From: Armatimonadetes bacterium DC
GTDB taxonomy: Bacteria; Armatimonadota; Fimbriimonadia; Fimbriimonadales; GBS-DC
Assembly (NCBI GenBank): GCA_001442985.1
Contig: LDYB01000009.1
Coordinates: forward strand, 1 to 64,000
DNA length: 64,000 nucleotides
Direction: 5' to 3'
The notes below the pieces were generated by a model, which searched no databases, was not told the DNA's origin, and was given only the letters and a program-made list of their open reading frames with translations. Position 1 is the first letter of the stretch; the number at the start of each line of letters is the position of its first letter. Shown here piece after piece: positions 1 to 64,000 of this stretch. Both the position numbers and the translations under genes were made by a program.

Positions 1-303
1 CTTTGCGGGTCGGTCCCGAAAATGAGTTCAAAACGGTTCCGATTGTCAAGGTTCGGGCGTTGCCCGTTGGCGGGTTTATTATACCCCATCGGTGTGGGTG
101 AAGTCAAGCTCTGGCGTCGATCGGACTCGGATTTGAACTCAAGTGCCCAAAAGTTGGTGATCGACGCCAAGTGGGTTTTTGGGGTACAGGATGTGGTGTG
201 TGGTAGCGAATGCAACACGCTACCTGTGGTGTATCGCTTCTCGGTTTGTCGTCGAACGAAGGGTTAGTCAAGGAATCGGGCAAAATGAGTTCAAAATGGG
301 GTG
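1..303. other. Left-edge intergenic region with inverted and direct repeats
   Basis: I see no convincing gene here. The stretch contains a -10 box reading leftward (78-83), a 10-bp perfect inverted repeat (113-122 with 159-168), a 7-bp hairpin (202-208 with 218-224), and the 9-mer GAGTTCAAA at 24-32 and 287-295, with its reverse complement at 133-141. The leftward promoter implies that a minus-strand gene starts beyond the window edge; no minus-strand start codon lies between the -10 box and position 1. The repeats could be operators of that gene, but this is inference. Confidence 0.6.
78..83 (-). promoter_or_regulatory. -10 box TATAAT in context GGGGTATAATA
   Basis: On the minus strand the sequence reads GGGGTATAATA, matching the extended -10 signature seen before many genes in this window. 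It points leftward out of the window. Confidence 0.55.
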
Positions 304-337
304 AAAAAAAACGCCCCCCTGCCGCGCTGGCAGGGGG
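304..337 (-). terminator. Rho-independent terminator after sdhA
   Basis: A 9-bp perfect stem (315-323 with 329-337, 5-nt loop) is followed on the minus strand by a run of eight T. It lies about 30 nt beyond the sdhA stop codon and so closes the sdhC-sdhA transcript without a third gene. Confidence 0.9.
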
Positions 338-367
338 TGTGAATTCTTCTGGAGCAAGTCCTGTGGC

Positions 368-2230
368 TTACGCCTTGACGCCTGCTGCCGCCTGCGCCGG
401 TTTGGTCTCTTTGGGCAGGTCGTAGCGGCGCGGGCGCGGCTTGATCAGGCTTGTGTCCACAGGCTCGTAGGAGATTTCGGGTCCGTCGGGCGTCCACTTC
501 GCCAGCGTGGTCTTGAGGTAGTTCTCGTCGTCGCGCTGGGGGAACTCTGGCTTGTAGTGGGCGCCGCGGCTCTCGTTGCGTGCCAGCGCACACGCCGTGA
601 TACAGATCGCCAGCTCCAGCTGATGCTCCAGCGTGCGCACGAAGGGGATTACCTGATTCGTCCAGCTGAGGTGGTCGCTGATGTTGACATGCTTGACGCG
701 CTCGCGGAGCTCCTTGAGGGCGTTCAGCGTGCGCTCCAGCCGCGGGTTCTCGCGCACCACGGTGACATTCTCGTCCATCAGGATGCGCATCTCGTCGGCG
801 AGTTTGTAGGGGTTCTCGGAGCCGGTGCGCTGGCTGATGGCTTTGAAGTGCGCCTCGTGGCGGGCGCGCTCCTGCTCAAACAGGCTGGAGGGCATATCGA
901 ACGCCGAGCGCTCGAGGCTCTTGAGATATTCCACGATTGCGGGAGCGCACACTTCGCCGCCGAACAGGCAGCTCAGCAGCGAGTTCGCGCCCAGGCGGTT
1001 CGCCCCGTGATACTGGTAGTCCACCTCGCCGACGGCGTACACGCCGGGGATATTGGTCATCTGGTTGCGCGGATGCACCGCTTCCATCATGCCGTCGCCG
1101 TTTGTGGCGTAGTCCACCCACAGCCCGCCCATCGAGTAGTGTTGCGCCGGGTAGATGCGCATCGGCACCTCGCGCGGGTCTTCGCCCACGAACTTGATGT
1201 AGACCTCCAGAATGCCGAGCAGTTTCTTTTCAATCTGCTGGCGGGGCAGGTGGGTGATGTCCAGATAGACCTGGTTCTTGCCCTGAATGCCGCGGCGCTG
1301 GTTCACGCACACATCGAAGATTTCGCGTGTGGCGATATCGCGCGGTACGAGGTTGCCATAGGCGGGGTACTTTTCCTCAAGGAAGTACCAGCGGTCGTGT
1401 TCGGGGATGTCGCGCGGGTGGCGCTTGTCGTAGGGGTCTTTGGGCACCCACACGCGCCCGCCCTCGCCGCGCACCGCCTCCGAGACCAGTCGGCACTTGT
1501 CCTCGCCCGGAATCGCGGTGGGGTGAATCTGGATAAACTCGCCGTTGGCGTAGTAGACGCCCTGCTGGTAGCAGATGCTGGCAGCCGAACCTGTGCAGAT
1601 GATGGAGTTGGTGGTGTTTTTGAACAGCATGCCGGGTCCGCCGGTGGCGATTACAACCGCTTCGGCGGGGAAGGCGCGGATTTCCATCGAGCGCAGGTCT
1701 TGCGCCACCAGCCCACGGCAGACGCCCGTCTCGTCCAGCACAAGACCGAGGAAGTCCCAGCCTTCGTACTTGGTGACGCGCCCTTCCACTTCCCAGCGGC
1801 GCACCTGTTCATCCAGCGCGTAGAGCAGTTGCTGTCCGGTGGTAGAACCCGCGAAGGCGGTGCGGTGGTGGCGCGTGCCGCCGAAGCGGCGGAAGTCTAT
1901 CAAGCCTTCCGGGGTGCGGTTGAAGGGCACGCCGAGCCGATCCAGCAAGTAGATAATCGCGGGGGCGCGCTCGCACATGCGCAACACGGGCGGCTGGTTC
2001 GCCAAAAAGTCGCCCCCATACACCGTGTCGTCGAAATGAATCCATGGGGAGTCGCCTTCGCCTTTGGTGTTCACCGCGCCGTTGATGCCGCCCTGCGCAC
2101 ACACCGAGTGCGAGCGCTTCACGGGCACCAGAGAGAAGAGGTCTACATGCACGCCTGCTTCGGCGAGCTTCATCACGGTCATCAAGCCGCCAAGACCGCC
2201 GCCCACAACAGCTACTCGCTTCTGTGCCAT
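368..2230 (-). CDS. sdhA: Succinate dehydrogenase/fumarate reductase flavoprotein subunit
   Basis: This is the catalytic subunit of complex II, oxidising succinate to fumarate (or the reverse) at the cytoplasmic face of the inner membrane with covalently bound FAD. The 620-residue protein starts with a Rossmann FAD motif (GGGLGG, residues 10-15). It has the S-H-S-V-C-A-Q-G-G segment whose His41 is the expected flavin attachment site, and the C-terminal HGANRLGANSL segment of the family. Start chosen at 2230 because AAGGAGG lies 8 nt upstream; the open frame extends 23 codons further up without a ribosome site. It follows sdhC by 13 nt. The usual sdhB iron-sulfur subunit gene is absent: a terminator comes directly after this gene. 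Confidence 0.95.
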   Translation of the reverse strand: MAQKRVAVVGGGLGGLMTVMKLAEAGVHVDLFSLVPVKRSHSVCAQGGINGAVNTKGEGDSPWIHFDDTVYGGDFLANQPPVLRMCERAPAIIYLLDRLGVPFNRTPEGLIDFRRFGGTRHHRTAFAGSTTGQQLLYALDEQVRRWEVEGRVTKYEGWDFLGLVLDETGVCRGLVAQDLRSMEIRAFPAEAVVIATGGPGMLFKNTTNSIICTGSAASICYQQGVYYANGEFIQIHPTAIPGEDKCRLVSEAVRGEGGRVWVPKDPYDKRHPRDIPEHDRWYFLEEKYPAYGNLVPRDIATREIFDVCVNQRRGIQGKNQVYLDITHLPRQQIEKKLLGILEVYIKFVGEDPREVPMRIYPAQHYSMGGLWVDYATNGDGMMEAVHPRNQMTNIPGVYAVGEVDYQYHGANRLGANSLLSCLFGGEVCAPAIVEYLKSLERSAFDMPSSLFEQERARHEAHFKAISQRTGSENPYKLADEMRILMDENVTVVRENPRLERTLNALKELRERVKHVNISDHLSWTNQVIPFVRTLEHQLELAICITACALARNESRGAHYKPEFPQRDDENYLKTTLAKWTPDGPEISYEPVDTSLIKPRPRRYDLPKETKPAQAAAGVKA

Positions 2231-2243
2231 GGTTCTCGCCTCC

Positions 2244-2936
2244 TTAGTGCGATACGGGGGGCGCCGGCGCTTCGTGCATAAAGAAGCCCGCCAGCGCAAT
2301 CAGCCCCAGCGCGCTCAGCAGCACGAACCCCACCCAGCACCACTTGTGGAGCGTGCGCTGCGCACGGTCGCCAATCACAATGCCCCAGCGAATCGCGAAG
2401 TTCCAGACCCCGTTAAACAGGTGATACGAGCTGGCAATCACGCCCAGCGCGTAAAACGCCACCACCAGCGGGTTCTGGAAATGCGCCTGCATGCCCGAAT
2501 AGTAGATATCCGTGCCGTACAGCTTGTGGCTAATCGTCGTGGAATAGACATGGTAAATCAGGAACACAAAGATATAGACCCCACTCACGCGCTGGAGCGT
2601 GTAGGCGAGGTTCTCGCTGAAACGGTACCGGTAGATATTCGCCTTGCCGTGATAGGTGATCACAAACCCGTAGAGCGAATGGAACAGCAACGGCAGAATC
2701 ACCAGAAACAGCTCCATCCCCCACAGCACCGGTTTCGGCAAAATCTCGTTGAAGAAGTAGACCACCGCATTAAAGTATTTGGGGTCTACTGCCGCCATCG
2801 AGTTGAGAAACAGGTGCTGTACGAGATAGTAGCCGACGGGGAAAATCCCTGTAAGCGAGTGAAGCTTGTGCAGGAAGTAGTTATCGCCCTTGAGCTTCTC
2901 TCGCCAGCCAACAGGTGGTGCGGTTTGAACGCTCAT
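2244..2936 (-). CDS. sdhC: Succinate dehydrogenase cytochrome b subunit
   Basis: This is the membrane anchor of complex II, carrying haem b and the quinone site. The 230-residue protein resembles the b558 type with one fused anchor subunit (about five membrane helices) found in Bacteroidetes and some other diderms. Conserved His occur in HKLHSLTG near the N-terminus, in the VQHLF helix, in FHSLYGF, in IYHVY and in SYHLFNG, as expected for di-haem ligation. Start at 2936 follows AGAGGTG; the open frame runs on upstream but lacks a site. First gene of the sdhCA unit, preceded by a clear -10 box (2958-2963). Confidence 0.9.
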   Translation of the reverse strand: MSVQTAPPVGWREKLKGDNYFLHKLHSLTGIFPVGYYLVQHLFLNSMAAVDPKYFNAVVYFFNEILPKPVLWGMELFLVILPLLFHSLYGFVITYHGKANIYRYRFSENLAYTLQRVSGVYIFVFLIYHVYSTTISHKLYGTDIYYSGMQAHFQNPLVVAFYALGVIASSYHLFNGVWNFAIRWGIVIGDRAQRTLHKWCWVGFVLLSALGLIALAGFFMHEAPAPPVSH

Positions 2937-2957
2937 CGTTAGCACACCTCTGGCGAG

Positions 2958-2963
2958 ATTATA
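2958..2963 (-). promoter_or_regulatory. sdhC promoter, -10 TATAAT
   Basis: Minus strand reads CGGGTATAATCTC. The box is 21 nt before the sdhC ATG, leaving a leader of about 14 nt that contains the ribosome site. No TTGACA-like -35 box is visible at normal spacing. Confidence 0.75.
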
Positions 2964-2973
2964 CCCGATGGGG

Positions 2974-3627
2974 CTACTCCTTGAGGTGTGGCTCGTCGCG
3001 ATAGCGTTCCAGAATGCGCTGGGTGAGGTCCTTGAGCATATCGGGCAGCTCTTTACCGAGAATCGGTTCGGTGGGCTTGTAATAGAGGGGCGAGCCGGCA
3101 CCCACCCAGGCGCCCTGCGCCAGAAACTGCAGGTCAGCATAGGCAGGGTGTTTGGGGTCTAACGCGATTCGGGGCTGGGTGCGGAACTCGGTTTTGCCGA
3201 TGGGGTCGCCCAGAATCGCGCGCATGCGGGCGTCCAGTCGCTTTGCGTAGCGGGCGAGCATCATCCCCACCTGATAGCGGGGCATCGGCTTGGCGCCATT
3301 GAACTGGGGCGGAATCGCGCCGCGCGCCTTCACCTCTTTGAGCGCGTCCACCACCCACGCAGGGTGCTTGCCCGTGAGCGTCACGACGCCCGCTGTGCCC
3401 GTGCGAATCGGCTTCTGGAACGCCTCGGTGAGACCTTTTTCCAGGTTCTGGACATATTCCGCAAACAGCGCCACGACCTCGTAGCCTGTGAGCGGCTGGT
3501 CATAGGCAGCGGCAGGCTTGGGCGGTTCCGGGTGGAGATGGGGCTGTTGCCGTTGCGCCTGACTCCACAGCAGGGCAGCCATCAGCAGGCTCAAACTCGC
3601 AGACCGAAACAGCGAAAAGTTGCGCAT
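2974..3627 (-). CDS. Exported protein with S-layer-homology-like repeats
   Basis: The 217-residue protein has an N-terminal signal sequence (basic start, hydrophobic stretch to about residue 24, then WSQAQ). Two segments resemble SLH domains: around residues 80-115 (HPAWVVDALKEVKARGAIP followed by MPRYQVGMMLARY) and around 155-185 (HPAYADLQFLAQGAWVGAG). SLH domains bind cell-wall polymers or tether outer membrane to wall. The pattern is recognisable but degenerate, so the domain call is tentative. It ends 37 nt before the sdhC start codon; sdhC has its own promoter in between. Confidence 0.65.
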   Translation of the reverse strand: MRNFSLFRSASLSLLMAALLWSQAQRQQPHLHPEPPKPAAAYDQPLTGYEVVALFAEYVQNLEKGLTEAFQKPIRTGTAGVVTLTGKHPAWVVDALKEVKARGAIPPQFNGAKPMPRYQVGMMLARYAKRLDARMRAILGDPIGKTEFRTQPRIALDPKHPAYADLQFLAQGAWVGAGSPLYYKPTEPILGKELPDMLKDLTQRILERYRDEPHLKE

Positions 3628-3640
3628 GGTTCTGGACTCT

Positions 3641-3646
3641 ATTATG
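3641..3646 (-). promoter_or_regulatory. Possible -10 box CATAAT
   Basis: The minus strand reads GCCATAATAGAG 13 nt before the start codon at 3627. It is weaker than the GGGTATAATC sites elsewhere. Confidence 0.35.
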
Positions 3647-3702
3647 GCACATGCGCGCCCGTAATTTTAGCGAGGCGCGGGTCTCCGGGACCGCCTCTTA
3701 AA

Positions 3703-3733
3703 CAGTGCAACCCCCACAAGGGGGGCTGCACTG
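3703..3733 (-). terminator. Hairpin after the LTxxQ gene
   Basis: A 13-bp stem with one mismatch (3703-3715 with 3721-3733, 5-nt loop) lies 29 nt past the stop of the minus-strand gene at 3763. On that strand it is followed by TTTAAG, a weak T tract, so terminator function is probable but not certain. Confidence 0.6.
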
Positions 3734-3762
3734 CCGGTGTTCGCTTGAGGAGGTAAGACGGT

Positions 3763-4509
3763 TTACTGTCCGAAGCCCTGTCCGCCGCGGCGTTGACCGC
3801 TCGGGCCACCGAATCCGCCGCGCGGTCCGCCGAAGCCAGGACCGAATCCGCGCCCGCCTTCGAACTGGAAGGGTTTACCAAGCATCTGGTTCCACTTCTC
3901 GCGCTGGGCGGGGGTCAGGACGGCGAGGATTTTATTCTCCAGCTCCTGGCGTGCCTTTTCAAACGCCTGCGGGTCGGGTTGACCGCCGCCCTGCCGGAAC
4001 CGCTCGCGCATCGCCTGGGACTGCTCCTGCAGGATGCCCCGAATCTTGGCTTGCTGTTCCTGGGTTAAGCCCACTTCTCTGGCAATTTCGGGGTTCAACA
4101 GCGCTGTGGGACCCTGCCACTGGAGCTCCAGTTCGCGCAGGCGCTTCTTCTGGGCGTCGGTCAGCACGGTGGTCGGGTCGTTTTTCTGGCGAATTTCTTC
4201 CATTCGCTGGCGTCGCTGATCTGGAGGCAGGTTGCGCAGCTCCTGCATCGCGACGCGCATCGCCTGTTGCATCTCGTTGATTTTCGCTTTCTGCTGCTCG
4301 GTCAGGTTGAGTTCACGCTGAACATCGGGGCGCATCAGGAGCATGCCAGCAATCCCACGCCCCTGCATCATGCGCAGCCCCAGACGCTCTTGCTGACCCG
4401 CTTGAGGTTGTGGGCGTGCCTGTCCCTCGCCGCGTCGCTGCGCCTGAACTGTTGCCGTCGCGGCAACAGCCAGCGCCAGAACACTCGTCCAAATCCATAG
4501 ATTTCGCAT
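3763..4509 (-). CDS. LTxxQ-motif exported protein (Spy/CpxP-like)
   Basis: The 248-residue protein has a signal peptide (residues 1-24, ending VQAQ). Its mostly helical body carries four LTxxQ motifs at 69-73, 116-120, 148-152 and 198-202, and it ends in a Gly/Phe/Arg-rich tail. Spy and CpxP proteins with two such motifs are periplasmic chaperones or stress sensors; many Armatimonadota and Planctomycetota proteins of this style exist without assigned function. Start at 4509 follows GGAGG. It is divergent from the histidine kinase gene at 4629, which may suggest a link to envelope stress sensing, but this is inference. Confidence 0.75.
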   Translation of the reverse strand: MRNLWIWTSVLALAVAATATVQAQRRGEGQARPQPQAGQQERLGLRMMQGRGIAGMLLMRPDVQRELNLTEQQKAKINEMQQAMRVAMQELRNLPPDQRRQRMEEIRQKNDPTTVLTDAQKKRLRELELQWQGPTALLNPEIAREVGLTQEQQAKIRGILQEQSQAMRERFRQGGGQPDPQAFEKARQELENKILAVLTPAQREKWNQMLGKPFQFEGGRGFGPGFGGPRGGFGGPSGQRRGGQGFGQ

Positions 4510-4628
4510 GGTCGTTCGTACCTCCGTAGGCTATAGACGCCTGGCACACGCCGATGTTCGCTCCAATCGGTCACAAAATCCGCCGAATCAGCAGGAATTT
4601 GGAGCCTTTTCTGCAAAATTGATCCCTA

Positions 4629-6629
4629 ATGGACGCGATTGAGCGTGCGCGCGAGGCGCTGGTGCAATCACCTTTCTTCAATCTGCCGAATATGGGGGTC
4701 CTGCTGATAGCCCCCGAAACTCTCCAGATCTATCGCGCCAACCAGCGCGCGCTGGAAATTCTGGGCTATGGGGCGGAAGCCCTCCAGCAGATGACTTTTT
4801 ACGATCTCTGCCTGGACCCTCCTGAGCAGGTTCGTCGCTACTTTGAGGAATTGCAAAGCGAAAAACCCTTCCATCTTGATGTACGCACCGCTTCGAGCGA
4901 GTGGCGTATTGTAGAAGCAGCGGTAACCTTCTTTGAAGAGGTCCGGTTGTTTCGGTTGCTGTTCGCTGATTTAACAGGCGTGCGTCTGGCGTGGCGCGTT
5001 CTCACGCGGTTAGTGCCCAACACGGCACGGCTCACGGGAGAAACCTACCTGAAAGCGCTGGTGCGCGAGCTGGCGGCACTGCTCCGGGTGGAATACGCCT
5101 ATGTCGGGGAGCTGGTGGAACCCGACAGGGTGCGTGGGCTGGCGTTCTGGTCTAAAGAGAACTGGCAAACACCTCCGGAATACCGGTTAGAAAACACGCC
5201 GTGTGAGGGTGTGATCAACAGAGCAGCCTGTCTCTACGCGCGGTCGGTGCAGAGTCTCTTTCCGAAAGACGAAGATCTGAAGGCGCTGGGAGCGGAAAGT
5301 TATGCGGGCATCCCCCTGCGGGACACGCGCGGGCGTCCGATGGGCATCCTGTGGGTGTGTGGGATGAACCCTTTGCCCGATGTGCCTGAACTACTGGAGA
5401 TTATGGAGAGCGTGGGCGCACGCGCCAGCAGCGAAATCGAACGCATGCGCATGGAGCAGGAACTGCAAATTGTTCGAGAGCAGTTGCTACAGGCGCAACG
5501 CATGGAAAGCATCGGGCAGATGGCGGGCGGCGTGGCCCACGATTTCAATAACATGCTGACCGCGATTCTCGGCTATATCGAGCTGGCGCAGGGTGAGCTG
5601 GACCCTCAGCACCGTGCCTATCAGTTTCTGGAAAGCGCGATTCGCGGCGTGGAGAAAGCCTCGGAGTTCACGCGCCAGTTGACTCTATTCGCGCGGCGCC
5701 AGCCGATGCAGATTCAGACCCTTCAGTTGAACGCCATCATTCAGGAAGCGCTCCAGTTCACCCAGCGCTGGCTGCCTGCCAATGTTCAGGTGCGAACCTT
5801 TCTGGCAGAAGACCTGTGGCTGATTGAGGGCGACGCTTCGCAACTCACGCAGGTGCTTACGAACCTCTTTCTGAACGCCCGCGACGCGATGCCACAAGGG
5901 GGTGTATTGACGATAGAAACTCAGAATGTCGTGCTGGATCAGGACTATGCGCGTCGACACTATGAGGTGGTGCCAGGAGAATATGTGATGCTCTCGGTTT
6001 CCGACACGGGGATAGGCATGTCGCCCAGTGTGCAGAAGCGGATTTTCGAGCCGTTTTTCACCACCAAGCCACAGGGGCAGGGTACAGGATTGGGGCTGAC
6101 CGTCGTCTACAGTGTGGTCAAGCAGCTGGGTGGGCATATCTGGGTTTACAGCGAAGAAGGGCGCGGCACGACTTTCAAAATCTATCTCCCCCGCGCGGCG
6201 CACGAATCGCTTGCGCCCACTCTTGCCGTGCCTCCTGCTATCACCACAGAGCGCGGTTCCGAAACGATTCTGCTGGTGGAAGATGAGGCGGATGTGCGCA
6301 CCGTGGCAGTGGAGGCGCTCCGCGCACGCGGCTATACCGTACTGGAAGCTGCCACCCCCACCGAAGCGCTCCAGCTGGCGCAGGAAAACAAGATTGACCT
6401 GCTGGTCACCGATGTGGTGCTACCTGTGATGAGCGGGCGCGAACTGGCAGAGGTGATCAAGCGCCTCCAGCCCCAAATTCGGGTACTCTATGTATCGGGC
6501 TACACGGAGAACACCATCGTCCATTACGGCGTGGTGGATGCAGGGGTGCATTTCCTGCCCAAGCCCTATACACCGTCGCAACTGGCAGCGAAAGTGCGAC
6601 AGGTTCTGGACGAGGAGAGAGAGGAATGA
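4629..6629 (+). CDS. PAS-GAF hybrid sensor histidine kinase with C-terminal receiver
   Basis: The 666-residue protein shows no membrane segment and is predicted cytosolic. In order: a PAS-like domain (about 15-125), a GAF-like domain (about 140-285), a dimerisation/phosphoacceptor helix with His304 in GGVAHDFNN, an HATPase domain (NLFLNARDAMP as N box; DTGIGM; GTGLGL), and a receiver domain (about 540-660) with phosphoacceptor Asp595 in LLVTDVVLP and the conserved Lys in FLPKPYT. The lack of an output domain suggests a phosphorelay or self-regulation. The start ATG has only a weak ribosome site. It overlaps the next gene by ATGA, so the two are co-translated. Confidence 0.9.
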   Translation: MDAIERAREALVQSPFFNLPNMGVLLIAPETLQIYRANQRALEILGYGAEALQQMTFYDLCLDPPEQVRRYFEELQSEKPFHLDVRTASSEWRIVEAAVTFFEEVRLFRLLFADLTGVRLAWRVLTRLVPNTARLTGETYLKALVRELAALLRVEYAYVGELVEPDRVRGLAFWSKENWQTPPEYRLENTPCEGVINRAACLYARSVQSLFPKDEDLKALGAESYAGIPLRDTRGRPMGILWVCGMNPLPDVPELLEIMESVGARASSEIERMRMEQELQIVREQLLQAQRMESIGQMAGGVAHDFNNMLTAILGYIELAQGELDPQHRAYQFLESAIRGVEKASEFTRQLTLFARRQPMQIQTLQLNAIIQEALQFTQRWLPANVQVRTFLAEDLWLIEGDASQLTQVLTNLFLNARDAMPQGGVLTIETQNVVLDQDYARRHYEVVPGEYVMLSVSDTGIGMSPSVQKRIFEPFFTTKPQGQGTGLGLTVVYSVVKQLGGHIWVYSEEGRGTTFKIYLPRAAHESLAPTLAVPPAITTERGSETILLVEDEADVRTVAVEALRARGYTVLEAATPTEALQLAQENKIDLLVTDVVLPVMSGRELAEVIKRLQPQIRVLYVSGYTENTIVHYGVVDAGVHFLPKPYTPSQLAAKVRQVLDEEREE

Positions 6630-7513
6630 AAATCGTGCTGGGTGTGGATTGGGAAGGCGCGTATCAGCCTGCGCTGGAGTGGCTCAAGGCGTTGCGTTTT
6701 CGGGAGGCGGAGGTCGTTTTGCTTTCAGTAATAGAGCCGCCGCGCCCGCCGCTGATTGGCGTGATTGCTCCCTTCCCGCCAGAGGTGTTTGCGCAAACGA
6801 TGGCGGACGCCGAACAGGCAGCCCGCGCGCGCCTGGAGCAGGTACACCAGGAACTGGCGCAATACGAGATTCCCGCTACCGTTGAGATACGGCACGGTCA
6901 AGCCAGCACGCAGGTGCTGGCGTGCGCCGATGAGGTGAGCGCCGACCTGATTGCAATTGGCGGTTCGCGCAAGCGGGTGCTGGAGGCATTTTTCGTGGGC
7001 AGTGTGATGCGCGCGGCGCTCGCACACGCCACCCAGAGCCTGCTGATTGCCCACACGCCCCCACCCGCTGAAAAGCCCCTGCACGCCGTGTTCGCCACGG
7101 ACCATTCGGAATACAACCTGCGCTGTGCCGACCAGCTGCTCGGTTTTGCCCCCACAGGCATCAGGCGAATCGCGATTGCGACCGCCTTCGAGATGGACGA
7201 GGAGACGCTCAAGTTGCTTACGCGTGGCACGCCCGCGATTGCCGAATCGGGCAGCGACTGGATTGTGGAACACCTGCACGAGCGCAACCGTCAGGTATGC
7301 GAAAAGTTCCGCCCGCTGAACCTGAGCTGCGAGTCGGTGGTGGTGGAGGGACCCACCATCCCCTCGTTGCGTGAGGTAATGCGGGAGACCGACTCGTCGC
7401 TTTTGATTATGGGTGCGAAGGGGCACTCGCTGCTGGAGCGGCTCTCGCTGGGGAGCGTGTCGTATCATTTTGCAACGGCGGAGCGCACGAACCTGCTGAT
7501 TTTGCGAGTATGA
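6626..7513 (+). CDS. Tandem universal stress protein
   Basis: The 295-residue protein contains two Usp domains (about 1-145 and 150-295). The C-terminal one keeps the nucleotide-binding pattern G-2x-G-9x-G-S (GAKGHSLLERLSLGS). The N-terminal one is degenerate there (GGSRKRVLEAFFVGS), so perhaps only one half binds ATP. Usp proteins are cytosolic stress factors. The start overlaps the kinase stop codon by 4 nt, and its own stop overlaps the next start by 4 nt, making a three-gene operon. Confidence 0.9.
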   Translation: MKIVLGVDWEGAYQPALEWLKALRFREAEVVLLSVIEPPRPPLIGVIAPFPPEVFAQTMADAEQAARARLEQVHQELAQYEIPATVEIRHGQASTQVLACADEVSADLIAIGGSRKRVLEAFFVGSVMRAALAHATQSLLIAHTPPPAEKPLHAVFATDHSEYNLRCADQLLGFAPTGIRRIAIATAFEMDEETLKLLTRGTPAIAESGSDWIVEHLHERNRQVCEKFRPLNLSCESVVVEGPTIPSLREVMRETDSSLLIMGAKGHSLLERLSLGSVSYHFATAERTNLLILRV

Positions 7514-8022
7514 AACGCACCTATCGCCTGATTGTGGGTGTGATGGGCGGCTCGGCGTGTACCGAGCAACAGTATGCACTGGCGAAGCGCGTGGGGCAGC
7601 TGATAGCCGAGCGGGGCGCGGTGCTGGTGTGCGGCGGTATGACAGGCGTGATGACCGCTGCAGCCGAAGGCGCGCGCGAAGCGGGCGGGCTGACGATTGG
7701 CATCCTGCCCGGCGCGAACGCCCACGAGTCGCCCCCGAACCCCTTTATTGAGGTCGCGCTCTTTACGGGGCTACGCGAGGGGCGCAACTACCTGAATGTG
7801 GCGGTCAGCGACGGACTGATTGCGATTGGCGGCGGCTACGGCACGCTTTCCGAGATTGCGCTCGCCCTGCGGATGGGCAAGCCCCTCGTGCTGGTGGACA
7901 CATGGCAGTTCAGCCTGCGGGGCGAGACGCTCGCCATTCCAACCGCCGACACCGCCGAGCAAGCGGTAGACCTGCTGTGGCAGCTGATGGGCTTCACCGA
8001 TAATCCCGGAACAGTTCGCTGA
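7510..8022 (+). CDS. TIGR00725/LOG-like nucleotide-binding protein
   Basis: The 170-residue protein has a Rossmann-like fold with an N-terminal VGVMGGS segment, CGGMTGVM in the middle and GGGYGTLSEI near residue 115, the variant of the PGGxGTxxE motif of the lysine-decarboxylase-like (LOG/SLOG) superfamily. LOG enzymes release cytokinin bases from nucleotides; TIGR00725 members have no firm function and may bind or cleave nucleotide ligands. ATGA overlap with the Usp gene. The 3' end overlaps prs on the opposite strand by 29 bp. Confidence 0.8.
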   Translation: MKRTYRLIVGVMGGSACTEQQYALAKRVGQLIAERGAVLVCGGMTGVMTAAAEGAREAGGLTIGILPGANAHESPPNPFIEVALFTGLREGRNYLNVAVSDGLIAIGGGYGTLSEIALALRMGKPLVLVDTWQFSLRGETLAIPTADTAEQAVDLLWQLMGFTDNPGTVR

Positions 8023-8953
8023 CCGACTCGTCGCGGTGGATGCGCGAGATAGCTTCGCCCAGCAGCGGCGCCACCGAGAGCTGCACCAGTTTATCGAACC
8101 GCTTGTGCGGCGGCACGGGGATGGTGTCGGTGCAGATGACTTTCTCGATGGGCGATTCCGCCAGACGCTGGGGAGCGTTGCCAGAGAACACGGGGTGCGT
8201 GCAGGCGGCAATCACCCGCTCCGCGCCACGACGCAATAGCGCTTCCGCGCCCTGCACCACCGAGCCGCCTGTGTCGATCATGTCATCAATCATAATCGCG
8301 ATGCGCCCCTGCACATCGCCGATGATTTCCATCACCTCTACCTTGTTCGGCTCGGGGCGGCGCTTGGCAATAATCGCCAGCGGCGCGTCCAGCACCTCTG
8401 CCAGCGCACGGGCGCGCGGCACGCCCGCCACATCGGGCGAGACCACCACGATATTCTGGTCGCGATAGCCCTCTTTGATAAGGTAGTCGGCGATAATCGG
8501 ACCCGCGTAGAGGTGGTCTACCGGGATGTCAAAGAAGCCCTGAATCTGCTCGGCGTGGAGGTCTACGGCAATCACGCGTGTGGCGCCGGCGACGGTGATA
8601 AGGTCTGCCACGAGGCGGGCAGTAATCGGCTCGCGGGGCTTGATTTTCTTATCCTGCCGGGCGTAGCCGTAGTAGGGGATGACCGCTGTGATGCGTCGCG
8701 CCGAGGCGCGTCGGAAAGCGTCCAGCAACACCAGCAGCTCCATCAGGTTGTCGTTGACAGGCGCGCATGTGGGTTGCACCACAAACACATCCATCCCCCG
8801 GGCACTCTCCAGCACCTGCACCCGTACCTCGCCGTCGGAAAAGCGTGTGCAAATCATCTGCCCCAGCGGACGCTTGAGGTATTGCGCAATCCGCTCTGCC
8901 AGCTCGGGGTTGGCATTCCCGCCAAACAACAGAATCTCTTGACCGTTATTCAT
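7994..8953 (-). CDS. prs: Ribose-phosphate pyrophosphokinase
   Basis: It makes PRPP from ribose 5-phosphate and ATP for nucleotide, His and Trp synthesis in the cytosol. The 319-residue length is typical. Visible hallmarks are LFGGNANPELA at the start, FSDGEVRV, DLHAEQIQGFF and the PRPP-binding loop IDDMIDTGGS. Start at 8953 is preceded by AGGAGGG and overlaps the end of glmU by 8 bp; the open frame continues upstream inside glmU without meaning. glmU-prs is a common gene pair. Confidence 0.96.
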   Translation of the reverse strand: MNNGQEILLFGGNANPELAERIAQYLKRPLGQMICTRFSDGEVRVQVLESARGMDVFVVQPTCAPVNDNLMELLVLLDAFRRASARRITAVIPYYGYARQDKKIKPREPITARLVADLITVAGATRVIAVDLHAEQIQGFFDIPVDHLYAGPIIADYLIKEGYRDQNIVVVSPDVAGVPRARALAEVLDAPLAIIAKRRPEPNKVEVMEIIGDVQGRIAIMIDDMIDTGGSVVQGAEALLRRGAERVIAACTHPVFSGNAPQRLAESPIEKVICTDTIPVPPHKRFDKLVQLSVAPLLGEAISRIHRDESVSELFRDYR

Positions 8954-10361
8954 TGGTGGCTCCCTCCTTGCCCTGCGCGTTAATAGATTCGCGTTTTCGG
9001 CGTACCCATCCTTCTCGATTCGTTTGGCGACAGCGGGCGATTGCCAGCGCCTCGGAGGGTACATCGTCGGTGATGGGGCTGGCAGCGGCGATATAGGCGT
9101 CGTCGTGAATCGTAACGGGCGCAATCAGCGTCGCATGCGAGCCAACGAACACCCGGTTGCCAATCACGGTTTGATGTTTGCGCTGACCGTCGTAGTTGCA
9201 GGTAATCGTGCCCGCGCCAATATTGCACTCCTGCCCGACAATCGCGTCGCCCAGATAGGTCAAATGCAACACCTTCGTACCCTCGCCGACCTGTGTGTTT
9301 TTAATTTCCACAAAGTCGCCCACTCTTACACCCTGTTTCAGCACCGTGCCAGGGCGAATGTGCGCGAACGGTCCGACCGAAACGCCCGATTCGATCTGAG
9401 CGCCCACAATGTGCGAGCGGAACAGGTGGCACTCGTCACCCACCTGCGTATCCTGAAGCACGAGGTCGGGTCCAAGCGTGCAACGGCTGCCGATGCGGGT
9501 GGCGCCCTTCAGGTGGGTGTTGGGTTCAATCACAGTATCGTGTCCCACTTCTACGGTTGGCTCGATGTAGGTGGTGGCGGGGTCTACAATCGTCACGCCC
9601 TCCAGCGCGAGGTGTTTGAGGGTTCGCATGCGGAGCGCCTGCGCCGCCTGCGCCAGCTCCCAGCGGTTATTGACACCCATCAGCAGGGCAGGGTCGGGCG
9701 ATTGCCATGTTGCCACCTTGCCACCTGCCTGCGCGATTATGCCAATCACATCGGTGAGGTAGTATTCACCCTGAGCGTTCTGGTTACTCAGGCGCGGGAG
9801 CATTTCGCGCAAAACGGACACCTCAAAGCAGTAAAAAGAGGTGCAGACTTCGCGGATGGCTTTCTGTTCGGGGCTGGCGTCTTTCTCTTCCACGATGCCC
9901 ACCACGCGCCCGTGTCCGTCACGCAGAATGCGCCCGTAGCCGGTGGGGTCTTCCAGCACGGCAGTCGCGAGAGTGGCGTCGGCTTGGGTGTTCTGATGGA
10001 GCGTTAGCATCGCCTGAAAGGCTTCATGGGTTATCAGGGGCGAATCGCCCGGAGCAACCACCACCGTTTGCACTTCTGGTGGCAGTTCAGGGAGCGCCTG
10101 CAGGCAGGCGTGTCCTGTGCCCAGTTGCTCGGCTTGAAGGGCGTAGCGGTAGCGTTCTCCCAGGGCGGCGCGAACCTCTTCCGCGCGATGCCCAATCACC
10201 ACAACGATTGGCTCAATCCCAGCCGTCTCCATCGCCCGCAGCACATGGGCGGTGAGGGGCAATCCCAGCAGGGGCATGAGCGCTTTCGGGGTGTCGGACT
10301 TCATGCGCGTGCCCTTGCCCGCCGCCAGCACAATCCCAGCAATCTTGCGTGACTCTGCCAT
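8946..10361 (-). CDS. glmU: Bifunctional GlmU (uridyltransferase/acetyltransferase)
   Basis: It converts glucosamine 1-phosphate to UDP-GlcNAc, the precursor of peptidoglycan and lipid A. The 471-residue protein has an N-terminal nucleotidyltransferase domain (LAAGKGTRMKSDTPKAL, then GTGHACLQA and GDSPLI) and a C-terminal left-handed beta-helix of hexapeptide repeats with the acetyltransferase signature around NYDGQRKHQT. Family length is normal. The promoter -10 box at 10388-10393 leaves a leader of about 19 nt. It is translationally coupled to prs. Confidence 0.96.
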   Translation of the reverse strand: MAESRKIAGIVLAAGKGTRMKSDTPKALMPLLGLPLTAHVLRAMETAGIEPIVVVIGHRAEEVRAALGERYRYALQAEQLGTGHACLQALPELPPEVQTVVVAPGDSPLITHEAFQAMLTLHQNTQADATLATAVLEDPTGYGRILRDGHGRVVGIVEEKDASPEQKAIREVCTSFYCFEVSVLREMLPRLSNQNAQGEYYLTDVIGIIAQAGGKVATWQSPDPALLMGVNNRWELAQAAQALRMRTLKHLALEGVTIVDPATTYIEPTVEVGHDTVIEPNTHLKGATRIGSRCTLGPDLVLQDTQVGDECHLFRSHIVGAQIESGVSVGPFAHIRPGTVLKQGVRVGDFVEIKNTQVGEGTKVLHLTYLGDAIVGQECNIGAGTITCNYDGQRKHQTVIGNRVFVGSHATLIAPVTIHDDAYIAAASPITDDVPSEALAIARCRQTNREGWVRRKRESINAQGKEGATNE

Positions 10362-10387
10362 CGGTGCGCCTCGCGTGTTGCAGGGAG

Positions 10388-10393
10388 ATTATA
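10388..10393 (-). promoter_or_regulatory. glmU promoter, -10 TATAAT
   Basis: Minus strand reads GCGGGTATAATCTCC, 26 nt before the glmU ATG. It matches the window-wide extended -10 signature; no -35 box is recognisable. Confidence 0.75.
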
Positions 10394-10842
10394 CCCGCTG
10401 GGCAGGGCGTGGCTCGGGCGACAGCTTAGACCGAGACTTTGATGGTGCTGGCTCGCACTGTGGGTTCTGGGACAGGTAATACCAACTGGGCGGTCAGAGT
10501 TCGTGAATTGCCCCCTCCGCAAGGTTCTCAATAGGGTGGTTTTTTTGAGGGGTACCGTTTTATGCGCTCCCGAAGCCTGTTGGGGAACGCCTCCGCCATG
10601 ACGGCTTATAAAACGAAGCCGACCTGCGTCGGCTGATGAAGCCAGCGGAGGCTGGCTTTGTCTATTAGGAACGGCTTCAGCCGTCGGGTTCTCAGAGTAG
10701 CATCGTCTGGGATTCCCGAAGTTTGAAGCGCAGATTGGTATAAGCCTTGCTCGCTGCGAGCCTCAATATAGAGCTGGATGGCTTCCTCCGCGAGGTCACA
10801 CCAGCTTCTTGGTGATGAGGGATAACGAATCTACTGGAGTTC
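10394..10842. other. Intergenic region holding one repeat copy
   Basis: No gene is supported between glmU and the DUF433 gene. The central part (10517-10690) is a member of the dispersed structured repeat; the remaining parts show no feature I recognise. Confidence 0.6.
10517..10690 (-). repeat. Dispersed structured repeat, copy A
   Basis: The core holds three hairpins: GCCGAC/GTCGGC (10618-10633), AGCCAGC/GCTGGCT (10640-10657) and ACGGCT/AGCCGT (10671-10684). The reverse complement aligns with copy B at 49568-49760, including a flanking part here (10522-10556) with a GGTGGTTTTTTT segment that corresponds to the reverse complement of about 49715-49750. Copy B has an extra insertion of roughly 27 nt between its second and third hairpins. 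Confidence 0.8.
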
Positions 10843-11064
10843 GTGGAGATTCGTCCTGAAGTAATGCGAGGCAAGCCTGTTATCAAAGGCACGCGCATTA
10901 CGGTGGAATCGATTCTGGAGCGTCTGCCATCGGGCGAAACGGAGGCGCAGATTCTGCAGGAGAATCCCACCCTGCCTCCAGAAGCTGTTCGCGCCGCAAT
11001 CTTCTACGCTCTGCAGGTTCTTAAAAACGAAGATTTGCTGACGATGCGGCTCCCTGAGAAATGA
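10843..11064 (+). CDS. DUF433 (VapB-like) antitoxin-type protein, orphan
   Basis: The 73-residue protein shows the DUF433 core: EIRPEVMRGKPVIKGTRITV, then ILERLPSG and a winged-helix end. DUF433 genes usually encode DNA-binding antitoxins paired with a DUF5615 PIN-like toxin. The annotated start is GTG at 10843. In-frame codons before it (from ATA at 10822) read T-N-L-L-E-F, which looks like the normal family N-terminus, so the original ATG may have mutated to ATA, or a non-canonical start is used. No toxin gene follows (see the remnant at 11061). Confidence 0.75.
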   Translation: MEIRPEVMRGKPVIKGTRITVESILERLPSGETEAQILQENPTLPPEAVRAAIFYALQVLKNEDLLTMRLPEK

Positions 11065-11180
11065 GACTGCTTGCAGCGGTCGGGTTACTTTACGGTTATT
11101 ACACCTCGCGGAATTCGCTCTGCGCTTCTCCGAAGAGCGTCGCTGATGAGTCCGCCATCGGGTACAATCTAATTCTGTAG
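11061..11180 (+). pseudogene. Possible remnant of a DUF5615-type toxin start
   Basis: A 39-codon frame begins at an ATG overlapping the DUF433 stop (ATGA), exactly where the partner toxin normally starts, and opens with MRLLA, like DUF5615 proteins. The rest has no family features and ends at 11180 in the next promoter. It may be a decayed toxin gene or chance. Confidence 0.3.
11163..11168 (+). promoter_or_regulatory. Promoter of the DUF177-rpmF-plsX unit, -10 TACAAT
   Basis: Sequence reads CGGGTACAATCTA, matching the extended -10 signature, 36 nt before the ATG at 11205. Confidence 0.65.
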
Positions 11181-11194
11181 CCCTCTGGCTACAG
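11175..11194 (+). promoter_or_regulatory. 5'-leader hairpin before the DUF177 gene
   Basis: A perfect 8-bp stem (CTGTAGCC with GGCTACAG, 4-nt loop) lies at the expected transcript start and ends just before the GGGGGAG ribosome site. It may stabilise the mRNA or control translation of the operon. Confidence 0.5.
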
Positions 11195-11204
11195 GGGGAG
11201 CGCA

Positions 11205-11744
11205 ATGAGAGCCTATAGACTGGATTTGAACGATGTCGTCCAGCATCCTGGACGACGGGTCGAGTACCCGATCGAGGTGTGGTTAGAGCGGGAAGAAGCT
11301 CCCCCGCAGTCGGAACCGATTCGAGGCACGCTGGTCGCCGAGAGCGGCGGTCGTATCCTGCGTCTATCCGGCACGTTTCATACGGTTGTCTGGCTGGAGT
11401 GCGGTCGCTGTCTGGAGTATTACCAGCTGCCCGTCGATTTCGAAATCCACGAGGAGTTCCCCCTCGTGGGCACGCCTGCGGGGTTGAACCCGCAGGGGTT
11501 TGCGACCGTAGAAGATCGGGACTCGTTCCCCGTGTTTGAGGGAAACTGGCTGAATGCAGACGAGTTGCTGCGGCAATATCTGATTCTGCAGCTGCCGATT
11601 GCGCCCGTCTGCCGCCCGGACTGCAAGGGTCTCTGCCCCGTCTGCGGGCAGAACCGCAACGAGCGTGAGTGCAGTTGCCCAGAGCGTAAGGGGCATCCTG
11701 CGTTCGAGGCGCTGGCTCGCGCATGGTACGGCGAAGAAGACTAA
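11205..11744 (+). CDS. yceD: DUF177/YceD family protein
   Basis: The 179-residue protein matches the YceD family encoded directly upstream of rpmF in many bacteria; the family is linked to 23S rRNA/large-subunit maturation. The C-terminal part carries a Cys cluster (CRPDC, GLCPVCG, ECSC; about residues 132-155), the typical zinc-binding signature. It precedes rpmF by 15 nt with AAGGAGG between them. Confidence 0.88.
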   Translation: MRAYRLDLNDVVQHPGRRVEYPIEVWLEREEAPPQSEPIRGTLVAESGGRILRLSGTFHTVVWLECGRCLEYYQLPVDFEIHEEFPLVGTPAGLNPQGFATVEDRDSFPVFEGNWLNADELLRQYLILQLPIAPVCRPDCKGLCPVCGQNRNERECSCPERKGHPAFEALARAWYGEED

Positions 11745-11759
11745 CAAGGAGGGAAACCG

Positions 11760-11957
11760 ATGGCTAATCCGAAGCGACGACACTCGCATGCGCGGGGTGC
11801 GAAGCGACGCACCCATTACAAATTGGAAGTGCCCGGCTTGAGCCGCTGCAAGCACTGCGGGGCGACGATTTTGCCCCATCGCGCCTGCCCGGTTTGCGGC
11901 TACTATCGTGGGCGCAAGTACGAGAACGCCCTGGTTACGGCTGAGAACGAGTCGTAA
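11760..11957 (+). CDS. rpmF: 50S ribosomal protein L32
   Basis: The 65-residue basic protein starts MANPKRRHSHARGAKRR, and has two CxxC pairs (CKHC, CPVC) forming the zinc ribbon of the C+ form of L32. Strong ribosome site AAGGAGG. It is followed by plsX after 3 nt, a widespread gene order. Confidence 0.96.
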   Translation: MANPKRRHSHARGAKRRTHYKLEVPGLSRCKHCGATILPHRACPVCGYYRGRKYENALVTAENES

Positions 11958-11960
11958 GCG

Positions 11961-12968
11961 ATGCGTATCGCCGTCGACGCGATGGGGGGCGACTACGCCC
12001 CTCAGGAGATTGTTGCGGGCGCCTACGAATCGGCGCGACAGGTGAGCTTCGAAATTGTGCTGGTGGGCGACACCGAGCAAATCGAAGCACACCTGCCCAA
12101 GCGGGGGCGCCCCTCCAATTTGCACATTCACCACGCCTCGCAGGTCATCACGATGGAGGATTCTCCCGTGATGGCAATCCGGCGCAAGCGCGACTCCTCG
12201 CTGGTGGTCGCTGCCAAACTGGTCAAAGAGGGCAAGGCGGATGCGCTCGTCTCGATGGGCAACACGGGCGCGGTGGGGGTCGTGGCGAAACTGCTTTGGG
12301 GCAGCCTGCCCTATGTGGACCGCCCCGCAATCGCCACCGTACTGCCCACCTACACAGGGCGCTGTGTGCTGCTGGATAGCGGCGCGACCGTCGACTGCTC
12401 CCCCCGCCAGCTGCTGGACTTCGCGCTGATGGGGCAAATCTACGCCGCACAGGTGCTGGAAATCCCCAACCCGCGCGTGGGACTGCTCAACATCGGCGAG
12501 GAAGCCACCAAGGGCAATAGCGTCACCAAAGAAGCCTACCAGCTGCTGATGACCCACCTGAAAGACGATTTTGTGGGCAATGTGGAGGGCAAAACCTTTT
12601 TTGAGGGCGTCGCCGATGTGGTGGTGTGCGATGGGTTCGTGGGGAATGTGTTCCTCAAAACGGGCGAGGGCGTGGCGGAAACGGTGCTGAAGATTATCAA
12701 AGAGGAGTTGACACGCAACCGCCTGAATATGATTCCGCTGGCGCTGTTGAAGCCCGCTTTTGAGCGCATTAAGCGTCGGCTGGACTATCGGGAGTATGGC
12801 GGCGCGCCGCTCTTGGGCGTGGACGGCGTGTGCATTATTGGGCATGGGCGCTCCGACCGCTACGCGGTGCGTCAGGCGATTTCGGTGGCGGCCCAGGCAG
12901 TCGCCAATCGGCTCGTGCCCACCCTGCGCCACGCACTGAGCCTACTGCACGAAAGCAAGGAGGGCTGA
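11961..12968 (+). CDS. plsX: Phosphate acyltransferase PlsX
   Basis: It forms acyl-phosphate from acyl-ACP for phospholipid synthesis; a peripheral membrane enzyme. The 335-residue protein opens with IAVDAMGGDYAP and contains SMGNTGA and the glycine-rich GEEATKGN and GFVGNVFLK segments of the family. Its stop overlaps the next start by one base (TGATG). No fabD/fabH follows, unlike many genomes. Confidence 0.95.
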   Translation: MRIAVDAMGGDYAPQEIVAGAYESARQVSFEIVLVGDTEQIEAHLPKRGRPSNLHIHHASQVITMEDSPVMAIRRKRDSSLVVAAKLVKEGKADALVSMGNTGAVGVVAKLLWGSLPYVDRPAIATVLPTYTGRCVLLDSGATVDCSPRQLLDFALMGQIYAAQVLEIPNPRVGLLNIGEEATKGNSVTKEAYQLLMTHLKDDFVGNVEGKTFFEGVADVVVCDGFVGNVFLKTGEGVAETVLKIIKEELTRNRLNMIPLALLKPAFERIKRRLDYREYGGAPLLGVDGVCIIGHGRSDRYAVRQAISVAAQAVANRLVPTLRHALSLLHESKEG

Positions 12969-13744
12969 TGGCGCTCACCGTCACCGTGCTGGGGTGCGGC
13001 ACTTCGATGGGCGTGCCGATGATCGGCTGCCGCTGTGCCGTCTGTACCTCCCGCGATCCCCGCAACCACCGCACCCGCCCTGCTGTCCACCTGCGCACCG
13101 AAACGACCGCTCTGCTGATTGATGCCCCGCCCGAACTGCGCCTGCAACTCATCCGCTCCCAGCTGGATACTCATCTGGACGCCGTGCTGATTACCCACAC
13201 CCACGCCGACCACATCATGGGGCTGGACGATGTGCGCGGTTTTACCCTGCGCACGAACCGCCCCATCCCTGTGTATGCCGAAGCGAGCGCGTTAGACGAC
13301 CTCAAGCGCGTCTATCGGTATGTGTTTTTTCCCTATCCCCCGGGCGTCAGCACGCCGCAGATAGAGTTCCGTGAAATCACGGGCGTCTTCACGATTGGCG
13401 ACATTACGGTGGAGCCGTTGCGCGTGTTTCACGGGGAGATGCCAATTCTGGCGTTTCGTGTGGGCAACTTCGCCTATGTGACGGATGTGAGCTACATCCC
13501 GCCCGACACATGGGAGCGCCTGCAGGGGCTGGAACTGCTGATTCTGGACGCCCTGCGCTACCAGCCCCACCCGACGCACTACAATCTGGAGCAGGCGATT
13601 GAAGTCGCCCAGAAGCTCGGCGCCAAGCGTACCCTCTTCACCCACATGACGCACGACTTTGACTACGAGACCGTGAACGCCCAGCTCCCCGACGGAATCG
13701 AGCTGGCATATGACGGGCTGGTGGCGAGGGTGGGAACTGACTAA
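12968..13744 (+). CDS. PhnP-like metallo-beta-lactamase-fold hydrolase
   Basis: The 258-residue protein begins LGCGTSMGVPMIGC and carries the metal-binding HTHADHIMGLDD motif, a later FHGEMP segment, YVTDVSYIP and a C-terminal THMTHD segment. Relatives include PhnP (phosphoribosyl 1,2-cyclic phosphate phosphodiesterase) and lipoate-associated hydrolases; with no phn genes nearby the substrate is unknown. ATG at 12968 overlaps the plsX stop. The last 4 bp overlap the opposite-strand WD40 gene. Confidence 0.85.
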   Translation: MALTVTVLGCGTSMGVPMIGCRCAVCTSRDPRNHRTRPAVHLRTETTALLIDAPPELRLQLIRSQLDTHLDAVLITHTHADHIMGLDDVRGFTLRTNRPIPVYAEASALDDLKRVYRYVFFPYPPGVSTPQIEFREITGVFTIGDITVEPLRVFHGEMPILAFRVGNFAYVTDVSYIPPDTWERLQGLELLILDALRYQPHPTHYNLEQAIEVAQKLGAKRTLFTHMTHDFDYETVNAQLPDGIELAYDGLVARVGTD

Positions 13745-16662
13745 TTGCACCCCGTACCGTACTCAAAAAGAACCCGAATCAGGTCCTGATCGTCCACAAC
13801 CCCATCGAAGGTCACATCGGCATCCAGACCAGCGCCCTGCTGACCGTAGGCTAAAAGCACTGCGAGCAAGTCCTGGTCATCCACGCAGCCGTTGCCATCG
13901 GTATCGGGTAGAATAGTTGCCAGAACCAGGGTGCTGTCGCTTCGCAGATAAGCGAATTGATATTCATCCACAGGTGAGAACTCAAATTCGCGAACCCCTT
14001 CTGAGATTTCCTCCGTGAAGAAGCGAACTCGCTCCCCTGTTGTCAGGCTCCAGATGGTGATTCCCCCGTCTCCCCCAGCCCCGAGCAGGTTCCCACTGCG
14101 CGAGAAGCTTACTGAGGATACATTCGCCTGGACAGCGCCCACCAGCTGACCCGACGCTATGCGCCACAGGCGAACCCGTTCATCTCCTGATGCCGTAGCG
14201 AGCAGCTCCCCGTTCGGCGAAATAGCCGCTGAATAGACCGAGCCGCCATGCGGCAGAAAGTGGCTCACCACACCTTCCGGGAGACGCCACACGACAACAG
14301 TGGTTGGCTGTGAGGCGTCGTTCTGTCGCACACCAGAAACTAACCACCGACCATCAGGCGTAATCCCAATCGCACTGATAGGGAGCTGGTGCCACAGGAG
14401 GGTACGCCTCCATGTACCTGCGCTCGAGGTGTAAGTAAGGCGTATTGCCCCGTTCACGCCTCCCGAGGCAAGCAGCCATTCGGTCGGCTCTGAAAACACA
14501 GGGGAGAAGGTGAGGGTAGTGATCCCGTTGGAGCCGTCGAAGTAAGTGTCATGGAAGCTCCATTCCGCAGTATTCCAGATATCAATTCTGCCTTCCAGCG
14601 TGCTGAGAAACAACCAGTATCCTCGCGGCGAAGTTGCAACGGCAGTGGGTGAACCTCCCACCAGAAGAGTGGTCAAGTGGCTCCCGTCCTGAACACGCCA
14701 CACGCACGCCCAAGGTGGGCTTTGCCAGAACAAACTGAAAGCACCCGAGGCAGCAATCCATTCACCTGCGGGATCGAAGACAAGCGTCCCAGAGCCGATC
14801 TGGGAGTGAATCACGCGGTCTTTGCGCTCTGGCACAGGCGCCAGGAAAGCGGACTGGCTGCCAACGAGGATTTTCTGACCGTCGGCTGTAAAAGCAACGG
14901 CGTTGATACTGCTGGGCAAGGCGTAATTCGCGAAACTCTCCCCTGTGGACAAATCGATTACAGAGACCCCATCCCCCAGACTGAATGCCAGGCGATCCCC
15001 TGACGGGGATAGCACCATGGCGACAGGAATTTGGGCGGTTCCGAGATAAGGCGTCTCGAGACGCTTCCATAAAGTACTCTCTGGTACCCTCCAGATGTAG
15101 ATGAGACCATTTAGCCCTGCAGCGTACAGCCTGGTGCTATCGGCTGCGAAGACGAGCGGGGCGCGTCCCGCAAATGTCGATACAAGTTGCCAGTCGCTTA
15201 CTCGATAGAGGTAGGTACGGCTTTCGGTTGCTATTGCCAGCCATCGACCATCGGGCGAGAACTTCACACTTTGCACCTGCGCCTCCGCGTAGAGCAGGCG
15301 TAGCAGCTGCCATTCGTTTCCAGCGGTTTTGCGCCATACATGCACTGTTCGGTCGGCGCCGCCAGAAGCGAGCATAACCCCATCGGGCGAAAAGTCAAGT
15401 GCCAGAACGACGCTCGTGTGCCCTGCAAGGCTGGCAATAATCTGACCCGCCGCAAGGTCAAAGAGACGCACAGTGTCCCCCGTATTGAAGGCAAGCACGG
15501 TGCTGTCTGGCGAAAAGGTAACGCCTCGCGTAATTCCGCCCAGCTGAAGACGATACCGAGGTACCGTGCTGGTTGCGAGGTAAACATCCACGCCGCTACT
15601 CCCGCCTGCTGCCAGCCACTGCCCGTCGCGCGAGGCGGCAACAGACCAGACGCCCGAGGTGGTTCCAAGCAGTGTCGTGAAGGTGGGTTGGGCGAGGACA
15701 GGTGAAATAGCAATCGCATTGCCCACACGGGAGACCACCTCCCACACGCCTTCCTCTGAAAGGGATCGGCAAAAGCGGGCAAATGCGCCCACGAACTGAT
15801 GGGAAGCCACAGAGGTGTAGGTCTGCCCGAAAACGCGCCAGATACGCAGCTCGGACCGATCGCTACCCTGCAGAATGAGACCCAGAAGACGCCCGTCAGG
15901 GGAATACGACACTTCAACAAAACCGGAAAAAGTTCCCAGCGAAGCTATCTGTTGACCATCCGCGACGCGCCAGACCAGCAGCTGGTTGGAGTGCGAGCGC
16001 AAAACCAGCGCTTGCCCGTCAGGCGAGAACACCAGGTGTGAAAAGGATCTGTCTGTCGTGTTGATGTCACGGATGACAGCCCACTCCGTCAGGCTAAAAA
16101 TCTGTATCACATTCGGACTCGGAGAGTAAGCAAGCTGGGAGCCATCGTAGGAGAAGGCTATAGCGTAGGTGTTCGTCGTCGGCAGCGGCGGCATCTGCAC
16201 CCAGTCTGCCGTGCGCCAGATTCGCACGGAACGACTTGTAGCAATCCCCATCCACCGCCCATCCGCCGAGAAAACGACCTCGCTTCGCGGGGAATCGGTG
16301 CCAGTGTCCAGGCGCCTGATCTCCCCACTCGCTGTATCGATGAGATGCAGTCCGAAGCCCGCCACCGCCAGATAGCGATTGTCAGGGGAAAAGGCAAGCG
16401 ATTCGACATTGAGCTCAGGAACCATAAATGTTCTCACGAGCAATCCGTTCTCGAGGCTCCGAACCCGTACAGTGGTATAGGCGCCTGTAGAGCGGTATTC
16501 GTCAGCGAGTAGCCGCCCATCCCACGAAATCGCGGTAGCGCCCTGAACTTGTCCAGGACGCATCCACAGAATGTGGGGACGACTCTGCGCCCATGCGCCC
16601 CACAACCCGCCCAGCAGAAGACCAAACCCGGCAACCCAGTACCAGAGAGCGCGCCCTCGCAT
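13741..16662 (-). CDS. Exported WD40-repeat protein with dockerin-like C-terminus
   Basis: The 973-residue protein has a signal peptide (first 25 residues, ending GAWAQ). Many WD40-type blades follow through most of the length (repeated FSPDGR, LASGGADRTVHVW and similar), enough for about two propellers. Two Ca-binding EF-loop repeats close it (DTDGNGCVDDQDLLAVLLAYG shortened, and DVTFDGVVDDQDLIRVL), as in dockerin-type modules common on exported Armatimonadota and Planctomycetota proteins. The start ATG at 16662 lies 6 nt after a TATAAT box, so the mRNA is probably leaderless; a GTG five codons upstream would fall inside the promoter. Confidence 0.85.
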   Translation of the reverse strand: MRGRALWYWVAGFGLLLGGLWGAWAQSRPHILWMRPGQVQGATAISWDGRLLADEYRSTGAYTTVRVRSLENGLLVRTFMVPELNVESLAFSPDNRYLAVAGFGLHLIDTASGEIRRLDTGTDSPRSEVVFSADGRWMGIATSRSVRIWRTADWVQMPPLPTTNTYAIAFSYDGSQLAYSPSPNVIQIFSLTEWAVIRDINTTDRSFSHLVFSPDGQALVLRSHSNQLLVWRVADGQQIASLGTFSGFVEVSYSPDGRLLGLILQGSDRSELRIWRVFGQTYTSVASHQFVGAFARFCRSLSEEGVWEVVSRVGNAIAISPVLAQPTFTTLLGTTSGVWSVAASRDGQWLAAGGSSGVDVYLATSTVPRYRLQLGGITRGVTFSPDSTVLAFNTGDTVRLFDLAAGQIIASLAGHTSVVLALDFSPDGVMLASGGADRTVHVWRKTAGNEWQLLRLLYAEAQVQSVKFSPDGRWLAIATESRTYLYRVSDWQLVSTFAGRAPLVFAADSTRLYAAGLNGLIYIWRVPESTLWKRLETPYLGTAQIPVAMVLSPSGDRLAFSLGDGVSVIDLSTGESFANYALPSSINAVAFTADGQKILVGSQSAFLAPVPERKDRVIHSQIGSGTLVFDPAGEWIAASGAFSLFWQSPPWACVWRVQDGSHLTTLLVGGSPTAVATSPRGYWLFLSTLEGRIDIWNTAEWSFHDTYFDGSNGITTLTFSPVFSEPTEWLLASGGVNGAIRLTYTSSAGTWRRTLLWHQLPISAIGITPDGRWLVSGVRQNDASQPTTVVVWRLPEGVVSHFLPHGGSVYSAAISPNGELLATASGDERVRLWRIASGQLVGAVQANVSSVSFSRSGNLLGAGGDGGITIWSLTTGERVRFFTEEISEGVREFEFSPVDEYQFAYLRSDSTLVLATILPDTDGNGCVDDQDLLAVLLAYGQQGAGLDADVTFDGVVDDQDLIRVLFEYGTGCN

Positions 16663-16668
16663 GCTAAA

Positions 16669-16674
16669 ATTATA
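16669..16674 (-). promoter_or_regulatory. Leaderless promoter of the WD40 gene, -10 TATAAT
   Basis: TATAAT is separated by 6 nt from the ATG at 16662. The complementary strand of the same spot reads TATACA toward the gene at 16689, so divergent promoters may overlap here. Confidence 0.7.
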
Positions 16675-16688
16675 CACCAGTCTATGCG

Positions 16689-17144
16689 ATGGCAGAACGA
16701 ATTATCGCTTTCATGGTTGTTGCGGTTTTAATCGCGTCGGTGCTGTTCAGGGTTCCCATCGAGCTGGCAAGGCGGCTCATGGACGCCCTGACCGTGCAGG
16801 GCGCCATCAAGACCGATCGCGTCTTCGTGGCGCAACTGAATCCCCAGCCTGAACTGACCACCGTGCCCACCGCTGTGTCCACTGGCAAAAGCCGCTCAAG
16901 TGTCAGTCTCTATCAGGGAGAGAGGCGGGTGGGTGAACTGGTCCTTGTGGAACGCGCCCCTGCTGGGAGAGACGCATTCCCTTACCTGGAAACCCGCGGG
17001 CGCGTGGAGCGATACGAGCTTCGCAAGCCACTCAGCAGCGGTATGACAGTGAAGGTCTACCGTGGAATGGTCAACAACTATCTTGTCTTTTACGATTCTG
17101 AGGGCAACTATGTCGGCTACTGGTTCATCATCTGGGAAACCTGA
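16689..17144 (+). CDS. Small membrane-anchored protein, unknown
   Basis: The 151-residue protein has one N-terminal hydrophobic helix (residues 5-22, AFMVVAVLIASVLF), then a soluble part with beta-rich character (RVGELVLVERAP, NNYLVFYDSEGNYVGYWFI). I do not recognise a family. It lies 26 nt from the divergent WD40 gene and its end overlaps the next gene by 35 bp. Coding is supported by codon use like that of its neighbours and by the promoter arrangement. Confidence 0.6.
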   Translation: MAERIIAFMVVAVLIASVLFRVPIELARRLMDALTVQGAIKTDRVFVAQLNPQPELTTVPTAVSTGKSRSSVSLYQGERRVGELVLVERAPAGRDAFPYLETRGRVERYELRKPLSSGMTVKVYRGMVNNYLVFYDSEGNYVGYWFIIWET

Positions 17145-17502
17145 ACGGGACTTTCGCCTTCTGGAGGCAGGAGCGTGGGGGCTTGCAAGCATCGGGACTG
17201 TCGCCCTGCTGAAAAACGCGCCTATTTTGGCATGGCAGATTGAACTGCTGATTCATGCCGTTTTGTGGTTGTGGAGCTTTCGTATCGCCTTAATGTTGAT
17301 AGGGGGGTCCTTCGGATGCGGGCTGGGCTATGTGGTCGCAGGGCTGATGGGGGTCAATTTCGTTCTCTACGCTACCCCGATATTCATCGATATACCTACG
17401 CCCGTATCAAGCTGTGTCTGCGTCCTTACAACAGCGCTGTTGTACCTTTTCTTCGCGCTGGCATTCCTGAAAGTCTACAAAAGCCGCCGTCAATCAGGGT
17501 AG
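17110..17502 (+). CDS. Small integral membrane protein, unknown
   Basis: The 130-residue protein has about four hydrophobic segments (LASIGTVALL; ELLIHAVLWLWSF; LGYVVAGLMGVNFVLYA; VLTTALLYLFFALAFL) and a basic C-terminus. Start chosen at ATG 17110, which overlaps the previous gene by 35 bp; an upstream in-frame ATG at 17062 would lengthen the overlap. No family recognised. It ends 8 nt from the stop of the convergent GT39 gene. Confidence 0.55.
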   Translation: MSATGSSSGKPERDFRLLEAGAWGLASIGTVALLKNAPILAWQIELLIHAVLWLWSFRIALMLIGGSFGCGLGYVVAGLMGVNFVLYATPIFIDIPTPVSSCVCVLTTALLYLFFALAFLKVYKSRRQSG

Positions 17503-17510
17503 CCCTCATC

Positions 17511-19055
17511 TCATTGATAACGCGGCGCAAGCAAGTAGAAGGTGCGCCCCAGCACCTCCCGACGCTCCAGCAGCAGCACCGCAGGGTCTTCAAGGCGTGT
17601 GGCGTCGGTAGTGAGGCAATACGCGCCTTCTGTGCGCATGCGATGGCCAACGGTTTGCCAGTCGTCTGCGGTCGCATACTTTCCCTTTCGGTAAAACTGC
17701 AGGCTGGGGTAGCCCGGGTTCACCCGATACAGCACCAGCGTGCGATAGGTCGGAACCGCCTGCGCCAGCTCCCGAACGGGTTTCAGGGCGAGGCGGTCAT
17801 AGCCTGTGAGCGCGCCGTTCCAGCCAACCGCCAGCCCCAGCACGCCCAGCGCGAGCGCCCAGCGCGGCTGCCAGCCCCCCATGCCTGCGAGGGCAATTGC
17901 GCCCGCACCGAGCAGCAGGGCATACGCCCACGGAGTCGCGCTCATCACGCCCACTGCGACGCCCAGCCCACCCCAGAGCAGGGCAGGTAGCCCGCCAATC
18001 CAGCGCAGGCGCCCCGCTTGCGACGCCTTCTGCATCTCCAGTGCTGTTAGCAACGCCAGCGCAGGGAACATCGGAAAGATGTAGGCGGGCAGCTTGGTGA
18101 AACTCAGCGTGAACAGCCCGAACACCAGCCAGCACCACCGCTGGAGATAGCCCATGAGCGGCTCTTCGGCGCGACGCCACAACCCCGACGCCCACGCCGC
18201 CATCGGAAAACCGCCCAGCCACAACACCACGACATAAAACAGCAGATAAACCGCCACGCCTGTAATCACGCTCTGCGCGCCTCCGCGCTGAATCAGGGGC
18301 AAAACCGAGTGCGCCGTGTCGCCCCCCGCAAAGCGCAACAGGTTCTGCTTCACCACAAACTCGTTAAAAAACTCCGCGCCATGCTGTAGATAGACGCCAA
18401 GATACCACGGCGCGGCGGTCAGCAACGCCACACCCAGCGCAGCCAGCACCCAGCGGAACCGCACGCCCCGCTCCAGCAGCCCGCGCAGACTCAAAAGATA
18501 GAGCAACCCCACCAGCCCCAGCCCGAACGGTCCTTTTGTCAGAACCGCCAGCCCCAGTGCGCCCCCGCCCACCAGACTCCAGAGCAAGGGGCGATGGGGC
18601 AGCTCCCAGAGCGCAATCAGCGCCATCAGCAGAAAGAAGGTCAACGCCACGTCGGTGATGGCGAGGCGTGCGAGAATCAGGCTCAGCGGTGCAATCGCAA
18701 ACAAGAGCGCCGCCCTTGTGCCCGCGCCTTCTCCCAGCCTGCGGTTGCCCCAGATGCCCAGCGCCACCAGCGTCAGCGCATACATCACCACCGAGGGCAG
18801 GCGCAGAACGAACTCCTCTGAAACCCAGCGTCTGGGGAACGGCTCAAAGAGGCGCATACTGAGCTGCATCAGCCAGTAGAGCAGAGGTGGCTTCTCAAAC
18901 CATGGCTGATCCTGAAAAGTCGGGGTCAGCCAATCACGGCGCTGGTGCATCTCCCACGCTACAGAGGCATAAAACCCTTCATCTAAATCGGTCAGTCCGA
19001 AAACCGTGATGTCAATCAGCGCCGCCAGCACCAGAAGCCATATCAGCCCACGCAC
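17511..19055 (-). CDS. GT39/ArnT-like membrane glycosyltransferase
   Basis: The 514-residue protein has many membrane helices and the family's first periplasmic loop acids in LTDLDEGFYASVAWEM (DE motif near residue 24), followed by the FEKPPLLYWL segment. Such enzymes transfer sugars from polyprenyl-phosphate donors to lipids or proteins on the outer face of the inner membrane. Start is GTG at 19055, 7 nt after a TACACT -10 box, pointing to a leaderless mRNA. The acceptor is unknown. Confidence 0.88.
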   Translation of the reverse strand: MRGLIWLLVLAALIDITVFGLTDLDEGFYASVAWEMHQRRDWLTPTFQDQPWFEKPPLLYWLMQLSMRLFEPFPRRWVSEEFVLRLPSVVMYALTLVALGIWGNRRLGEGAGTRAALLFAIAPLSLILARLAITDVALTFFLLMALIALWELPHRPLLWSLVGGGALGLAVLTKGPFGLGLVGLLYLLSLRGLLERGVRFRWVLAALGVALLTAAPWYLGVYLQHGAEFFNEFVVKQNLLRFAGGDTAHSVLPLIQRGGAQSVITGVAVYLLFYVVVLWLGGFPMAAWASGLWRRAEEPLMGYLQRWCWLVFGLFTLSFTKLPAYIFPMFPALALLTALEMQKASQAGRLRWIGGLPALLWGGLGVAVGVMSATPWAYALLLGAGAIALAGMGGWQPRWALALGVLGLAVGWNGALTGYDRLALKPVRELAQAVPTYRTLVLYRVNPGYPSLQFYRKGKYATADDWQTVGHRMRTEGAYCLTTDATRLEDPAVLLLERREVLGRTFYLLAPRYQ

Positions 19056-19062
19056 GCCCTGA

Positions 19063-19068
19063 AGTGTA
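19063..19068 (-). promoter_or_regulatory. Leaderless promoter of the GT39 gene, -10 TACACT
   Basis: Minus strand reads ATGGTACACTTC; 7 nt separate the box from the GTG start codon. Confidence 0.55.
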
Positions 19069-19174
19069 CCATGCCTCAGCAGGAATTGACCGCTTCAAGG
19101 CGTATATTTCCCACAGGAAAAGTCAGGGCAGAGCCACACCGCTGTGCCCGCCATGGAACCGAAGGAGGTACACA

Positions 19175-19669
19175 ATGAAATCGCTTGGGGTGCTTTTGTG
19201 GGCGCGCACTTCCAGTATAGAAGCCTGTCTGCGCGAGTGCCTCAGTGTGCATCCGAGACTGCAGTTACTCTGGTCGCGAAGCGGCTCCGTCTGCTCTGAC
19301 TCAGAGAGTGCGTACCCGCCGCCTCAGCCCATTCGGGTTATTCCGCTGGCGCGAAACCCAATGGTAGAGGCGTATCTGCGTCAAGAACTGAACGCGCTTC
19401 CGAACCTCTCGCTCACTTTCATCGGCAAGCAGGAAAGCCATCCCGATGCAGTGGTTATCGATGGCAAACTGCTAACTCCGAGTGAGCGCCGTGTGCTACA
19501 AGCGTGCGCCGAATATGATCGTCTTGCCGAAGCAGCTGGGGCGTTGTGCCTGACCGAAGCGACCATCAAGAAACACCTTTGCCACATCTACACCAAGTTA
19601 GGACGACACAGTTTGCATCGGGCGTTGCTATGTGCGACGGAGTGGGGATTGATTGTAGCGCCCCAATAG
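19175..19669 (+). CDS. LuxR-type HTH regulator with duplicated receiver-like unit
   Basis: The 164-residue protein ends in a LuxR/NarL helix-turn-helix (about 99-161: LLTPSERRVLQACAEY, then TEATIKKHLCHIYTKLG). The N-terminal part is not a full receiver. It contains two similar units (5-33 and 53-83) sharing A-R-x3-[IV]-E-A-x-L-R-x2-L-x3-P-x-L-x-L, reminiscent of the first strand-helix-strand of a receiver. The acidic pocket is missing, but a VVID with Asp96 precedes the HTH. Start at 19175 follows AAGGAGG. It lies 92 nt upstream of the DUF1573/Cys-rich cassette, its likely target. Confidence 0.75.
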   Translation: MKSLGVLLWARTSSIEACLRECLSVHPRLQLLWSRSGSVCSDSESAYPPPQPIRVIPLARNPMVEAYLRQELNALPNLSLTFIGKQESHPDAVVIDGKLLTPSERRVLQACAEYDRLAEAAGALCLTEATIKKHLCHIYTKLGRHSLHRALLCATEWGLIVAPQ

Positions 19670-19761
19670 AAAATTCTCCGAAAGTAGAAAAAAAAAAGTT
19701 TCGCCCTCAGGGGGTAGAGAAAACGCGTGAATATGGCGTAAAATATTGGTGCTGAAGGGGT

Positions 19762-20241
19762 ATGGCGATGGCGACCTTGAGCCGAACAGAATCGACCGAG
19801 GGCACACGCCGCCGTGGGTGGTGGATTGAAGTGCTGTTAAGTGCGGCGCTCCTCTGGCTGGCGCTGATAGCGTATGCGGAGTGGCGCAGCGAAGGACGCT
19901 ACCTGTGGCTGTTTGGAGCAACTTACGACGCAGGCGTAGTGCGTCCTGGCACGGTTATCCGCCACCGTGTATGGGTCTTCAACCCCACTATGCGCCCCTT
20001 GGAAATTGACCCAGAACCCAGCTGCGGCTGCACCCTGCTTGAGGGGGGTTCGCGTCAGTTGGGTTTGGTGGACGGCTTTCCGCTAACCGTTGCGGTAGAC
20101 ACAACGGGAAAGCCTGCGGGGCGACACTCGCAAGGGGTGGAGTTGATTGTCCGCGACCTGGAGCGTGGCGTGAGCTGGCGGGAACGCATCGAGATTCGGT
20201 TTGAGGTTGCCAAACCTACCGCCTCAGCGAAATCAAACTGA
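19762..20241 (+). CDS. DUF1573 membrane-anchored protein
   Basis: The 159-residue protein has one N-terminal membrane helix (about 21-41) followed by an Ig-like DUF1573 domain: DAGVVRPGTVIRHRVWVFNP, then PSCGCT at about residue 90, then a TTGKPAGRHSQGVEL strand. DUF1573 proteins are extracytoplasmic, often in envelope or polysaccharide contexts; a precise role is unknown. A second ATG lies two codons in. It opens the cassette 19762-24061. Confidence 0.8.
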   Translation: MAMATLSRTESTEGTRRRGWWIEVLLSAALLWLALIAYAEWRSEGRYLWLFGATYDAGVVRPGTVIRHRVWVFNPTMRPLEIDPEPSCGCTLLEGGSRQLGLVDGFPLTVAVDTTGKPAGRHSQGVELIVRDLERGVSWRERIEIRFEVAKPTASAKSN

Positions 20242-20257
20242 CAGGAGGGGAAAGACA

Positions 20258-20629
20258 ATGAGACGGAAGGAACGCACTGTCTTGCGAGGAGTTTTGCTTG
20301 TAAGCTGTATCGCTTTGGTGGGTTGGTTACTACAACCCACAGCTTGGTCTACCCGGGGTTGTGGCGTATGCTCCAGACAAATAGTACGAATGTGTGACGA
20401 GTCGGGATGTGGTCCGTTTCCAGCGTGTCATGGGAGCTGTGAGTGTGAGGAATGGGAGTGGCAGAATTGTCAAGGTGATGGCATGGATTGCCGAGGCGTG
20501 CAATCGCTCCCTGTGAATGTGCTTGTTCACCCTGGCGACTGTGATGCAGGCAGTCTCATGTGCGTTTGCCGCAGAATCGCACCACCGTTCTGGGCTGTTC
20601 GCAACAAAGATGTCTGCAAAATCTGCTAG
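20258..20629 (+). CDS. Cys-rich exported small protein
   Basis: The 123-residue protein has an N-terminal hydrophobic helix (about residues 9-26). The mature part of roughly 90 residues carries 14 Cys, including CGVC, CECEEW, MCVC and a C-terminal CKIC. Such density suggests a disulfide-rich or metal-binding exported domain. I do not recognise the family. AGGAGGGG ribosome site before ATG 20258; 16 nt after the DUF1573 gene and 3 nt before the next one, so the three are co-transcribed. The even number of Cys in the mature part is compatible with seven disulfides. Confidence 0.75.
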   Translation: MRRKERTVLRGVLLVSCIALVGWLLQPTAWSTRGCGVCSRQIVRMCDESGCGPFPACHGSCECEEWEWQNCQGDGMDCRGVQSLPVNVLVHPGDCDAGSLMCVCRRIAPPFWAVRNKDVCKIC

Positions 20630-20632
20630 AAC

Positions 20633-21748
20633 ATGCGCTGGTTAGTATCCTGTGTCCTTTGGATATCACTAACGGTGGCTCAAGCGCTGGCAAGCCCTTT
20701 GCCCGGGTCGCTTGCCAGCGCTCTTCGTAAGCGAGAGCAGTTTTACATCAGCCGGCAGCTCACTTTTCGCGTAAGCGTTCGCCATGACATTTCTCGCCCC
20801 AAGCCAATACAAAATCGCATGGAATACCTGCTTGAAGTAAAACGCGCGCGAGAAGCCGTTCAGGTGCAGAAACAGCCGCGCGACGGTCGCGAATACAAAA
20901 CGGAACAGGGTAATACGGTGCAGTTTAGTCTGAAAAGTGGACCTTCCTCAATTTGCCATGTGAATCAAGATGTCAAGTTCGTGGTTCAGCCAGGGATTGT
21001 ATTGGGAACGGACATGTCCGTCGCACAAGCCAGTATGCTGGCTGAAGTGAAGCGAGGTAATCCCAGCGACCTTTACGGCAATCCTGAGACGCCGTTGTTT
21101 ATATGCGAAGAGATAGCCAACATACGCGGAGTCTGCACGATCGGCTTGGATGTCTCCAAACTCTACCAAGCCAAATGGGAGCATGTGAAGGAAAAGCCCG
21201 ACAGATGGGTTCTGCTCGGCAAGATTAAGGCTCACCTTTATGATCCCACAGTTTCCGGCGAGTATCCCGATGTGTCTATCCGTGTGGAATTGGCAAAGCC
21301 CGATGCGTTGCCACTGCAGCTCGAGATACTACGCCCGCTGCGCGCAGCAAACAAATGGCAGAGAAGCGCGTTGTATGTTGATGAATTCAAGAAAGTTGGC
21401 AGCATCAGATTACCCTCCAAGTTCAGGATAATCTCGGACAGCTCGAGTGGTCATTACAAGGTCGTCTCGGTCTACGAGTTAGTTCGTTTTGACTCGCTGG
21501 ACGGAGACGTTGAGCTAGAAATGCCAATAGGAACGGATGTTGTGGACTGGCGCATAGGACAAGCAGTGAAATATTCGTGGCAAGGGCGTTTGCCGACCGA
21601 AGAGGAACTCAAGAAGCTCGCGTTTCAACAGGGTTATCTGCTGCCTGCGGAGTCGCCCCGGCGGCGTTATTCCCCGTGGTTATTTGTGCCCGCTATCGTC
21701 TTTTTCGCGGCGGCAGGGTATCTTTACTGGAAACAGAGGCGCAAATGA
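20633..21748 (+). CDS. Exported protein with C-terminal membrane anchor, unknown
   Basis: The 371-residue protein has a signal peptide (1-20, ending ALAS), a long beta-rich extracytoplasmic part and a C-terminal helix (about 347-366, LFVPAIVFFAAAGYLYW) followed by KQRRK, giving an N-out topology. It resembles the outer-membrane-lipoprotein-sorting style of domains only vaguely; no family is assigned. Placed between the Cys-rich protein and a prepilin with minimal spacing. Confidence 0.65.
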   Translation: MRWLVSCVLWISLTVAQALASPLPGSLASALRKREQFYISRQLTFRVSVRHDISRPKPIQNRMEYLLEVKRAREAVQVQKQPRDGREYKTEQGNTVQFSLKSGPSSICHVNQDVKFVVQPGIVLGTDMSVAQASMLAEVKRGNPSDLYGNPETPLFICEEIANIRGVCTIGLDVSKLYQAKWEHVKEKPDRWVLLGKIKAHLYDPTVSGEYPDVSIRVELAKPDALPLQLEILRPLRAANKWQRSALYVDEFKKVGSIRLPSKFRIISDSSSGHYKVVSVYELVRFDSLDGDVELEMPIGTDVVDWRIGQAVKYSWQGRLPTEEELKKLAFQQGYLLPAESPRRRYSPWLFVPAIVFFAAAGYLYWKQRRK

Positions 21749-22557
21749 GGCGTACAGGGTTCTCGCTGGTGGAGCTGCTGGTGGTGTTGGGGATTATTTC
21801 CCTGCTGGCGGCGTTGCTGTATCCTGTGTTCGCCGCCGCACGGGAACGGGGACGCACTGCCCGCTGTATCACGCAGGTACGCCAGCTGACGCAAAGCACC
21901 ATGATGTACCTTGTCGACTCAGGCGACACCTATCCGCTGGCTGCCTACTTCAGCACGCACAACGGACAGCCCTGCTTCTTCACGCTCTATCACGCGCTCG
22001 TGCCCTACACCAAAGACAAAGAGATTGTCCAGTGTCCTTCAGACCCCAGACCGCTGGATGTGGAGTGGGCAATCAGCCAGATGGCAACCCTGTGCCCAGC
22101 GATGGGGTTCCGCTATAGCAGTTATATGGCGAACTGGTGTCTGATTGAAACGGGCACTTTGTTGTGGGACTTTCATCCGCCTGTTTCCGCGGCGCAGGTG
22201 GAGTTTCCTGCGGAGACGGTGCTATACTACGACGGGAGCATTACGGCACTGCCGAGCCTGTACCCTTTTATTCAGGGACGCCATAACGAGCAGGTGGTTG
22301 TATCGCTCGCAGATGGACACAGCAAGGCGTGGAAGGCGCGGCAGGGGTATGGGCATCATCGGCGAGCGGATGGGGTTCTGGCAGCGCGCTACTGCTTGAT
22401 TGAGCCGTCGGCCTACTATCGGGGTGGGATTTTCTGCGAAGATATGATAATCGGCATCGTGCGCCGGGATCGTCAGGGGCGCCCGTGCTGGTACTGCCCG
22501 AACCGCTCGCCAGGAGGCGTGGGCTACCTTGAAGGCAACTGTGAGCAGCAACGCTAA
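21745..22557 (+). CDS. Prepilin-like protein with H-x9-DG C-terminus (DUF1559 type)
   Basis: The 270-residue protein has a type IV prepilin leader MRRTG followed by FSLVELLVVLGIISLLAAL (cleavage after Gly5). A DUF1559-like globular domain has the HNEQVVVSLADG element (H-x9-DG). Processed by prepilin peptidase and probably displayed as a pseudopilin of a type II secretion/pilus system. ATGA overlap with the preceding gene; the 3' end overlaps lnt by 29 bp. Confidence 0.85.
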   Translation: MRRTGFSLVELLVVLGIISLLAALLYPVFAAARERGRTARCITQVRQLTQSTMMYLVDSGDTYPLAAYFSTHNGQPCFFTLYHALVPYTKDKEIVQCPSDPRPLDVEWAISQMATLCPAMGFRYSSYMANWCLIETGTLLWDFHPPVSAAQVEFPAETVLYYDGSITALPSLYPFIQGRHNEQVVVSLADGHSKAWKARQGYGHHRRADGVLAARYCLIEPSAYYRGGIFCEDMIIGIVRRDRQGRPCWYCPNRSPGGVGYLEGNCEQQR

Positions 22558-24061
22558 CGGGTTAGACCTCCTCTGGTTGGCGAGCGCCATCGCGACGGCA
22601 CTGGCGTTTGCGCCGATCAATGCGTGGTGGCTCCTGTTTATAGCCCCTGCGGGCTGGCTGGGGGTGCTTTCGCAGGTGCAAGGAGCTCGGAGAGTGGCAA
22701 TCGCATTCGGCTGGGGGTTAGTTTTTATTGCCGTTCAGAGCCTGTGGGCGTTGCCAACCTTTGCCCAGCAAGCCCAAGCAGACTGGGCAGCGGGAGTTGC
22801 GTGGCTAATCGTACTCATCTGGTATGCTTGCTGGTGCGCGCTTTTTGGGTGGCTTGTGGGACGCCTGCCTGCCACAGGGTGGATTTGGGCGGTGGGCGCT
22901 GCTTCCGGGTGGGTAGTGGTTTGCTGGCTGCGAAGCTTGGGGGCTTGGGGTTTTCCGTGGGCGATGCTGGCTCTACCGCTGGCGCGCTTCCCGCTGCTAC
23001 TGCAACCTGCGGAGCTGGGCGGGATATGGCTTGTGGAGTGGCTTCTGATGCTCTGGAACGCGTTGTTAGTTCAAGTGTGGCGGGGAGCAGAGGTTAGGGC
23101 GTGGGCTGTACCGCTGAGTGGTCTTGCGCTCTGGGTAGGGGGGAGCGTCTGGCTCTGGCAGCAGGCGCGCGCCACGCCACTTGGGGAGCCTGTGCGGGTG
23201 GCAGTGCTACAGACGGAATACGATGCTTTGCGCACGCTGTTCTCTGCCCAGATTTACGACTCAGGCATCGAGCGATTGTTGGAGCAAGCACGCCAATCTG
23301 GGGCAGATTGGGCAATACTTCCCGAATCGTCCGAAACCTACTTTTGGGCATCGCTGATAGATCGGGAGCGTCTGCGGCAGTGGCAGGAATGGGCGCAGAG
23401 ATACTCCATGCATATTCTGACGGGAGTGACTCGTCAGCATGGGGAACACGGCTTCAACAGCGCGTTGGGAATCTCCCCCAGAGGTACATGGGCATTCTAT
23501 AATAAGATGAAGCTGATGCCCTTTACAGAGTATGCGCCCGCCGAACCAATTGCGGAGTGGCTGAAGGTACTGGGCGTTTCGCGTCGGTCGCTTCGGTGTG
23601 GTGAGCGTGTTCACGCCCTGCGACTGGGTAAAGAGCCGCCTGTCGGTGCCCTCATTTGTTATGAAAGCCTTTACGGTTGGATTGCGGCACAGGCAGTGCG
23701 TGATGGGGCGCAGTGGCTGGTTGCGATAACAAACGATCGTTGGCTGTTGGGCGCAGGTGTACGGGAGCAATATGCGGATTACAGCCTTGTGCGTGCGATT
23801 GAGACACGGCGCTGGGTCGCGCGCGCGTCAACCGTCGGAATCAGCGGCTTCTTCAGCCCCCTCGGCGAGCGATGGGAAGCCCCTGGGGGACGCCCTTATG
23901 TGATGACTCATACGCTCTACGGCTCCTCTCAGCAAACCCTCTATGCGCGGTGGGGCGACTACTGGGGCTATCTCTGTGGGCTGCTTTACGGCGCTGGAGT
24001 GGTTTGGCGTGTCATACTGTCGGCTCGCGCGCGGCACATTCCAGCAGCAGATGTTGGCTAA
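22529..24061 (+). CDS. lnt: Apolipoprotein N-acyltransferase
   Basis: It adds the third acyl chain to lipoproteins in the inner membrane and so indicates a diderm envelope. The 510-residue protein has an N-terminal membrane domain (about five to six helices, to residue ~215) and a nitrilase-fold domain with the catalytic triad Glu266 (LPESSE), Lys326 (YNKMK) and Cys377 (LICYES), spaced as in E. coli Lnt. Start is TTG at 22529 with AGGAGG 11 nt upstream; a GTG at 22541 is an alternative. Last gene of the cassette. Confidence 0.92.
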   Translation: MKATVSSNANGLDLLWLASAIATALAFAPINAWWLLFIAPAGWLGVLSQVQGARRVAIAFGWGLVFIAVQSLWALPTFAQQAQADWAAGVAWLIVLIWYACWCALFGWLVGRLPATGWIWAVGAASGWVVVCWLRSLGAWGFPWAMLALPLARFPLLLQPAELGGIWLVEWLLMLWNALLVQVWRGAEVRAWAVPLSGLALWVGGSVWLWQQARATPLGEPVRVAVLQTEYDALRTLFSAQIYDSGIERLLEQARQSGADWAILPESSETYFWASLIDRERLRQWQEWAQRYSMHILTGVTRQHGEHGFNSALGISPRGTWAFYNKMKLMPFTEYAPAEPIAEWLKVLGVSRRSLRCGERVHALRLGKEPPVGALICYESLYGWIAAQAVRDGAQWLVAITNDRWLLGAGVREQYADYSLVRAIETRRWVARASTVGISGFFSPLGERWEAPGGRPYVMTHTLYGSSQQTLYARWGDYWGYLCGLLYGAGVVWRVILSARARHIPAADVG

Positions 24062-24088
24062 ATCATCTGTAGCGAACAAGTCAACTGC

Positions 24089-24955
24089 TCAGTAGTAGTA
24101 TGCCGAACCAGCCGCCATATACGCCTGATAGCTCAGCCCCACTGCCGCGCCACCCACCAGCAAAATCCCAATCAGCGGCAGCACGAAGCGCATGGTGGGG
24201 TTCAGGCGGCGCCCAATCGGGCTAACGGGGATTGCCAGCGTCAGCACGCAGAGCGCAAACGCCAGCAGATAGGGCGCCTGCAAACTGGCATATGCAAACC
24301 CCAGCGCCCACAGAATGCCGTACAGCATCACCGCAACGGCAATCGCGCCGCGCCCCAGCCGAAACGAGCGCATCACCCAGCCGATAGGCACGCCAATCCC
24401 CACAATCGCGCCCAGCGAACCCCCCATCTGCGCAAACGAGGCGCTTTTCGCGCCGTAAAATAGCACTCCCGCGCTCACACCCCCTATCAACGCCAGCAGA
24501 AACGCCGTTTGCCAGCCCGCCAAACGCTCTTCTGCCGGGGCAGCCACCAGCGTGAGTATCGCCAGCCCCACGCCGAACACCAGAATCCACACAACTCCTA
24601 CTGAAAGCGCCCAGTATTCGGTACGCATGAGGGGCGAAAACAGCAGCACGAACACCCACGGCATCACCAGCACCAGCCCCCAGCCTGCGACCCAGCGATA
24701 GGCAGGCGCAATCCCAGCCAGCCAGCCCAGCGGAATCAGCCCCAGCGCCAGCCAGAAGACCCACTCCTGCGCATCAGTCGGGGGAAACGCAGGCTTGCCC
24801 AGCATGAGCCAGTAGACCAGCCCCATGCCCAGCCCCACTGCCGGCGCGCTGAGCCATCCGTGGGCACGGGGCAGTCGCCCGCCCACCAGCCAGAGAACCC
24901 CAGCCAGCACGGCGGGCAGCCCCGTAATCAGCAGGTTATTCAGCACAAAGTTCAC
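24089..24955 (-). CDS. Polytopic membrane protein, unknown
   Basis: The 288-residue protein is hydrophobic, with roughly nine membrane helices and few polar loops. No family is recognised. The start overlaps the yceI stop by 4 bp (ATGA), so it belongs to the arsR-yceI operon and may work with YceI, perhaps in quinone/lipid handling (inference). Confidence 0.65.
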   Translation of the reverse strand: MNFVLNNLLITGLPAVLAGVLWLVGGRLPRAHGWLSAPAVGLGMGLVYWLMLGKPAFPPTDAQEWVFWLALGLIPLGWLAGIAPAYRWVAGWGLVLVMPWVFVLLFSPLMRTEYWALSVGVVWILVFGVGLAILTLVAAPAEERLAGWQTAFLLALIGGVSAGVLFYGAKSASFAQMGGSLGAIVGIGVPIGWVMRSFRLGRGAIAVAVMLYGILWALGFAYASLQAPYLLAFALCVLTLAIPVSPIGRRLNPTMRFVLPLIGILLVGGAAVGLSYQAYMAAGSAYYY

Positions 24956-25548
24956 TGCCGAATCGCCTCCACGCTGACGGTCAGGCGCACCTCGTCGGAG
25001 AGACCACCGTTCAACCCATAGTTGATACCGAACTCACTGCGCTTGATGGTGAAGGTGGTCTCGAAGCCGATAATCTCCTGCCCACGCGGGTTGCGCCCCT
25101 TGCCCGTGAAAGTGACGCGCACCGTCAGCGGCTTGGTGACCCCACGCAGAGTCAGGTTGCCCTGCACCTCCACCGTGGTGTTATTGATTTTGCGCACGCG
25201 TGTGCTTTTGAAAGTCGCCTTGGGGAACTGGCGCGTGTTGAAAAAGTCGGGGCTGCGCAGGTGGTCATCGCGCTGCGCGTTGCCCGTATCCACGCTGTTG
25301 AGGTCTATCTCAAACTGTACCGAGCTGCGTTCGGGGTTCTTCTCATCCACCACCAGCGTGCCAGAGAACTGGTTGAACCGCCCATACACAAAGGCGGTGT
25401 TCATGTGCTTCACACGGAATATGACAGTGGAATGCACGGGGTCGATGCGGTAGGTAATACCCTGGGCATAGAAAGGCGTCAGTGTGCTACCGAGCATCGC
25501 CAGCACAGCCAATCCCAGCATGCCACGAGTTGCGAACCGTTTCATCAT
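24952..25548 (-). CDS. yceI: YceI family exported lipid-binding protein
   Basis: The 198-residue protein has a signal peptide (to about residue 29, PFYAQG). The full YceI lipocalin-like fold follows: YRIDPVHSTVIFRVKHM, GRFNQFSGTL, DDHLRSPDFFNTRQFP, LTLRGVTKP and EFGINYG. YceI proteins bind isoprenoid quinone-type lipids in the periplasm. AAGGAGGG sits before ATGATG; either ATG is possible (25548 or 25545). The start overlaps the arsR stop codon. Confidence 0.9.
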   Translation of the reverse strand: MMKRFATRGMLGLAVLAMLGSTLTPFYAQGITYRIDPVHSTVIFRVKHMNTAFVYGRFNQFSGTLVVDEKNPERSSVQFEIDLNSVDTGNAQRDDHLRSPDFFNTRQFPKATFKSTRVRKINNTTVEVQGNLTLRGVTKPLTVRVTFTGKGRNPRGQEIIGFETTFTIKRSEFGINYGLNGGLSDEVRLTVSVEAIRQ

Positions 25549-25877
25549 ACTCCCTCCTTGTGTGTAGATTTGTGAGGCGCATCGGTCGTTTGGGAGATGG
25601 ACTGTGCCCACTGCTGGAGCGTCTGGGCGAGCTGGTTCAGCGCGTCGGGACAGGCACGGAAGTAGTGATGTTGCCCCTGCTTGCGCATGGAAACCAGTCC
25701 CGCATCGATGAGAATATTGAGGTGGTGCGAGACGGTCGATTGCGCAATAGGAAACTGCTCCGCCAGCTCGCCGCATGAGAGTTCGCCACCCTTCACCAGC
25801 GATAGCAGGATGCTGAGTCGGGTGGGATCCGCCAGCGCACGCGCGACCTTCGTCAACTGCTTCGTGTCCATCTCCAT
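25545..25877 (-). CDS. ArsR-family transcriptional regulator
   Basis: The 110-residue winged-helix protein shows ALADPTRLSILLSL, then the recognition helix PIAQSTVSHHLNIL and the wing MRKQGQHHYF. It lacks the ELCVCDL metal-binding Cys motif of ArsR proper, having SCGEL instead with a single Cys, so a non-metal signal is likely. First gene of arsR-yceI-membrane protein; autoregulation is expected. It diverges from the lipoprotein gene at 25954 across 76 bp. Confidence 0.9.
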   Translation of the reverse strand: MEMDTKQLTKVARALADPTRLSILLSLVKGGELSCGELAEQFPIAQSTVSHHLNILIDAGLVSMRKQGQHHYFRACPDALNQLAQTLQQWAQSISQTTDAPHKSTHKEGV

Positions 25878-25953
25878 AGACCGATGTACCAGTATCTATA
25901 CGATGGAAGGTTCCCCTCGGTTCCATCCGCAGGTGGGTATACTGCTTTTGGCG
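25878..25953. promoter_or_regulatory. Divergent regulatory region arsR / sugar-binding lipoprotein
   Basis: The region contains TATACT (25938-25943, context GTGGGTATACT) 10 nt before the lipoprotein ATG. On the arsR side an imperfect palindrome lies between CCAT (25878-25881) and ATGG (25903-25908) that could be the ArsR operator. The palindrome is weak. Confidence 0.45.
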
Positions 25954-27255
25954 ATGCGAGTTGGGCTAACGATCGCCTCGGCGGTTGCGGGAGTCGCGCT
26001 GGCGGGTTGCGGCACAAAAGAGAGCGCGCCTGAGGGGCGAATTCGCCTGCGCGTGTGGAGCATGTGGTCGGGCGACGAGGAGAAGGTGTTTGAGGGCGTC
26101 GTGGCGCACTACAACCGCATCCAGAATCGCGTCTGGCTGGAGAATCTGGGCGCGGTGGAGGACACCAAAACGCTCCGCGCGATTGTGGCGGGCGCGCCGC
26201 CCGATTTGTTTACCTTGCGCGAGCCGGGCTACCTGGCGCCCTTAGCTGCCAATAATGCCCTCCTGCCGCTGGACGAGTGGTTTCACGAGTCGGGCTTGCG
26301 CGAGGAAGATTTTGTGCCCGCCTCGCTGAATCAAGGGCGCTACAAGGGCAGGCTCTACTCGATGCCCTATCTGCTTGATGCAGGCGCGCTGTTCTGGAAC
26401 CCTGATCTCTTTCGCCAGGCGGGACTGGACCCGAAACGCCCCCCGCGCACGCTGGAAGAAATGCTGGACTACGCCCGTCGGCTGACCCGCTTTGACCCGT
26501 CGGGCGAGATTCGCGTGCTGGGCATGCGCCCACCAGAACTGATGGAGCTGATTATCGCCTTCGGGGGGCAGTTTGTGGACCCGCGCACGGGCGCCATCAC
26601 TGCCGACCACCCGACGAATATCGAAGCGGCGCGATACTATCGGGCGCTGATTGACGCAATGGGCGGCGGCAGGCGCGTGCAGGCGTTCACCGCAGGCTTC
26701 GGCAACGAACAGGGCACCAATAACCCCTTCTTCCTCGGCAAAATCGCGATGATGTTTAACGGGCAGTGGAACCCCTACTGGTTCCAGAAATACGCCCCCC
26801 ATGTGCCCTATGATGTCGCGCCGATTCCGCACCCTGCGAGCAAGCCCCACCTGGCGCGCCCCACATGGATTGGGCAGAACATGTTTTGCATTCCGCGCGA
26901 GTCGCGCCATCCTCGCGAGGCGTGGGAGTTTCTGGTGTGGGCGCAATCTGAAGAGGCGCAGGTGCTGTTCGCCGACACGATGCATGGCATTCCGAACATC
27001 CGCAAGGTGCTGAAAAACCCGCGCCTGCGCCAGCCGCAAAACCCCAACGAAGTCTGGAAGCGCGGCTATGCCAAGTTCTTAGACCTCGTGGACAGCCCCA
27101 ACGCGCGGTTTTTCCCCGTAACGCCCGTCTCCACGCTCTATCTTCATGAGCTGACTACAGCACAGGATTTCATCATGAGCGGCAGCAAAACCCCCGAACA
27201 GGCACTGCGCGATGTGCAGCAGCGGGTGTTCGCCGAGTGGAAGCGGTGGCAGTAG
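25954..27255 (+). CDS. ABC transporter sugar-binding lipoprotein
   Basis: The 433-residue protein starts with a lipoprotein signal ending in the lipobox LAGC (Cys near residue 19). A family-1 extracellular solute-binding fold follows: RVWSMWSGDEEKVFEGVV, PPDLFTL, YSMPYLLDAGALFWNPDLF, and PTWIGQNMFCIPR near the end. Likely binds a carbohydrate. No permease or ATPase genes are adjacent, so the transporter is encoded elsewhere. Start at 25954: TATACT is only 10 nt upstream, so the mRNA is nearly leaderless; longer upstream frames have no support. Confidence 0.88.
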   Translation: MRVGLTIASAVAGVALAGCGTKESAPEGRIRLRVWSMWSGDEEKVFEGVVAHYNRIQNRVWLENLGAVEDTKTLRAIVAGAPPDLFTLREPGYLAPLAANNALLPLDEWFHESGLREEDFVPASLNQGRYKGRLYSMPYLLDAGALFWNPDLFRQAGLDPKRPPRTLEEMLDYARRLTRFDPSGEIRVLGMRPPELMELIIAFGGQFVDPRTGAITADHPTNIEAARYYRALIDAMGGGRRVQAFTAGFGNEQGTNNPFFLGKIAMMFNGQWNPYWFQKYAPHVPYDVAPIPHPASKPHLARPTWIGQNMFCIPRESRHPREAWEFLVWAQSEEAQVLFADTMHGIPNIRKVLKNPRLRQPQNPNEVWKRGYAKFLDLVDSPNARFFPVTPVSTLYLHELTTAQDFIMSGSKTPEQALRDVQQRVFAEWKRWQ

Positions 27256-27341
27256 CGAAATTTGCCCCTTAAAAGACCCGAATCGGAATTAAATCCTGTA
27301 AAACCCCCGATTTTTTAAGACTCTCGTAAGACCCCGTGTGT

Positions 27342-27347
27342 TATAAT
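27342..27347 (+). promoter_or_regulatory. -10 box TATAAT before the Gly-rich repeat protein
   Basis: GTGTTATAATGC lies 22 nt before the ATG at 27370. Upstream, between 27269 and 27335, the motif AAGAC-C/T-C or AAAACCCC recurs four times and may be a regulatory site. Confidence 0.5.
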
Positions 27348-27369
27348 GCACGCGATGGAGGTTGGAAGT

Positions 27370-29070
27370 ATGTGGAAGCAAGTGTCTTTGTTGCTGGCTT
27401 TGCTGACAACTCTGGCGCTTGCGTGCGCTCAACCGTTCACCTATCAGGGGTTCCTGAAAGACGGCGGCAACCCCGCGAACGGCAACTACGACTTTGAGTT
27501 TCGTCTCTTCACAGATAGTACACTGCTGGGTACTGTCAGCCACTCCGGCGTCCATGTGTCCAACGGCTTGTTCAGTGTGGAGCTGAACTTCCCTGCCCCG
27601 GTCTGGGACGGTGGAACCCGCTACCTGGAGATTGCGGTGCGTCGTACTGGCAGTGATGCCTCGTATACCACGCTTTCGCCCCGTGTGAAGATTAACCCGA
27701 CGCCGTATGCCAGCGCCCTGCGAATGTTCGAGAGTGGCACAAACAACCCCGACCGCATGGTGATAGCCCATTCGCCCGGTTTCACGAACTGGGGTCTGCA
27801 ATATCAGGATGTAGACGACAAGTTCAACTTCCTATCGGGCGGCACCGCCGTGATGACGGTGGATCTGGGCAATCGGCGCGTGGGCATCGGCACGAGAGCG
27901 CCCGAGGTACCCCTGCATGTTGTGCGTGAAGTGGGGATAGACACAGTTATCTCTGCACAGCACACGGAGCCAGGCGGCATAGGTGTGTACGGTGTAAGCC
28001 TCGCCACCGCCGGTTTCTCAGTGGGTATACGAGGTCTCTCGTTTAGCACTGCTGGCGCGGGTGTCTATGGCGAGGCGAAGGCGGACACTGGCGGGCAGGG
28101 TGTGCGCGGGGTAAGCGGCGGTACAAACGGGATAGGCGTCGCTGGGATAGCGAGCAGGCCTGGAGGCAGAGGCGTTCTCGGCTGGGGAGCCGCCACCACG
28201 GGCGTCAACTATGGCGTGCGTGGAGAAAGCGAGAGTCCCGATGGCACGGGCGTGTATGGCTTACACGCCGCCACCGCCGGCACCGCGCCCGGCGTTCACG
28301 GCGTCACCAATTCTTTCAGCGATTATGCTGTCGGCGTGCTGGGCGAGGTCAGCTTCACCAGTCCAGGCGGCTTCTCCGCTGCGGTGCGCGGGATTAATCG
28401 TGGCACAGGTGTGAATGGCATCGGCGTCTGGGGTTCGCAGGATGGCTCTGGCTGGGGCGTATATGGTAACAGTGTGTCAGGCATAGGCGTTCTCGGCTGG
28501 GCAGCCGCCGCCCTGGGTATCAACTATGGCGTGCTTGGGGGAAGCGACAGCCCCGATGGCTACGGCGTCTTCTCTCTAGGTCGCTTCGCCGCCTCAGGCA
28601 CGAAGTCGTTCCAGATTGACCACCCGCTCCGCCCCGAAACGCACTTCCTGAACCACTTCTGCACAGAGGCGCCCGAACCGCTGAACGCCTACAGCGGCGT
28701 GGTGGTGCTGGATGCACGCGGCGAGGCGTGGGTGCAACTGCCCGATTACTTCGAGTCCATCAATCGCGACCCGCGCTACACGCTCACCCCCATCGGTGCG
28801 CCGATGCCCAACCTGCATGTTGCGGTGGAAATCCAGAATAACCGCTTCAAAATCGCGGGCGGTGTGCCGGGCAAAAAAGTCAGCTGGCGTGTGGAAGCCA
28901 TCCGCAACGACCGCTGGGTGCGACAGTACGGCTACCAGACCGAGCAGGAGAAGCCCGAACCCTATCAGGGCAAGTACCTGCACCCCGAGCTGTACGGGCA
29001 GCCGAAGGAGCGGGGGATTCACTACCGCCCTGAACCCGAACCCGCGCCGAATGAGAGGGGTAAGCCGTGA
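27370..29070 (+). CDS. Exported Gly-rich repeat surface protein
   Basis: The 566-residue protein has a signal peptide (to about residue 22, LACAQP) and an N-terminal beta-sandwich of the type FTYQGFLKDGGNPANGNYDF shared by many surface proteins. A central region of about 200 residues repeats G-[IV]-x-G turns (GVYGEA, GVRGVS, GVLGWGAA, GVYGLH), probably a beta-solenoid. A C-terminal domain ends in a charged tail (KPEPYQGKYLHPELYGQ). Two stretches starting GVLGW are near duplicates. Start 27370 follows GGAGG; in-frame ATGs at 27346 and 27355 fall at the promoter. Confidence 0.75.
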   Translation: MWKQVSLLLALLTTLALACAQPFTYQGFLKDGGNPANGNYDFEFRLFTDSTLLGTVSHSGVHVSNGLFSVELNFPAPVWDGGTRYLEIAVRRTGSDASYTTLSPRVKINPTPYASALRMFESGTNNPDRMVIAHSPGFTNWGLQYQDVDDKFNFLSGGTAVMTVDLGNRRVGIGTRAPEVPLHVVREVGIDTVISAQHTEPGGIGVYGVSLATAGFSVGIRGLSFSTAGAGVYGEAKADTGGQGVRGVSGGTNGIGVAGIASRPGGRGVLGWGAATTGVNYGVRGESESPDGTGVYGLHAATAGTAPGVHGVTNSFSDYAVGVLGEVSFTSPGGFSAAVRGINRGTGVNGIGVWGSQDGSGWGVYGNSVSGIGVLGWAAAALGINYGVLGGSDSPDGYGVFSLGRFAASGTKSFQIDHPLRPETHFLNHFCTEAPEPLNAYSGVVVLDARGEAWVQLPDYFESINRDPRYTLTPIGAPMPNLHVAVEIQNNRFKIAGGVPGKKVSWRVEAIRNDRWVRQYGYQTEQEKPEPYQGKYLHPELYGQPKERGIHYRPEPEPAPNERGKP

Positions 29071-29080
29071 TGCCTTCACC

Positions 29081-29123
29081 CTACGGGGGCGGCTCGGCGT
29101 TTCGCCGCCGCCCCCAACCGTAG
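29081..29123. terminator. Hairpin between convergent genes
   Basis: A 9-bp perfect GC stem (29085-29093 with 29107-29115) is extended by CTACG/CGTAG at the ends. It lies between the stops at 29070 and 29127 and could end transcription from both sides; a T-rich stretch is weak. Confidence 0.6.
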
Positions 29124-29126
29124 CGT

Positions 29127-30332
29127 TTACAGTTTCACGAACCCGCCCAGCAGCAGCGCCATGCCCCAGCCGATGACGCCGACCAGCAACGCGCCAATCA
29201 GCCCCACCAGAAACGGCTTGAGACCGACGCCCTTGAACACGCTGAACGAGGTGGCTAACCCGACCGCCGCCATCGCCGTGCCCAGCGCACGGGAACCCCA
29301 TGTCTCGCCGATGGCTTTGGTCAGCGCATCCCAGGCGGATTTGTCCCAGATGCCGAACGCCAGCCCGTTCTGCAAGGTGGCGTCGCCGATAGAACGCAGA
29401 ACCGCCATCAGAATGAACCCCAGCACGAAGGCGGGCAGCAGCTTGGTGATGTTGATTTTGGGGCTGCTTTCGCCCTCCTGTCGTGCCTGCCGTTTCAAGT
29501 AGAGGTAAGACAGCAGCGGCACCACCACTGCCAGGAACAGGTTGCGCGTCAGCTTGGTCACGGTCGCTGCCTTCAGCACGGTCTCGTCGTTGAAGACCTC
29601 TTTGTAGGTGAGCGCCGCGCCCACCACCTGCGAGGTCTCATGCACCGCCGTGCCCAGGAACAGCCCGATCTGCTCGGAAGTGTGCAGGATGTGCGGCGCG
29701 AGGTAGGGATACAGGAACATCCCCAGCAAGCCGAACAGCGTCACATTCGCGACGGCATAAGCGACCTCTTTCTGGTCGGCTTTGATGGCAGGCGCGGTGG
29801 ACACAATCGCCGTTACGCCGCAGATGCCCGTGCCCGCCGCAATCAGCGTACCCAGGCGCTCGGGCAGGTTCAGCTTGCGGTTAATCCAGGATACGAAAAT
29901 CAGCCCACCCGCAATCGCGCTGACCACAACAGGGATCCCCCATACGCCCAGTTTGAACACATCCATCAAACTGAGTTTGATGCCGACCAGAATAATCCCC
30001 AGTCGCAGAATCTTGGTGGTACTGAACTTGATACCTTCTTCAATACTCTGTGGCAGGGGCAACAGGTTGCGGATGAGAATCCCAATCACAATCGCGGTCA
30101 ACACCGCCGAGATGGGGCTGGACTTGCCTGTTGGGTCAATCCCCTGCAGACTCAGCAGCCATGCCCCCAACACATTCGTGATGGGGATGGCAACCAGCAT
30201 AATCAGCACCGAGAGGATAAACCCCGGCAGAATTCGCACGACGCCATTCCAATCCGACACGCCCAGCAGAGCATCCAGAAGCCAGTTGCGCTTTGGCGAC
30301 TCTGTGGGCGTTTTAATTGCATTCGTTGCCAT
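29127..30332 (-). CDS. UPF0324/YeiH-family putative sulfate/sulfite exporter
   Basis: The 401-residue protein has about 10-11 membrane helices and the family's conserved LPLPQSIEEGIKFSTTKILR, GTGICGVTAIVSTAPAI and GTAVHETSQVVGAAL segments (TIGR00698 type). Members have been proposed to export sulfate, sulfite or similar anions. Start at ATG 30332; GTG four codons earlier is in frame. Downstream of the rhodanese-metallohydrolase gene on the same strand, 75 nt away, suggesting export of an oxidised sulfur product. Confidence 0.88.
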   Translation of the reverse strand: MATNAIKTPTESPKRNWLLDALLGVSDWNGVVRILPGFILSVLIMLVAIPITNVLGAWLLSLQGIDPTGKSSPISAVLTAIVIGILIRNLLPLPQSIEEGIKFSTTKILRLGIILVGIKLSLMDVFKLGVWGIPVVVSAIAGGLIFVSWINRKLNLPERLGTLIAAGTGICGVTAIVSTAPAIKADQKEVAYAVANVTLFGLLGMFLYPYLAPHILHTSEQIGLFLGTAVHETSQVVGAALTYKEVFNDETVLKAATVTKLTRNLFLAVVVPLLSYLYLKRQARQEGESSPKINITKLLPAFVLGFILMAVLRSIGDATLQNGLAFGIWDKSAWDALTKAIGETWGSRALGTAMAAVGLATSFSVFKGVGLKPFLVGLIGALLVGVIGWGMALLLGGFVKL

Positions 30333-30407
30333 TTTGCTTTTCACCTCCGTAAAGGAGTGGCTACGCCCCCGCCCCGCCTCCGTGCAGGGCAGGGGCGTGC
30401 ATTTCGC

Positions 30408-31574
30408 TTAGTTGTAGGCTCCTGCGAGGGCGCAGACATTCTTGCCCAGCTCCAGCTCGCTGGCTTTCTCCTCGTCGGGCACGAGCAGACCTGCGTTCAC
30501 GCGCTTGATATCCACATACTGCGGCGGGAACACAGGGAGCGTGTTGAGGATGAACTGGACGAACTCTTCCTTGCTCTTGGCCTGATACTCCTGCGGGTTG
30601 TTGCGCTTGATGTTGCCCAGCGTGTCGAAGAAGGTTCCGTCGGGGCGTCCTTCGCGGCTGGCGGTCGCGAAGTGGGCAGGAAGCACCACCGTCTCGTCAG
30701 GCAGCACCAGCAGCTTGTTGTAGAGCGAGTCGTAGTGCAACGGCGCCCACTCTTCACCGCGCCCGCCAAGGTCGGGACGCGCCACCGACACGATGAAGAT
30801 GGAGTCGCCCGTGAACAGATACCGGTCGTTCACAAGGAACGCCATATTGCCCAGCGTGTGTCCGGGGATGTGGATGCCCTTCAGGGTCGCCTTGCCAAAC
30901 TGGAAGGTGAAGTTGTCCTTCAGGTACTCATACTCAATCGTGGCGGGGAGCATGTCAATCGGGTGGATGCCATCGTAGGGGTGCAGGAAGTAGGGCACGC
31001 CGAGTTGCTTCGCGAGTTTGGGTCCGCCGCTGATGTGGTCGGCGTGCGCGTGTGTGTCGAAAATCGCCACGATGCGGAAGCCCTCGCGCTCGGCGAGGTT
31101 GGTGTACTGCTCAATGTGGCGTGTGGGGTCAATCAGGATGCCCTCGCCTTCGCTGACGATGGCGTAAGCCAGGTCGCCGCGCGCGACGCGGATAATCTGG
31201 TAGATGGCGAGATCGCCCGTGTCGGGAATTCGGCGCACGCGATAGTAGTTGCCCCACGCAATCATACCACCCTCAAGGTTGACCGCATCGTAGCCGCGCT
31301 CGCGGAGCAGGTTCGCCACATACTCCGACGAACCGCCCTTCGCGCAGACCACTACGACGCGCTTCTCTTTCGGCACACGCGCGATGTTCGCCTCCTCGTT
31401 CTCAAGGAACGCAAAGTACGGAATGTGAATCGTCTCAAACGGGTTGCGTCCTTCAATCTTCCAGCGCTCGAACTCGTCCTGATTGCGCACATCCAGCAAC
31501 AGGAACGAATCGCCACGCTCGATCATCTCATCCAGCTCGGCTACCGTAATCGCTGTCTTGGTCAGGGTTCCCAT
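30408..31574 (-). CDS. Rhodanese-metallo-beta-lactamase fusion, persulfide dioxygenase-like
   Basis: The 388-residue protein has an N-terminal rhodanese domain (about 8-112) with active-site Cys77 in VVCAKGGSS. A metallo-beta-lactamase domain of the ETHE1 type follows: HAHADH at 175-180, GHTLGNMAF, TGDSIF, ARPDLGGRG and a final LPAHF. ETHE1-type enzymes oxidise glutathione or other persulfides to sulfite, and rhodaneses transfer sulfane sulfur. Known fusions such as PRF and CstB have the rhodanese at the C-terminal side; here the order is reversed. AAGGAGG lies 8 nt before ATG. Likely operon with the exporter downstream. Confidence 0.9.
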   Translation of the reverse strand: MGTLTKTAITVAELDEMIERGDSFLLLDVRNQDEFERWKIEGRNPFETIHIPYFAFLENEEANIARVPKEKRVVVVCAKGGSSEYVANLLRERGYDAVNLEGGMIAWGNYYRVRRIPDTGDLAIYQIIRVARGDLAYAIVSEGEGILIDPTRHIEQYTNLAEREGFRIVAIFDTHAHADHISGGPKLAKQLGVPYFLHPYDGIHPIDMLPATIEYEYLKDNFTFQFGKATLKGIHIPGHTLGNMAFLVNDRYLFTGDSIFIVSVARPDLGGRGEEWAPLHYDSLYNKLLVLPDETVVLPAHFATASREGRPDGTFFDTLGNIKRNNPQEYQAKSKEEFVQFILNTLPVFPPQYVDIKRVNAGLLVPDEEKASELELGKNVCALAGAYN

Positions 31575-31708
31575 AGTGATACCTCCTTGTGATATTTCTA
31601 TGTGCCCGTTTTGGGCGTTTTCACTTCGTTAGAGGCGTGGAGGTATGGAAAGGATTCATACGGGTAGAAAGGGATGGCAAAGAGGCGTGCCACACGCAAA
31701 ACGGGCGA

Positions 31709-32575
31709 TTAGCCAGCGTCTGTCCACGCCTGTTTCAAGCGCGGCAACTCTCTGCAGAAGAAGTCGGTAAAGCCGATGACACTCGCCGTATCCTTGAACA
31801 ACACCGTTTTCACCTCGTCGCGCACGACAAGGTAAACATTCTGCCCGCTGATATTCTGAACTTTTTCCTTCGTGATGTCTTTTTGGGCATCTTTCAAAGG
31901 TTGAGTAGACATGAGGTACATCGTGAGTCCTTTTGTGGCGGACAGCTCTTCAAAAATCTGCTTGTAGCGCTCGCGCAAGGTGCGTTTGACCGACAGCACG
32001 GTGCAGCGACGGCGGTCTTTTTTCCACATTTCCATACTCGGAAACAGAAAATCGACAGTGCCGTTCAGCGTGCGCTGGCGTTCGTAAAGCCCTTCGTATC
32101 CTAAGCGGTTCAAAATGAACTCCACATGGTACTGAGCGCTCCCGCCTGCACGCGCCCTGCGCCCTTGCGCAAACGACTCGGCGAGCAGTTTGTAGTATTG
32201 CGCGAGTGGCTCGGCAATGGCAGCCAGTTTCTCCTGAGGCAGGGTGTTCATATCATCCAAGTGCTTTTGCAACTCTGCAAAAAGACCTTTCAGGGTGGGG
32301 TATCTACTCTGAAAGGTTTCTTCAGCGTTCAAGAACCACTCCACAGATTTGGCTATCGCTTCCTGCTCCAGTTCTAAGTAAATCTCGTATTCCACATCGA
32401 GCAGTCGGCTCAGGTAAGTGTTGACGCTGTTGCAATCCACAGTCGTTCCCATTTCTGACTGAACACGCTCCTGCGCTCTTCGAGCTAACTGTTCGCCAGA
32501 AATCCATTTCGTTTTCAGCCATCGAGCGTAGCCCTTTTCCCCAAAAATTTCCTCGCGTAGGTTTTCTATGTTCAT
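31709..32575 (-). CDS. Type II restriction endonuclease, EcoRII C-terminal-like
   Basis: The 288-residue protein has an EcoRII-C-like nuclease core in the second half: RARAGGSAQYHVEFILNRLG, then TVDFLFPS and VLSVKRTLRERYKQI, matching the order R-G-S/E, D, x-K of the PD-(D/E)xK fold in EcoRII, PspGI and relatives. The N-terminal half is helical and unassigned. The EcoRII effector domain is not evident. Start overlaps the methyltransferase stop by 4 bp, so translation is coupled with the methylase first, as expected for host protection. Confidence 0.75.
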   Translation of the reverse strand: MNIENLREEIFGEKGYARWLKTKWISGEQLARRAQERVQSEMGTTVDCNSVNTYLSRLLDVEYEIYLELEQEAIAKSVEWFLNAEETFQSRYPTLKGLFAELQKHLDDMNTLPQEKLAAIAEPLAQYYKLLAESFAQGRRARAGGSAQYHVEFILNRLGYEGLYERQRTLNGTVDFLFPSMEMWKKDRRRCTVLSVKRTLRERYKQIFEELSATKGLTMYLMSTQPLKDAQKDITKEKVQNISGQNVYLVVRDEVKTVLFKDTASVIGFTDFFCRELPRLKQAWTDAG

Positions 32576-33882
32576 GGCTGTTTTTGCAGAATGACAATAT
32601 GCTCTTCGGTCATGGTGGGGGACAGCTCACCCGCTTTGTTCGTGGGGCTGTTGCGCAGGGGCATACGCTTGTTGGGGATGTTACGGTGGTGCGTTGTGAG
32701 ATGTCTCCACCCAAAGCATGAGGCGATTTCTATGAGAATCTGATCGGTCGGGATTCGGACGCCTTTCACCGTGCGGTTGCCGACGACAAAGCAGGCGTAC
32801 CCGTTTGGTTTGACCACCCGCGTGATTTCAGGAAAGCAGAGCGCAAAGTCGTCGTAAAACTGTTTGACCTGCTTGGCGCGTTTGGGGCAGGCTTGCGCGA
32901 TGGCTTCTAAGGCGGTTACGAGGCTCGGCGACTCGTAGCGCGCTTGAACAGGGGCAATCTTGCCTCCCAGCGCACGCCTGTCGATGGATTTTGCTGTGTC
33001 GTCATCATAGCCCAGCCACTGCAACACCAACCGCGAAAACTGCCCATAGGCAACGGTGGTCTGCGAATCGCCATAGGGGGGCGAGGTTACAATCAGGTCT
33101 ACGGTGGCTGTGGGTAAGGGAATCCCTTGACGCAAATCGCGCTCGTAAACCTGCACATGGGTTGCGGGTACCCGCTCTTGGAAGAACTCTTCTAATCCAC
33201 GCAGGTTTCTCCCCACTCGCTCCCAGAAGGTCTCGAACACGCGCGGGGTGTAAGCGTGCAACTTGGATTCGGGGATTCGGTAGAGCTTGTATTCGTCGAG
33301 GCGAGTATTCGAGCTTTCGCGTACTGTGGCAGCGAACGCCACCAGAAAGAAATCGCGTGTTTCGGTAGGTATCGCCTGCTCGATGGCATATCGGAGCAAG
33401 GCTAAGTCGCGCTTCGCCTCAGGCTTGAACCAGTAGTCAATATTGAAAAACTGGGGCGGTTCGGGTTGAATTCCGTGTTTGAGTAAGTCGTCCACATAGT
33501 TGCGGAGGGCATGCGCCTGCTTGCGCACAAGGATTGGGTCATAGTCTGCCGTTTTTGTGCGTGCTAACAGCACAGCAAAGGGGTTGATATCGAGTCCGAC
33601 TGCGTTCAGCCCTGCTAAACGCGCCTCCACCAGCGAGGTTCCAGAGCCACAAAAAGGGTCGAGAAGGAGTTCCGCGCCTTTCCCGTAGGTATGGATGAGC
33701 CGACGCGCGACTTGGGGAATCATCATCGCGGGATAGATATGATAGCAGTGCGTGTGCGTTTTGGTGTCCGCTGAGGCGTAGTCCCAGCCCGCCTCCTCTT
33801 CTTCCTCTTGAGTTCGCAACAGAAGCCGCATCTGCTCACGAACTCTATCCGTTGTGGCTATACGAATCGAATCCCGCTCCAT
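32572..33882 (-). CDS. DNA methyltransferase (amino-methylating, TSPPY type)
   Basis: The 436-residue protein contains motif I-like DPFCGSGTSLVEA with VGLDINPFA and motif IV TSPPYGDSQ, the class that makes N4-methylcytosine or N6-methyladenine. It is paired with the nuclease gene downstream. Start at ATG 33882: a TATAAT box lies 9 nt upstream, so the mRNA is nearly leaderless and the longer frame is not used. The endonuclease family usually recognises CC(N)GG-type sites, so N4-cytosine methylation is plausible but unproven. Confidence 0.85.
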   Translation of the reverse strand: MERDSIRIATTDRVREQMRLLLRTQEEEEEAGWDYASADTKTHTHCYHIYPAMMIPQVARRLIHTYGKGAELLLDPFCGSGTSLVEARLAGLNAVGLDINPFAVLLARTKTADYDPILVRKQAHALRNYVDDLLKHGIQPEPPQFFNIDYWFKPEAKRDLALLRYAIEQAIPTETRDFFLVAFAATVRESSNTRLDEYKLYRIPESKLHAYTPRVFETFWERVGRNLRGLEEFFQERVPATHVQVYERDLRQGIPLPTATVDLIVTSPPYGDSQTTVAYGQFSRLVLQWLGYDDDTAKSIDRRALGGKIAPVQARYESPSLVTALEAIAQACPKRAKQVKQFYDDFALCFPEITRVVKPNGYACFVVGNRTVKGVRIPTDQILIEIASCFGWRHLTTHHRNIPNKRMPLRNSPTNKAGELSPTMTEEHIVILQKQP

Positions 33883-33891
33883 ATGGCACAG

Positions 33892-33897
33892 ATTATA
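33892..33897 (-). promoter_or_regulatory. Promoter of the restriction-modification operon, -10 TATAAT
   Basis: Minus strand reads TGGGTATAATCTG, 9 nt before the methyltransferase ATG. Confidence 0.7.
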
Positions 33898-33944
33898 CCC
33901 ATGTGCAGAACAAGAGCGAGACACCCTTCTGTGCCTTTCAGAGG

Positions 33945-33950
33945 TATACT
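33945..33950 (+). promoter_or_regulatory. Promoter -10 TATACT
   Basis: AGAGGTATACTGC lies 10 nt before the ATG at 33961, so any leader is very short. It diverges from the methyltransferase promoter. Confidence 0.55.
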
Positions 33951-33960
33951 GCGAACGCTG

Positions 33961-35703
33961 ATGCATCACAGGATAGGGGTTGTGTTGGGGAGTTTGCTGC
34001 TAATCGCAGGCGCGTGGGCGGACGCGCTGGTGGTGCGTGTGCTGGCGGGTTCTGCCCTGTTTGAAGAGAGCGCATGGGTGCGGCAAAATCTGCCCAAAGG
34101 CGCGGCGGGCTGGATGGTGGGGTCGCCCGAATCGCTCTACTGGCAGGAGCCAGACTGGACCCTGCGTGATGTGGCGTATACAGGCGCAGTCGCTGGGGGC
34201 GCGCCGTTGCCCCTTGTTCGCGACAGGCGGTTTGCCTACGGCGTGCGTGCGGAGATACCCAAACCGTTCCCGTTTCGTGAGGGGCTGGGCGGGGTGGAGT
34301 TGGGCGAGGTGGCGCGTGCCGAGGCTTACGCCCGCTGGTGTACCCCCGAACAGGCGGATGCCCTGAAACGGCTCGCGTGGCGCCATATCGATACGCTACT
34401 GGAGACCCTTGCTCGCCAGGCGCAGGCACGCAAAGCCACGCTCTGGGTGCTGGGGGTTGCTTCCGAGCGCGAGCCGTCGCCCCCGCTACACGCCGTGTTT
34501 GTGCTGGGCACAGGGAAGGGTGTGCTTTATGACCCTGCCGTGCGTGAGCCGATGCGGGTGGGAGGACGCCCTGCGAATGAATGGCAGGTTTTACCTCAGG
34601 CTGTTGAGGTACAGTCGCTTATCGCTGCCCCTGCGCGCTGGCGTGCCAAACAGAGCCTGCAAGACGGGGGCAAGCCGCTGCTGTTTGGCATCTGGAGTCT
34701 GGGTCTTCTGGGGTGGGCATGGGGGGCAATACGCCCCCGCAAGGCGTCAAAGCGCATTTTGTTGCGTGTGATACAGCTTGCTTCGCCGAGTGTCTCTGCT
34801 CGCCCACCTCTATTAGTGCTTGCGATGGCGGCGCTGGGCGTGGCGAGCCTGTTGCCTGCCGCCATCCCCGTTCCGACGCTGTTCACGGGCGCACTCGCAG
34901 TGGTTATCGGCGTGGTGTTGCTAACGAGTCTTGGCAGAGTGCTGGACACCCGTGAGGTGGCGCTCGGCGCGATTGCCGGGCTGGGGATTCTGGCGCTTGG
35001 GCTGGACATGCAAACGGGGGGCGTCTGGAACCGCGACGGGCTGCTGGGCTACGGCGTGCTGAACCCTCAGCCTCCACAGGGCTTGAGTGAGGCGCATGGG
35101 GGGCTGATGCTGGGCTGGGCGGTGTTGCTGACTCTCGCATGGCTTCGGATTGAGGGCAACCCGCTTGCGCTGGTGTACGGACTGGGGGCGCTTTGCCTCT
35201 GGATGGGCTGGCACGGGGGCGACTGGATGCTAACGGGGGCGACTGCGCTCTTTGGTGGCTGGCTCGGTTTTAGCCTGTTGCGCCACGAAATGCGCTCTCG
35301 AAAGCAGATACGGATTGCAATCCAGAACCGCCCCGTGCGAGTCGTTGCGGTTCCCCCCGAAAGGCGACTCTTGTGGGCAATCGGCATCTTCGGGGCGATG
35401 GTGCTGGGCGGAGTGATTCTGGGCGCGCGGGCGGGTTTTGTAGGCGCAAACACGACCCCAAGCCTCGCGGGCGCAGTGCTGTTAGGCGCGTGCCTGCTGT
35501 CGGGCTGGAGCCTCTGGCGAACTCACCGCTGGCACACCCTACCGCTCCCTTTGCTGCAGGCGGGGTTGGCAGCAAGCGCGTTCAGCCTGCTCTGGTTGCG
35601 CGTGGAGACGGCGGCGCTCCTGCTTTTTCATCTCGCCTTGCCGATTCTGGCAGGAGAACCCCCACCCCCGTCGAAACCCTTTCAGCAGGAGGATAAACCA
35701 TGA
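33961..35703 (+). CDS. Large polytopic membrane protein, unknown
   Basis: The 580-residue protein has an N-terminal signal-like helix (to about residue 21) and an extracytoplasmic domain of about 200 residues without recognised motifs. About ten membrane helices and a Pro-rich end follow. Start at 33961 is set by the close -10 box. It overlaps the next gene by ATGA, so its product may work with the peptidyl-prolyl isomerase, for instance in envelope assembly; this is inference. Confidence 0.65.
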   Translation: MHHRIGVVLGSLLLIAGAWADALVVRVLAGSALFEESAWVRQNLPKGAAGWMVGSPESLYWQEPDWTLRDVAYTGAVAGGAPLPLVRDRRFAYGVRAEIPKPFPFREGLGGVELGEVARAEAYARWCTPEQADALKRLAWRHIDTLLETLARQAQARKATLWVLGVASEREPSPPLHAVFVLGTGKGVLYDPAVREPMRVGGRPANEWQVLPQAVEVQSLIAAPARWRAKQSLQDGGKPLLFGIWSLGLLGWAWGAIRPRKASKRILLRVIQLASPSVSARPPLLVLAMAALGVASLLPAAIPVPTLFTGALAVVIGVVLLTSLGRVLDTREVALGAIAGLGILALGLDMQTGGVWNRDGLLGYGVLNPQPPQGLSEAHGGLMLGWAVLLTLAWLRIEGNPLALVYGLGALCLWMGWHGGDWMLTGATALFGGWLGFSLLRHEMRSRKQIRIAIQNRPVRVVAVPPERRLLWAIGIFGAMVLGGVILGARAGFVGANTTPSLAGAVLLGACLLSGWSLWRTHRWHTLPLPLLQAGLAASAFSLLWLRVETAALLLFHLALPILAGEPPPPSKPFQQEDKP

Positions 35704-36698
35704 AATGGGTTAGAGAAGTAGCATGGAGTTTGATTCTGACGATGCCGCTGACAGGTATCGCACAGGAAGCACAGCCACAGCCTCAAACGCAACCTGCTTC
35801 AAAAGAGCCGATAAAGCTGAACTATGAACTGCCCCCTCTGCCCGACCCGAACACGGTGGTGGCGACCGTGAACGACGAGCCGATTCTGGCAGGCGACCTG
35901 ATTCGAGTGGCTTATGACTGGTTCGCTGCTACCGCTGTGGAGGAGCTGATCCTGATGCGCCTGATAGAGCAGGAAGCACGCAAACAGGGGGTTCAGGTCA
36001 GCCCTGAAGAGATTGAGGCGCGTGTGCTTCAGCAGGTGCAAAACGCCGAGGCGCAGGTGCCGCCTGGCATGACATTGGAAGACTTCCTCAAGCGCAATCA
36101 GTTCCCTCCCAGTCGGATCTATACGCGCGTGCGCATTCAGATGCTGGCGGAAAAACTGGTGGAGCGCGAGGTGAACCTGGATAACTTCGTCGAATATAGC
36201 CAGATTGTAATCCGCATTCCGGGGGCGAACCCTGAAGAGCAGGAGAAAAACGCCGCTCAGGCGGAGCAAAAAGCGCGTCAGGCGTATGAGGCGCTCAAAA
36301 ACGGGCTGGAGTTCGCCGAAGCGGTCAAGCAATACTCTGAAGACCCGTTCACCAAGGACCGCGGCGGCAAAATGCCCTGGCAGAACAAACAGTTCCTTGT
36401 GCCCGACATGCGCAGCAAAATCGAGAGCCTCAAACCAGGGGAGTATACCGAACCGTTCCGCACGATGGCAGGCTATATGATTATCAAGCTGGAGCGCACA
36501 GGCTCGCAAGCCTCGGAAGACGAGCAGAAAGAGCTGAAGGAGCAGGCAGTGCGCATCGGGATCAGCGACTATGTCCGCCGGCTGCAGTCGCAAGCGAAAA
36601 TCACCAACACCATCGTGCAGCCCTACAACCCAGAGCAAGCCCCCCCTGCCCCAGGCGGACCGCGCCCTGGACCGGGAGCGCGCCCTGTTCCACGCTAA
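35700..36698 (+). CDS. SurA/PpiC-like exported peptidyl-prolyl isomerase
   Basis: The 332-residue protein has a signal peptide (to about 22, GIAQ), a SurA-like N-terminal chaperone domain (VATVNDEPILAGDL, EQEARKQGVQVSPEEIEARV) and a parvulin domain (about 165-275: FAEAVKQYSEDPFTKDRGGKMPW, then GEYTEPFRTMAGYMIIKL). A Pro/Gly tail ends it. It would act on outer-membrane or exported proteins in the periplasm. ATGA overlap with the membrane protein gene. Confidence 0.9.
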   Translation: MKWVREVAWSLILTMPLTGIAQEAQPQPQTQPASKEPIKLNYELPPLPDPNTVVATVNDEPILAGDLIRVAYDWFAATAVEELILMRLIEQEARKQGVQVSPEEIEARVLQQVQNAEAQVPPGMTLEDFLKRNQFPPSRIYTRVRIQMLAEKLVEREVNLDNFVEYSQIVIRIPGANPEEQEKNAAQAEQKARQAYEALKNGLEFAEAVKQYSEDPFTKDRGGKMPWQNKQFLVPDMRSKIESLKPGEYTEPFRTMAGYMIIKLERTGSQASEDEQKELKEQAVRIGISDYVRRLQSQAKITNTIVQPYNPEQAPPAPGGPRPGPGARPVPR

Positions 36699-36716
36699 AG
36701 AAGGAGGGATATGCCT

Positions 36717-37883
36717 ATGGCAAAACGCAAGCTGAATGTGGCGTTGATTGGTTATCAGTTCATGGGCAAGGCGCACAGCAACGCCTATCGGCAGGTGCGC
36801 CATTTCTTCCCCGAGCTGGAATATGAACCCGTGCTGAAGGTTATCTGTGGGCGCAACGAGGAGCGCGTCCGTGCCGCCGCCGAAAAATACGGATTCGAGG
36901 AATACGCCACCGACTGGCAGCAGGTGGTGGCGCGGGACGATATTGATCTCGTGGATGTGTCCACGCCGGGCAATCTGCACGCGCCGATCTCCATCGAGGC
37001 GGCGAAACACGGCAAGATCGTGCTGTGCGAGAAACCCCTCGCCAACAACCTCGCTGAGGCGCGCGCGATGGTGGAGGCAGTCGAGCAAAACGGCGTCAAG
37101 CACGGCATCTTTTTCAACTACCGCAAGGCGCCCGCCGTCGCCTTCGCCAAGCAGCTCATCAGCGAGGGCGTAATTGGCACCATCTATCACTTTCGCGGCA
37201 CCTATCTGCAGGACTGGATTGTAGACCCGAACTTCCCGCTGGTGTGGCGCCTGCGCAAGGAAATCGCCGGCAGCGGCGTCCATGGCGACCTCAACGCCCA
37301 CATTATTGACCTCGCCCGCTACCTCGTTGGCGAAATCGAAGAAGTGTGCGGCATGATGCACACCTTCATCAAGCAGCGCCCCGTGCTGAAAGAGGTGGAC
37401 GACCGGCTTGGCGGGCAAGCGGGCACCGAGATGGGCGAAGTCACGGTAGACGACGCGGCGATGTTCCTTGCCCGATTCGAGAACGGCGCGATTGGCACCT
37501 TCGAAGCCACCCGATTCGCGCTCGGACGCAAAAACTACAACCGCTTCGAGATTAACGGCTCCAAAGGGAGCATCGTGTTCAATCTGGAGCGCATGAACGA
37601 GCTGGAGCTCTACCTGGAGACCGACCCGCCCGGCATGCGCGGCTTCCGCACGATTCAGGTTACCGAGGGCGTGCATCCGTATATCAGCGCGTGGTGGCCG
37701 CCAGGGCACATTATTGGCTACGAGCATACCTTCACGCATCTGGTGCGCGACGCGCTGGAAGCCATCAGCAAAAACGAGCTGCCCTCGCCCAACTTCTACG
37801 ATGGGCTGAAGTGTCAGGCGGTGCTGGAGGCGGTGGAAATCTCCGCCAACGAGCGGCGCTGGGTCAAACCGAGCGAGCTATGA
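36717..37883 (+). CDS. Gfo/Idh/MocA-family oxidoreductase
   Basis: The 388-residue NAD(P)-dependent dehydrogenase has an N-terminal Rossmann fold ([18 protein letters not shown]) and the EKPLANN motif (Lys in CEKPL). A C-terminal alpha/beta domain has [17 protein letters not shown]. Substrates are usually sugars or inositol-type polyols; not predictable here. Start at 36717 is preferred because AAGGAGGG is 8 nt upstream; ATG at 36711 is too close. The last 6 bp overlap the convergent GT2 gene. Confidence 0.9.
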
Positions 37884-38759
37884 GGCGGCTGGGCGTGCTG
37901 GAGCGCTTCTCCAGCGCGCCCACGCGACCCGCACCCACGCGCTCAACCGGATCAGCCCGATTATCGCCCCGTACACCCACCCCGGTAGTCGCGAACGATA
38001 GTGCTTGCGGTAGAACGCTTCCAGCGCCCGATGCGACTCCCGAATCGCGCTGAGGCGTACCTGTCGTGTGCTGGCGCCCCCATGATGGGTAATCACCACC
38101 TCAGGCACGAACATAATCTTCCAACCCGCCTGCCAGATGCGATAGCACCAGTCCACATCATTGAAAAAAAGCGGGAACGCCTCGTCCATCAAGCCGACCT
38201 GTTCCACGACGGCGCGGCGCACCATCAGGAAAGTGCCCATCGGTTGATCCACCTCCAGCGGACGATCGTAGGTGAACCAGCCATAGCGGTAAGCGGCGAA
38301 CAGGCGGCTTTCAGGAAAGAGTTTCGCCAGCCCCAGCACCTCAAAGAGCAGGTTGCGGGGCGTGGGGAACGCCCGCAGAGAGGGTTGCAGGCGTCCATCG
38401 GGATAGAGCTGCTTTGCGCCTATCGCGCCCACTTCGGGATGCGCCCGCAAAAAGTCTATCGCACGCTGGAGGGTATCGGGATGCATTTCGGTGTCAGGGT
38501 TGAGGAGCAAGATGAACTCGCCACGCGCTTGCTGGAGTGCCTGATTGTTGCCCGCTGCATAGCCCCGATTCTCGGCGTTGGCTATTAAAATCACATTCGG
38601 GAACTCGGCGCGCACCATCTCCGCGCTCCCATCGGTAGAGGCGTTATCCACCACAATCACCTCATAGGGTTCGGCAGGGGGGTAGCGTTCGATAGAGCGA
38701 AGGCAGGCGCGGAGCAGCTCGCGCGTGTTCCAGTTTACGATGCAGATGCTGAGCGTCAT
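37878..38759 (-). CDS. GT2 family glycosyltransferase
   Basis: The 293-residue protein resembles rhamnosyltransferase-like GT2 enzymes: [40 protein letters not shown] (the DxD-like site), and a later FNDVDWCYR with the catalytic Asp region. It probably builds a surface polysaccharide in the cytoplasm. Last gene of the pspA operon, 5 nt after the J-domain gene. Confidence 0.92.
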
Positions 38760-38764
38760 GCAGG

Positions 38765-39193
38765 TCAGTCAAGGTCCAGGTTGCGGAACCGCGCGGCGCT
38801 CTGGTCTAAGTGGGCAAGAAGCGTGCGATACGCCCACTCGATTTGCGTATGGATTTGCTCGGCGCGGGCGCGTTCGGGCGAGCCTTCGGGGAACCGCTCG
38901 GGATGGGCGCGGCGGCTCAGCTCCTGATAGGCGCGCCGCACGCGGCTCAAGTCGGCGCCCTCTTCCAGTCCCAGCGTGCGATAGGCGCGGCTGATTTCCG
39001 ATTCGGCAGCCGCTGGCTTCGCGCTCGAAGACGGGGGAGCCGATTCAGAGGTTGCGGGGCGTTCCAGCTCCTGGAGCGCCTCCGCTCGTGCCTGCGCCTC
39101 ATGCTCCTGCTCGCGAATGATGGCCTCAATACGCTCCCAGTGATGATTGAGGTAGGCTTTCATCAGTCGGGTCACGCGCTTGCCCACGCTCAT
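38765..39193 (-). CDS. J-domain-like protein with HPE in place of HPD
   Basis: The 142-residue protein has a basic, helical N-terminal part (about 1-70). A C-terminal J-like domain follows: ISRAYRTLGLEEGADLSRVRRAYQELSRRAHPERFPEG, then a final helix. The invariant HPD tripeptide, needed to stimulate DnaK ATPase, reads HPE, so the protein may not be a working DnaK co-chaperone. Start overlaps the upstream stop by one base (TGATG). Confidence 0.75.
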   Translation of the reverse strand: MSVGKRVTRLMKAYLNHHWERIEAIIREQEHEAQARAEALQELERPATSESAPPSSSAKPAAAESEISRAYRTLGLEEGADLSRVRRAYQELSRRAHPERFPEGSPERARAEQIHTQIEWAYRTLLAHLDQSAARFRNLDLD

Positions 39194-40050
39194 CAGAGTT
39201 CACCTCGCAGCTCGATCGCCACGAATTGAAGTGTACCCTGATTCCCCCGAAACACGAGCGCCGCGCGAAAGCGTTCCGCAAAGGTTTGTTGCAACGCCAC
39301 GCGCCAGCTGAAGGTGTTCGCGTGGCTCTGATACGCCAGCCGCAGGTCGGGGCGCCATCGCGACCCGACTGGCTCCCAGCGCAGGCTGAGCCAGTGGGTG
39401 TCGGGCAGCGAGTCGCTTTCGGTGTAGACCCACTCCAGCAGCAGGGTGCGCTCCAATATAGGTGGGCGCCAATCGGCTCCGTAGAGCGTCTCATAGCCCT
39501 GCGGCGCGCGCGGCTCTTCGGGCAGTTGCCAGAGCGCGAAGGCGTGCGGGTCGGTGCCAAAGTGTCGCCCGACGCCCACCGAAACGCCCCCGTTCTGCGT
39601 GCCCACCCGAACCAGCACCCCCTGCTGGCGGTCTTTACCGTTGAACACATAGGCGACACGCATCGGCAGGTCGCCTATCGCGAAGCGCGTGGGCGATTGC
39701 GCCGCCACCACGCTCTCGTTGAGCAGGGTTCCTGCGCCGAAGGGAGCGTAAAATTTGCCCACACGCCAGCCCCCCACACGCTCCACATAAAACTCGTCGA
39801 GCGCGGTGCGTGTGCGGTCGCCCCGAATGTTTTGCAACCGCTGGGCGATATAGGCTCCGTACCCCGAATCGTGATAAACCTGAAGCGAGACGGTAGCGTG
39901 CTGGGCAAGGTCGTTGTACCAGAGCCAGCGTGTAGTTTCGGAGTCAGCACGCACCTGTGTGAGCAGGCGCACCCCGAAAAACGCGGTGGGCGGCTGGCTG
40001 TAGCCCGCGCCGATAAGAAACGCCAGCAGGCAGAGGTTAGCCGTTCTCAC
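39193..40050 (-). CDS. Exported beta-rich, outer-membrane-like protein
   Basis: The 285-residue protein begins at GTG 40050, 14 bp inside the pspA end, and has a short signal peptide (LCLLAFLIGAGYSQ). The rest is rich in alternating aromatic strands (WLWYNDLAQHATVSLQVYHD; TLQFVAIELRGEL at the end), typical of outer-membrane beta-barrels. No family recognised. The long upstream open frame is the pspA region read in another frame. Confidence 0.65.
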   Translation of the reverse strand: MRTANLCLLAFLIGAGYSQPPTAFFGVRLLTQVRADSETTRWLWYNDLAQHATVSLQVYHDSGYGAYIAQRLQNIRGDRTRTALDEFYVERVGGWRVGKFYAPFGAGTLLNESVVAAQSPTRFAIGDLPMRVAYVFNGKDRQQGVLVRVGTQNGGVSVGVGRHFGTDPHAFALWQLPEEPRAPQGYETLYGADWRPPILERTLLLEWVYTESDSLPDTHWLSLRWEPVGSRWRPDLRLAYQSHANTFSWRVALQQTFAERFRAALVFRGNQGTLQFVAIELRGEL

Positions 40051-40846
40051 GCGCGCTGCTGTCGCCTGAGGAGGTCTGAATCTTGCGCTCCAGCTCTTCC
40101 AGTTCTTTGAGCACATCGGCGTCGGCGACGCTCGCCTGCACGGTGGGTTGCACCGGTTGCTCGGTTGTGGCGGGGCGCAATCCCATGCGCTCCTCGATTC
40201 GGCGCAGCTCCTCTTCGGCTTCAGCGTCCAGTTGCGCGTCCTGAAGCGCGGCGACCCGCCCCTGCAGGCTCTGGGCTGCCATCTCCTGTCGCGCGGCAGC
40301 CTCGGCTTCCGCGCGCTGGATGCGCTGTTCTGCCGCGCCCCAGCTCGATTCGAGGCTCTCGATCGTAATCCCTTCCAGCGCTTTGTTGATGGCGGTCTGA
40401 ATCTGGGCTTGCTTCCAGCGCGCTTTGAGCGCCAGCGCCTGCGCCGTGCGCACCCGCACCTCCTCTTCCTGTCGCCGAATCGCTTGCTTGACCGACTCAA
40501 CGGTCTCAATTGCCTGCTGGAGCGAGGCTTTGAGGGATTCCAGCGCGCTCTCCTGCGCCTTCTTCTCGCGAATCAGTTGCAGAGCGAGGTCGCGTTTGCC
40601 CTGCTGGAGTGCCAGCTCCACATTGCGCTCCAGTTCGCGCACGCGGCGCTCCAGTTTGTCGACTTCTGCCTGCAGGAGGTTCTTCTGCGTGATAGCCTGG
40701 ATGGCGCGCTCCCGATTGCGAGCCAGCATTTCCTGCATCTCCCGACGCGCCTGATCCAGCAAAACCTCAGGATCCTCCAGCTGCTCCACCTTCCCGGTGA
40801 CCCATGCCACCAGATATCGCCAAAGTCGTGCCAGTGCCTTGAACAT
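40037..40846 (-). CDS. pspA: PspA/IM30 family membrane-protection protein
   Basis: The 269-residue, almost fully helical coiled-coil protein starts MFKALARLWRYLVAWV (amphipathic membrane-binding helix), then EDPEVLLDQARREMQEML as in the family. PspA/Vipp1 proteins polymerise on stressed inner membranes to preserve the proton motive force. A Gln/Thr-rich tail follows the core. First gene of a four-gene operon with an outer-membrane-like protein, a J-like protein and a glycosyltransferase; no pspF or other psp partners are seen. Confidence 0.92.
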   Translation of the reverse strand: MFKALARLWRYLVAWVTGKVEQLEDPEVLLDQARREMQEMLARNRERAIQAITQKNLLQAEVDKLERRVRELERNVELALQQGKRDLALQLIREKKAQESALESLKASLQQAIETVESVKQAIRRQEEEVRVRTAQALALKARWKQAQIQTAINKALEGITIESLESSWGAAEQRIQRAEAEAAARQEMAAQSLQGRVAALQDAQLDAEAEEELRRIEERMGLRPATTEQPVQPTVQASVADADVLKELEELERKIQTSSGDSSARENG

Positions 40847-40877
40847 TCCGGTTGCCCCCTATTCTGTGAGCATAAGG

Positions 40878-40883
40878 ATTGTA
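40878..40883 (-). promoter_or_regulatory. pspA promoter, -10 TACAAT
   Basis: Minus strand reads TCGGGTACAATCC, 31 nt before the pspA ATG. Confidence 0.65.
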
Positions 40884-40924
40884 CCCGAAAGTGCTGTCAA
40901 AACGCGCATGTTTTGGGGCAGAGG

Positions 40925-40930
40925 TATAAT
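40925..40930 (+). promoter_or_regulatory. Promoter of the AAA ATPase module, -10 TATAAT
   Basis: AGAGGTATAATCAAG lies 18 nt before the ATG at 40949 and is followed by GGGAGG as ribosome site. Confidence 0.7.
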
Positions 40931-40948
40931 CAAGCGTGGGAGGCGGGC

Positions 40949-42199
40949 ATGCTGAGAAGAATAGAGGTGCTTTCGTACAAATGTCTCCGCTACATTCAGC
41001 AGGAGCTGGCGCCGTTTCACATTCTCGTAGGGCCCAACGCCAGCGGGAAAAGCTCGTTTCTGGATGTACTGGTGTTTCTGCAGGACATGCTTCGCAACGG
41101 TGTGGAGAGGGCGGTTCGCAAGCGTGCGCGAACTGTGCGGGAACTGACATGGCAGATGCGCTCGGACTATTTCGAGTTTGCCGTTGAGTTTTCACTTCCG
41201 GGAGAGATATACCGTAACGGTTATGAATCAATACGCTATGAAATCCGTGTTGGCGTCGATGATCAGCATGGGGGCATAACGCTATTGGTGGAAAACCTCT
41301 GGCTCCAAAGAGAAGGATGGCACGACGCTGGTAAAACTGCTGAGATGCCCTCGCGGTTTCCTGAGCCGTCTCGCGCTCCCTCGAAAATAGTGGCAGAGCC
41401 CCGCAAACGCACGCCGCTTGGTCGCCGGAAGGTGATGTCGCGGACACCTGACGGGCGCATCTACTTCCGCTCGGAAACAACGGACTGGAATTTTCCCCTT
41501 CGCCCGATGCGCGAGCAGGCAGGACTGACCCTCATTCCCGATGAGGAGCGTTTCCCGGCAAGTTTCTGGCTTCAGAGGGCACTTCTTGAAGGCGTTCATT
41601 TCCTGATGCTCTATAGTCGGGCAATGCGTGAGCCGTGTGCGCCTGACGCTCCCGAACGGTTCCAGCTGGACGGCTCGAATCTTCCGGTAGTCGCGAGTCG
41701 CCTCGCCCAGAAACACCCCGAACGGTTCAACCAGTGGATTGCACATGTGCAAACCGTTCTGCCAGAGGTCAAAACGATTCATGTGGAAGAACGCCCTGAA
41801 GACCGTTCTCGTTATTTGGTGATGGAAACTTTCCAGGGAACGCGCATTCCGTCGTGGCTTCTCTCCGATGGCACACTCAGGTTTCTTGCCCTCAGCTTGC
41901 TACCCTACATCTCAGAGTCGCCAGAGATTTACATCATTGAAGAGCCTGAGAACGGGATTCATCCCCGAGCGATTGAAGCGATCTATCAGTCGCTTTCCTC
42001 TCTCTACGCGGGGCAGGCGCTATGTGCTACTCATTCGCCTATCTTGCTCAATCTGGCGCAGCCCGAAGACCTGCTCTGTTTCACACGAAACAGCGAGGGC
42101 GCTACCGAGGTGGTGCGTGGCGATCAGCATCCTCGGCTCAAAGCATGGCGTAAAGAGGTGGCGCTGGGCGACCTGCTTGCCAGCGGAGTGCTGGGATGA
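40949..42199 (+). CDS. AAA family ATPase of the OLD/RecF-like type
   Basis: The 416-residue protein has Walker A GPNASGKS (28-35), the ABC-type Walker B region YIIEEPENGIHPRAIEAI (around residue 330) and a THSP switch near 361, the AAA_21/AAA_15 pattern of OLD, Gabija and PARIS ATPases. No nuclease domain is attached. It overlaps the next gene by 4 bp (ATGA), so the pair forms one functional unit. The frame open upstream runs through pspA in antisense and is not used. Confidence 0.85.
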   Translation: MLRRIEVLSYKCLRYIQQELAPFHILVGPNASGKSSFLDVLVFLQDMLRNGVERAVRKRARTVRELTWQMRSDYFEFAVEFSLPGEIYRNGYESIRYEIRVGVDDQHGGITLLVENLWLQREGWHDAGKTAEMPSRFPEPSRAPSKIVAEPRKRTPLGRRKVMSRTPDGRIYFRSETTDWNFPLRPMREQAGLTLIPDEERFPASFWLQRALLEGVHFLMLYSRAMREPCAPDAPERFQLDGSNLPVVASRLAQKHPERFNQWIAHVQTVLPEVKTIHVEERPEDRSRYLVMETFQGTRIPSWLLSDGTLRFLALSLLPYISESPEIYIIEEPENGIHPRAIEAIYQSLSSLYAGQALCATHSPILLNLAQPEDLLCFTRNSEGATEVVRGDQHPRLKAWRKEVALGDLLASGVLG

Positions 42200-42714
42200 A
42201 GAAAGACCTTGTGATTCTAGTTGCTGATAGGGATATGGAGCAAACCCTTCTTGGGCTTCTCAGTCGCCCAAAAGCACTCGCAATCCGCGAAATTTCTTTC
42301 GACATCTTTATCCACCCCGAGCATGATCCAGGTGTCTTTCTGCAAGGAGCCGATTTTCTGCGCTCTCTCGCTGACCAGTACTGTTTCGCTCTTGCAATGC
42401 TTGATAGGGAAGGGTGTGGTCAAGAAAGGCGTTCCCCAGAAGAGCTAGAAAATGACCTTCAGGCACGCCTTGAAAGTGCTGGTTGGGAAGGGCGCTGTGC
42501 CGTAGTGGTGCTGAACCCAGAACTGGAGGCGTGGGTGTTTTCCAGCTCAACGCATGTTGCAGAGGTCATAGCAAGCGGAGATACTGAGTTATACGAACGC
42601 AAGGTGTCCGCGACTCCCAAAAATTCTCTTGGAAAGCCCGAGCGTCCGAAGGAACTGATGGAGTCGCTTTTGCGGGAAAAACGCATTCCCCGTTCCTCAT
42701 CATTGTATCGCTAG
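42196..42714 (+). CDS. ATPase partner protein, possibly TOPRIM-like; ends at an in-frame amber codon
   Basis: The 172-residue product starts LVILVADRDMEQTLLGLLSR and has FALAMLDREGCGQE and AVVVLNPELEAWVF. The arrangement of acidic residues after hydrophobic strands suggests a TOPRIM-like or DUF4276-like fold, which in the PARIS system accompanies the AAA ATPase. It ends at TAG (42712-42714) after SSSLYR, but the frame continues for 28 sense codons with a plausible helical tail (see 42715-42801). TAG may derive from CAG by one transition. The gene may be truncated, recently inactivated, or read through. Confidence 0.7.
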   Translation: MKKDLVILVADRDMEQTLLGLLSRPKALAIREISFDIFIHPEHDPGVFLQGADFLRSLADQYCFALAMLDREGCGQERRSPEELENDLQARLESAGWEGRCAVVVLNPELEAWVFSSSTHVAEVIASGDTELYERKVSATPKNSLGKPERPKELMESLLREKRIPRSSSLYR

Positions 42715-42801
42715 CTCGCAGAAAAAGTGAGTTTGAAACAGTGCCACGACCGTGCCTTCAATAAGCTTCAGGACACTCTGCAGGGATGGTTCGGAAGGTA
42801 A
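42715..42801 (+). pseudogene. In-frame C-terminal tail after the amber codon
   Basis: Directly after TAG at 42712-42714 the same frame reads LAEKVSLKQCHD, then RAFNKLQDTLQGWFGR, ending at TAA 42799-42801. The amphipathic, Leu-rich composition is consistent with native coding sequence. It lies before the dapD promoter and is not needed by any other gene. Confidence 0.6.
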
Positions 42802-42837
42802 AAGGCATGGAACCCTCTCCTCCAACTCCATCAAGGG

Positions 42838-42843
42838 TACAAT
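42838..42843 (+). promoter_or_regulatory. Leaderless dapD promoter, -10 TACAAT
   Basis: AAGGGTACAATTC is followed after 7 nt by the dapD ATG; there is no room for a ribosome site. Confidence 0.7.
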
Positions 42844-42850
42844 TCCCCCC

Positions 42851-43684
42851 ATGCATCCGATTCAAGCCCAGTTCGAAACGCTGAAGACGCTGACCGAGCC
42901 AACCTCCGAAGCCCTCATATGGTTTGAAGCGTTTGTGAGCGCGCTGGAAGAGGGCACCATCCGCGCCGCCGAACCCGACCCCGAAAGCCTCACAGGCTGG
43001 CGTGTGAACGCATGGGTCAAGCAAGCCATCCTGCTGGGGTTCCGGTGGGGCGTGTTGCAAGAAGTCGAGTGGGGCGGGGCGCGCTTTTTAGATAAGCACC
43101 TCTACCCACCACGCCCGTTCCGCCCTGAGGAGGGCGTGCGGATTGTGCCAGGAGGCACGGCAATACGGCGCGGGGCATGCCTCAAACCGGGTGTGGTGGT
43201 GATGCCGCCCTCCTATGTGAATGTGGGCGCCTATGTGGGCGAGGGCACGATGGTCGATTCCCATGTGCTGGTCGGCTCGTGCGCCCAGATTGGGGCGCGG
43301 GTTCACCTGAGCGCAGGCTGCCAGATTGGCGGCGTGCTGGAACCTGTGGGCGCGCTCCCCGTGATTGTGGAAGACGAAGCGATGATAGGCGGTTGTACGG
43401 GCATTTTTGAGGGCACGATTGTGAAGCGTCGCGCGGTGATTGGCGCAGGCGTCGTGCTGACGCGTAGCATGCCCCTTTACGACCTCGTGCATGAACGGGT
43501 GATACGCGCGGAAGGCGACTTGCCGCTGATTGTGCCTGAAGGCGCGGTGGTGGTGGCGGGCGCACGCCCTGCCCAGAGCGAATTTGGGCGCCAGCACCAG
43601 CTGCATCTCTATGCGCCCGTGATTGTGAAGTATCGCGACGCCCGCACCGACGCCCAGACCGCCCTCGAAGACGCGCTCCGCTGA
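42851..43684 (+). CDS. dapD: 2,3,4,5-tetrahydropyridine-2,6-dicarboxylate N-succinyltransferase
   Basis: It acts in the succinylase route to diaminopimelate and lysine, thus to peptidoglycan. The 277-residue protein has an N-terminal helical domain (MHPIQAQFETLKTL; WVKQAILLGFR) and a left-handed beta-helix of hexapeptide repeats (VNVGAYVGEGTMVDSH, GARVHLSAGCQIGGVLEP). Start at 42851 is fixed by the -10 box 7 nt before it. The longer upstream frame would include the tail of the ATPase partner. Confidence 0.93.
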   Translation: MHPIQAQFETLKTLTEPTSEALIWFEAFVSALEEGTIRAAEPDPESLTGWRVNAWVKQAILLGFRWGVLQEVEWGGARFLDKHLYPPRPFRPEEGVRIVPGGTAIRRGACLKPGVVVMPPSYVNVGAYVGEGTMVDSHVLVGSCAQIGARVHLSAGCQIGGVLEPVGALPVIVEDEAMIGGCTGIFEGTIVKRRAVIGAGVVLTRSMPLYDLVHERVIRAEGDLPLIVPEGAVVVAGARPAQSEFGRQHQLHLYAPVIVKYRDARTDAQTALEDALR

Positions 43685-43730
43685 TTGCCCGTCAGGTATC
43701 CTTCCCTCCAGAGCCTCATGGAGGGAGCAT

Positions 43731-44408
43731 ATGGCACGTAAAGTGGAACGCATCGTGTGGCACACCGCCGCGCACGGGCGCAACGGCGTGGCGTTTGACA
43801 CCACCGCCGCCCAGATTGACCAGTGGCATCGCGAGCGCGGCTGGAGCGAAATCGGCTACAATGTGGTCATCCGCTTCAACGGCGCGATAGAGAAAGGGCG
43901 CGACCCCGACAAAATCCCCGCGGGCGTCGCGGGCATCAACGAGACCACCTATCACATCTGCTTCTCCGGGCACGGCGACATCGCCCCGCTGACGCCCCAG
44001 CAGATGGAGAGCGGCATCCAGCACACGATTGAGATGCTTGAACGCTACGGTCTCAAAGAGCGGTTTCTCGCCGAGCCTGACGCGCTGATTGTGATGGGGC
44101 ATCGCGAGGTGAACGAACTGGTGCGTCGCGGGCTGGCGCCCACCCCGACCAGCAAAACCTGCCCGGGCAGGCTGGTGGATATGGACCTCGTGCGCCAGCA
44201 GATTCGCGAACGCCTGCAGAACACATCCCCGCCGTATGTGTACGAGCGCGTCGCCGCAGGGCAACTCCTTGCAGGATTGCGGCAGGTCTACACCGTGGCG
44301 CAACAGCTCCAACTTTCCGATGACCTGCTTGCCGAGCTGAACGCCTTTCGCAAACAGCCTGAGATTGACGCGATTATCCAGCGGTACAGGCAGGAATCGG
44401 GGGGTTAG
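43731..44408 (+). CDS. Zinc amidase (N-acetylmuramoyl-L-alanine amidase-like), no signal peptide
   Basis: The 225-residue protein matches the T7-lysozyme/PGRP fold: HTAAHG with His11, a GYNVVIRFNG strand, MGHREVN with His124 and TCPGRLVDM with Cys144 as putative zinc ligands. There is no signal peptide or membrane helix, as in phage endolysins, so export would need another route or cell lysis. A helical C-terminal part follows. The last 4 bp overlap the convergent gene. No other phage genes are seen nearby. Confidence 0.8.
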   Translation: MARKVERIVWHTAAHGRNGVAFDTTAAQIDQWHRERGWSEIGYNVVIRFNGAIEKGRDPDKIPAGVAGINETTYHICFSGHGDIAPLTPQQMESGIQHTIEMLERYGLKERFLAEPDALIVMGHREVNELVRRGLAPTPTSKTCPGRLVDMDLVRQQIRERLQNTSPPYVYERVAAGQLLAGLRQVYTVAQQLQLSDDLLAELNAFRKQPEIDAIIQRYRQESGG

Positions 44409-47400
44409 AAGGGGCGTCGGAGCTCCAGCACGAGTCGCTGCTGGTCGCGCGGCATATTGGGCTCCGGGCGACGCTCATAGTGAGTCCACTGCACACCCAG
44501 CATCAGGTAATGCTCCGAGTCGATTCGGCGCTCGGTGGAGAGGTAGAAGGTATGGGCAATCCCGTGTCGCTCGCCGAAGGTTTCCGAATCGATGCGGTAG
44601 CCGACATCCCAGCGTAGCCCATCCGCCTGTTCCCCAATAAGGGTCAAGCCGCCGCGACGTGTGCGCCGATTCTGCTGGGTGTTCCATTCCAGTCGGTAGT
44701 CGCCGCGCAGGCGCACGGCGGGCGTCCAGCGCCACTCCATCGCCCAGTTGGAAACACCCGTCGGCTGCAGCACCGAACCCAGCACCACATGCGGGTTCGC
44801 CTGCTCTGGATGGGTCTGGAACTCGTGCCGAATCGTGAACCGCTGGTCTAACTGGTAGGCGACCTGATAGTTGCGCACCAGGTAAAGCCTGCCGTCCTGA
44901 TAGGTGCGGGTCTTGTAGAGGAAGCTATACTGCAGGCGCTCGTTGGGCGCGGACTGGAGCTGATAGTAGCGGTCTATCGCGCGTCCCTGTCCGGGCACAT
45001 ACAGCCCCACATAGCCGCCGGTGAGTTTGCGTCCGAACAGGGTGGCTTCGCCCGTGAAGTGCTTATTCTCCTGTTGCCACAGGTGGCGGTCGGCGAGCGC
45101 GCCGTAGCGGAAATCAAACTGCAACCCCTTGAGCCACAGCAGATCAAACGGGCGCGCCGACTGAATCACCACCTGCGACTGGGCTTTGGTGTTGGTGCGA
45201 TCGGTGCGCCATTCCTGATAGTTCGCGCCGATGTTCAGCACGCCGAACGCCGATTGGGTCAGCCCTGTGGACAGCACACGCGAGCCGTTGGCGTTCTCCT
45301 TGCCAGCGCGGGTCTCCGAGAAGGTGAGCTTTGCCCCGTTTTTGAGTTGATACTCCAGTCCCACCTGTTGGCTGGTCTCGTCGGGTGCGCCGTCGCGAAG
45401 GGCTTCGGCGTAGGCGAAGCTCATTTTGAGGCGCGGGTTGAGGGTGTACGCCATCTGGTGGGCGCGCCAGCGTTCGCTGGGCGCGCCGTCGGCGCGGGTA
45501 CGACGCTCCTCCAGCGCAAAATTCATGTTGCGGATTGCCGACGAGCTGAACCGATAGAACTCGGTGGTCTGATAGAGCGGGTTGGCGAGCGTGCCCCCAA
45601 TCTGGCGGCGCTCGCTGTAGGCGTTCAGCTGCCCAAAGCCCAGCTGATACTGCAAATCGTTGCGTTCGTACTCGTCGTGGTAAAGCCCGTCGGTGAGTTT
45701 ATCGGAGCGATACTCATCTGCCTGGCGCCCGATTTTGAGCGCCGTGTTGGGTTGCCACATCACCCGATAGCGGTTGCGATGGTTGGCAATCTGCTCCAGC
45801 GGGTTCTGCGCGTTGAACTGGAACAGCTCCAGCTGCAGGTTGCTTGCCGGGCGCAGTTTCGCGGTCCAGTCGTGCTGGCGGAAGCCGCGCAGCTGCACCA
45901 GAAAATCGCGTTCGGGGTCGGCGAGGTCGTGGGCGCGGGCGAAATCGGCGTCCACCTCGCGCTCGTTGTAGTGGAACTCCCAGCGAGGTGTCAGCAGGCG
46001 ATAGCTGGTGCGGCGCACGCCCGCGCCGATCGCATGCACCTGCATGCGGGCAATCGCCAGCCCGAAGTCTTTGGTGGTGTAGCTCACATCCCAGTCGGAG
46101 CGCCCCATGCCCTGCTCGTTGTGGAACAGGGCGCGTTCAAAACGGGTCAGGTCGCCCAGCCGATTGAAGTTAGGCGTGATGTTGCGCTCGTGCAGGCGCA
46201 CCTGCAGGTTCGGCGTGCGCAGCTGCCAGAGTGTGCCCTGTGCGGAGCCTTCGCCCACCCGGTCGGCGACTTCAAACCGCTTGACCTGCAGGCTCATCTC
46301 CTTGCCGGGCTTAATTTCGATGCGCTGGAGAGTGCGTTCCAGCCCCGGCTCTTTGAGGGCTTGCGGCACATCTTCGGGTTTGAGCGTCTCCTGGGGCGCG
46401 TGGAACTGGCGCACCTCCTCCACCATCTTCTGATGCTCCGCAGGGGTCAGATTCGGCAGATTTTTGAAGTCGGCATCCACGGCGCGGCGCAGGTGCTCCA
46501 CTTCCACCTGATCCGTTTTGATTTGCAGGCTTTCGCGCTCCAGCGTGCCTGAGGGCGAGCGCACAATCCCCTCTTCGGCTGCCACGCGCACGCCCTTCTG
46601 ATGAATCTCTATCTGGGTCTGGTCGCGTTGCATCCCGACTTCGCGCGCGAGTTGCGCCTTATCTGCTTCTGCCAGGTCGCCGAACCGTGTGAAGCCCTGC
46701 TCCACGCTCTGGTGGGTGCGCACCAGCTTGAGCCAGGGGAGGTTGAAGGCATATTGCTGGCGTTTAATCTCGGCGCCCTCCTGTGCCACCTGGGTCTGGT
46801 TGAACTGGAGTGTGCTGTTCGGCGCGAGTCTGAGGGTGGATTCCAGTTGCTCGCGCACCAGTCCGCGCTCGCGTTGCCAGTCGCCTTTCGCCGCGTCACT
46901 CAAATCTTTAAATCGCTCGAAGCCCGCCTGCGCCTCACGCCGTTCATAACGCAGCTGGAGCGCATTGCTCTGCAGCAGGTAGCCACGCTGTTCTATCGCG
47001 CCTTTGTCGTCCTGAATGCGGAGGACACTCTGCTGAAGCGTGGAACCGCCCAGCGCCAGCCCCAGCGTGTAGTCATAGCGTTTCAGCCCTTTCTCCTGCT
47101 CCCAGCGCTGGAGCAGGCTGGCATCCAGCCCGGGCTGGGCGCCCAGCATCTTTTGCGCCGAAAAACCTTTGCCAATATCCTGATAGTTCCCCTGAAACTG
47201 CAGGGCGCCTGCATTCAGGTTCAGGTTCTGGACGATGAATTGCGCCGATTCGGAGGCGCCTGTCACGGTTTGAGGCGAGGGGTTGGCAAACGAAGGCATC
47301 GCGAACGCCTGCAGAGGCGAGCGCGTGCCCACGAAATAGTAGCCCTGAAGCGCGCCACCCCCAAACTGCAGGCGATTGCGCAAGCCATAAGCGCTTATCT

Positions 47401-47887
47401 GATAGCTGACCCCTTCGCGGCTGGTTTCGGTAGCGCCGGGCGCATAAAGCGCCTGCAAACTCCCGCCCTGTCCAAACGATAATGCCAGCAACGGGAGCGC
47501 CGCGGACGACTCGGCGCGCTTGCCCTGAGGGTCATAGCGATAGTACACCTGAATCGTGGAGAGCGTCCGGACTGGCGCGTAGAAGGTTAAAGTGCCTGAG
47601 GCGTAATCGATGGCATAATCCACATCGCGCTGCAGGCGTGTGCTGTCCACATACACGCTCTCACTGCCCGGAATGACGGGCGCGAAACGCAGGGTGTAGG
47701 GACCCCGCACCCCTTTGCCGGGCAACACATCTGCCGTCGCCTGACCGGGGGTGTTAACGGGCGCGGCGAGAGTGTTTCTGGCGGAGCCATTCAAATCCAG
47801 CAGTGAAACCGAGTTCTGGGCGACGGCGTATGCCATCAGCCCAGCCAGCCCAAGACTCCACCCCAGAAACCGCACCCTACGCTTCAT
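44405..47887 (-). CDS. Large exported outer-membrane-like protein with internal repeats
   Basis: The 1160-residue protein has a signal peptide (to about residue 23, AYAVAQ). An N-terminal domain follows with YTLRFAPVIPGSESVYVDS and DYAIDYASGTLTFYAP, a module seen on other surface proteins. A long beta-strand-rich part resembles an outer-membrane barrel. In the middle, five or more copies of a degenerate unit F-x-R-x-x-D-L-[ST]-x-A-x-[KR] (for example FTRFGDLAEADKAQLAREVG, FNRLGDLTRFERALFHNE) alternate with strands. The last strand ends RLVLELRRPF, with terminal Phe as in barrel proteins. Function unknown. Confidence 0.7.
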   Translation of the reverse strand: MKRRVRFLGWSLGLAGLMAYAVAQNSVSLLDLNGSARNTLAAPVNTPGQATADVLPGKGVRGPYTLRFAPVIPGSESVYVDSTRLQRDVDYAIDYASGTLTFYAPVRTLSTIQVYYRYDPQGKRAESSAALPLLALSFGQGGSLQALYAPGATETSREGVSYQISAYGLRNRLQFGGGALQGYYFVGTRSPLQAFAMPSFANPSPQTVTGASESAQFIVQNLNLNAGALQFQGNYQDIGKGFSAQKMLGAQPGLDASLLQRWEQEKGLKRYDYTLGLALGGSTLQQSVLRIQDDKGAIEQRGYLLQSNALQLRYERREAQAGFERFKDLSDAAKGDWQRERGLVREQLESTLRLAPNSTLQFNQTQVAQEGAEIKRQQYAFNLPWLKLVRTHQSVEQGFTRFGDLAEADKAQLAREVGMQRDQTQIEIHQKGVRVAAEEGIVRSPSGTLERESLQIKTDQVEVEHLRRAVDADFKNLPNLTPAEHQKMVEEVRQFHAPQETLKPEDVPQALKEPGLERTLQRIEIKPGKEMSLQVKRFEVADRVGEGSAQGTLWQLRTPNLQVRLHERNITPNFNRLGDLTRFERALFHNEQGMGRSDWDVSYTTKDFGLAIARMQVHAIGAGVRRTSYRLLTPRWEFHYNEREVDADFARAHDLADPERDFLVQLRGFRQHDWTAKLRPASNLQLELFQFNAQNPLEQIANHRNRYRVMWQPNTALKIGRQADEYRSDKLTDGLYHDEYERNDLQYQLGFGQLNAYSERRQIGGTLANPLYQTTEFYRFSSSAIRNMNFALEERRTRADGAPSERWRAHQMAYTLNPRLKMSFAYAEALRDGAPDETSQQVGLEYQLKNGAKLTFSETRAGKENANGSRVLSTGLTQSAFGVLNIGANYQEWRTDRTNTKAQSQVVIQSARPFDLLWLKGLQFDFRYGALADRHLWQQENKHFTGEATLFGRKLTGGYVGLYVPGQGRAIDRYYQLQSAPNERLQYSFLYKTRTYQDGRLYLVRNYQVAYQLDQRFTIRHEFQTHPEQANPHVVLGSVLQPTGVSNWAMEWRWTPAVRLRGDYRLEWNTQQNRRTRRGGLTLIGEQADGLRWDVGYRIDSETFGERHGIAHTFYLSTERRIDSEHYLMLGVQWTHYERRPEPNMPRDQQRLVLELRRPF

Positions 47888-47921
47888 CCGCTTATAGGAT
47901 ACCCTATTGTAAGATTATGGC

Positions 47922-48770
47922 TTACTTAAAGCGAATGGACACAATCGGAATGTAGCGTTGCGCATTAGGGGAATGGGCGATTCCAGAGCGTGCGCGTTGC
48001 TCACGGCGAAGCTGTTCGTAGAACTGCTGCGACCACTCGGCGAGCGTGGGGCGCGGCGTTTCGTTCTGAGACCGGGGCGCACCGGGTTTTCCATCCGTAT
48101 GACCCGACGAAGCGGGAAGAGGCTCATAGGGTGTATCGGCGACTTCGGTGACAATCGGACTCGGTGGCGTGGGCTGAGAAACGCTCACCATCCCAGCCTG
48201 TGGGGGCACAGGGTCAGGCAGGTGGGGCTCCACCGGGCTGAGGCGTGTGGTGCCCACCCAGCGTGGGGTGTTCGGGCTGACCCGAAAGCTGGGCGAGGTT
48301 TTGACCGAGATAATCACCTGCGGAACAGCGGCGCCTTCCTCCACAGGAGGCGGGGGGGTGGGGGGCTGAGGTAAAACGGTCGCCTGCGGCGTCGTTGGCG
48401 CAGGCGCCGCTGCCTGATAGGAGGTGTTTGAGATGAGCGACTCTGTAGTTGGGGTAAGGCTCAGCCACGCCAGCAGTAACCCCAAGCCCAGCACAGGCGC
48501 CAGTTGCCAGCCTCTGGGAAGCCAGACCAGGGGGCGCGGGCGACGGCGCGTCGTGCAGTCCAGAATGCGGGCGCGTAAATCGGGCGGGGGCGACACGGTT
48601 GGCAAACGGCGCACCGCCATCCCCACCGCTTTCCATAAACTCACGGTGGCACGGCACCCCTCGCACCGCGCTATATGTGCCTCCACGGCGTTCTCTTCAA
48701 AAGGGTTCAGCAACCCGTCTACATAGAGACTTAACCGCTCTTCCCATTCTGGACATGCCATCGGTTTCAT
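47922..48770 (-). CDS. Anti-sigma-like zinc-finger protein with one membrane helix
   Basis: The 282-residue protein begins with a zf-HC2 domain (MKPMACPEWEERLSLYVDG, then EAHIARCEGC, the H-x3-C-x2-C metal site). A linker and one membrane helix (about 92-110, LAPVLGLGLLLAWLSL) follow, then a Pro-rich extracytoplasmic part. No ECF sigma gene is next to it in this window. Start at 48770 follows GGAGG; a frame 14 codons longer lacks support. It lies 34 nt upstream of the large outer-membrane-like gene, perhaps the same operon. Confidence 0.75.
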   Translation of the reverse strand: MKPMACPEWEERLSLYVDGLLNPFEENAVEAHIARCEGCRATVSLWKAVGMAVRRLPTVSPPPDLRARILDCTTRRRPRPLVWLPRGWQLAPVLGLGLLLAWLSLTPTTESLISNTSYQAAAPAPTTPQATVLPQPPTPPPPVEEGAAVPQVIISVKTSPSFRVSPNTPRWVGTTRLSPVEPHLPDPVPPQAGMVSVSQPTPPSPIVTEVADTPYEPLPASSGHTDGKPGAPRSQNETPRPTLAEWSQQFYEQLRREQRARSGIAHSPNAQRYIPIVSIRFK

Positions 48771-48823
48771 CAACGCGCCTCCGAATTCTTTAGACGCGAT
48801 GCCCCCGCGCATGTCCCGCCCAT

Positions 48824-49156
48824 TTAGCCATCTTTGAGCAGGCGTGCAATCCGGTCGGCTTGGCGCAGCGAGGGGTCATCCACAAACTGCAAGCGGGGAA
48901 TGCGCTTCAGGTGCAGGCGCTTACCCAGCAATCCTTTGATGTAGCCTGCGGAGCGTTGCAGGCTCTCGATGGTCTGCTGGCGTCGCGCCTCGTCGCCCAG
49001 CACGCTCACATACACGGTCGCCTGCGAAAGGTCGCGCGCAATCTTAACCCCTGTTACGGTCGCTAAGCCCAGGTCGCTACCCGATAAATCCTTCAAAAGC
49101 ACCTGACTGATCTCCTCAGTGAGGAGCGATTCCAATCGTTCCATGCGTCCGCCCAT
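48824..49156 (-). CDS. rbfA: Ribosome-binding factor A
   Basis: RbfA assists late 30S assembly. The 110-residue protein has the KH-like fold: RLESLLTEEISQVLLKDL, VTGVKIARDLSQATVYVSVLG, and HLKRIPRLQFVDDPSL near the end. Start at 49156 has GGAGG 6 nt upstream. It follows the DUF503 gene by 10 nt, as in many genomes where infB is further upstream; infB is not in this window. Confidence 0.95.
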   Translation of the reverse strand: MGGRMERLESLLTEEISQVLLKDLSGSDLGLATVTGVKIARDLSQATVYVSVLGDEARRQQTIESLQRSAGYIKGLLGKRLHLKRIPRLQFVDDPSLRQADRIARLLKDG

Positions 49157-49166
49157 TGGCGTCCTC

Positions 49167-49454
49167 CTATAGCACTTCGAGTGTGGTCTCCAATAGCACT
49201 ATACGCCCTTCGGACTGCAATCGTTCCAGCACGGTGTCCAGCACCTGGTTCACGAAGTCGGTGCGGTTGCCCACGCACGCGATTGCCAGGCACGCGCGCT
49301 GGTGCAGGTCATGATGATCGACCTCTGCCACGGAGAGATTAAAATCGTTCCGCAGGCGAGCGGTCAAACTCTGCACGACCTGTCGCTTCTCTTTGAGAGA
49401 GCGACACCCTCCGATATAGAGTTCGACGGTTAACAGCCCGATGCGTGCTGGCAT
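49167..49454 (-). CDS. DUF503 family protein
   Basis: The 95-residue protein matches DUF503/YlxP: IGLLTVELYIGGCRSLKEKRQVVQSL, then NDFNLSVAEV and ACLAIACVGN. Function is not established; the gene usually precedes rbfA, possibly linked to ribosome assembly. ATG at 49454 lies 7 nt after a TATAAT box, so the mRNA is probably leaderless. Confidence 0.9.
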   Translation of the reverse strand: MPARIGLLTVELYIGGCRSLKEKRQVVQSLTARLRNDFNLSVAEVDHHDLHQRACLAIACVGNRTDFVNQVLDTVLERLQSEGRIVLLETTLEVL

Positions 49455-49461
49455 TTTCGAG

Positions 49462-49467
49462 ATTATA
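49462..49467 (-). promoter_or_regulatory. Leaderless DUF503-rbfA promoter, -10 TATAAT
   Basis: Minus strand reads GAGGTATAATCTC; 7 nt separate it from the ATG. Confidence 0.72.
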
Positions 49468-49517
49468 CCTCCTGGAGGCTGTTTAGGAAGTGCGTGTTTG
49501 AATCCAAACGGGTGAAC

Positions 49518-49796
49518 CTGCTCTGTTGCAAAGATACCTTCTGGAACCCACGATGCCCCCGAAAGAGCGACGGCTAAAGCCGTTCCTAATAAACAAAGCC
49601 AGCCTCCGCTGGCTATAGCCCCCTGTTTACGGGGGGTTGGGGGGCTGAGCCGACGCAGGTCGGCTTCGTTTCATAGGAACGGCTTTAGCCGTCAGGGCAC
49701 AGGTTCCAGGACGGCACGCCTGTCAAAAAGCCACCCCCCTGAGACCTGAAGGAAGGGTCTCGGAACGCTCACGCCCCTATCCTTGCAACAGAGCAG
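49518..49796. mobile_element. MITE-like element with IS6-type terminal inverted repeats
   Basis: An 18-bp terminal inverted repeat with one mismatch lies at 49518-49535 (CTGCTCTGTTGCAAAGAT) and 49779-49796. The CTGTTGCAAAG core resembles the ends of IS6-family elements such as IS26 and IS257. The element is 279 bp, has no transposase, and contains repeat copy B. No 8-bp target duplication is visible at the edges (flanks differ), so it may be old. Confidence 0.6.
49568..49760 (+). repeat. Dispersed structured repeat, copy B
   Basis: Four short hairpins: ACGGCT/AGCCGT (49570-49583), AGCCAGC/GCTGGCT (49597-49614), GCCGAC/GTCGGC (49649-49664) and ACGGCT/AGCCGT (49679-49692). The outer two form a longer inverted repeat of at least 19 nt. 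The core aligns with copy A (10517-10690) in reverse orientation and with the degenerate copy C (63854-63906) in the same orientation. Confidence 0.8.
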
Positions 49797-49910
49797 CTTC
49801 AGCCGTCTGGCGTCAATGCGGTGCAATGCTGTTGCTTGCTCGTTTTCCCAGGCACCGTCTTAACCGCTTCTTAACTTGAACACGGTTTAATTTAGGAAGA
49901 GGTGATCTCC
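49797..49910. other. Intergenic region before the second prepilin gene
   Basis: I see no gene. The stretch 49797-49855 is similar to 63898-63955 near the right end of the window (both have CTTCA-ACCGTC or CTTCAGCCGTC, GGCG, then CTTGCxCGTTTTCC). An AGAGGTGATC ribosome site lies 5 nt before the ATG at 49911. Confidence 0.5.
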
Positions 49911-50807
49911 ATGCGCACGAAAGGCTTTACGCTGATTGAGCTGCTGGTTGTGATCGCGATTATCGCCATTCTGGCGGCGATTCTGTTCCCGGTGTTCGCT
50001 CAAGCACGGGAGAAAGCGCGCCAGACGGGCTGTCTGAGCAATGTCAAGCAGATAGGTCTGGGCGTCCAGATGTATGCTCAGGACTACGACGAGTATGTGC
50101 CGCGCAACGCCTATGCCGACCCGCCCCGCGTGCTGGAGGGCAACCACTTTGTGGACTGCTCCTCGCCCCGCTGGATGGATGTGCTCTACCCCTACATCAA
50201 GAATGGCGATGTCTTCAACTGCCCCAGCGACCCGTTCTCGGCGATTTCGGGCACGCTCCCGCACGAGGGCAACCGCACCCACACCCTGATGCCCAACAAG
50301 CGCTATGTGTATCAGCCCTACTCGCCCGATGGACGCAATGTGTATCGCGAGGCGGATTGTGGCGACCCGATGGGCACCACCAATGTGGGGCGCCGTTTCG
50401 GCAGCTACGCGATTAACAACATGTATTATGCAGGCTGCGGCATTCAGACCTCGCTCTCAACCTGCACGCCTCCCAACAATAAGCCGCTCGCAATTGTTGC
50501 CGAACCCGCCGACACCGTGCTGATTGCCGAAGTGCAGGGCTACGGACAGAGCGCAGACTTCTATCGGGCAAACCTGAGCGATCCGCAGCCCACCCGCGCA
50601 ATAGAAACCTTCCCGTTCCCCGCGCTGCTGAACCGACGCAACAACGGCGCGATCCTCGGACGCCACATGAAGCTCAGCAATGTCGTGTGGATGGACGGGC
50701 ATGCGAAGGCAGTCTCGCTGAACTATCTGGCGGAGGTCAACCCGCAGGTCTGTGGCACCACCTGCGTGATGTTCCGCTTCACCGTTGACGACGACCGCCC
50801 CCGCTAA
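49911..50807 (+). CDS. Prepilin-like protein, DUF1559 type with H-x9-DG motif
   Basis: The 298-residue protein has a prepilin leader MRTKG followed by [19 protein letters not shown] (cleavage after Gly5) and a DUF1559 globular domain with [12 protein letters not shown] (H-x9-DG) near the end. Hundreds of paralogues occur in Planctomycetota and Armatimonadota, thought to be pseudopilin-like surface proteins. Start at 49911 follows AGAGGTGATC. Single gene, closed by a strong terminator. Confidence 0.9.
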
Positions 50808-50828
50808 TCCCCTGTTTTGAAAGAACCC

Positions 50829-50862
50829 CGAGCCTCCCCTTCTGCTGGGGAGGCTCGGTTTT
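50829..50862 (+). terminator. Rho-independent terminator after the prepilin gene
   Basis: Perfect 11-bp stem (50829-50839 with 50847-50857, 7-nt loop) followed by GTTTTAT, 22 nt past the stop at 50807. Confidence 0.92.
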
Positions 50863-50872
50863 ATCCAGACTC

Positions 50873-50898
50873 TAAAAACGCCCTCAGCACGCCGATAA
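50873..50898 (+). promoter_or_regulatory. Sigma-28 (FliA)-like promoter of flgF
   Basis: TAAA (50873-50876), 14 nt spacer, then GCCGATAA (50891-50898), the sigma-28 -10 consensus. The flgF start GTGATG begins 6 nt later. Confidence 0.75.
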
Positions 50899-50907
50899 TC
50901 CCCCGTG

Positions 50908-51633
50908 ATGTTACGAGGTCTCTATATCGCCAGCGAGGGGATGATTGCCCGCCAGAAGGCGCAGGATGTGCTGGCTTCCAACTTAGCCAATCTCAACACG
51001 ACGGGGTTCAAGGCGGATCGCCCTGTGTTCGCCAGCGTGTACGAGCGCGCTCTCTACCGGGTGCAGGGCAACAGCGCCGCCCCCATCGGCACGCTCTCGG
51101 CAGGCACTTTGCTGGAATCGACCTATACCGACCTGCAGGCAGGCGCTTTGCAACACACCCGCAACCCGCTGGACCTGGCAATTGAAGGCGAAGGCTTTTT
51201 CGCGGTGCAGACCCCGCGCGGCGTGCGCTACACCCGCAACGGGGCGTTCCAGCTGAACGCCGAGGGGGTGCTGGTGAGCCGCGAGGGCTATCCCGTGCTG
51301 TCTGAAAGAGGTGAGCCCATTCGCGTCCCGCGCGGCGCGAACCTCACCATCGGCGAAGATGCGGTGGTGCGCATCAACGAGACGCCTGCCGCCAGACTTC
51401 AAATCGTAGGGGGCAACCTCACCAAAGACGCCGATGGGCTGTTTGCTGGCAACACGACGCCCCTCGCCAAGCCACGCCTTGTGGTGGGCGCACTGGAAGC
51501 CTCGAATGTCAACCTCATCCGCGAGATGGTCAGCATGATTGAAATCATCCGCGCCTACGAGAGCCACCAGAAGGTGATTCAGGCGCACGATGAAACGCTC
51601 AATCGTGCGATTAACGAGTTGCCAAAAATCTAA
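50908..51633 (+). CDS. flgF: Flagellar basal-body rod protein FlgF/FlgG-like
   Basis: The 241-residue rod protein of the flagellar axial family has the N-terminal LRGLYIASEGMIARQKAQDVLASNLANLNTT segment with the NLANLNT motif, the internal DLAIEGEGFFAVQT, and the C-terminal SNVNLIREMVSMIEIIRAYESHQ helix. The two are the coiled ends through which rod proteins pack. GTG at 50905 is in frame and could also start. Both lie within 10 nt of the sigma-28-like -10 box, so the mRNA is leaderless or nearly so. flgG follows after 15 nt. Confidence 0.9.
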   Translation: MLRGLYIASEGMIARQKAQDVLASNLANLNTTGFKADRPVFASVYERALYRVQGNSAAPIGTLSAGTLLESTYTDLQAGALQHTRNPLDLAIEGEGFFAVQTPRGVRYTRNGAFQLNAEGVLVSREGYPVLSERGEPIRVPRGANLTIGEDAVVRINETPAARLQIVGGNLTKDADGLFAGNTTPLAKPRLVVGALEASNVNLIREMVSMIEIIRAYESHQKVIQAHDETLNRAINELPKI

Positions 51634-51648
51634 CAAGGGGGTTATCTC

Positions 51649-52437
51649 ATGATTCGCGCACTCCATACCGCCGCAACGGGAATGGAAGCTCAACAGTTTA
51701 ACATCGATGTGATATCGAACAACCTGGCGAATGTGAACACGAACGGTTTTAAGACCGTGCGCGCCGATTTTGAGGACCTGCTCTATCAGACTCTGCGTCC
51801 TGCAGGCGCCAGTGTGGCAGGCGGCGCGCAGGTTCCCAGTGGATTACAGGTAGGATTGGGCGCCCGCCCCGCCGCGACCTACGGCATCTTCAGCACGGGC
51901 GCCATTCAGGTAACGGGCAACCCGCTGGATTTAGCCATCGAGGGCGACGGATTCTTCAAGGTGCTGCTGCCCGACGGCACAGTCGCTTACACACGCGATG
52001 GGGGCTTCAAGCTGGACAGTCAGGGGCGGCTGGTTACCTCGATGGGCTATCCGCTGGAGCCTGAGATTATCCTGCCGCCCGATGTGGAGCAGGTGCTGAT
52101 TGGGCGCGATGGCACGATTTCCGTGCGCCGCGGCGGTCAGGACGGCGTGGAGCAGATCGGTCAGATTACTTTAGTGCGCTTCATCAACCCGGCGGGGCTG
52201 AACCGTATCGGGATGAACCTCTACCGCATGACGCCCGCCGCAGGCGAGCCGATTGAGGGCACGCCGGGCACCAACGGGCTGGGCGAGATTGCCGGGGGCA
52301 GCCTCGAAGCCTCGAATGTGCAGATTGTGGACGAGATGGTGCGCCTGATTATGGCGCAACGCGCTTATGAGGTGAACTCCCGCGCCATTCAGACGGCAGA
52401 CGAGATGCTCTCGGTCGCCAAGGACCTGAAGCGGTAA
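51649..52437 (+). CDS. flgG: Flagellar distal rod protein FlgG
   Basis: The 262-residue protein starts [21 protein letters not shown] with [13 protein letters not shown]. It has [12 protein letters not shown] in the middle and the C-terminal [33 protein letters not shown] helix. FlgG forms the distal rod crossing the periplasm and peptidoglycan. Length and motifs are standard. It ends directly against the stop of the convergent gene at 52438. Confidence 0.95.
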
Positions 52438-52776
52438 TCAGCCTTCCGCCTCAAAGCGCGGGGTGTAATCGGTTGGGGGTGCGTCGTAGTGGTCGCACCC
52501 CTTTTGCTGCTGGGTCTCGCGTTCCAGTTCCAGCAGCAGGGCGCGCTGTTTCTGGCGCAGGGTTTCCTGACAGCGTGCGTCCGCCTCCATCGCGCGGCGC
52601 AAGAGGGGCAGCCAGCGCGGGTCGGGGTCTAACCGTTCCAGCGTGGCAAGCACCTCCTCGCGCCGCTGGAGCAGACCGTTCACAGCCTCCCAATCCTCGT
52701 CTTCGATTGCCTGCTCGGTGCAGAGCGTCAGCATCCAGAAATCGTGCAGTAAATCCTCTACGATATTTCTACCCAC
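52438..52776 (-). CDS. Small helical protein, possible flagellar chaperone (FliT-like)
   Basis: The 112-residue protein is mostly helical (VEDLLHDFWMLTLCTEQAIED; RREEVLATLERLDPD; MEADARCQETLRQKQRALLLELERE) with a short tail. It follows fliS with an 8-bp overlap, the position of FliT or other export chaperones in many flagellar clusters. Sequence alone does not prove the family. Confidence 0.55.
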   Translation of the reverse strand: MGRNIVEDLLHDFWMLTLCTEQAIEDEDWEAVNGLLQRREEVLATLERLDPDPRWLPLLRRAMEADARCQETLRQKQRALLLELERETQQQKGCDHYDAPPTDYTPRFEAEG

Positions 52777-53191
52777 GCAAACTCACCTTCCCTGGCGCAA
52801 TTGGGGTTGCAGGCACGGCTTCGCCCTGCGAAGCAATCGTGTCCCACGCTTCACGCAGTTCCGAAAGCAGGTTCACCACATGCTGGGCGCGTTCTACACT
52901 GTCCTGAAGGTTCGCCTCCACCAGCTGGTTATACATGTAGGTGTAGAGGCGAAAGAGGTTCTCGGCGATTTCCCCGCCTTTGTCGAAGTCCAGGCTGCTG
53001 ATCAGTTCGGCGAGGATTTTCTGGGCGCGTTGCAGGTAGTAGTTCTGCTGCTCGTACTGGCGGTTCTGCATTGCATCGATCGCGTTGTTGATGAAGCGAA
53101 TCGCACCGTCGTAGAGCATCACAATCAGGCGTGCGGGGGAAGCCGTCTCCACCGCCGTTTCCAGATATCGGTCGTATCCGTTCGTATACAT
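52769..53191 (-). CDS. fliS: Flagellar export chaperone FliS
   Basis: FliS binds flagellin in the cytoplasm and prevents early polymerisation. The 140-residue protein shows DRYLETAVETASPARLIVMLYDGAIRFI, then QRAQKILAELISSLDFDKGGEIAENLFRLYTYM, the typical helices. It follows fliD by 27 nt. A Pro/Ala tail extends past the usual end. Confidence 0.93.
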   Translation of the reverse strand: MYTNGYDRYLETAVETASPARLIVMLYDGAIRFINNAIDAMQNRQYEQQNYYLQRAQKILAELISSLDFDKGGEIAENLFRLYTYMYNQLVEANLQDSVERAQHVVNLLSELREAWDTIASQGEAVPATPIAPGKVSLRG

Positions 53192-53218
53192 AGGGTCTAC
53201 TCCTTGCTGAGCGTGTTG

Positions 53219-55507
53219 TTAGCGTGCGAAGAGGCTCATGGCGCCCATCCCGCCCATCATCGCCGCGAGACGGGCGCTCTGCGATTGCATCTGGCTGATG
53301 GAGCGTTCCAGCCGTGCGAACTGCTCACGCAGCATGAGCTGCTTGCGCGAAACCTCCTCGCGGATGCGCTGCATCTGGTCGTCGATGGCTTTAATCTGGT
53401 CCTGGAGCGTGTCTCTGGCGTACTTGAGGTCGCCGCTCACGATATCCGTAACCTGTCGTGTGTAGAGCCGCACGAGGTCGGCAACACCGCGCGTGAAGTG
53501 AACCACGCCGTAGGTGCCGGGCGTGGTGGCAGTAACACGAATCTGCAGTCCATCGGTGTTCGGGTTGCCGGAGTTGCCCGTGAGGAACTGCCCGCGTCCT
53601 GTGGCAGGCTCGCCGTTAATCGTGCCCGCCACATCCTGCCCGTTAGCGTCGATGCCGTCGGTGCCGATCCCGGAGTTGTCGGGTCCCGCGGCGAGATTAG
53701 ACACGACGCGGAAACTGCCTGCGGAACCGTAGTTTCGTGCCTCTATGACCAGACGCCCGCTCGAATCTTTGCTGGCGACCACGAGGTTTTTCAGTCGGGA
53801 GTCGCTATTGATTCGGGCAATCGTGTCGTCAATCGTGGTGCCGGGGTCTAAAGTGATGGAGTAGGTTTCGTTCCCGAACAGGCTGCCGCTGAAGGTGAGG
53901 GTTTCGGAGGTGGTACGCGCGGCGGTCTGCGCTGTGCCTGCTACCGCCTTCGCTTTGGTGGCGACCTGCGTGATGACCACCTCATATCCCCCTGTTGGCG
54001 AAGGGCGCGTCGCATCCGTTGCCGACACGAAACTGATGTTCGGGTCCGTGGTGGTTCCCTGCGCCGTAAAGAGGCGAATCACGCCGTTGAGGTCTTCGCC
54101 CAGTTTCTGGAGCAGGGTGCTTTCGTTGAGCGTTAGCTTGCCGTCCTCGCCCAGCATTACGCCCACCTGAGCCAGCACGCGCAGGCTCCCCTCCAGCCCC
54201 GGCACAGGGTTCATAATGCGTTGCAGAATCGAATCGCGCACGAGGCTGACGGTGGTGTCGCCGAACAGCACGCCCGTCTGCAGGGTCTCCTTGTTGAAAG
54301 AGGCGTTCTGCTTAATGAAGTCCACCAGCGCATTATAGGCATCGATGAAGCCCTGCACATTCTTTTTGACCGCCTCTGCATCGCGCGTGAGCGTGATGGT
54401 GGCGGTTTTGGGGTTGGTGGCGTCCGCGCTCAAAAGCGTGAAAGTGACGCCGGGAATCGCATCGCTCACCTGATTCTTACTGCGTCGGAAAGTGAAGCCG
54501 TCGATAGTGAACTCGGCGTCCTGTGCCTGAACCAGTTCGTTCTGATAGCGATTCTGGAGCACACCGAGTTGTTTGAGCAGGTTATCAGGGTCTTCGAATT
54601 CCGGGAGTCGGCTGCCGCCGTCAATTTTGAGGCGATAGTAGGTCGTGCCGTTCTCCGTCTCGGTCTCCACGGTGGCAGTAACGCCTGCTCCCGAACCGTT
54701 GATTTTGCTGGCGATTCGTTCGAGGCTATCGGTTCCGAAGTCGATGGCGATGTCGACGCCGTTAATCCGAATCGTGCCAGAGGGGGGACTGCTGATGCCG
54801 AGCTGGGAGCCGATGGACTCGGTAGCGCTTCGGAATCGGCTGGAGAGCGCGGCGTTGGCTTGCTGATTGCGAATGAATTCCTCGTAGGTCACCAGTTTGA
54901 GGGTGGGCGTCAGCACCAGATTGCCTCCAATCTCGGCGAGCTGAATCTGGCTGTTTTTGCCAGTTTCGTTCGCGGTGAGCGTGAGGTAATACTGGTCGCC
55001 GTCCGCGCGGATGATCGAGGCGGTTACGCCCGCGTTGGCGCTGTTGATTTTGCTGGCGACGGAGCGCAGGGTGTCGTTCGCGTTGACTTCAATCACCTTG
55101 CCGTTGAGCAGGAAACGCCCGCTGACGCCCAGCTCGGCGGTGTCGGAGCTGTGGGCGCCGCTCACAATCTTGTGTGCTTGCGCCAATCGGCTGACCCGAA
55201 TCTCGTAGGTGCCGGGCAGCGCCTCCGCCGACGGATTGACCGTAACGACATTCGTGTCGCTGGAAGTGCCCTTCAGAATGTTGAACGCGCTGGGTGTGGA
55301 CAGGGCACCTGCCGCGGTTTGCAGGTTGCGCACCAGCCCCTGAAACTGGTCAAAGGCGCTCATGCGCGCGTTCAACTGCGATTTGCGCACCATCAACTGC
55401 TGGAGCGGGCGCGACTGCAGCTCCACAAGCCGCTGGATAATCGACTCGGTGTCGATCCCCGTGGCTAAGCCCGCAAAGTTAATCCCCGAAATGCTCCCTC
55501 CAATCAC
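53219..55507 (-). CDS. fliD: Flagellar hook-associated protein 2 (filament cap) FliD
   Basis: The 762-residue protein is longer than the common 450-680 range, with an expanded middle. N-terminal FLAGATGIDTESIIQRLVE-like segment reads FAGLATGIDTESIIQRLVEL; a C-terminal coiled coil (YARDTLQDQIKAIDDQMQRI; MSLFAR end) closes it. FliD caps the filament and guides flagellin assembly. GTG start at 55507 is preceded by AGGAGG 9 nt upstream. A sigma-28-like -10 lies about 68 nt upstream, so fliD-fliS-(chaperone) is a late class unit. Confidence 0.92.
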   Translation of the reverse strand: MIGGSISGINFAGLATGIDTESIIQRLVELQSRPLQQLMVRKSQLNARMSAFDQFQGLVRNLQTAAGALSTPSAFNILKGTSSDTNVVTVNPSAEALPGTYEIRVSRLAQAHKIVSGAHSSDTAELGVSGRFLLNGKVIEVNANDTLRSVASKINSANAGVTASIIRADGDQYYLTLTANETGKNSQIQLAEIGGNLVLTPTLKLVTYEEFIRNQQANAALSSRFRSATESIGSQLGISSPPSGTIRINGVDIAIDFGTDSLERIASKINGSGAGVTATVETETENGTTYYRLKIDGGSRLPEFEDPDNLLKQLGVLQNRYQNELVQAQDAEFTIDGFTFRRSKNQVSDAIPGVTFTLLSADATNPKTATITLTRDAEAVKKNVQGFIDAYNALVDFIKQNASFNKETLQTGVLFGDTTVSLVRDSILQRIMNPVPGLEGSLRVLAQVGVMLGEDGKLTLNESTLLQKLGEDLNGVIRLFTAQGTTTDPNISFVSATDATRPSPTGGYEVVITQVATKAKAVAGTAQTAARTTSETLTFSGSLFGNETYSITLDPGTTIDDTIARINSDSRLKNLVVASKDSSGRLVIEARNYGSAGSFRVVSNLAAGPDNSGIGTDGIDANGQDVAGTINGEPATGRGQFLTGNSGNPNTDGLQIRVTATTPGTYGVVHFTRGVADLVRLYTRQVTDIVSGDLKYARDTLQDQIKAIDDQMQRIREEVSRKQLMLREQFARLERSISQMQSQSARLAAMMGGMGAMSLFAR

Positions 55508-55575
55508 TCTGGCTCACCTCCTGGCGTCCTTCCCTCTCAGGCGCGTCCATGCCACCTACTCTGAGTCAGAGGGGA

Positions 55576-55603
55576 TTATCGGAAGCCTGGGCTGGGAACT
55601 GGA
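55576..55603 (-). promoter_or_regulatory. Sigma-28-like promoter of fliD
   Basis: Minus strand reads CTTCCGATAATC (-10 8-mer at 55583-55576). A weak TCCA (-35) sits 16 nt upstream. It overlaps no gene and points at fliD. Confidence 0.5.
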
Positions 55604-55606
55604 CTC

Positions 55607-55633
55607 TCAAGAATACGGGTTTTCTGCCGATAA
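55607..55633 (+). promoter_or_regulatory. Sigma-28-like promoter of flgA
   Basis: TCAA (55607-55610), exact 15-nt spacer, then GCCGATAA (55626-55633). The GTGATG of flgA follows after 6 nt, the same arrangement as before flgF. Confidence 0.75.
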
Positions 55634-55642
55634 TCAGGCGTG

Positions 55643-56404
55643 ATGAGAGCCGTACTGGTTTTGAGCGTGCTTGGGATGGCGCTGGTACGGCTTACGGATG
55701 AGCCTCTGAGGATACGGATTGCCCCATCGGTTTCGGTGTCGTCGGCGCGGTTTTGTCTGGCGGAGATTGCCGAACTGGCTGGCGGCGACGAAGCGTTGCG
55801 TCGGGCACTCGGCGCGATGGAGCTGGGCGCTTCGCCGCTGCCAGGGCAGAAGCGCACCTTCACGCGCCAGCAGCTCCTCACGCGCCTGCGCCAGCATGGT
55901 TATGACCCCACGCAATTCACCATCGAAATGCCCGACACGATTCAGATTACGCGCGTGGCGCAGGCGGTGGGCGCAAGCGCTGTTGAGCAGTTCGCCCGCG
56001 CCGAAATTCAGAAGCGCACGGGGGTTGACATCAGCCGCTGGCGTCTGGAGAACCCCCCTGCTGAAATCGCTTTGCCCGAAGGCGCGCTCACTTTCGTGGT
56101 GGAGGGCACGCCGCGCGTCAGCGAAAGGAGCGCGCGGATAGAGATTGCGGTGCAGGTCAACAACGAGACCCGCGCCCGCTACAGCCTGCGTTTTCAGGCG
56201 CCCACCAGCACGCGCACGCCCCTTGTTCGCGCGGGTGAGACGGTGCAGGTCGTGGTGCAGTCAGGCGGGGTGGTGATAGAGGTTTCAGGCGTGGCACGGG
56301 CGGCGGGCGCGGAGGGTGAGGTCATCCCGGTTTATGTTCCCGAAACGCAAAAAACGGTTCGCGCCCGCGTTGCCGAAAAAGGGCGTGTGGAGGTGGTGCT
56401 ATGA
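55643..56404 (+). CDS. flgA: Flagellar P-ring assembly chaperone FlgA
   Basis: FlgA is a periplasmic chaperone needed for P-ring formation. The 253-residue protein has an N-terminal signal-like helix (AVLVLSVLGMALVRL) and a C-terminal SAF-type domain with TPLVRAGETVQVVVQSGGVVIEVSGVARAAG and a VRARVAEKGRVEVVL end. GTG at 55640 is an in-frame alternative start. ATGA overlap with flgH. Confidence 0.88.
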   Translation: MRAVLVLSVLGMALVRLTDEPLRIRIAPSVSVSSARFCLAEIAELAGGDEALRRALGAMELGASPLPGQKRTFTRQQLLTRLRQHGYDPTQFTIEMPDTIQITRVAQAVGASAVEQFARAEIQKRTGVDISRWRLENPPAEIALPEGALTFVVEGTPRVSERSARIEIAVQVNNETRARYSLRFQAPTSTRTPLVRAGETVQVVVQSGGVVIEVSGVARAAGAEGEVIPVYVPETQKTVRARVAEKGRVEVVL

Positions 56405-57030
56405 AATGGATTGCCCTGATGACTCTCTGCATGGCTTGCCTCGCGTTCGCACACGACGAAGATGAAGCCCCTGCTACTTCCCAGAACGCCCATGAATCCC
56501 TCGCGCCTGCGACAGGCTCCCTCTGGAGTGAGCAGGCTGGATCGCTGTTTGACGATTTCAAAGCGCGGCGCGTGGGCGACCTGCTCACGATCATCGTTTC
56601 CGAAAGCACCACCGCCTCCGCCCGCGCCGATACCGCCGTCAGCAAAAGCGAATCGGCGTCCACCACCGCAGGCGTGGGACCTCTGCTGAACTTCCTCTGG
56701 CCCGAACTGGGCGCCAGTGGCAAGACCGATTCGACGGTGCAGGGCAGCACCACGCGCGCAGGCACGCTCACCACACGCCTCACTGTTGTGGTGGTGGAGA
56801 CCTATCCGAACGGCGTGTTGCGAATCGAGGGCAAGCGTACCCTCAAAATCAACGAGGAGACCCAGACCCTGGTGTTCACGGGGCTGGTGCGCGTGCGCGA
56901 CATCCGCTCGGACAACACCGTGCCCTCGAATGCGATTGCGAACGCCGAAATCTACTTCGAGGGCAAGGGGATTGTGGGCACGCGCCAGCGCGAAGGCATC
57001 ATCACCCGCCTGTTCAAGTGGCTCTTTTAG
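56401..57030 (+). CDS. flgH: Flagellar L-ring protein FlgH
   Basis: FlgH forms the outer-membrane L-ring, evidence for a diderm envelope. The 209-residue protein has a signal peptide and the family core: RVGDLLTIIVSESTTASARADT, RLTVVVVETYPNGVLRIEGKRTLKIN, GLVRVRDIRSDNTVPSNAIANAEI and a final GIITRLFKWLF. The usual lipoprotein Cys motif is not clear: the two early Cys (LCMAC) do not make a good lipobox. Next gene after 9 nt. Confidence 0.93.
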   Translation: MKWIALMTLCMACLAFAHDEDEAPATSQNAHESLAPATGSLWSEQAGSLFDDFKARRVGDLLTIIVSESTTASARADTAVSKSESASTTAGVGPLLNFLWPELGASGKTDSTVQGSTTRAGTLTTRLTVVVVETYPNGVLRIEGKRTLKINEETQTLVFTGLVRVRDIRSDNTVPSNAIANAEIYFEGKGIVGTRQREGIITRLFKWLF

Positions 57031-57039
57031 GAGGCAACG

Positions 57040-58137
57040 ATGCGACTCGGGGTGCTACTCACGGTTCTGGTCTGGACAGGGTTCGTTGCGTGGGCGCAAT
57101 CGCCCGCGACGCGCCTGAAAGATATCGCGCAGGTTCGAGGCGTGCGCTCCAACCAGCTCATTGGCTACGGGCTGGTGGTCGGGCTGGAGGGCACAGGCGA
57201 CAGCTCAGGCGCGTTTTTCACGGTGCAATCCATCAGCAACATGCTGGAGCGTCTGGGCATCACGGTGCCGCCGGGCGCCATCAAGGTGAAAAATGTGGCG
57301 GCGGTGATTGTAACGGCGGAGCTGCCCCCCTTCGCCCGCGCTGGCAATACGATTGATGTGGTGGTCTCCAGCATCGGCGACGCGCGCTCGCTTCAGGGCG
57401 GCACGCTGTTGCAGACCCCTCTGCGCGGCGCGGACGGTCAGGTCTACGCTGTGGCACAGGGACCCGTTTCCATCGGCGGGTTCAACTTCGGGGGTGGGGG
57501 CAATCGTGTCCAGCGCAACCATGTAACGGTGGGACGCATTCCTAATGGCGCCCTGATTGAACGGGAAGTGCCGTCGCGATTTCTCACGGGCGACAACACC
57601 CTCACCATCCAGCTTCACAAGCCCGATTTCACCACCGCCGCCCGCGTGGTTAACAGCATTCGGAGCGCGTTTCCGAACCTGCGCGTGCGTGCGGTAGACC
57701 CCGCCACCGTCCAGATTGGGCTGGAAGACGCGCTGGACCCCGTGATGCTGATTGCCCAGCTGGAGACTCTGCCCGTTGTGCCCGACACAACCGCCCGCGT
57801 GGTGGTCAACGAGCGCACGGGCACAGTGATTGTGAACGGCGAAGTACGCATTGCGCCCGTCGCGATTGCGCATGGGGGCATTACCGTGCGGGTGCAGACC
57901 ACGCTGGAAGTTTCGCAGCCACCGCCTTTCAGTGAAGGGCAGACCACCGTCGTGCCCCAGACTCAGGTAGATGTGCAGCAGGAGCCTGCCCGCATGGTCT
58001 ACTTCAAAGAGGGCGCCTCGGTGGAGTCGCTGGTGAAGGCGCTGAACGCGCTGGGGGTCAGCCCGCGCGACCTGATAGCAATTCTGCAGGCGCTCAAGAG
58101 CGCAGGCGCCCTGCACGCCGAAATCGAGGTGCAATGA
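57040..58137 (+). CDS. flgI: Flagellar P-ring protein FlgI
   Basis: FlgI forms the ring in the peptidoglycan/periplasm. The 365-residue protein has a cleavable signal (ending WAQS) and the family sequence TRLKDIAQVRGVRSNQLIGYGLVVGLEGTGDS, then LKNVAAV-type VKNVAAVIVTAELPPFARAGN. A C-terminal VKALNALGVSPRDLIAILQALKSAGAL helix ends it. Length typical. The rod-binding protein start overlaps its stop. Confidence 0.96.
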   Translation: MRLGVLLTVLVWTGFVAWAQSPATRLKDIAQVRGVRSNQLIGYGLVVGLEGTGDSSGAFFTVQSISNMLERLGITVPPGAIKVKNVAAVIVTAELPPFARAGNTIDVVVSSIGDARSLQGGTLLQTPLRGADGQVYAVAQGPVSIGGFNFGGGGNRVQRNHVTVGRIPNGALIEREVPSRFLTGDNTLTIQLHKPDFTTAARVVNSIRSAFPNLRVRAVDPATVQIGLEDALDPVMLIAQLETLPVVPDTTARVVVNERTGTVIVNGEVRIAPVAIAHGGITVRVQTTLEVSQPPPFSEGQTTVVPQTQVDVQQEPARMVYFKEGASVESLVKALNALGVSPRDLIAILQALKSAGALHAEIEVQ

Positions 58138-58424
58138 TGCGAGTCGACAAACCCATCCCAAGCAACACAACGCCAGCCGTCCCGCGCACGCCCGAACAGA
58201 AGCGACTGTACGAGGCATGCCAGCAGCTGGAGTCCACCTTTCTGCTTCAGCTCTGGCGCACGATGCAACGCACGGTACCCCAATCGTCCAAAACTCTCAA
58301 CTATGCGGAGATGTTTGACTTCCAGTTTGCCGAATATCTGGCGATGCGGGGGAACTTCGGGCTGGCAGACCAGTTATACCAGCAGCTGAGCGCCCATCTT
58401 CCCGATACGGAGGGCGAGCCATGA
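58134..58424 (+). CDS. flgJ: FlgJ-type rod-binding protein
   Basis: The 96-residue protein covers only the N-terminal rod-binding domain of FlgJ (YEACQQLESTFLLQLWRTMQRTVP; NYAEMFDFQFAEYLAMRGNFGLADQLYQQL). The muramidase domain of gammaproteobacterial FlgJ is missing, as in many phyla, so wall opening must be done by another enzyme. Overlaps flgI and the next gene by 4 bp each. Confidence 0.85.
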   Translation: MMRVDKPIPSNTTPAVPRTPEQKRLYEACQQLESTFLLQLWRTMQRTVPQSSKTLNYAEMFDFQFAEYLAMRGNFGLADQLYQQLSAHLPDTEGEP

Positions 58425-58804
58425 AAAACGCTGACACCATGGAACTGTTTTTACGCGAGGTGCGCCATGCACTACCGATGCTTCGGGCATGGCGTCAGGC
58501 GCTGGTGCGCCGCGACCTGAACGCCATCGAGCGCTGGCACGCCCAGCTGGAGCCAACTCTGCAACGGCTGGAGCAACTCCGCGCTCAGCTCCAGCCCCCT
58601 GAGGATGCCGCCCGCAGGGAGCAGGCGCTTGCGCTGATGCAGGAGCTGGACTGGCTTCTCGAATCGGCGCACGAGATTATTCTGAACGAGCTCGGCTACA
58701 CGCACGAGTTGATGGCGATGCTGGTGCGTGCGTCCGAAGCCGAACACTACGCGCCGCTCGCCGAGCGCCCCGCCCCCAACCTGCTGGTGAACACGGAGGT
58801 CTGA
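58421..58804 (+). CDS. flgN: FlgN-like flagellar export chaperone
   Basis: The 127-residue helical protein (MELFLREVRHALPMLRAWRQ; TLQRLEQLRAQLQ; ALMQELDWLLESAHEIILNE) lies directly before flgK, the place of FlgN, chaperone of FlgK and FlgL. The match is by position and helical pattern, hence moderate certainty. Confidence 0.7.
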   Translation: MKNADTMELFLREVRHALPMLRAWRQALVRRDLNAIERWHAQLEPTLQRLEQLRAQLQPPEDAARREQALALMQELDWLLESAHEIILNELGYTHELMAMLVRASEAEHYAPLAERPAPNLLVNTEV

Positions 58805-58807
58805 GCC

Positions 58808-60169
58808 ATGTCCAGTTTCATGGGGATTGAGCTGGGGATTCGTGCCCTGCGAGCGTTCCAGATTGGGCTGGAGACCACAGGGCACAATGTGGCGAATGTG
58901 AACACGCCCGGCTATACCCGCAGGCGCGTGCGGTTCGCCAACACGCCAGAGTTTGCCCTCAGCCCCCAGCTGCGCCTCGGCACAGGGGTGATGGCGCAGA
59001 GCATCCAGCGCCTTCGCGACATGATGCTGGAGCAGCGGGTCAACACCAACGCGGGCGATCTGGCACGCTGGAGCGCCCTCTCGGAAAGCCTGAGTGCGAT
59101 TGAAGGACTCTTCAACGAGCCGGGCGAGCAGGGGATCAACGCGAAGCTGAACGCGCTGTTTAATGCGTTTGAGGAGCTTGCCACGCGCCCTGATAGCCTC
59201 GCGGCGCGCCAGCAGGTGCTTCAGGCGGCGCGTTCGCTCACCGAGACCCTGCGCACACTCCATCGCAACCTCACCACGCTGGAGAGCCAGATTCAGAGTC
59301 AGGCAGTCGGCACGATTGAACAGGCGAACCAGCTGGCACAGCAGCTGGCGCGCCTTAATGAGCAGATTCGCGCGGCACACTCCAGCGGCGCGGAAGCGGG
59401 CGACCTGCTGGACCAGCGCGACCGCCTGATCGGGCAACTCAGTGAGCTAATCGGCGCACGCGCCCACTATAACAACGACGGCAGCGTGATGCTATTTGTG
59501 GACGGGCACACGCTGGTGCAGGACGGCGCGGCGTTCCCCCTGCCGACCACAATAGACCTCGCCAACCGCGCGTTAGACAGCACGCCCACCGACATCCGCA
59601 TCCAGAGTGGGCAACTGCGCGGGTTGATGGATAGCCTCGCACAACTCCAGAGCTATCGCGCCGATCTCAACACCTTCGCCAGCACGCTCATCACGCAGGT
59701 GAACGCCATTCACAGCACAGGCTACGGGCTGGATGGCAACACAGGCTATCTGTTTTTCAGCGGCACCGACGCCTCGAATATTGACCTGCACCCGGATGTG
59801 AGCGACCCGATGCGGATTGCGGCGTCGGCGGTGGCGGGCGCACCGGGCAATAACGGAATCGCCCTCGCGCTGGCGAACCTGCGCAACGCTCCGCAGGCGT
59901 CGCTCGGCGGGCAGAGCCTCACCCAGTTCTATCGCGCCCTCGTGGGACGGCTTGGCAACGACGCGCAGGTCTCCAGAAACCGCGCCGAAACGCAACAATT
60001 AACAGTGGAGCATCTGCACCATCTGCGCGAGTCGGTTTCGGGCGTCTCGCTGGATGAGGAGGCGGCGAACCTTGTGCGGTTTCAGCGCAGTTATCAGGCG
60101 GCAGCCAAGATGGTCAGCACCTTCGACTCGCTGTTGCAGGATTTGCTCCAGTTTGTAGCGCCGCGCTAA
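58808..60169 (+). CDS. flgK: Flagellar hook-associated protein 1 FlgK
   Basis: FlgK joins hook and filament. The 453-residue protein has the N-terminal GLETTGHNVANVNTPGYTRRRV, an internal SLSAIEGLFNEPGEQGINAKLNALFNAFEELATRPDS segment and the C-terminal GVSLDEEAANLVRFQRSYQAAAKMVSTFDSLLQDLL helix. Normal domain order. Follows flgN by 3 nt and precedes flgL by 13 nt. Confidence 0.95.
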   Translation: MSSFMGIELGIRALRAFQIGLETTGHNVANVNTPGYTRRRVRFANTPEFALSPQLRLGTGVMAQSIQRLRDMMLEQRVNTNAGDLARWSALSESLSAIEGLFNEPGEQGINAKLNALFNAFEELATRPDSLAARQQVLQAARSLTETLRTLHRNLTTLESQIQSQAVGTIEQANQLAQQLARLNEQIRAAHSSGAEAGDLLDQRDRLIGQLSELIGARAHYNNDGSVMLFVDGHTLVQDGAAFPLPTTIDLANRALDSTPTDIRIQSGQLRGLMDSLAQLQSYRADLNTFASTLITQVNAIHSTGYGLDGNTGYLFFSGTDASNIDLHPDVSDPMRIAASAVAGAPGNNGIALALANLRNAPQASLGGQSLTQFYRALVGRLGNDAQVSRNRAETQQLTVEHLHHLRESVSGVSLDEEAANLVRFQRSYQAAAKMVSTFDSLLQDLLQFVAPR

Positions 60170-60182
60170 CAGGTGAAGCGTG

Positions 60183-61067
60183 ATGCGAATCAGCACCGAG
60201 TGGCAGTTTCGGCAGATGGAGCGGGCAATCGGGCGGGGCACCGAGCGCCTGAGCCTGTGGCAGCGCCGCACGGCGACAGGACGGCGCGTGGAGCAACCCT
60301 CCGATGACCCCGTGGGCACGGTGCATGCGCTCGCGCTTCGTCAGCAGGTCGCCCAGATAGAGCAGTATGGGCGCAACATTCGCGAGGCGAAACTGTTTCT
60401 GCAGGCGACCGAACAAGCGTTCGCCGATATCGGCGAGGTGCTTTCTCAAGTACGCCAGATTGTAACGCAGGGCGCGAACGACACGCTCACCGCCGAAGCG
60501 CGCGAGGCGCTCATCCAGCAGGTGCGCCAGCTCAAGCAACGCCTGCACCAGCTGGGCAACCAGCGCCCCGATGGCGAACGCTATCTGTTCAGTGGGCAAA
60601 ACCTGCACACCGCGCCCTTTGATATCGTCGGCGGCGCGATGGTCTATAATGGCGACGGCAACCCGCTGCTGGTACCGATTGCGCCCGACCGCAACCTGCC
60701 AATGAACTTTTCGGGCGCCCGTATCGCTGACCTCTACAATAAGCTCACCGAAATTGAAAACCACCTGCTCAGCGCCGACTCGTTCACCCTCTCCAATACC
60801 GACCTGCGCGATATTGAACAGTTCCAGTCCGAGTTTCAGCGCTATCGGGGCGAGGTGGGCGTGCGCCTGCGCGAACTGCAGGATTATGAGACCCTGTATG
60901 CCAGTCGCAAAGACCAGCTGCTCGGCAACTTAGCCGATATTGAGGAGATTGACCTGGCGGAAGCCATCAGCCAGCTGCGTCAGTCGGAGCTGAGCTATCA
61001 GGCGGCGTTGCAGGTTTTTTCGAGGGTTCACTCGCTGAACCTGTTTGACTTCCTGCGCGGAGGTTAA
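60183..61067 (+). CDS. flgL: Flagellar hook-associated protein 3 FlgL
   Basis: FlgL is the second hook-filament junction protein, flagellin-like. The 294-residue protein has the N-terminal coiled end (MERAIGRGTERLSLWQRRTATGRRVEQPSDDPVGT) and the C-terminal LAEAISQLRQSELSYQAALQVFSRVHSLNLFDFL. Start at ATG 60183 with AGGTG upstream; GTG 60180 also in frame. Precedes fliW. Confidence 0.93.
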   Translation: MRISTEWQFRQMERAIGRGTERLSLWQRRTATGRRVEQPSDDPVGTVHALALRQQVAQIEQYGRNIREAKLFLQATEQAFADIGEVLSQVRQIVTQGANDTLTAEAREALIQQVRQLKQRLHQLGNQRPDGERYLFSGQNLHTAPFDIVGGAMVYNGDGNPLLVPIAPDRNLPMNFSGARIADLYNKLTEIENHLLSADSFTLSNTDLRDIEQFQSEFQRYRGEVGVRLRELQDYETLYASRKDQLLGNLADIEEIDLAEAISQLRQSELSYQAALQVFSRVHSLNLFDFLRGG

Positions 61068-61074
61068 AGCCACT

Positions 61075-61539
61075 ATGGAACTTCACACCACACGATTCGG
61101 TACAATTAACATCGAAGCAGGGGATATTATCACCTTCCCCGACGGACTGGTGGGGCTGAGCCAGTTGAAGCGGTTCGTGCTGATTAATCATCAGGAGGGC
61201 AGCCCCTTCCGTTGGCTGCAGTCGGTGGAAGAACCAGGGTTCGCGCTGCTGTTGATAGACCCATGGTTCTTCTGCGCCGATTATGAGGTGGTGCTATCCG
61301 ACGCGGAGGTCGAGCGCCTGCGCGTGTCGGACGACTCGGTGCTGGTGGTGTACACCACTGTGACCATTCCACCGGGCAAGCCGCACGCGATGACCGCGAA
61401 CCTGATGGCGCCTATCGTGATTAATGCCACAGAGCGGTGTGGGCGACAGGTGATCCTGGAGGACGAGCGATATCATACGCGCCACCCGATTCTGCAGGAG
61501 ATGTGGCGCACGACAGAGCGCGCCGAAAGCGCGGGGTAA
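61075..61539 (+). CDS. fliW: Flagellar assembly factor FliW
   Basis: FliW binds flagellin and CsrA, releasing CsrA control of flagellin mRNA when filament protein is exported. The 154-residue protein shows TTRFGTINIEAGDIITFPDGLVGL, FALLLIDPWFFCADYEV and LMAPIVINATERCGRQVIL. It lies 7 nt after flgL; csrA follows after 27 nt, the standard order. Confidence 0.95.
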   Translation: MELHTTRFGTINIEAGDIITFPDGLVGLSQLKRFVLINHQEGSPFRWLQSVEEPGFALLLIDPWFFCADYEVVLSDAEVERLRVSDDSVLVVYTTVTIPPGKPHAMTANLMAPIVINATERCGRQVILEDERYHTRHPILQEMWRTTERAESAG

Positions 61540-61566
61540 ACCTGTTCGCCATGGAGGGCAATCGTT

Positions 61567-61809
61567 ATGTTAGTTCTGACACGCAAGGTCAATCAGAGCA
61601 TCATGATTGGCGATGACATCGAGGTGATTGTGCTGGAGGTGCGCGGCGAACAGGTGCGCCTCGGCATCAAAGCGCCACGCTCGATTGCGGTGCATCGCCG
61701 TGAAATTTATGAAGCCATCCAGCAGGAGAACCTGCGCGCGGCAGAAACCCAGCCGCAGGATGTGCCCGAAACCCCGCCTCAAGGCTCCACAACCCGCTCC
61801 GCCTCGTGA
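61567..61809 (+). CDS. csrA: Carbon storage regulator CsrA
   Basis: CsrA is an RNA-binding dimer blocking translation of target mRNAs at GGA sites. The 80-residue protein starts [25 protein letters not shown] with [21 protein letters not shown], followed by a 25-residue tail. ATG after AGGGCAATCGTT. Partner of FliW encoded upstream. Confidence 0.96.
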
Positions 61810-61827
61810 AACGGGTATCCTCATGCT

Positions 61828-63423
61828 ATGCGGGTGCTGATTAGCGACTCCATCGCCCCCGAAGGACTGGCGGTGTTCGAATCGGCAGGCATTCCAGCCG
61901 ATTACAAGCCCGGAATCTCCCGTGAAGCGTTGCTTCAAATCATCCCCCACTACGACGCGCTGATGGTGCGCTCCCAGACAAAAGTGGATCGCGCCGTGAT
62001 TGAGGCGGGTACCCGACTCAAAGTGGTGGGGCGCGCGGGCGTCGGCGTGGACAATATCGATGTGGCTGCCGCGACCCAGCACGGGATTATTGTGGTCAAC
62101 TCCCCTGAAGGCAACACGATTGCTGCTGCTGAGCTGACCTTTGCGCTGCTACTGGCGCTGGCACGCAAGATTCCGCAGGCAGACCGCTCGCTTCGGGCGG
62201 GCGAGTGGAAACGCCAGCAATTTATGGGGGTGGAGCTCTCGCGCAAGACGCTGGGGATTATCGGCATCGGCAAGATCGGGCGCGAGGTGGCACGACGGGC
62301 GCGCGCCTTCGGCATGCAGGTGCTGGCTTACGACCCCCATGTGCCCCCAACCCATATCCAGCAACTGGGCGCGGAACCTGTGGATTTAGAAACGCTTCTG
62401 CGCCAGAGCGATTTTATCACGCTCCACGCTCCCCTGACCCCCGAAACGCGCAATCTGCTGAACGCGGAACGGCTGCGGCTGACCAGACCGGGCGTGCGCA
62501 TTATCAACTGTGCGCGGGGCGAGCTGATTGATCTGGAGGCGCTGGCGGACGCCATCGAGTCGGGGCATGTGGCGGGCGCGGCGCTCGATGTGTTCCCCAC
62601 AGAGCCGCCGCCCCCCGACCTGCGCGTGCTTCATCAACCCCAGAATGTGCTGACCCCCCACCTTGGCGCATCTACCGAAGAGGCGCAGGTCAAAGTCGCC
62701 ATCGATGTGGCGGAGCAGATTGTCGCGGTGCTGACGGGCGGTGTGCCCCGCAGCCCTGTGAATCTCACCCCCATCCCCGCCGACCAGCTGGAGCGCGTGA
62801 AGCCCTACCTGCGCCTCGCCGAGCGCATGGGTAGCCTGCACGCCCAGCTGCTCAACACGCCCGTGCAGAAAGTGCGCGTGCAGTTCGCAGGCGACTGGAG
62901 CGGGCTTCCGCTGGACACCATCGCCCGCGCCGTGCTGGTTGGGCTGTTCCAGAACACGACCGACACGCCCGTGAACCTCGTGAACGCCCCCCTGATCGCC
63001 CAGCAGCGCGGGGTGCAACTGGAATGGGGCACCCGCGCCGAAAGCGACCTCTACCCTGACACTCTCCACACGATTGCCCACACCCCGCACGGCGAACAGC
63101 GGCTTACAGGCACGGTCTTCGGACGCCACGACCTCCGAATCACCCACATCGACGACCTGTTTGTGGACATCAAGCCCGAGGGTATTTTGCTCTTCACCGA
63201 ACACCATGACCGCCCCGGCATCATCGGGCGCGTGGGCACGCTGTTAGGGGACCACCAGATTAATATTGCCGGCATGCATGTGGGGCGCGAGCGCATCGGC
63301 GGACGCGCCATCATGATTCTGCAACTGGACAACCCCATCCCGCGTGAGGTGTTTCAGCAGATTCAGGCACTCCCCGGCGTGGAGAGCGCCCGGGTCGCCA
63401 TTTTCCCCACCGATTTGGTATAA
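61828..63423 (+). CDS. serA: D-3-phosphoglycerate dehydrogenase
   Basis: It starts serine synthesis by oxidising 3-phosphoglycerate with NAD. The 531-residue long form has the catalytic domains (1-310: LISDSIAPEGL; LGIIGIGKIGREVARRA; RIINCARGELIDL; TPHLGASTEEAQ), an intervening ASB-like domain (about 320-440) and a C-terminal ACT domain (about 455-531: HHDRPGIIGRVGTLLGDHQINIAGMHVGR) for serine feedback. Its stop codon lies inside the -10 box of trx. Confidence 0.96.
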   Translation: MRVLISDSIAPEGLAVFESAGIPADYKPGISREALLQIIPHYDALMVRSQTKVDRAVIEAGTRLKVVGRAGVGVDNIDVAAATQHGIIVVNSPEGNTIAAAELTFALLLALARKIPQADRSLRAGEWKRQQFMGVELSRKTLGIIGIGKIGREVARRARAFGMQVLAYDPHVPPTHIQQLGAEPVDLETLLRQSDFITLHAPLTPETRNLLNAERLRLTRPGVRIINCARGELIDLEALADAIESGHVAGAALDVFPTEPPPPDLRVLHQPQNVLTPHLGASTEEAQVKVAIDVAEQIVAVLTGGVPRSPVNLTPIPADQLERVKPYLRLAERMGSLHAQLLNTPVQKVRVQFAGDWSGLPLDTIARAVLVGLFQNTTDTPVNLVNAPLIAQQRGVQLEWGTRAESDLYPDTLHTIAHTPHGEQRLTGTVFGRHDLRITHIDDLFVDIKPEGILLFTEHHDRPGIIGRVGTLLGDHQINIAGMHVGRERIGGRAIMILQLDNPIPREVFQQIQALPGVESARVAIFPTDLV

Positions 63424-63424
63424 T
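63419..63424 (+). promoter_or_regulatory. trx promoter, -10 TATAAT overlapping the serA stop codon
   Basis: TTTGGTATAATACG contains the serA TAA (63421-63423). The trx ATG is 19 nt downstream with GGAGG in the leader. Confidence 0.6.
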
Positions 63425-63442
63425 ACGCGCGGAGGTTATCCT

Positions 63443-63766
63443 ATGGCAGCGAAAGCAATTACACAGAGCGAATGGCAAAAAGAGGTATTGGAATCGCCTA
63501 TCCCGGTACTGGTGGACTTCTGGGCGGTGTGGTGCGGACCCTGCCGCCTGATTGCCCCGATTGTGGAAGAGTTAGCCGCCCAGTATGCGGGCAAGCTCAA
63601 GGTCTATAAGGTCGATGTGGATCAGGAGCAGGGGCTTGCCATTCAATACGGCATTATGAGTATCCCGACGCTGTTGCTGTTCAAGAATGGGCGCGTGGTG
63701 GAGCAGATTGTGGGCGCTCTGCCCAAAGGCGCGATAGAGCAAAAAATCGCGAAGCATCTGCAGTAG
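63443..63766 (+). CDS. trxA: Thioredoxin
   Basis: Cytosolic disulfide reductase of 107 residues: VLVDFWAVWCGPCRLIAPIVEELAAQY with the WCGPC active site at about residues 31-35 and the cis-Pro loop IMSIPTLLLFKNG. Start at 63443 with GGAGG. Monocistronic judging by its promoter. Confidence 0.96.
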   Translation: MAAKAITQSEWQKEVLESPIPVLVDFWAVWCGPCRLIAPIVEELAAQYAGKLKVYKVDVDQEQGLAIQYGIMSIPTLLLFKNGRVVEQIVGALPKGAIEQKIAKHLQ

Positions 63767-63795
63767 ACTACTTCTCCCATTTGCATCCTTTGTCG

Positions 63796-63819
63796 GGCTG
63801 GGGGCGCAACACCCCAGCC
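63796..63819 (+). other. Hairpin after trx
   Basis: 8-bp perfect GC stem (GGCTGGGG with CCCCAGCC, 8-nt loop), about 30 nt past the trx stop. No T tract follows, so termination is uncertain. Confidence 0.4.
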
Positions 63820-63853
63820 TGTGCCGATAGAGCGGTAGGTAGCGCCTGTCCCC

Positions 63854-63906
63854 GCTGGCTCAAAGAGCCGACGGAGGTCGACTGCGTTTTAAACGGCTTC
63901 AACCGT
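63854..63906 (+). repeat. Dispersed structured repeat, copy C (degenerate)
   Basis: Contains half of the AGCCAGC hairpin (GCTGGCT), GCCGAC/GTCGAC (63867-63882) and ACGGCT/ACCGT (63893-63906). Same order as the right half of copy B. Following sequence to 63955 resembles 49797-49855. Confidence 0.6.
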
Positions 63907-63971
63907 CGGGCGCAAACGCCCCGGGTGTCCGTGGCTTGCCCGTTTTCCGGCTTGCCTCTCAAACGCAATAA

Positions 63972-63997
63972 GCCCCGAAGGGGGTTCCCTTCGGGGC
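63972..63997. terminator. Strong hairpin at the right window edge
   Basis: Perfect 11-bp stem (GCCCCGAAGGG with CCCTTCGGGGC, 4-nt loop). On the minus strand it is followed by TTATTGCGTTT, fitting a terminator for a gene beyond the right edge; the plus side is cut by the window end. Confidence 0.6.
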
Positions 63998-64000
63998 AAA

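Follow-up and report, generated by a model that had tools for sequence, protein, structure and literature searches.

A premature amber codon probably marks the recent inactivation of a standalone MAD3-MAD4 defence pair

The stretch of DNA analysed here, hereafter the window, is 64,000 nucleotides long and contains an AAA ATPase gene followed by a partner gene that ends at an amber codon, after which the same frame stays open for another 28 codons. The initial annotation, made from the letters alone, took this run for natural coding sequence cut off from a component of a suspected defence module, and offered recent inactivation, a tolerated C-terminal truncation, amber suppression, or a sequencing or assembly error as explanations. 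This raises the questions of what the two genes are, whether the tail is a genuine part of the second one, and which of the explanations fits best.

Results

The reading frame was confirmed to the base. It opens with ATG at 42196, reaches TAG at 42712-42714 directly after SSSLYR, continues with sense codons over 42715-42798 and closes with TAA at 42799-42801; there is this one TAG and no shift of frame. The stop of the ATPase gene and the start of its partner overlap as ATGA, and because the ATG of the one lies over the TGA of the other, translation of the two genes is probably coupled. The features of the locus are as follows.

40037-40846, minus strand: PspA/IM30 gene, flanking the MAD3-MAD4 pair
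40949..42199, plus strand: MAD3 ATPase gene (NCBIfam NF047739, 471.4 bits; Pfam AAA_21)
42196..42714, plus strand: mad4 as encoded, 172 aa (NCBIfam NF047734, 161.7 bits; weak Pfam DUF4276)
42712..42714, plus strand: premature amber TAG, codon 173 of mad4, in an alignment column that is variable among homologues
42715..42801, plus strand: lost MAD4 C-terminal tail of 28 codons with the ancestral stop TAA (family and tail profiles)
42851-43684: DapD gene, flanking the pair on the other side

The suspected defence module can be given a name, as both proteins match NCBIfam families above the cut-off. MAD3 is an intact AAA_21-type ATPase by Pfam (416 aa, 0 internal stops) with the Walker A motif GPNASGKSS and the Walker B motif IYIIEEPENGIHP, and its score compares with a cut-off of 420. 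MAD4 as encoded compares with a curated cut-off of 160 and covers profile positions 1-178 of 206, and its gene lies directly 3' of the MAD3 gene, as family membership asks. When a residue is put in place of the TAG, the match rises to 210.2 bits and covers positions 1-205 of 206. Since the encoded protein ends at profile position 178 of 206 and the remainder is found in the DNA 3' of the TAG, we class the mad4 product, on its sequence, as a truncated copy of the NF047734 family without intact membership. MAD3 and MAD4 have been described as proteins of MADS, the methylation-associated defence system (Maestri et al. 2024, as cited in PMC11980395), and MAD3-MAD4 is a named anti-phage pair, to which the window pair is assigned by family match.

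The length of the tail alone is unremarkable, given that an open run of 28 codons has a chance of about 0.26 with equal codon use. We therefore judge it by its content, using a tail-only profile made from 80 homologues with the window copy left out; these are the best 80 of 187 relatives found in GTDB contigs with a mid-protein pattern. The window tail scores 60.1 bits on this profile, compared with 9.5 bits for the best of 1000 shuffled tails, and the 124 other 28-codon extensions that follow long open reading frames of the window reach at most 7.3 bits. This score, and the gain of the whole protein on read-through, bear out the reading of the tail as natural coding sequence; the DNA 3' of the TAG is genuine MAD4.

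Truncation is likewise upheld by the homologues. All 80 homologues, which come from many phyla, carry the tail in strongly conserved form, in a set that favours full-length copies because the best 80 of 187 were picked by score. Homologues that all end at the same place, with dissimilar tails, had been named as evidence against truncation; the homologues examined all run on through the tail, none of the best 80 of 187 has a stop at the amber column, and none was seen to end there. Within the phylum of the window, MAD4 matches occur in 25 of 291 genomes, and the complete copies reach profile position 202-206. The amber column is occupied by Q in 33 of the best 80 of 187 homologues, followed by E (18), D (9), R (7), K (5), S (5) and other residues (3), and CAG is the commonest codon (17 of 80). 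With Gln and CAG both commonest there, the proposed CAG to TAG transition is the simplest origin of the amber codon, although others are possible.

The tail bears no mark of age. Its identity to the homologues, given that of the body, ranks 74th of 81 copies with no excess divergence, and the near-invariant residues A175, V178, C183, D185, F188, L195, W198 and F199 are all kept, of which F188, W198 and F199 are essentially invariant in the best 80 of 187 homologues. As the tail is thus undecayed and without sign of relaxed constraint, either the stop is very recent or the DNA consensus is wrong at this position. A search of 20 other genomes of the phylum for close DNA copies of the locus returned nothing beyond the window itself.

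An AlphaFold2 model of read-through MAD4 (mean pLDDT 93.7) places the amber codon within helix 169-177 and the last helix, 186-199 (pLDDT about 98), in the lost tail. The pattern of conserved residues A187/F188, L191, L195 and W198/F199 along one face suggests that, in the model, this helix packs on the core. Conserved acids follow strands 1, 3 and 4 (D11/E15, D70 and E109/E111), all upstream of the amber codon, and their placement would suit a metal-dependent nuclease. The 172-residue protein is modelled with a mean pLDDT of 95.5 and keeps the core fold without the tail, but AlphaFold2 is insensitive to truncation, so a confident model does not imply a stable protein, and the fold of truncated MAD4 was set aside as a test of functional against broken. 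Against the PDB, Foldseek returned no solved structure for the MAD4 model at E <= 0.001, and we accordingly do not claim a Toprim-type fold.

How the cell reads the codon was assessed in the genome of the window itself. If the amber were suppressed, or read through in a programmed way, full-length MAD4 of 201 residues would still be made, and both the conservation of the tail, as if translated, and the tolerance of many residues at the amber column would agree with that. An Rfam search gave 48 tRNA hits, however, which ARAGORN resolved into 46 distinct tRNAs, and none of these has a CUA, UUA or UCA anticodon in a genome rated 95% complete, in which a tRNA gene could be missing. RF1 is present (498.6 bits, PVT motif), as is an RF2-like protein with an SPF motif, and TAG terminates three other genes of the window. 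Without a CUA tRNA, with RF1 present and with TAG ending other genes, suppression or recoding in this genome is unlikely, and the absence of homologues with a stop at the column (best 80 of 187) means that there is no conserved recoding site. Taken as an account of this locus, readthrough is thus very improbable. We give just as little credence to a leaky switch, by which low readthrough would yield a little full-length MAD4, limiting a costly effector, and the tail would be conserved by selection on the protein so made. The weakest of the hits, a 63-base tRNA-like element (G000:C15:37541-37603, L070:142-204), has a shortened D arm and scores 31.7 bits, above the Rfam cut-off, with no call by ARAGORN; it was rejected as an amber suppressor, as its anticodon loop CUCAUAC reads CAU.

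Two explanations leave the codon a stop, or remove it altogether. A tolerated truncation, in which 172-residue MAD4 still works or works differently, draws on the intact MAD3 and on a predicted core that keeps its fold without the tail; with the likely active-site acids lying before the stop, residual function is possible. It is disfavoured by the conservation of the tail in all of the best 80 of 187 homologues, down to the essentially invariant aromatic residues of the last helix, and no natural homologue among those examined ends at the window amber, so that we regard it as decidedly unlikely. A tail without any decay is also what would be seen if the TAG were an error of the consensus or the assembly, or came from a minority strain whose variant became fixed in the consensus while mad4 is intact in the population; the genome is a 26-contig assembly. 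The change is nevertheless a clean substitution at a unique, non-repetitive site rather than a homopolymer indel, and genuine nonsense and frameshift copies of mad4 exist in other genomes; an error is unlikely, though it deserves some weight.

Discussion

We consider a recent nonsense mutation, probably inactivating a standalone MAD3-MAD4 module, the most likely explanation of this locus. A very recent point mutation would have created the amber at codon 173, and the cell would make a 172-residue MAD4 that is cut in the middle of helix 169-177 and lacks 29 conserved residues at its end, among them the conserved helix 186-199. By analogy with similar pairs, MAD3, as an AbiEii/OLD-like AAA_21 ATPase, would sense infection and activate the MAD4 effector. 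Loss of helix 186-199 would most likely destabilise MAD4 or its contact with MAD3, and the module has probably lost its activity or part of it, at a first stage of decay. What was observed is that MAD4 is truncated with respect to each homologue examined, that MAD3 is intact, that the tail has not decayed and that there is no sign of suppression; that MAD4 no longer works, and what the pair does in this organism, we infer. The window mad4 is an ordinary pseudogene, or nearly so, and presents no new mechanism or kind of system. Its interest is that the loss of a defence module would here be caught at its first step, with one base changed and both MAD3 and the tail untouched.

Broken copies are found elsewhere. 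In an uncultured Acidobacteriota (L120:6001-6600), one of the best 80 homologues, an independent in-frame amber lies at residue 153 of the matched segment of mad4, upstream of a tail that is present, and the MAD3 upstream is intact. Three genomes of the same phylum as the window have decayed further: mad4 is frameshifted with no MAD3 nearby in G106 (L074, G106:C29:22648-23258), split, with a stop in MAD3 as well, in G247 (L025/L029, G247:C288), and reduced to a short fragment with stops in G123 (L026, G123:C44). In this series the window copy can be placed first, as the earliest step in decay of this kind. Together with the Acidobacteriota copy and the broken copies in the phylum, it suggests frequent gain of MAD3-MAD4 pairs followed by their breakage, a turnover expected of costly defence genes. 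At L013/G099, L148 and L150 mad4 is intact, and it is the MAD3 gene beside it that carries a frameshift or an interruption of about 1.9 kb.

No close relatives were found in viral contigs, phage records or plasmids; one plasmid match reached 32%. An empty insertion site was sought at the DapD loci of family relatives, where the neighbouring genes are not conserved.

The window pair resembles MADS in that both proteins exceed the curated cut-offs, in the same gene order and with the ATGA overlap. It differs in its amber-truncated MAD4 and in its surroundings: the eight neighbours (PspA, DapD, an amidase, a DnaJ-like protein, a glycosyltransferase, an oxidoreductase and two without family) gave no PADLOC hit at E <= 1e-10, other MADS or defence genes are absent there, and a complete MADS system is not present among them. 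PARIS, OLD/Gabija and other pairs of an AAA_21 ATPase with an effector have the ATPase class in common with MAD3, which the AriA, GajA and Old models match, but window MAD4 is not AriB/DUF4435 by sequence.

A further comparison is with HEC-01, which in PADLOC comprises the HEC-01A ATPase and HEC-01B, candidates set within Hma systems. Window MAD3 scores 168 bits on the HEC-01A models against 117 bits on the PADLOC mad3 model; HEC-01B matches window MAD4 weakly (14-22 bits), the read-through form reaching profile position 205. The window pair differs in having no HmaB or HmaC among the tested neighbours and in standing alone between the PspA and DapD genes.

Across the homologous loci, MAD3 lies immediately 5' of MAD4 in almost all cases, and most loci have no other recurrent neighbour, whereas at about 7 of the 80 loci the pair has HmaB- and/or HmaC-like neighbours, in agreement with the PADLOC setting of HEC-01. 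MAD3-MAD4 thus occurs chiefly as a unit of two genes, mostly standalone outside full MADS, that can also lie within larger methylation-linked systems. The pair adjoins HmaB-like and/or HmaC-like genes at L142:1015-10181, L087, L129, L135, L149, L153, L083 and L097, the HmaB-like gene there encoding a DUF1156 methyltransferase and the HmaC-like gene a DUF499 ATPase. At L149, a 390-residue open reading frame (L149:3248-4417) between the HmaB-like gene and MAD3 matches the DarT toxin over residues 7-200 and the DarG antitoxin over residues 213-380, and is thus a fused DarT-DarG.
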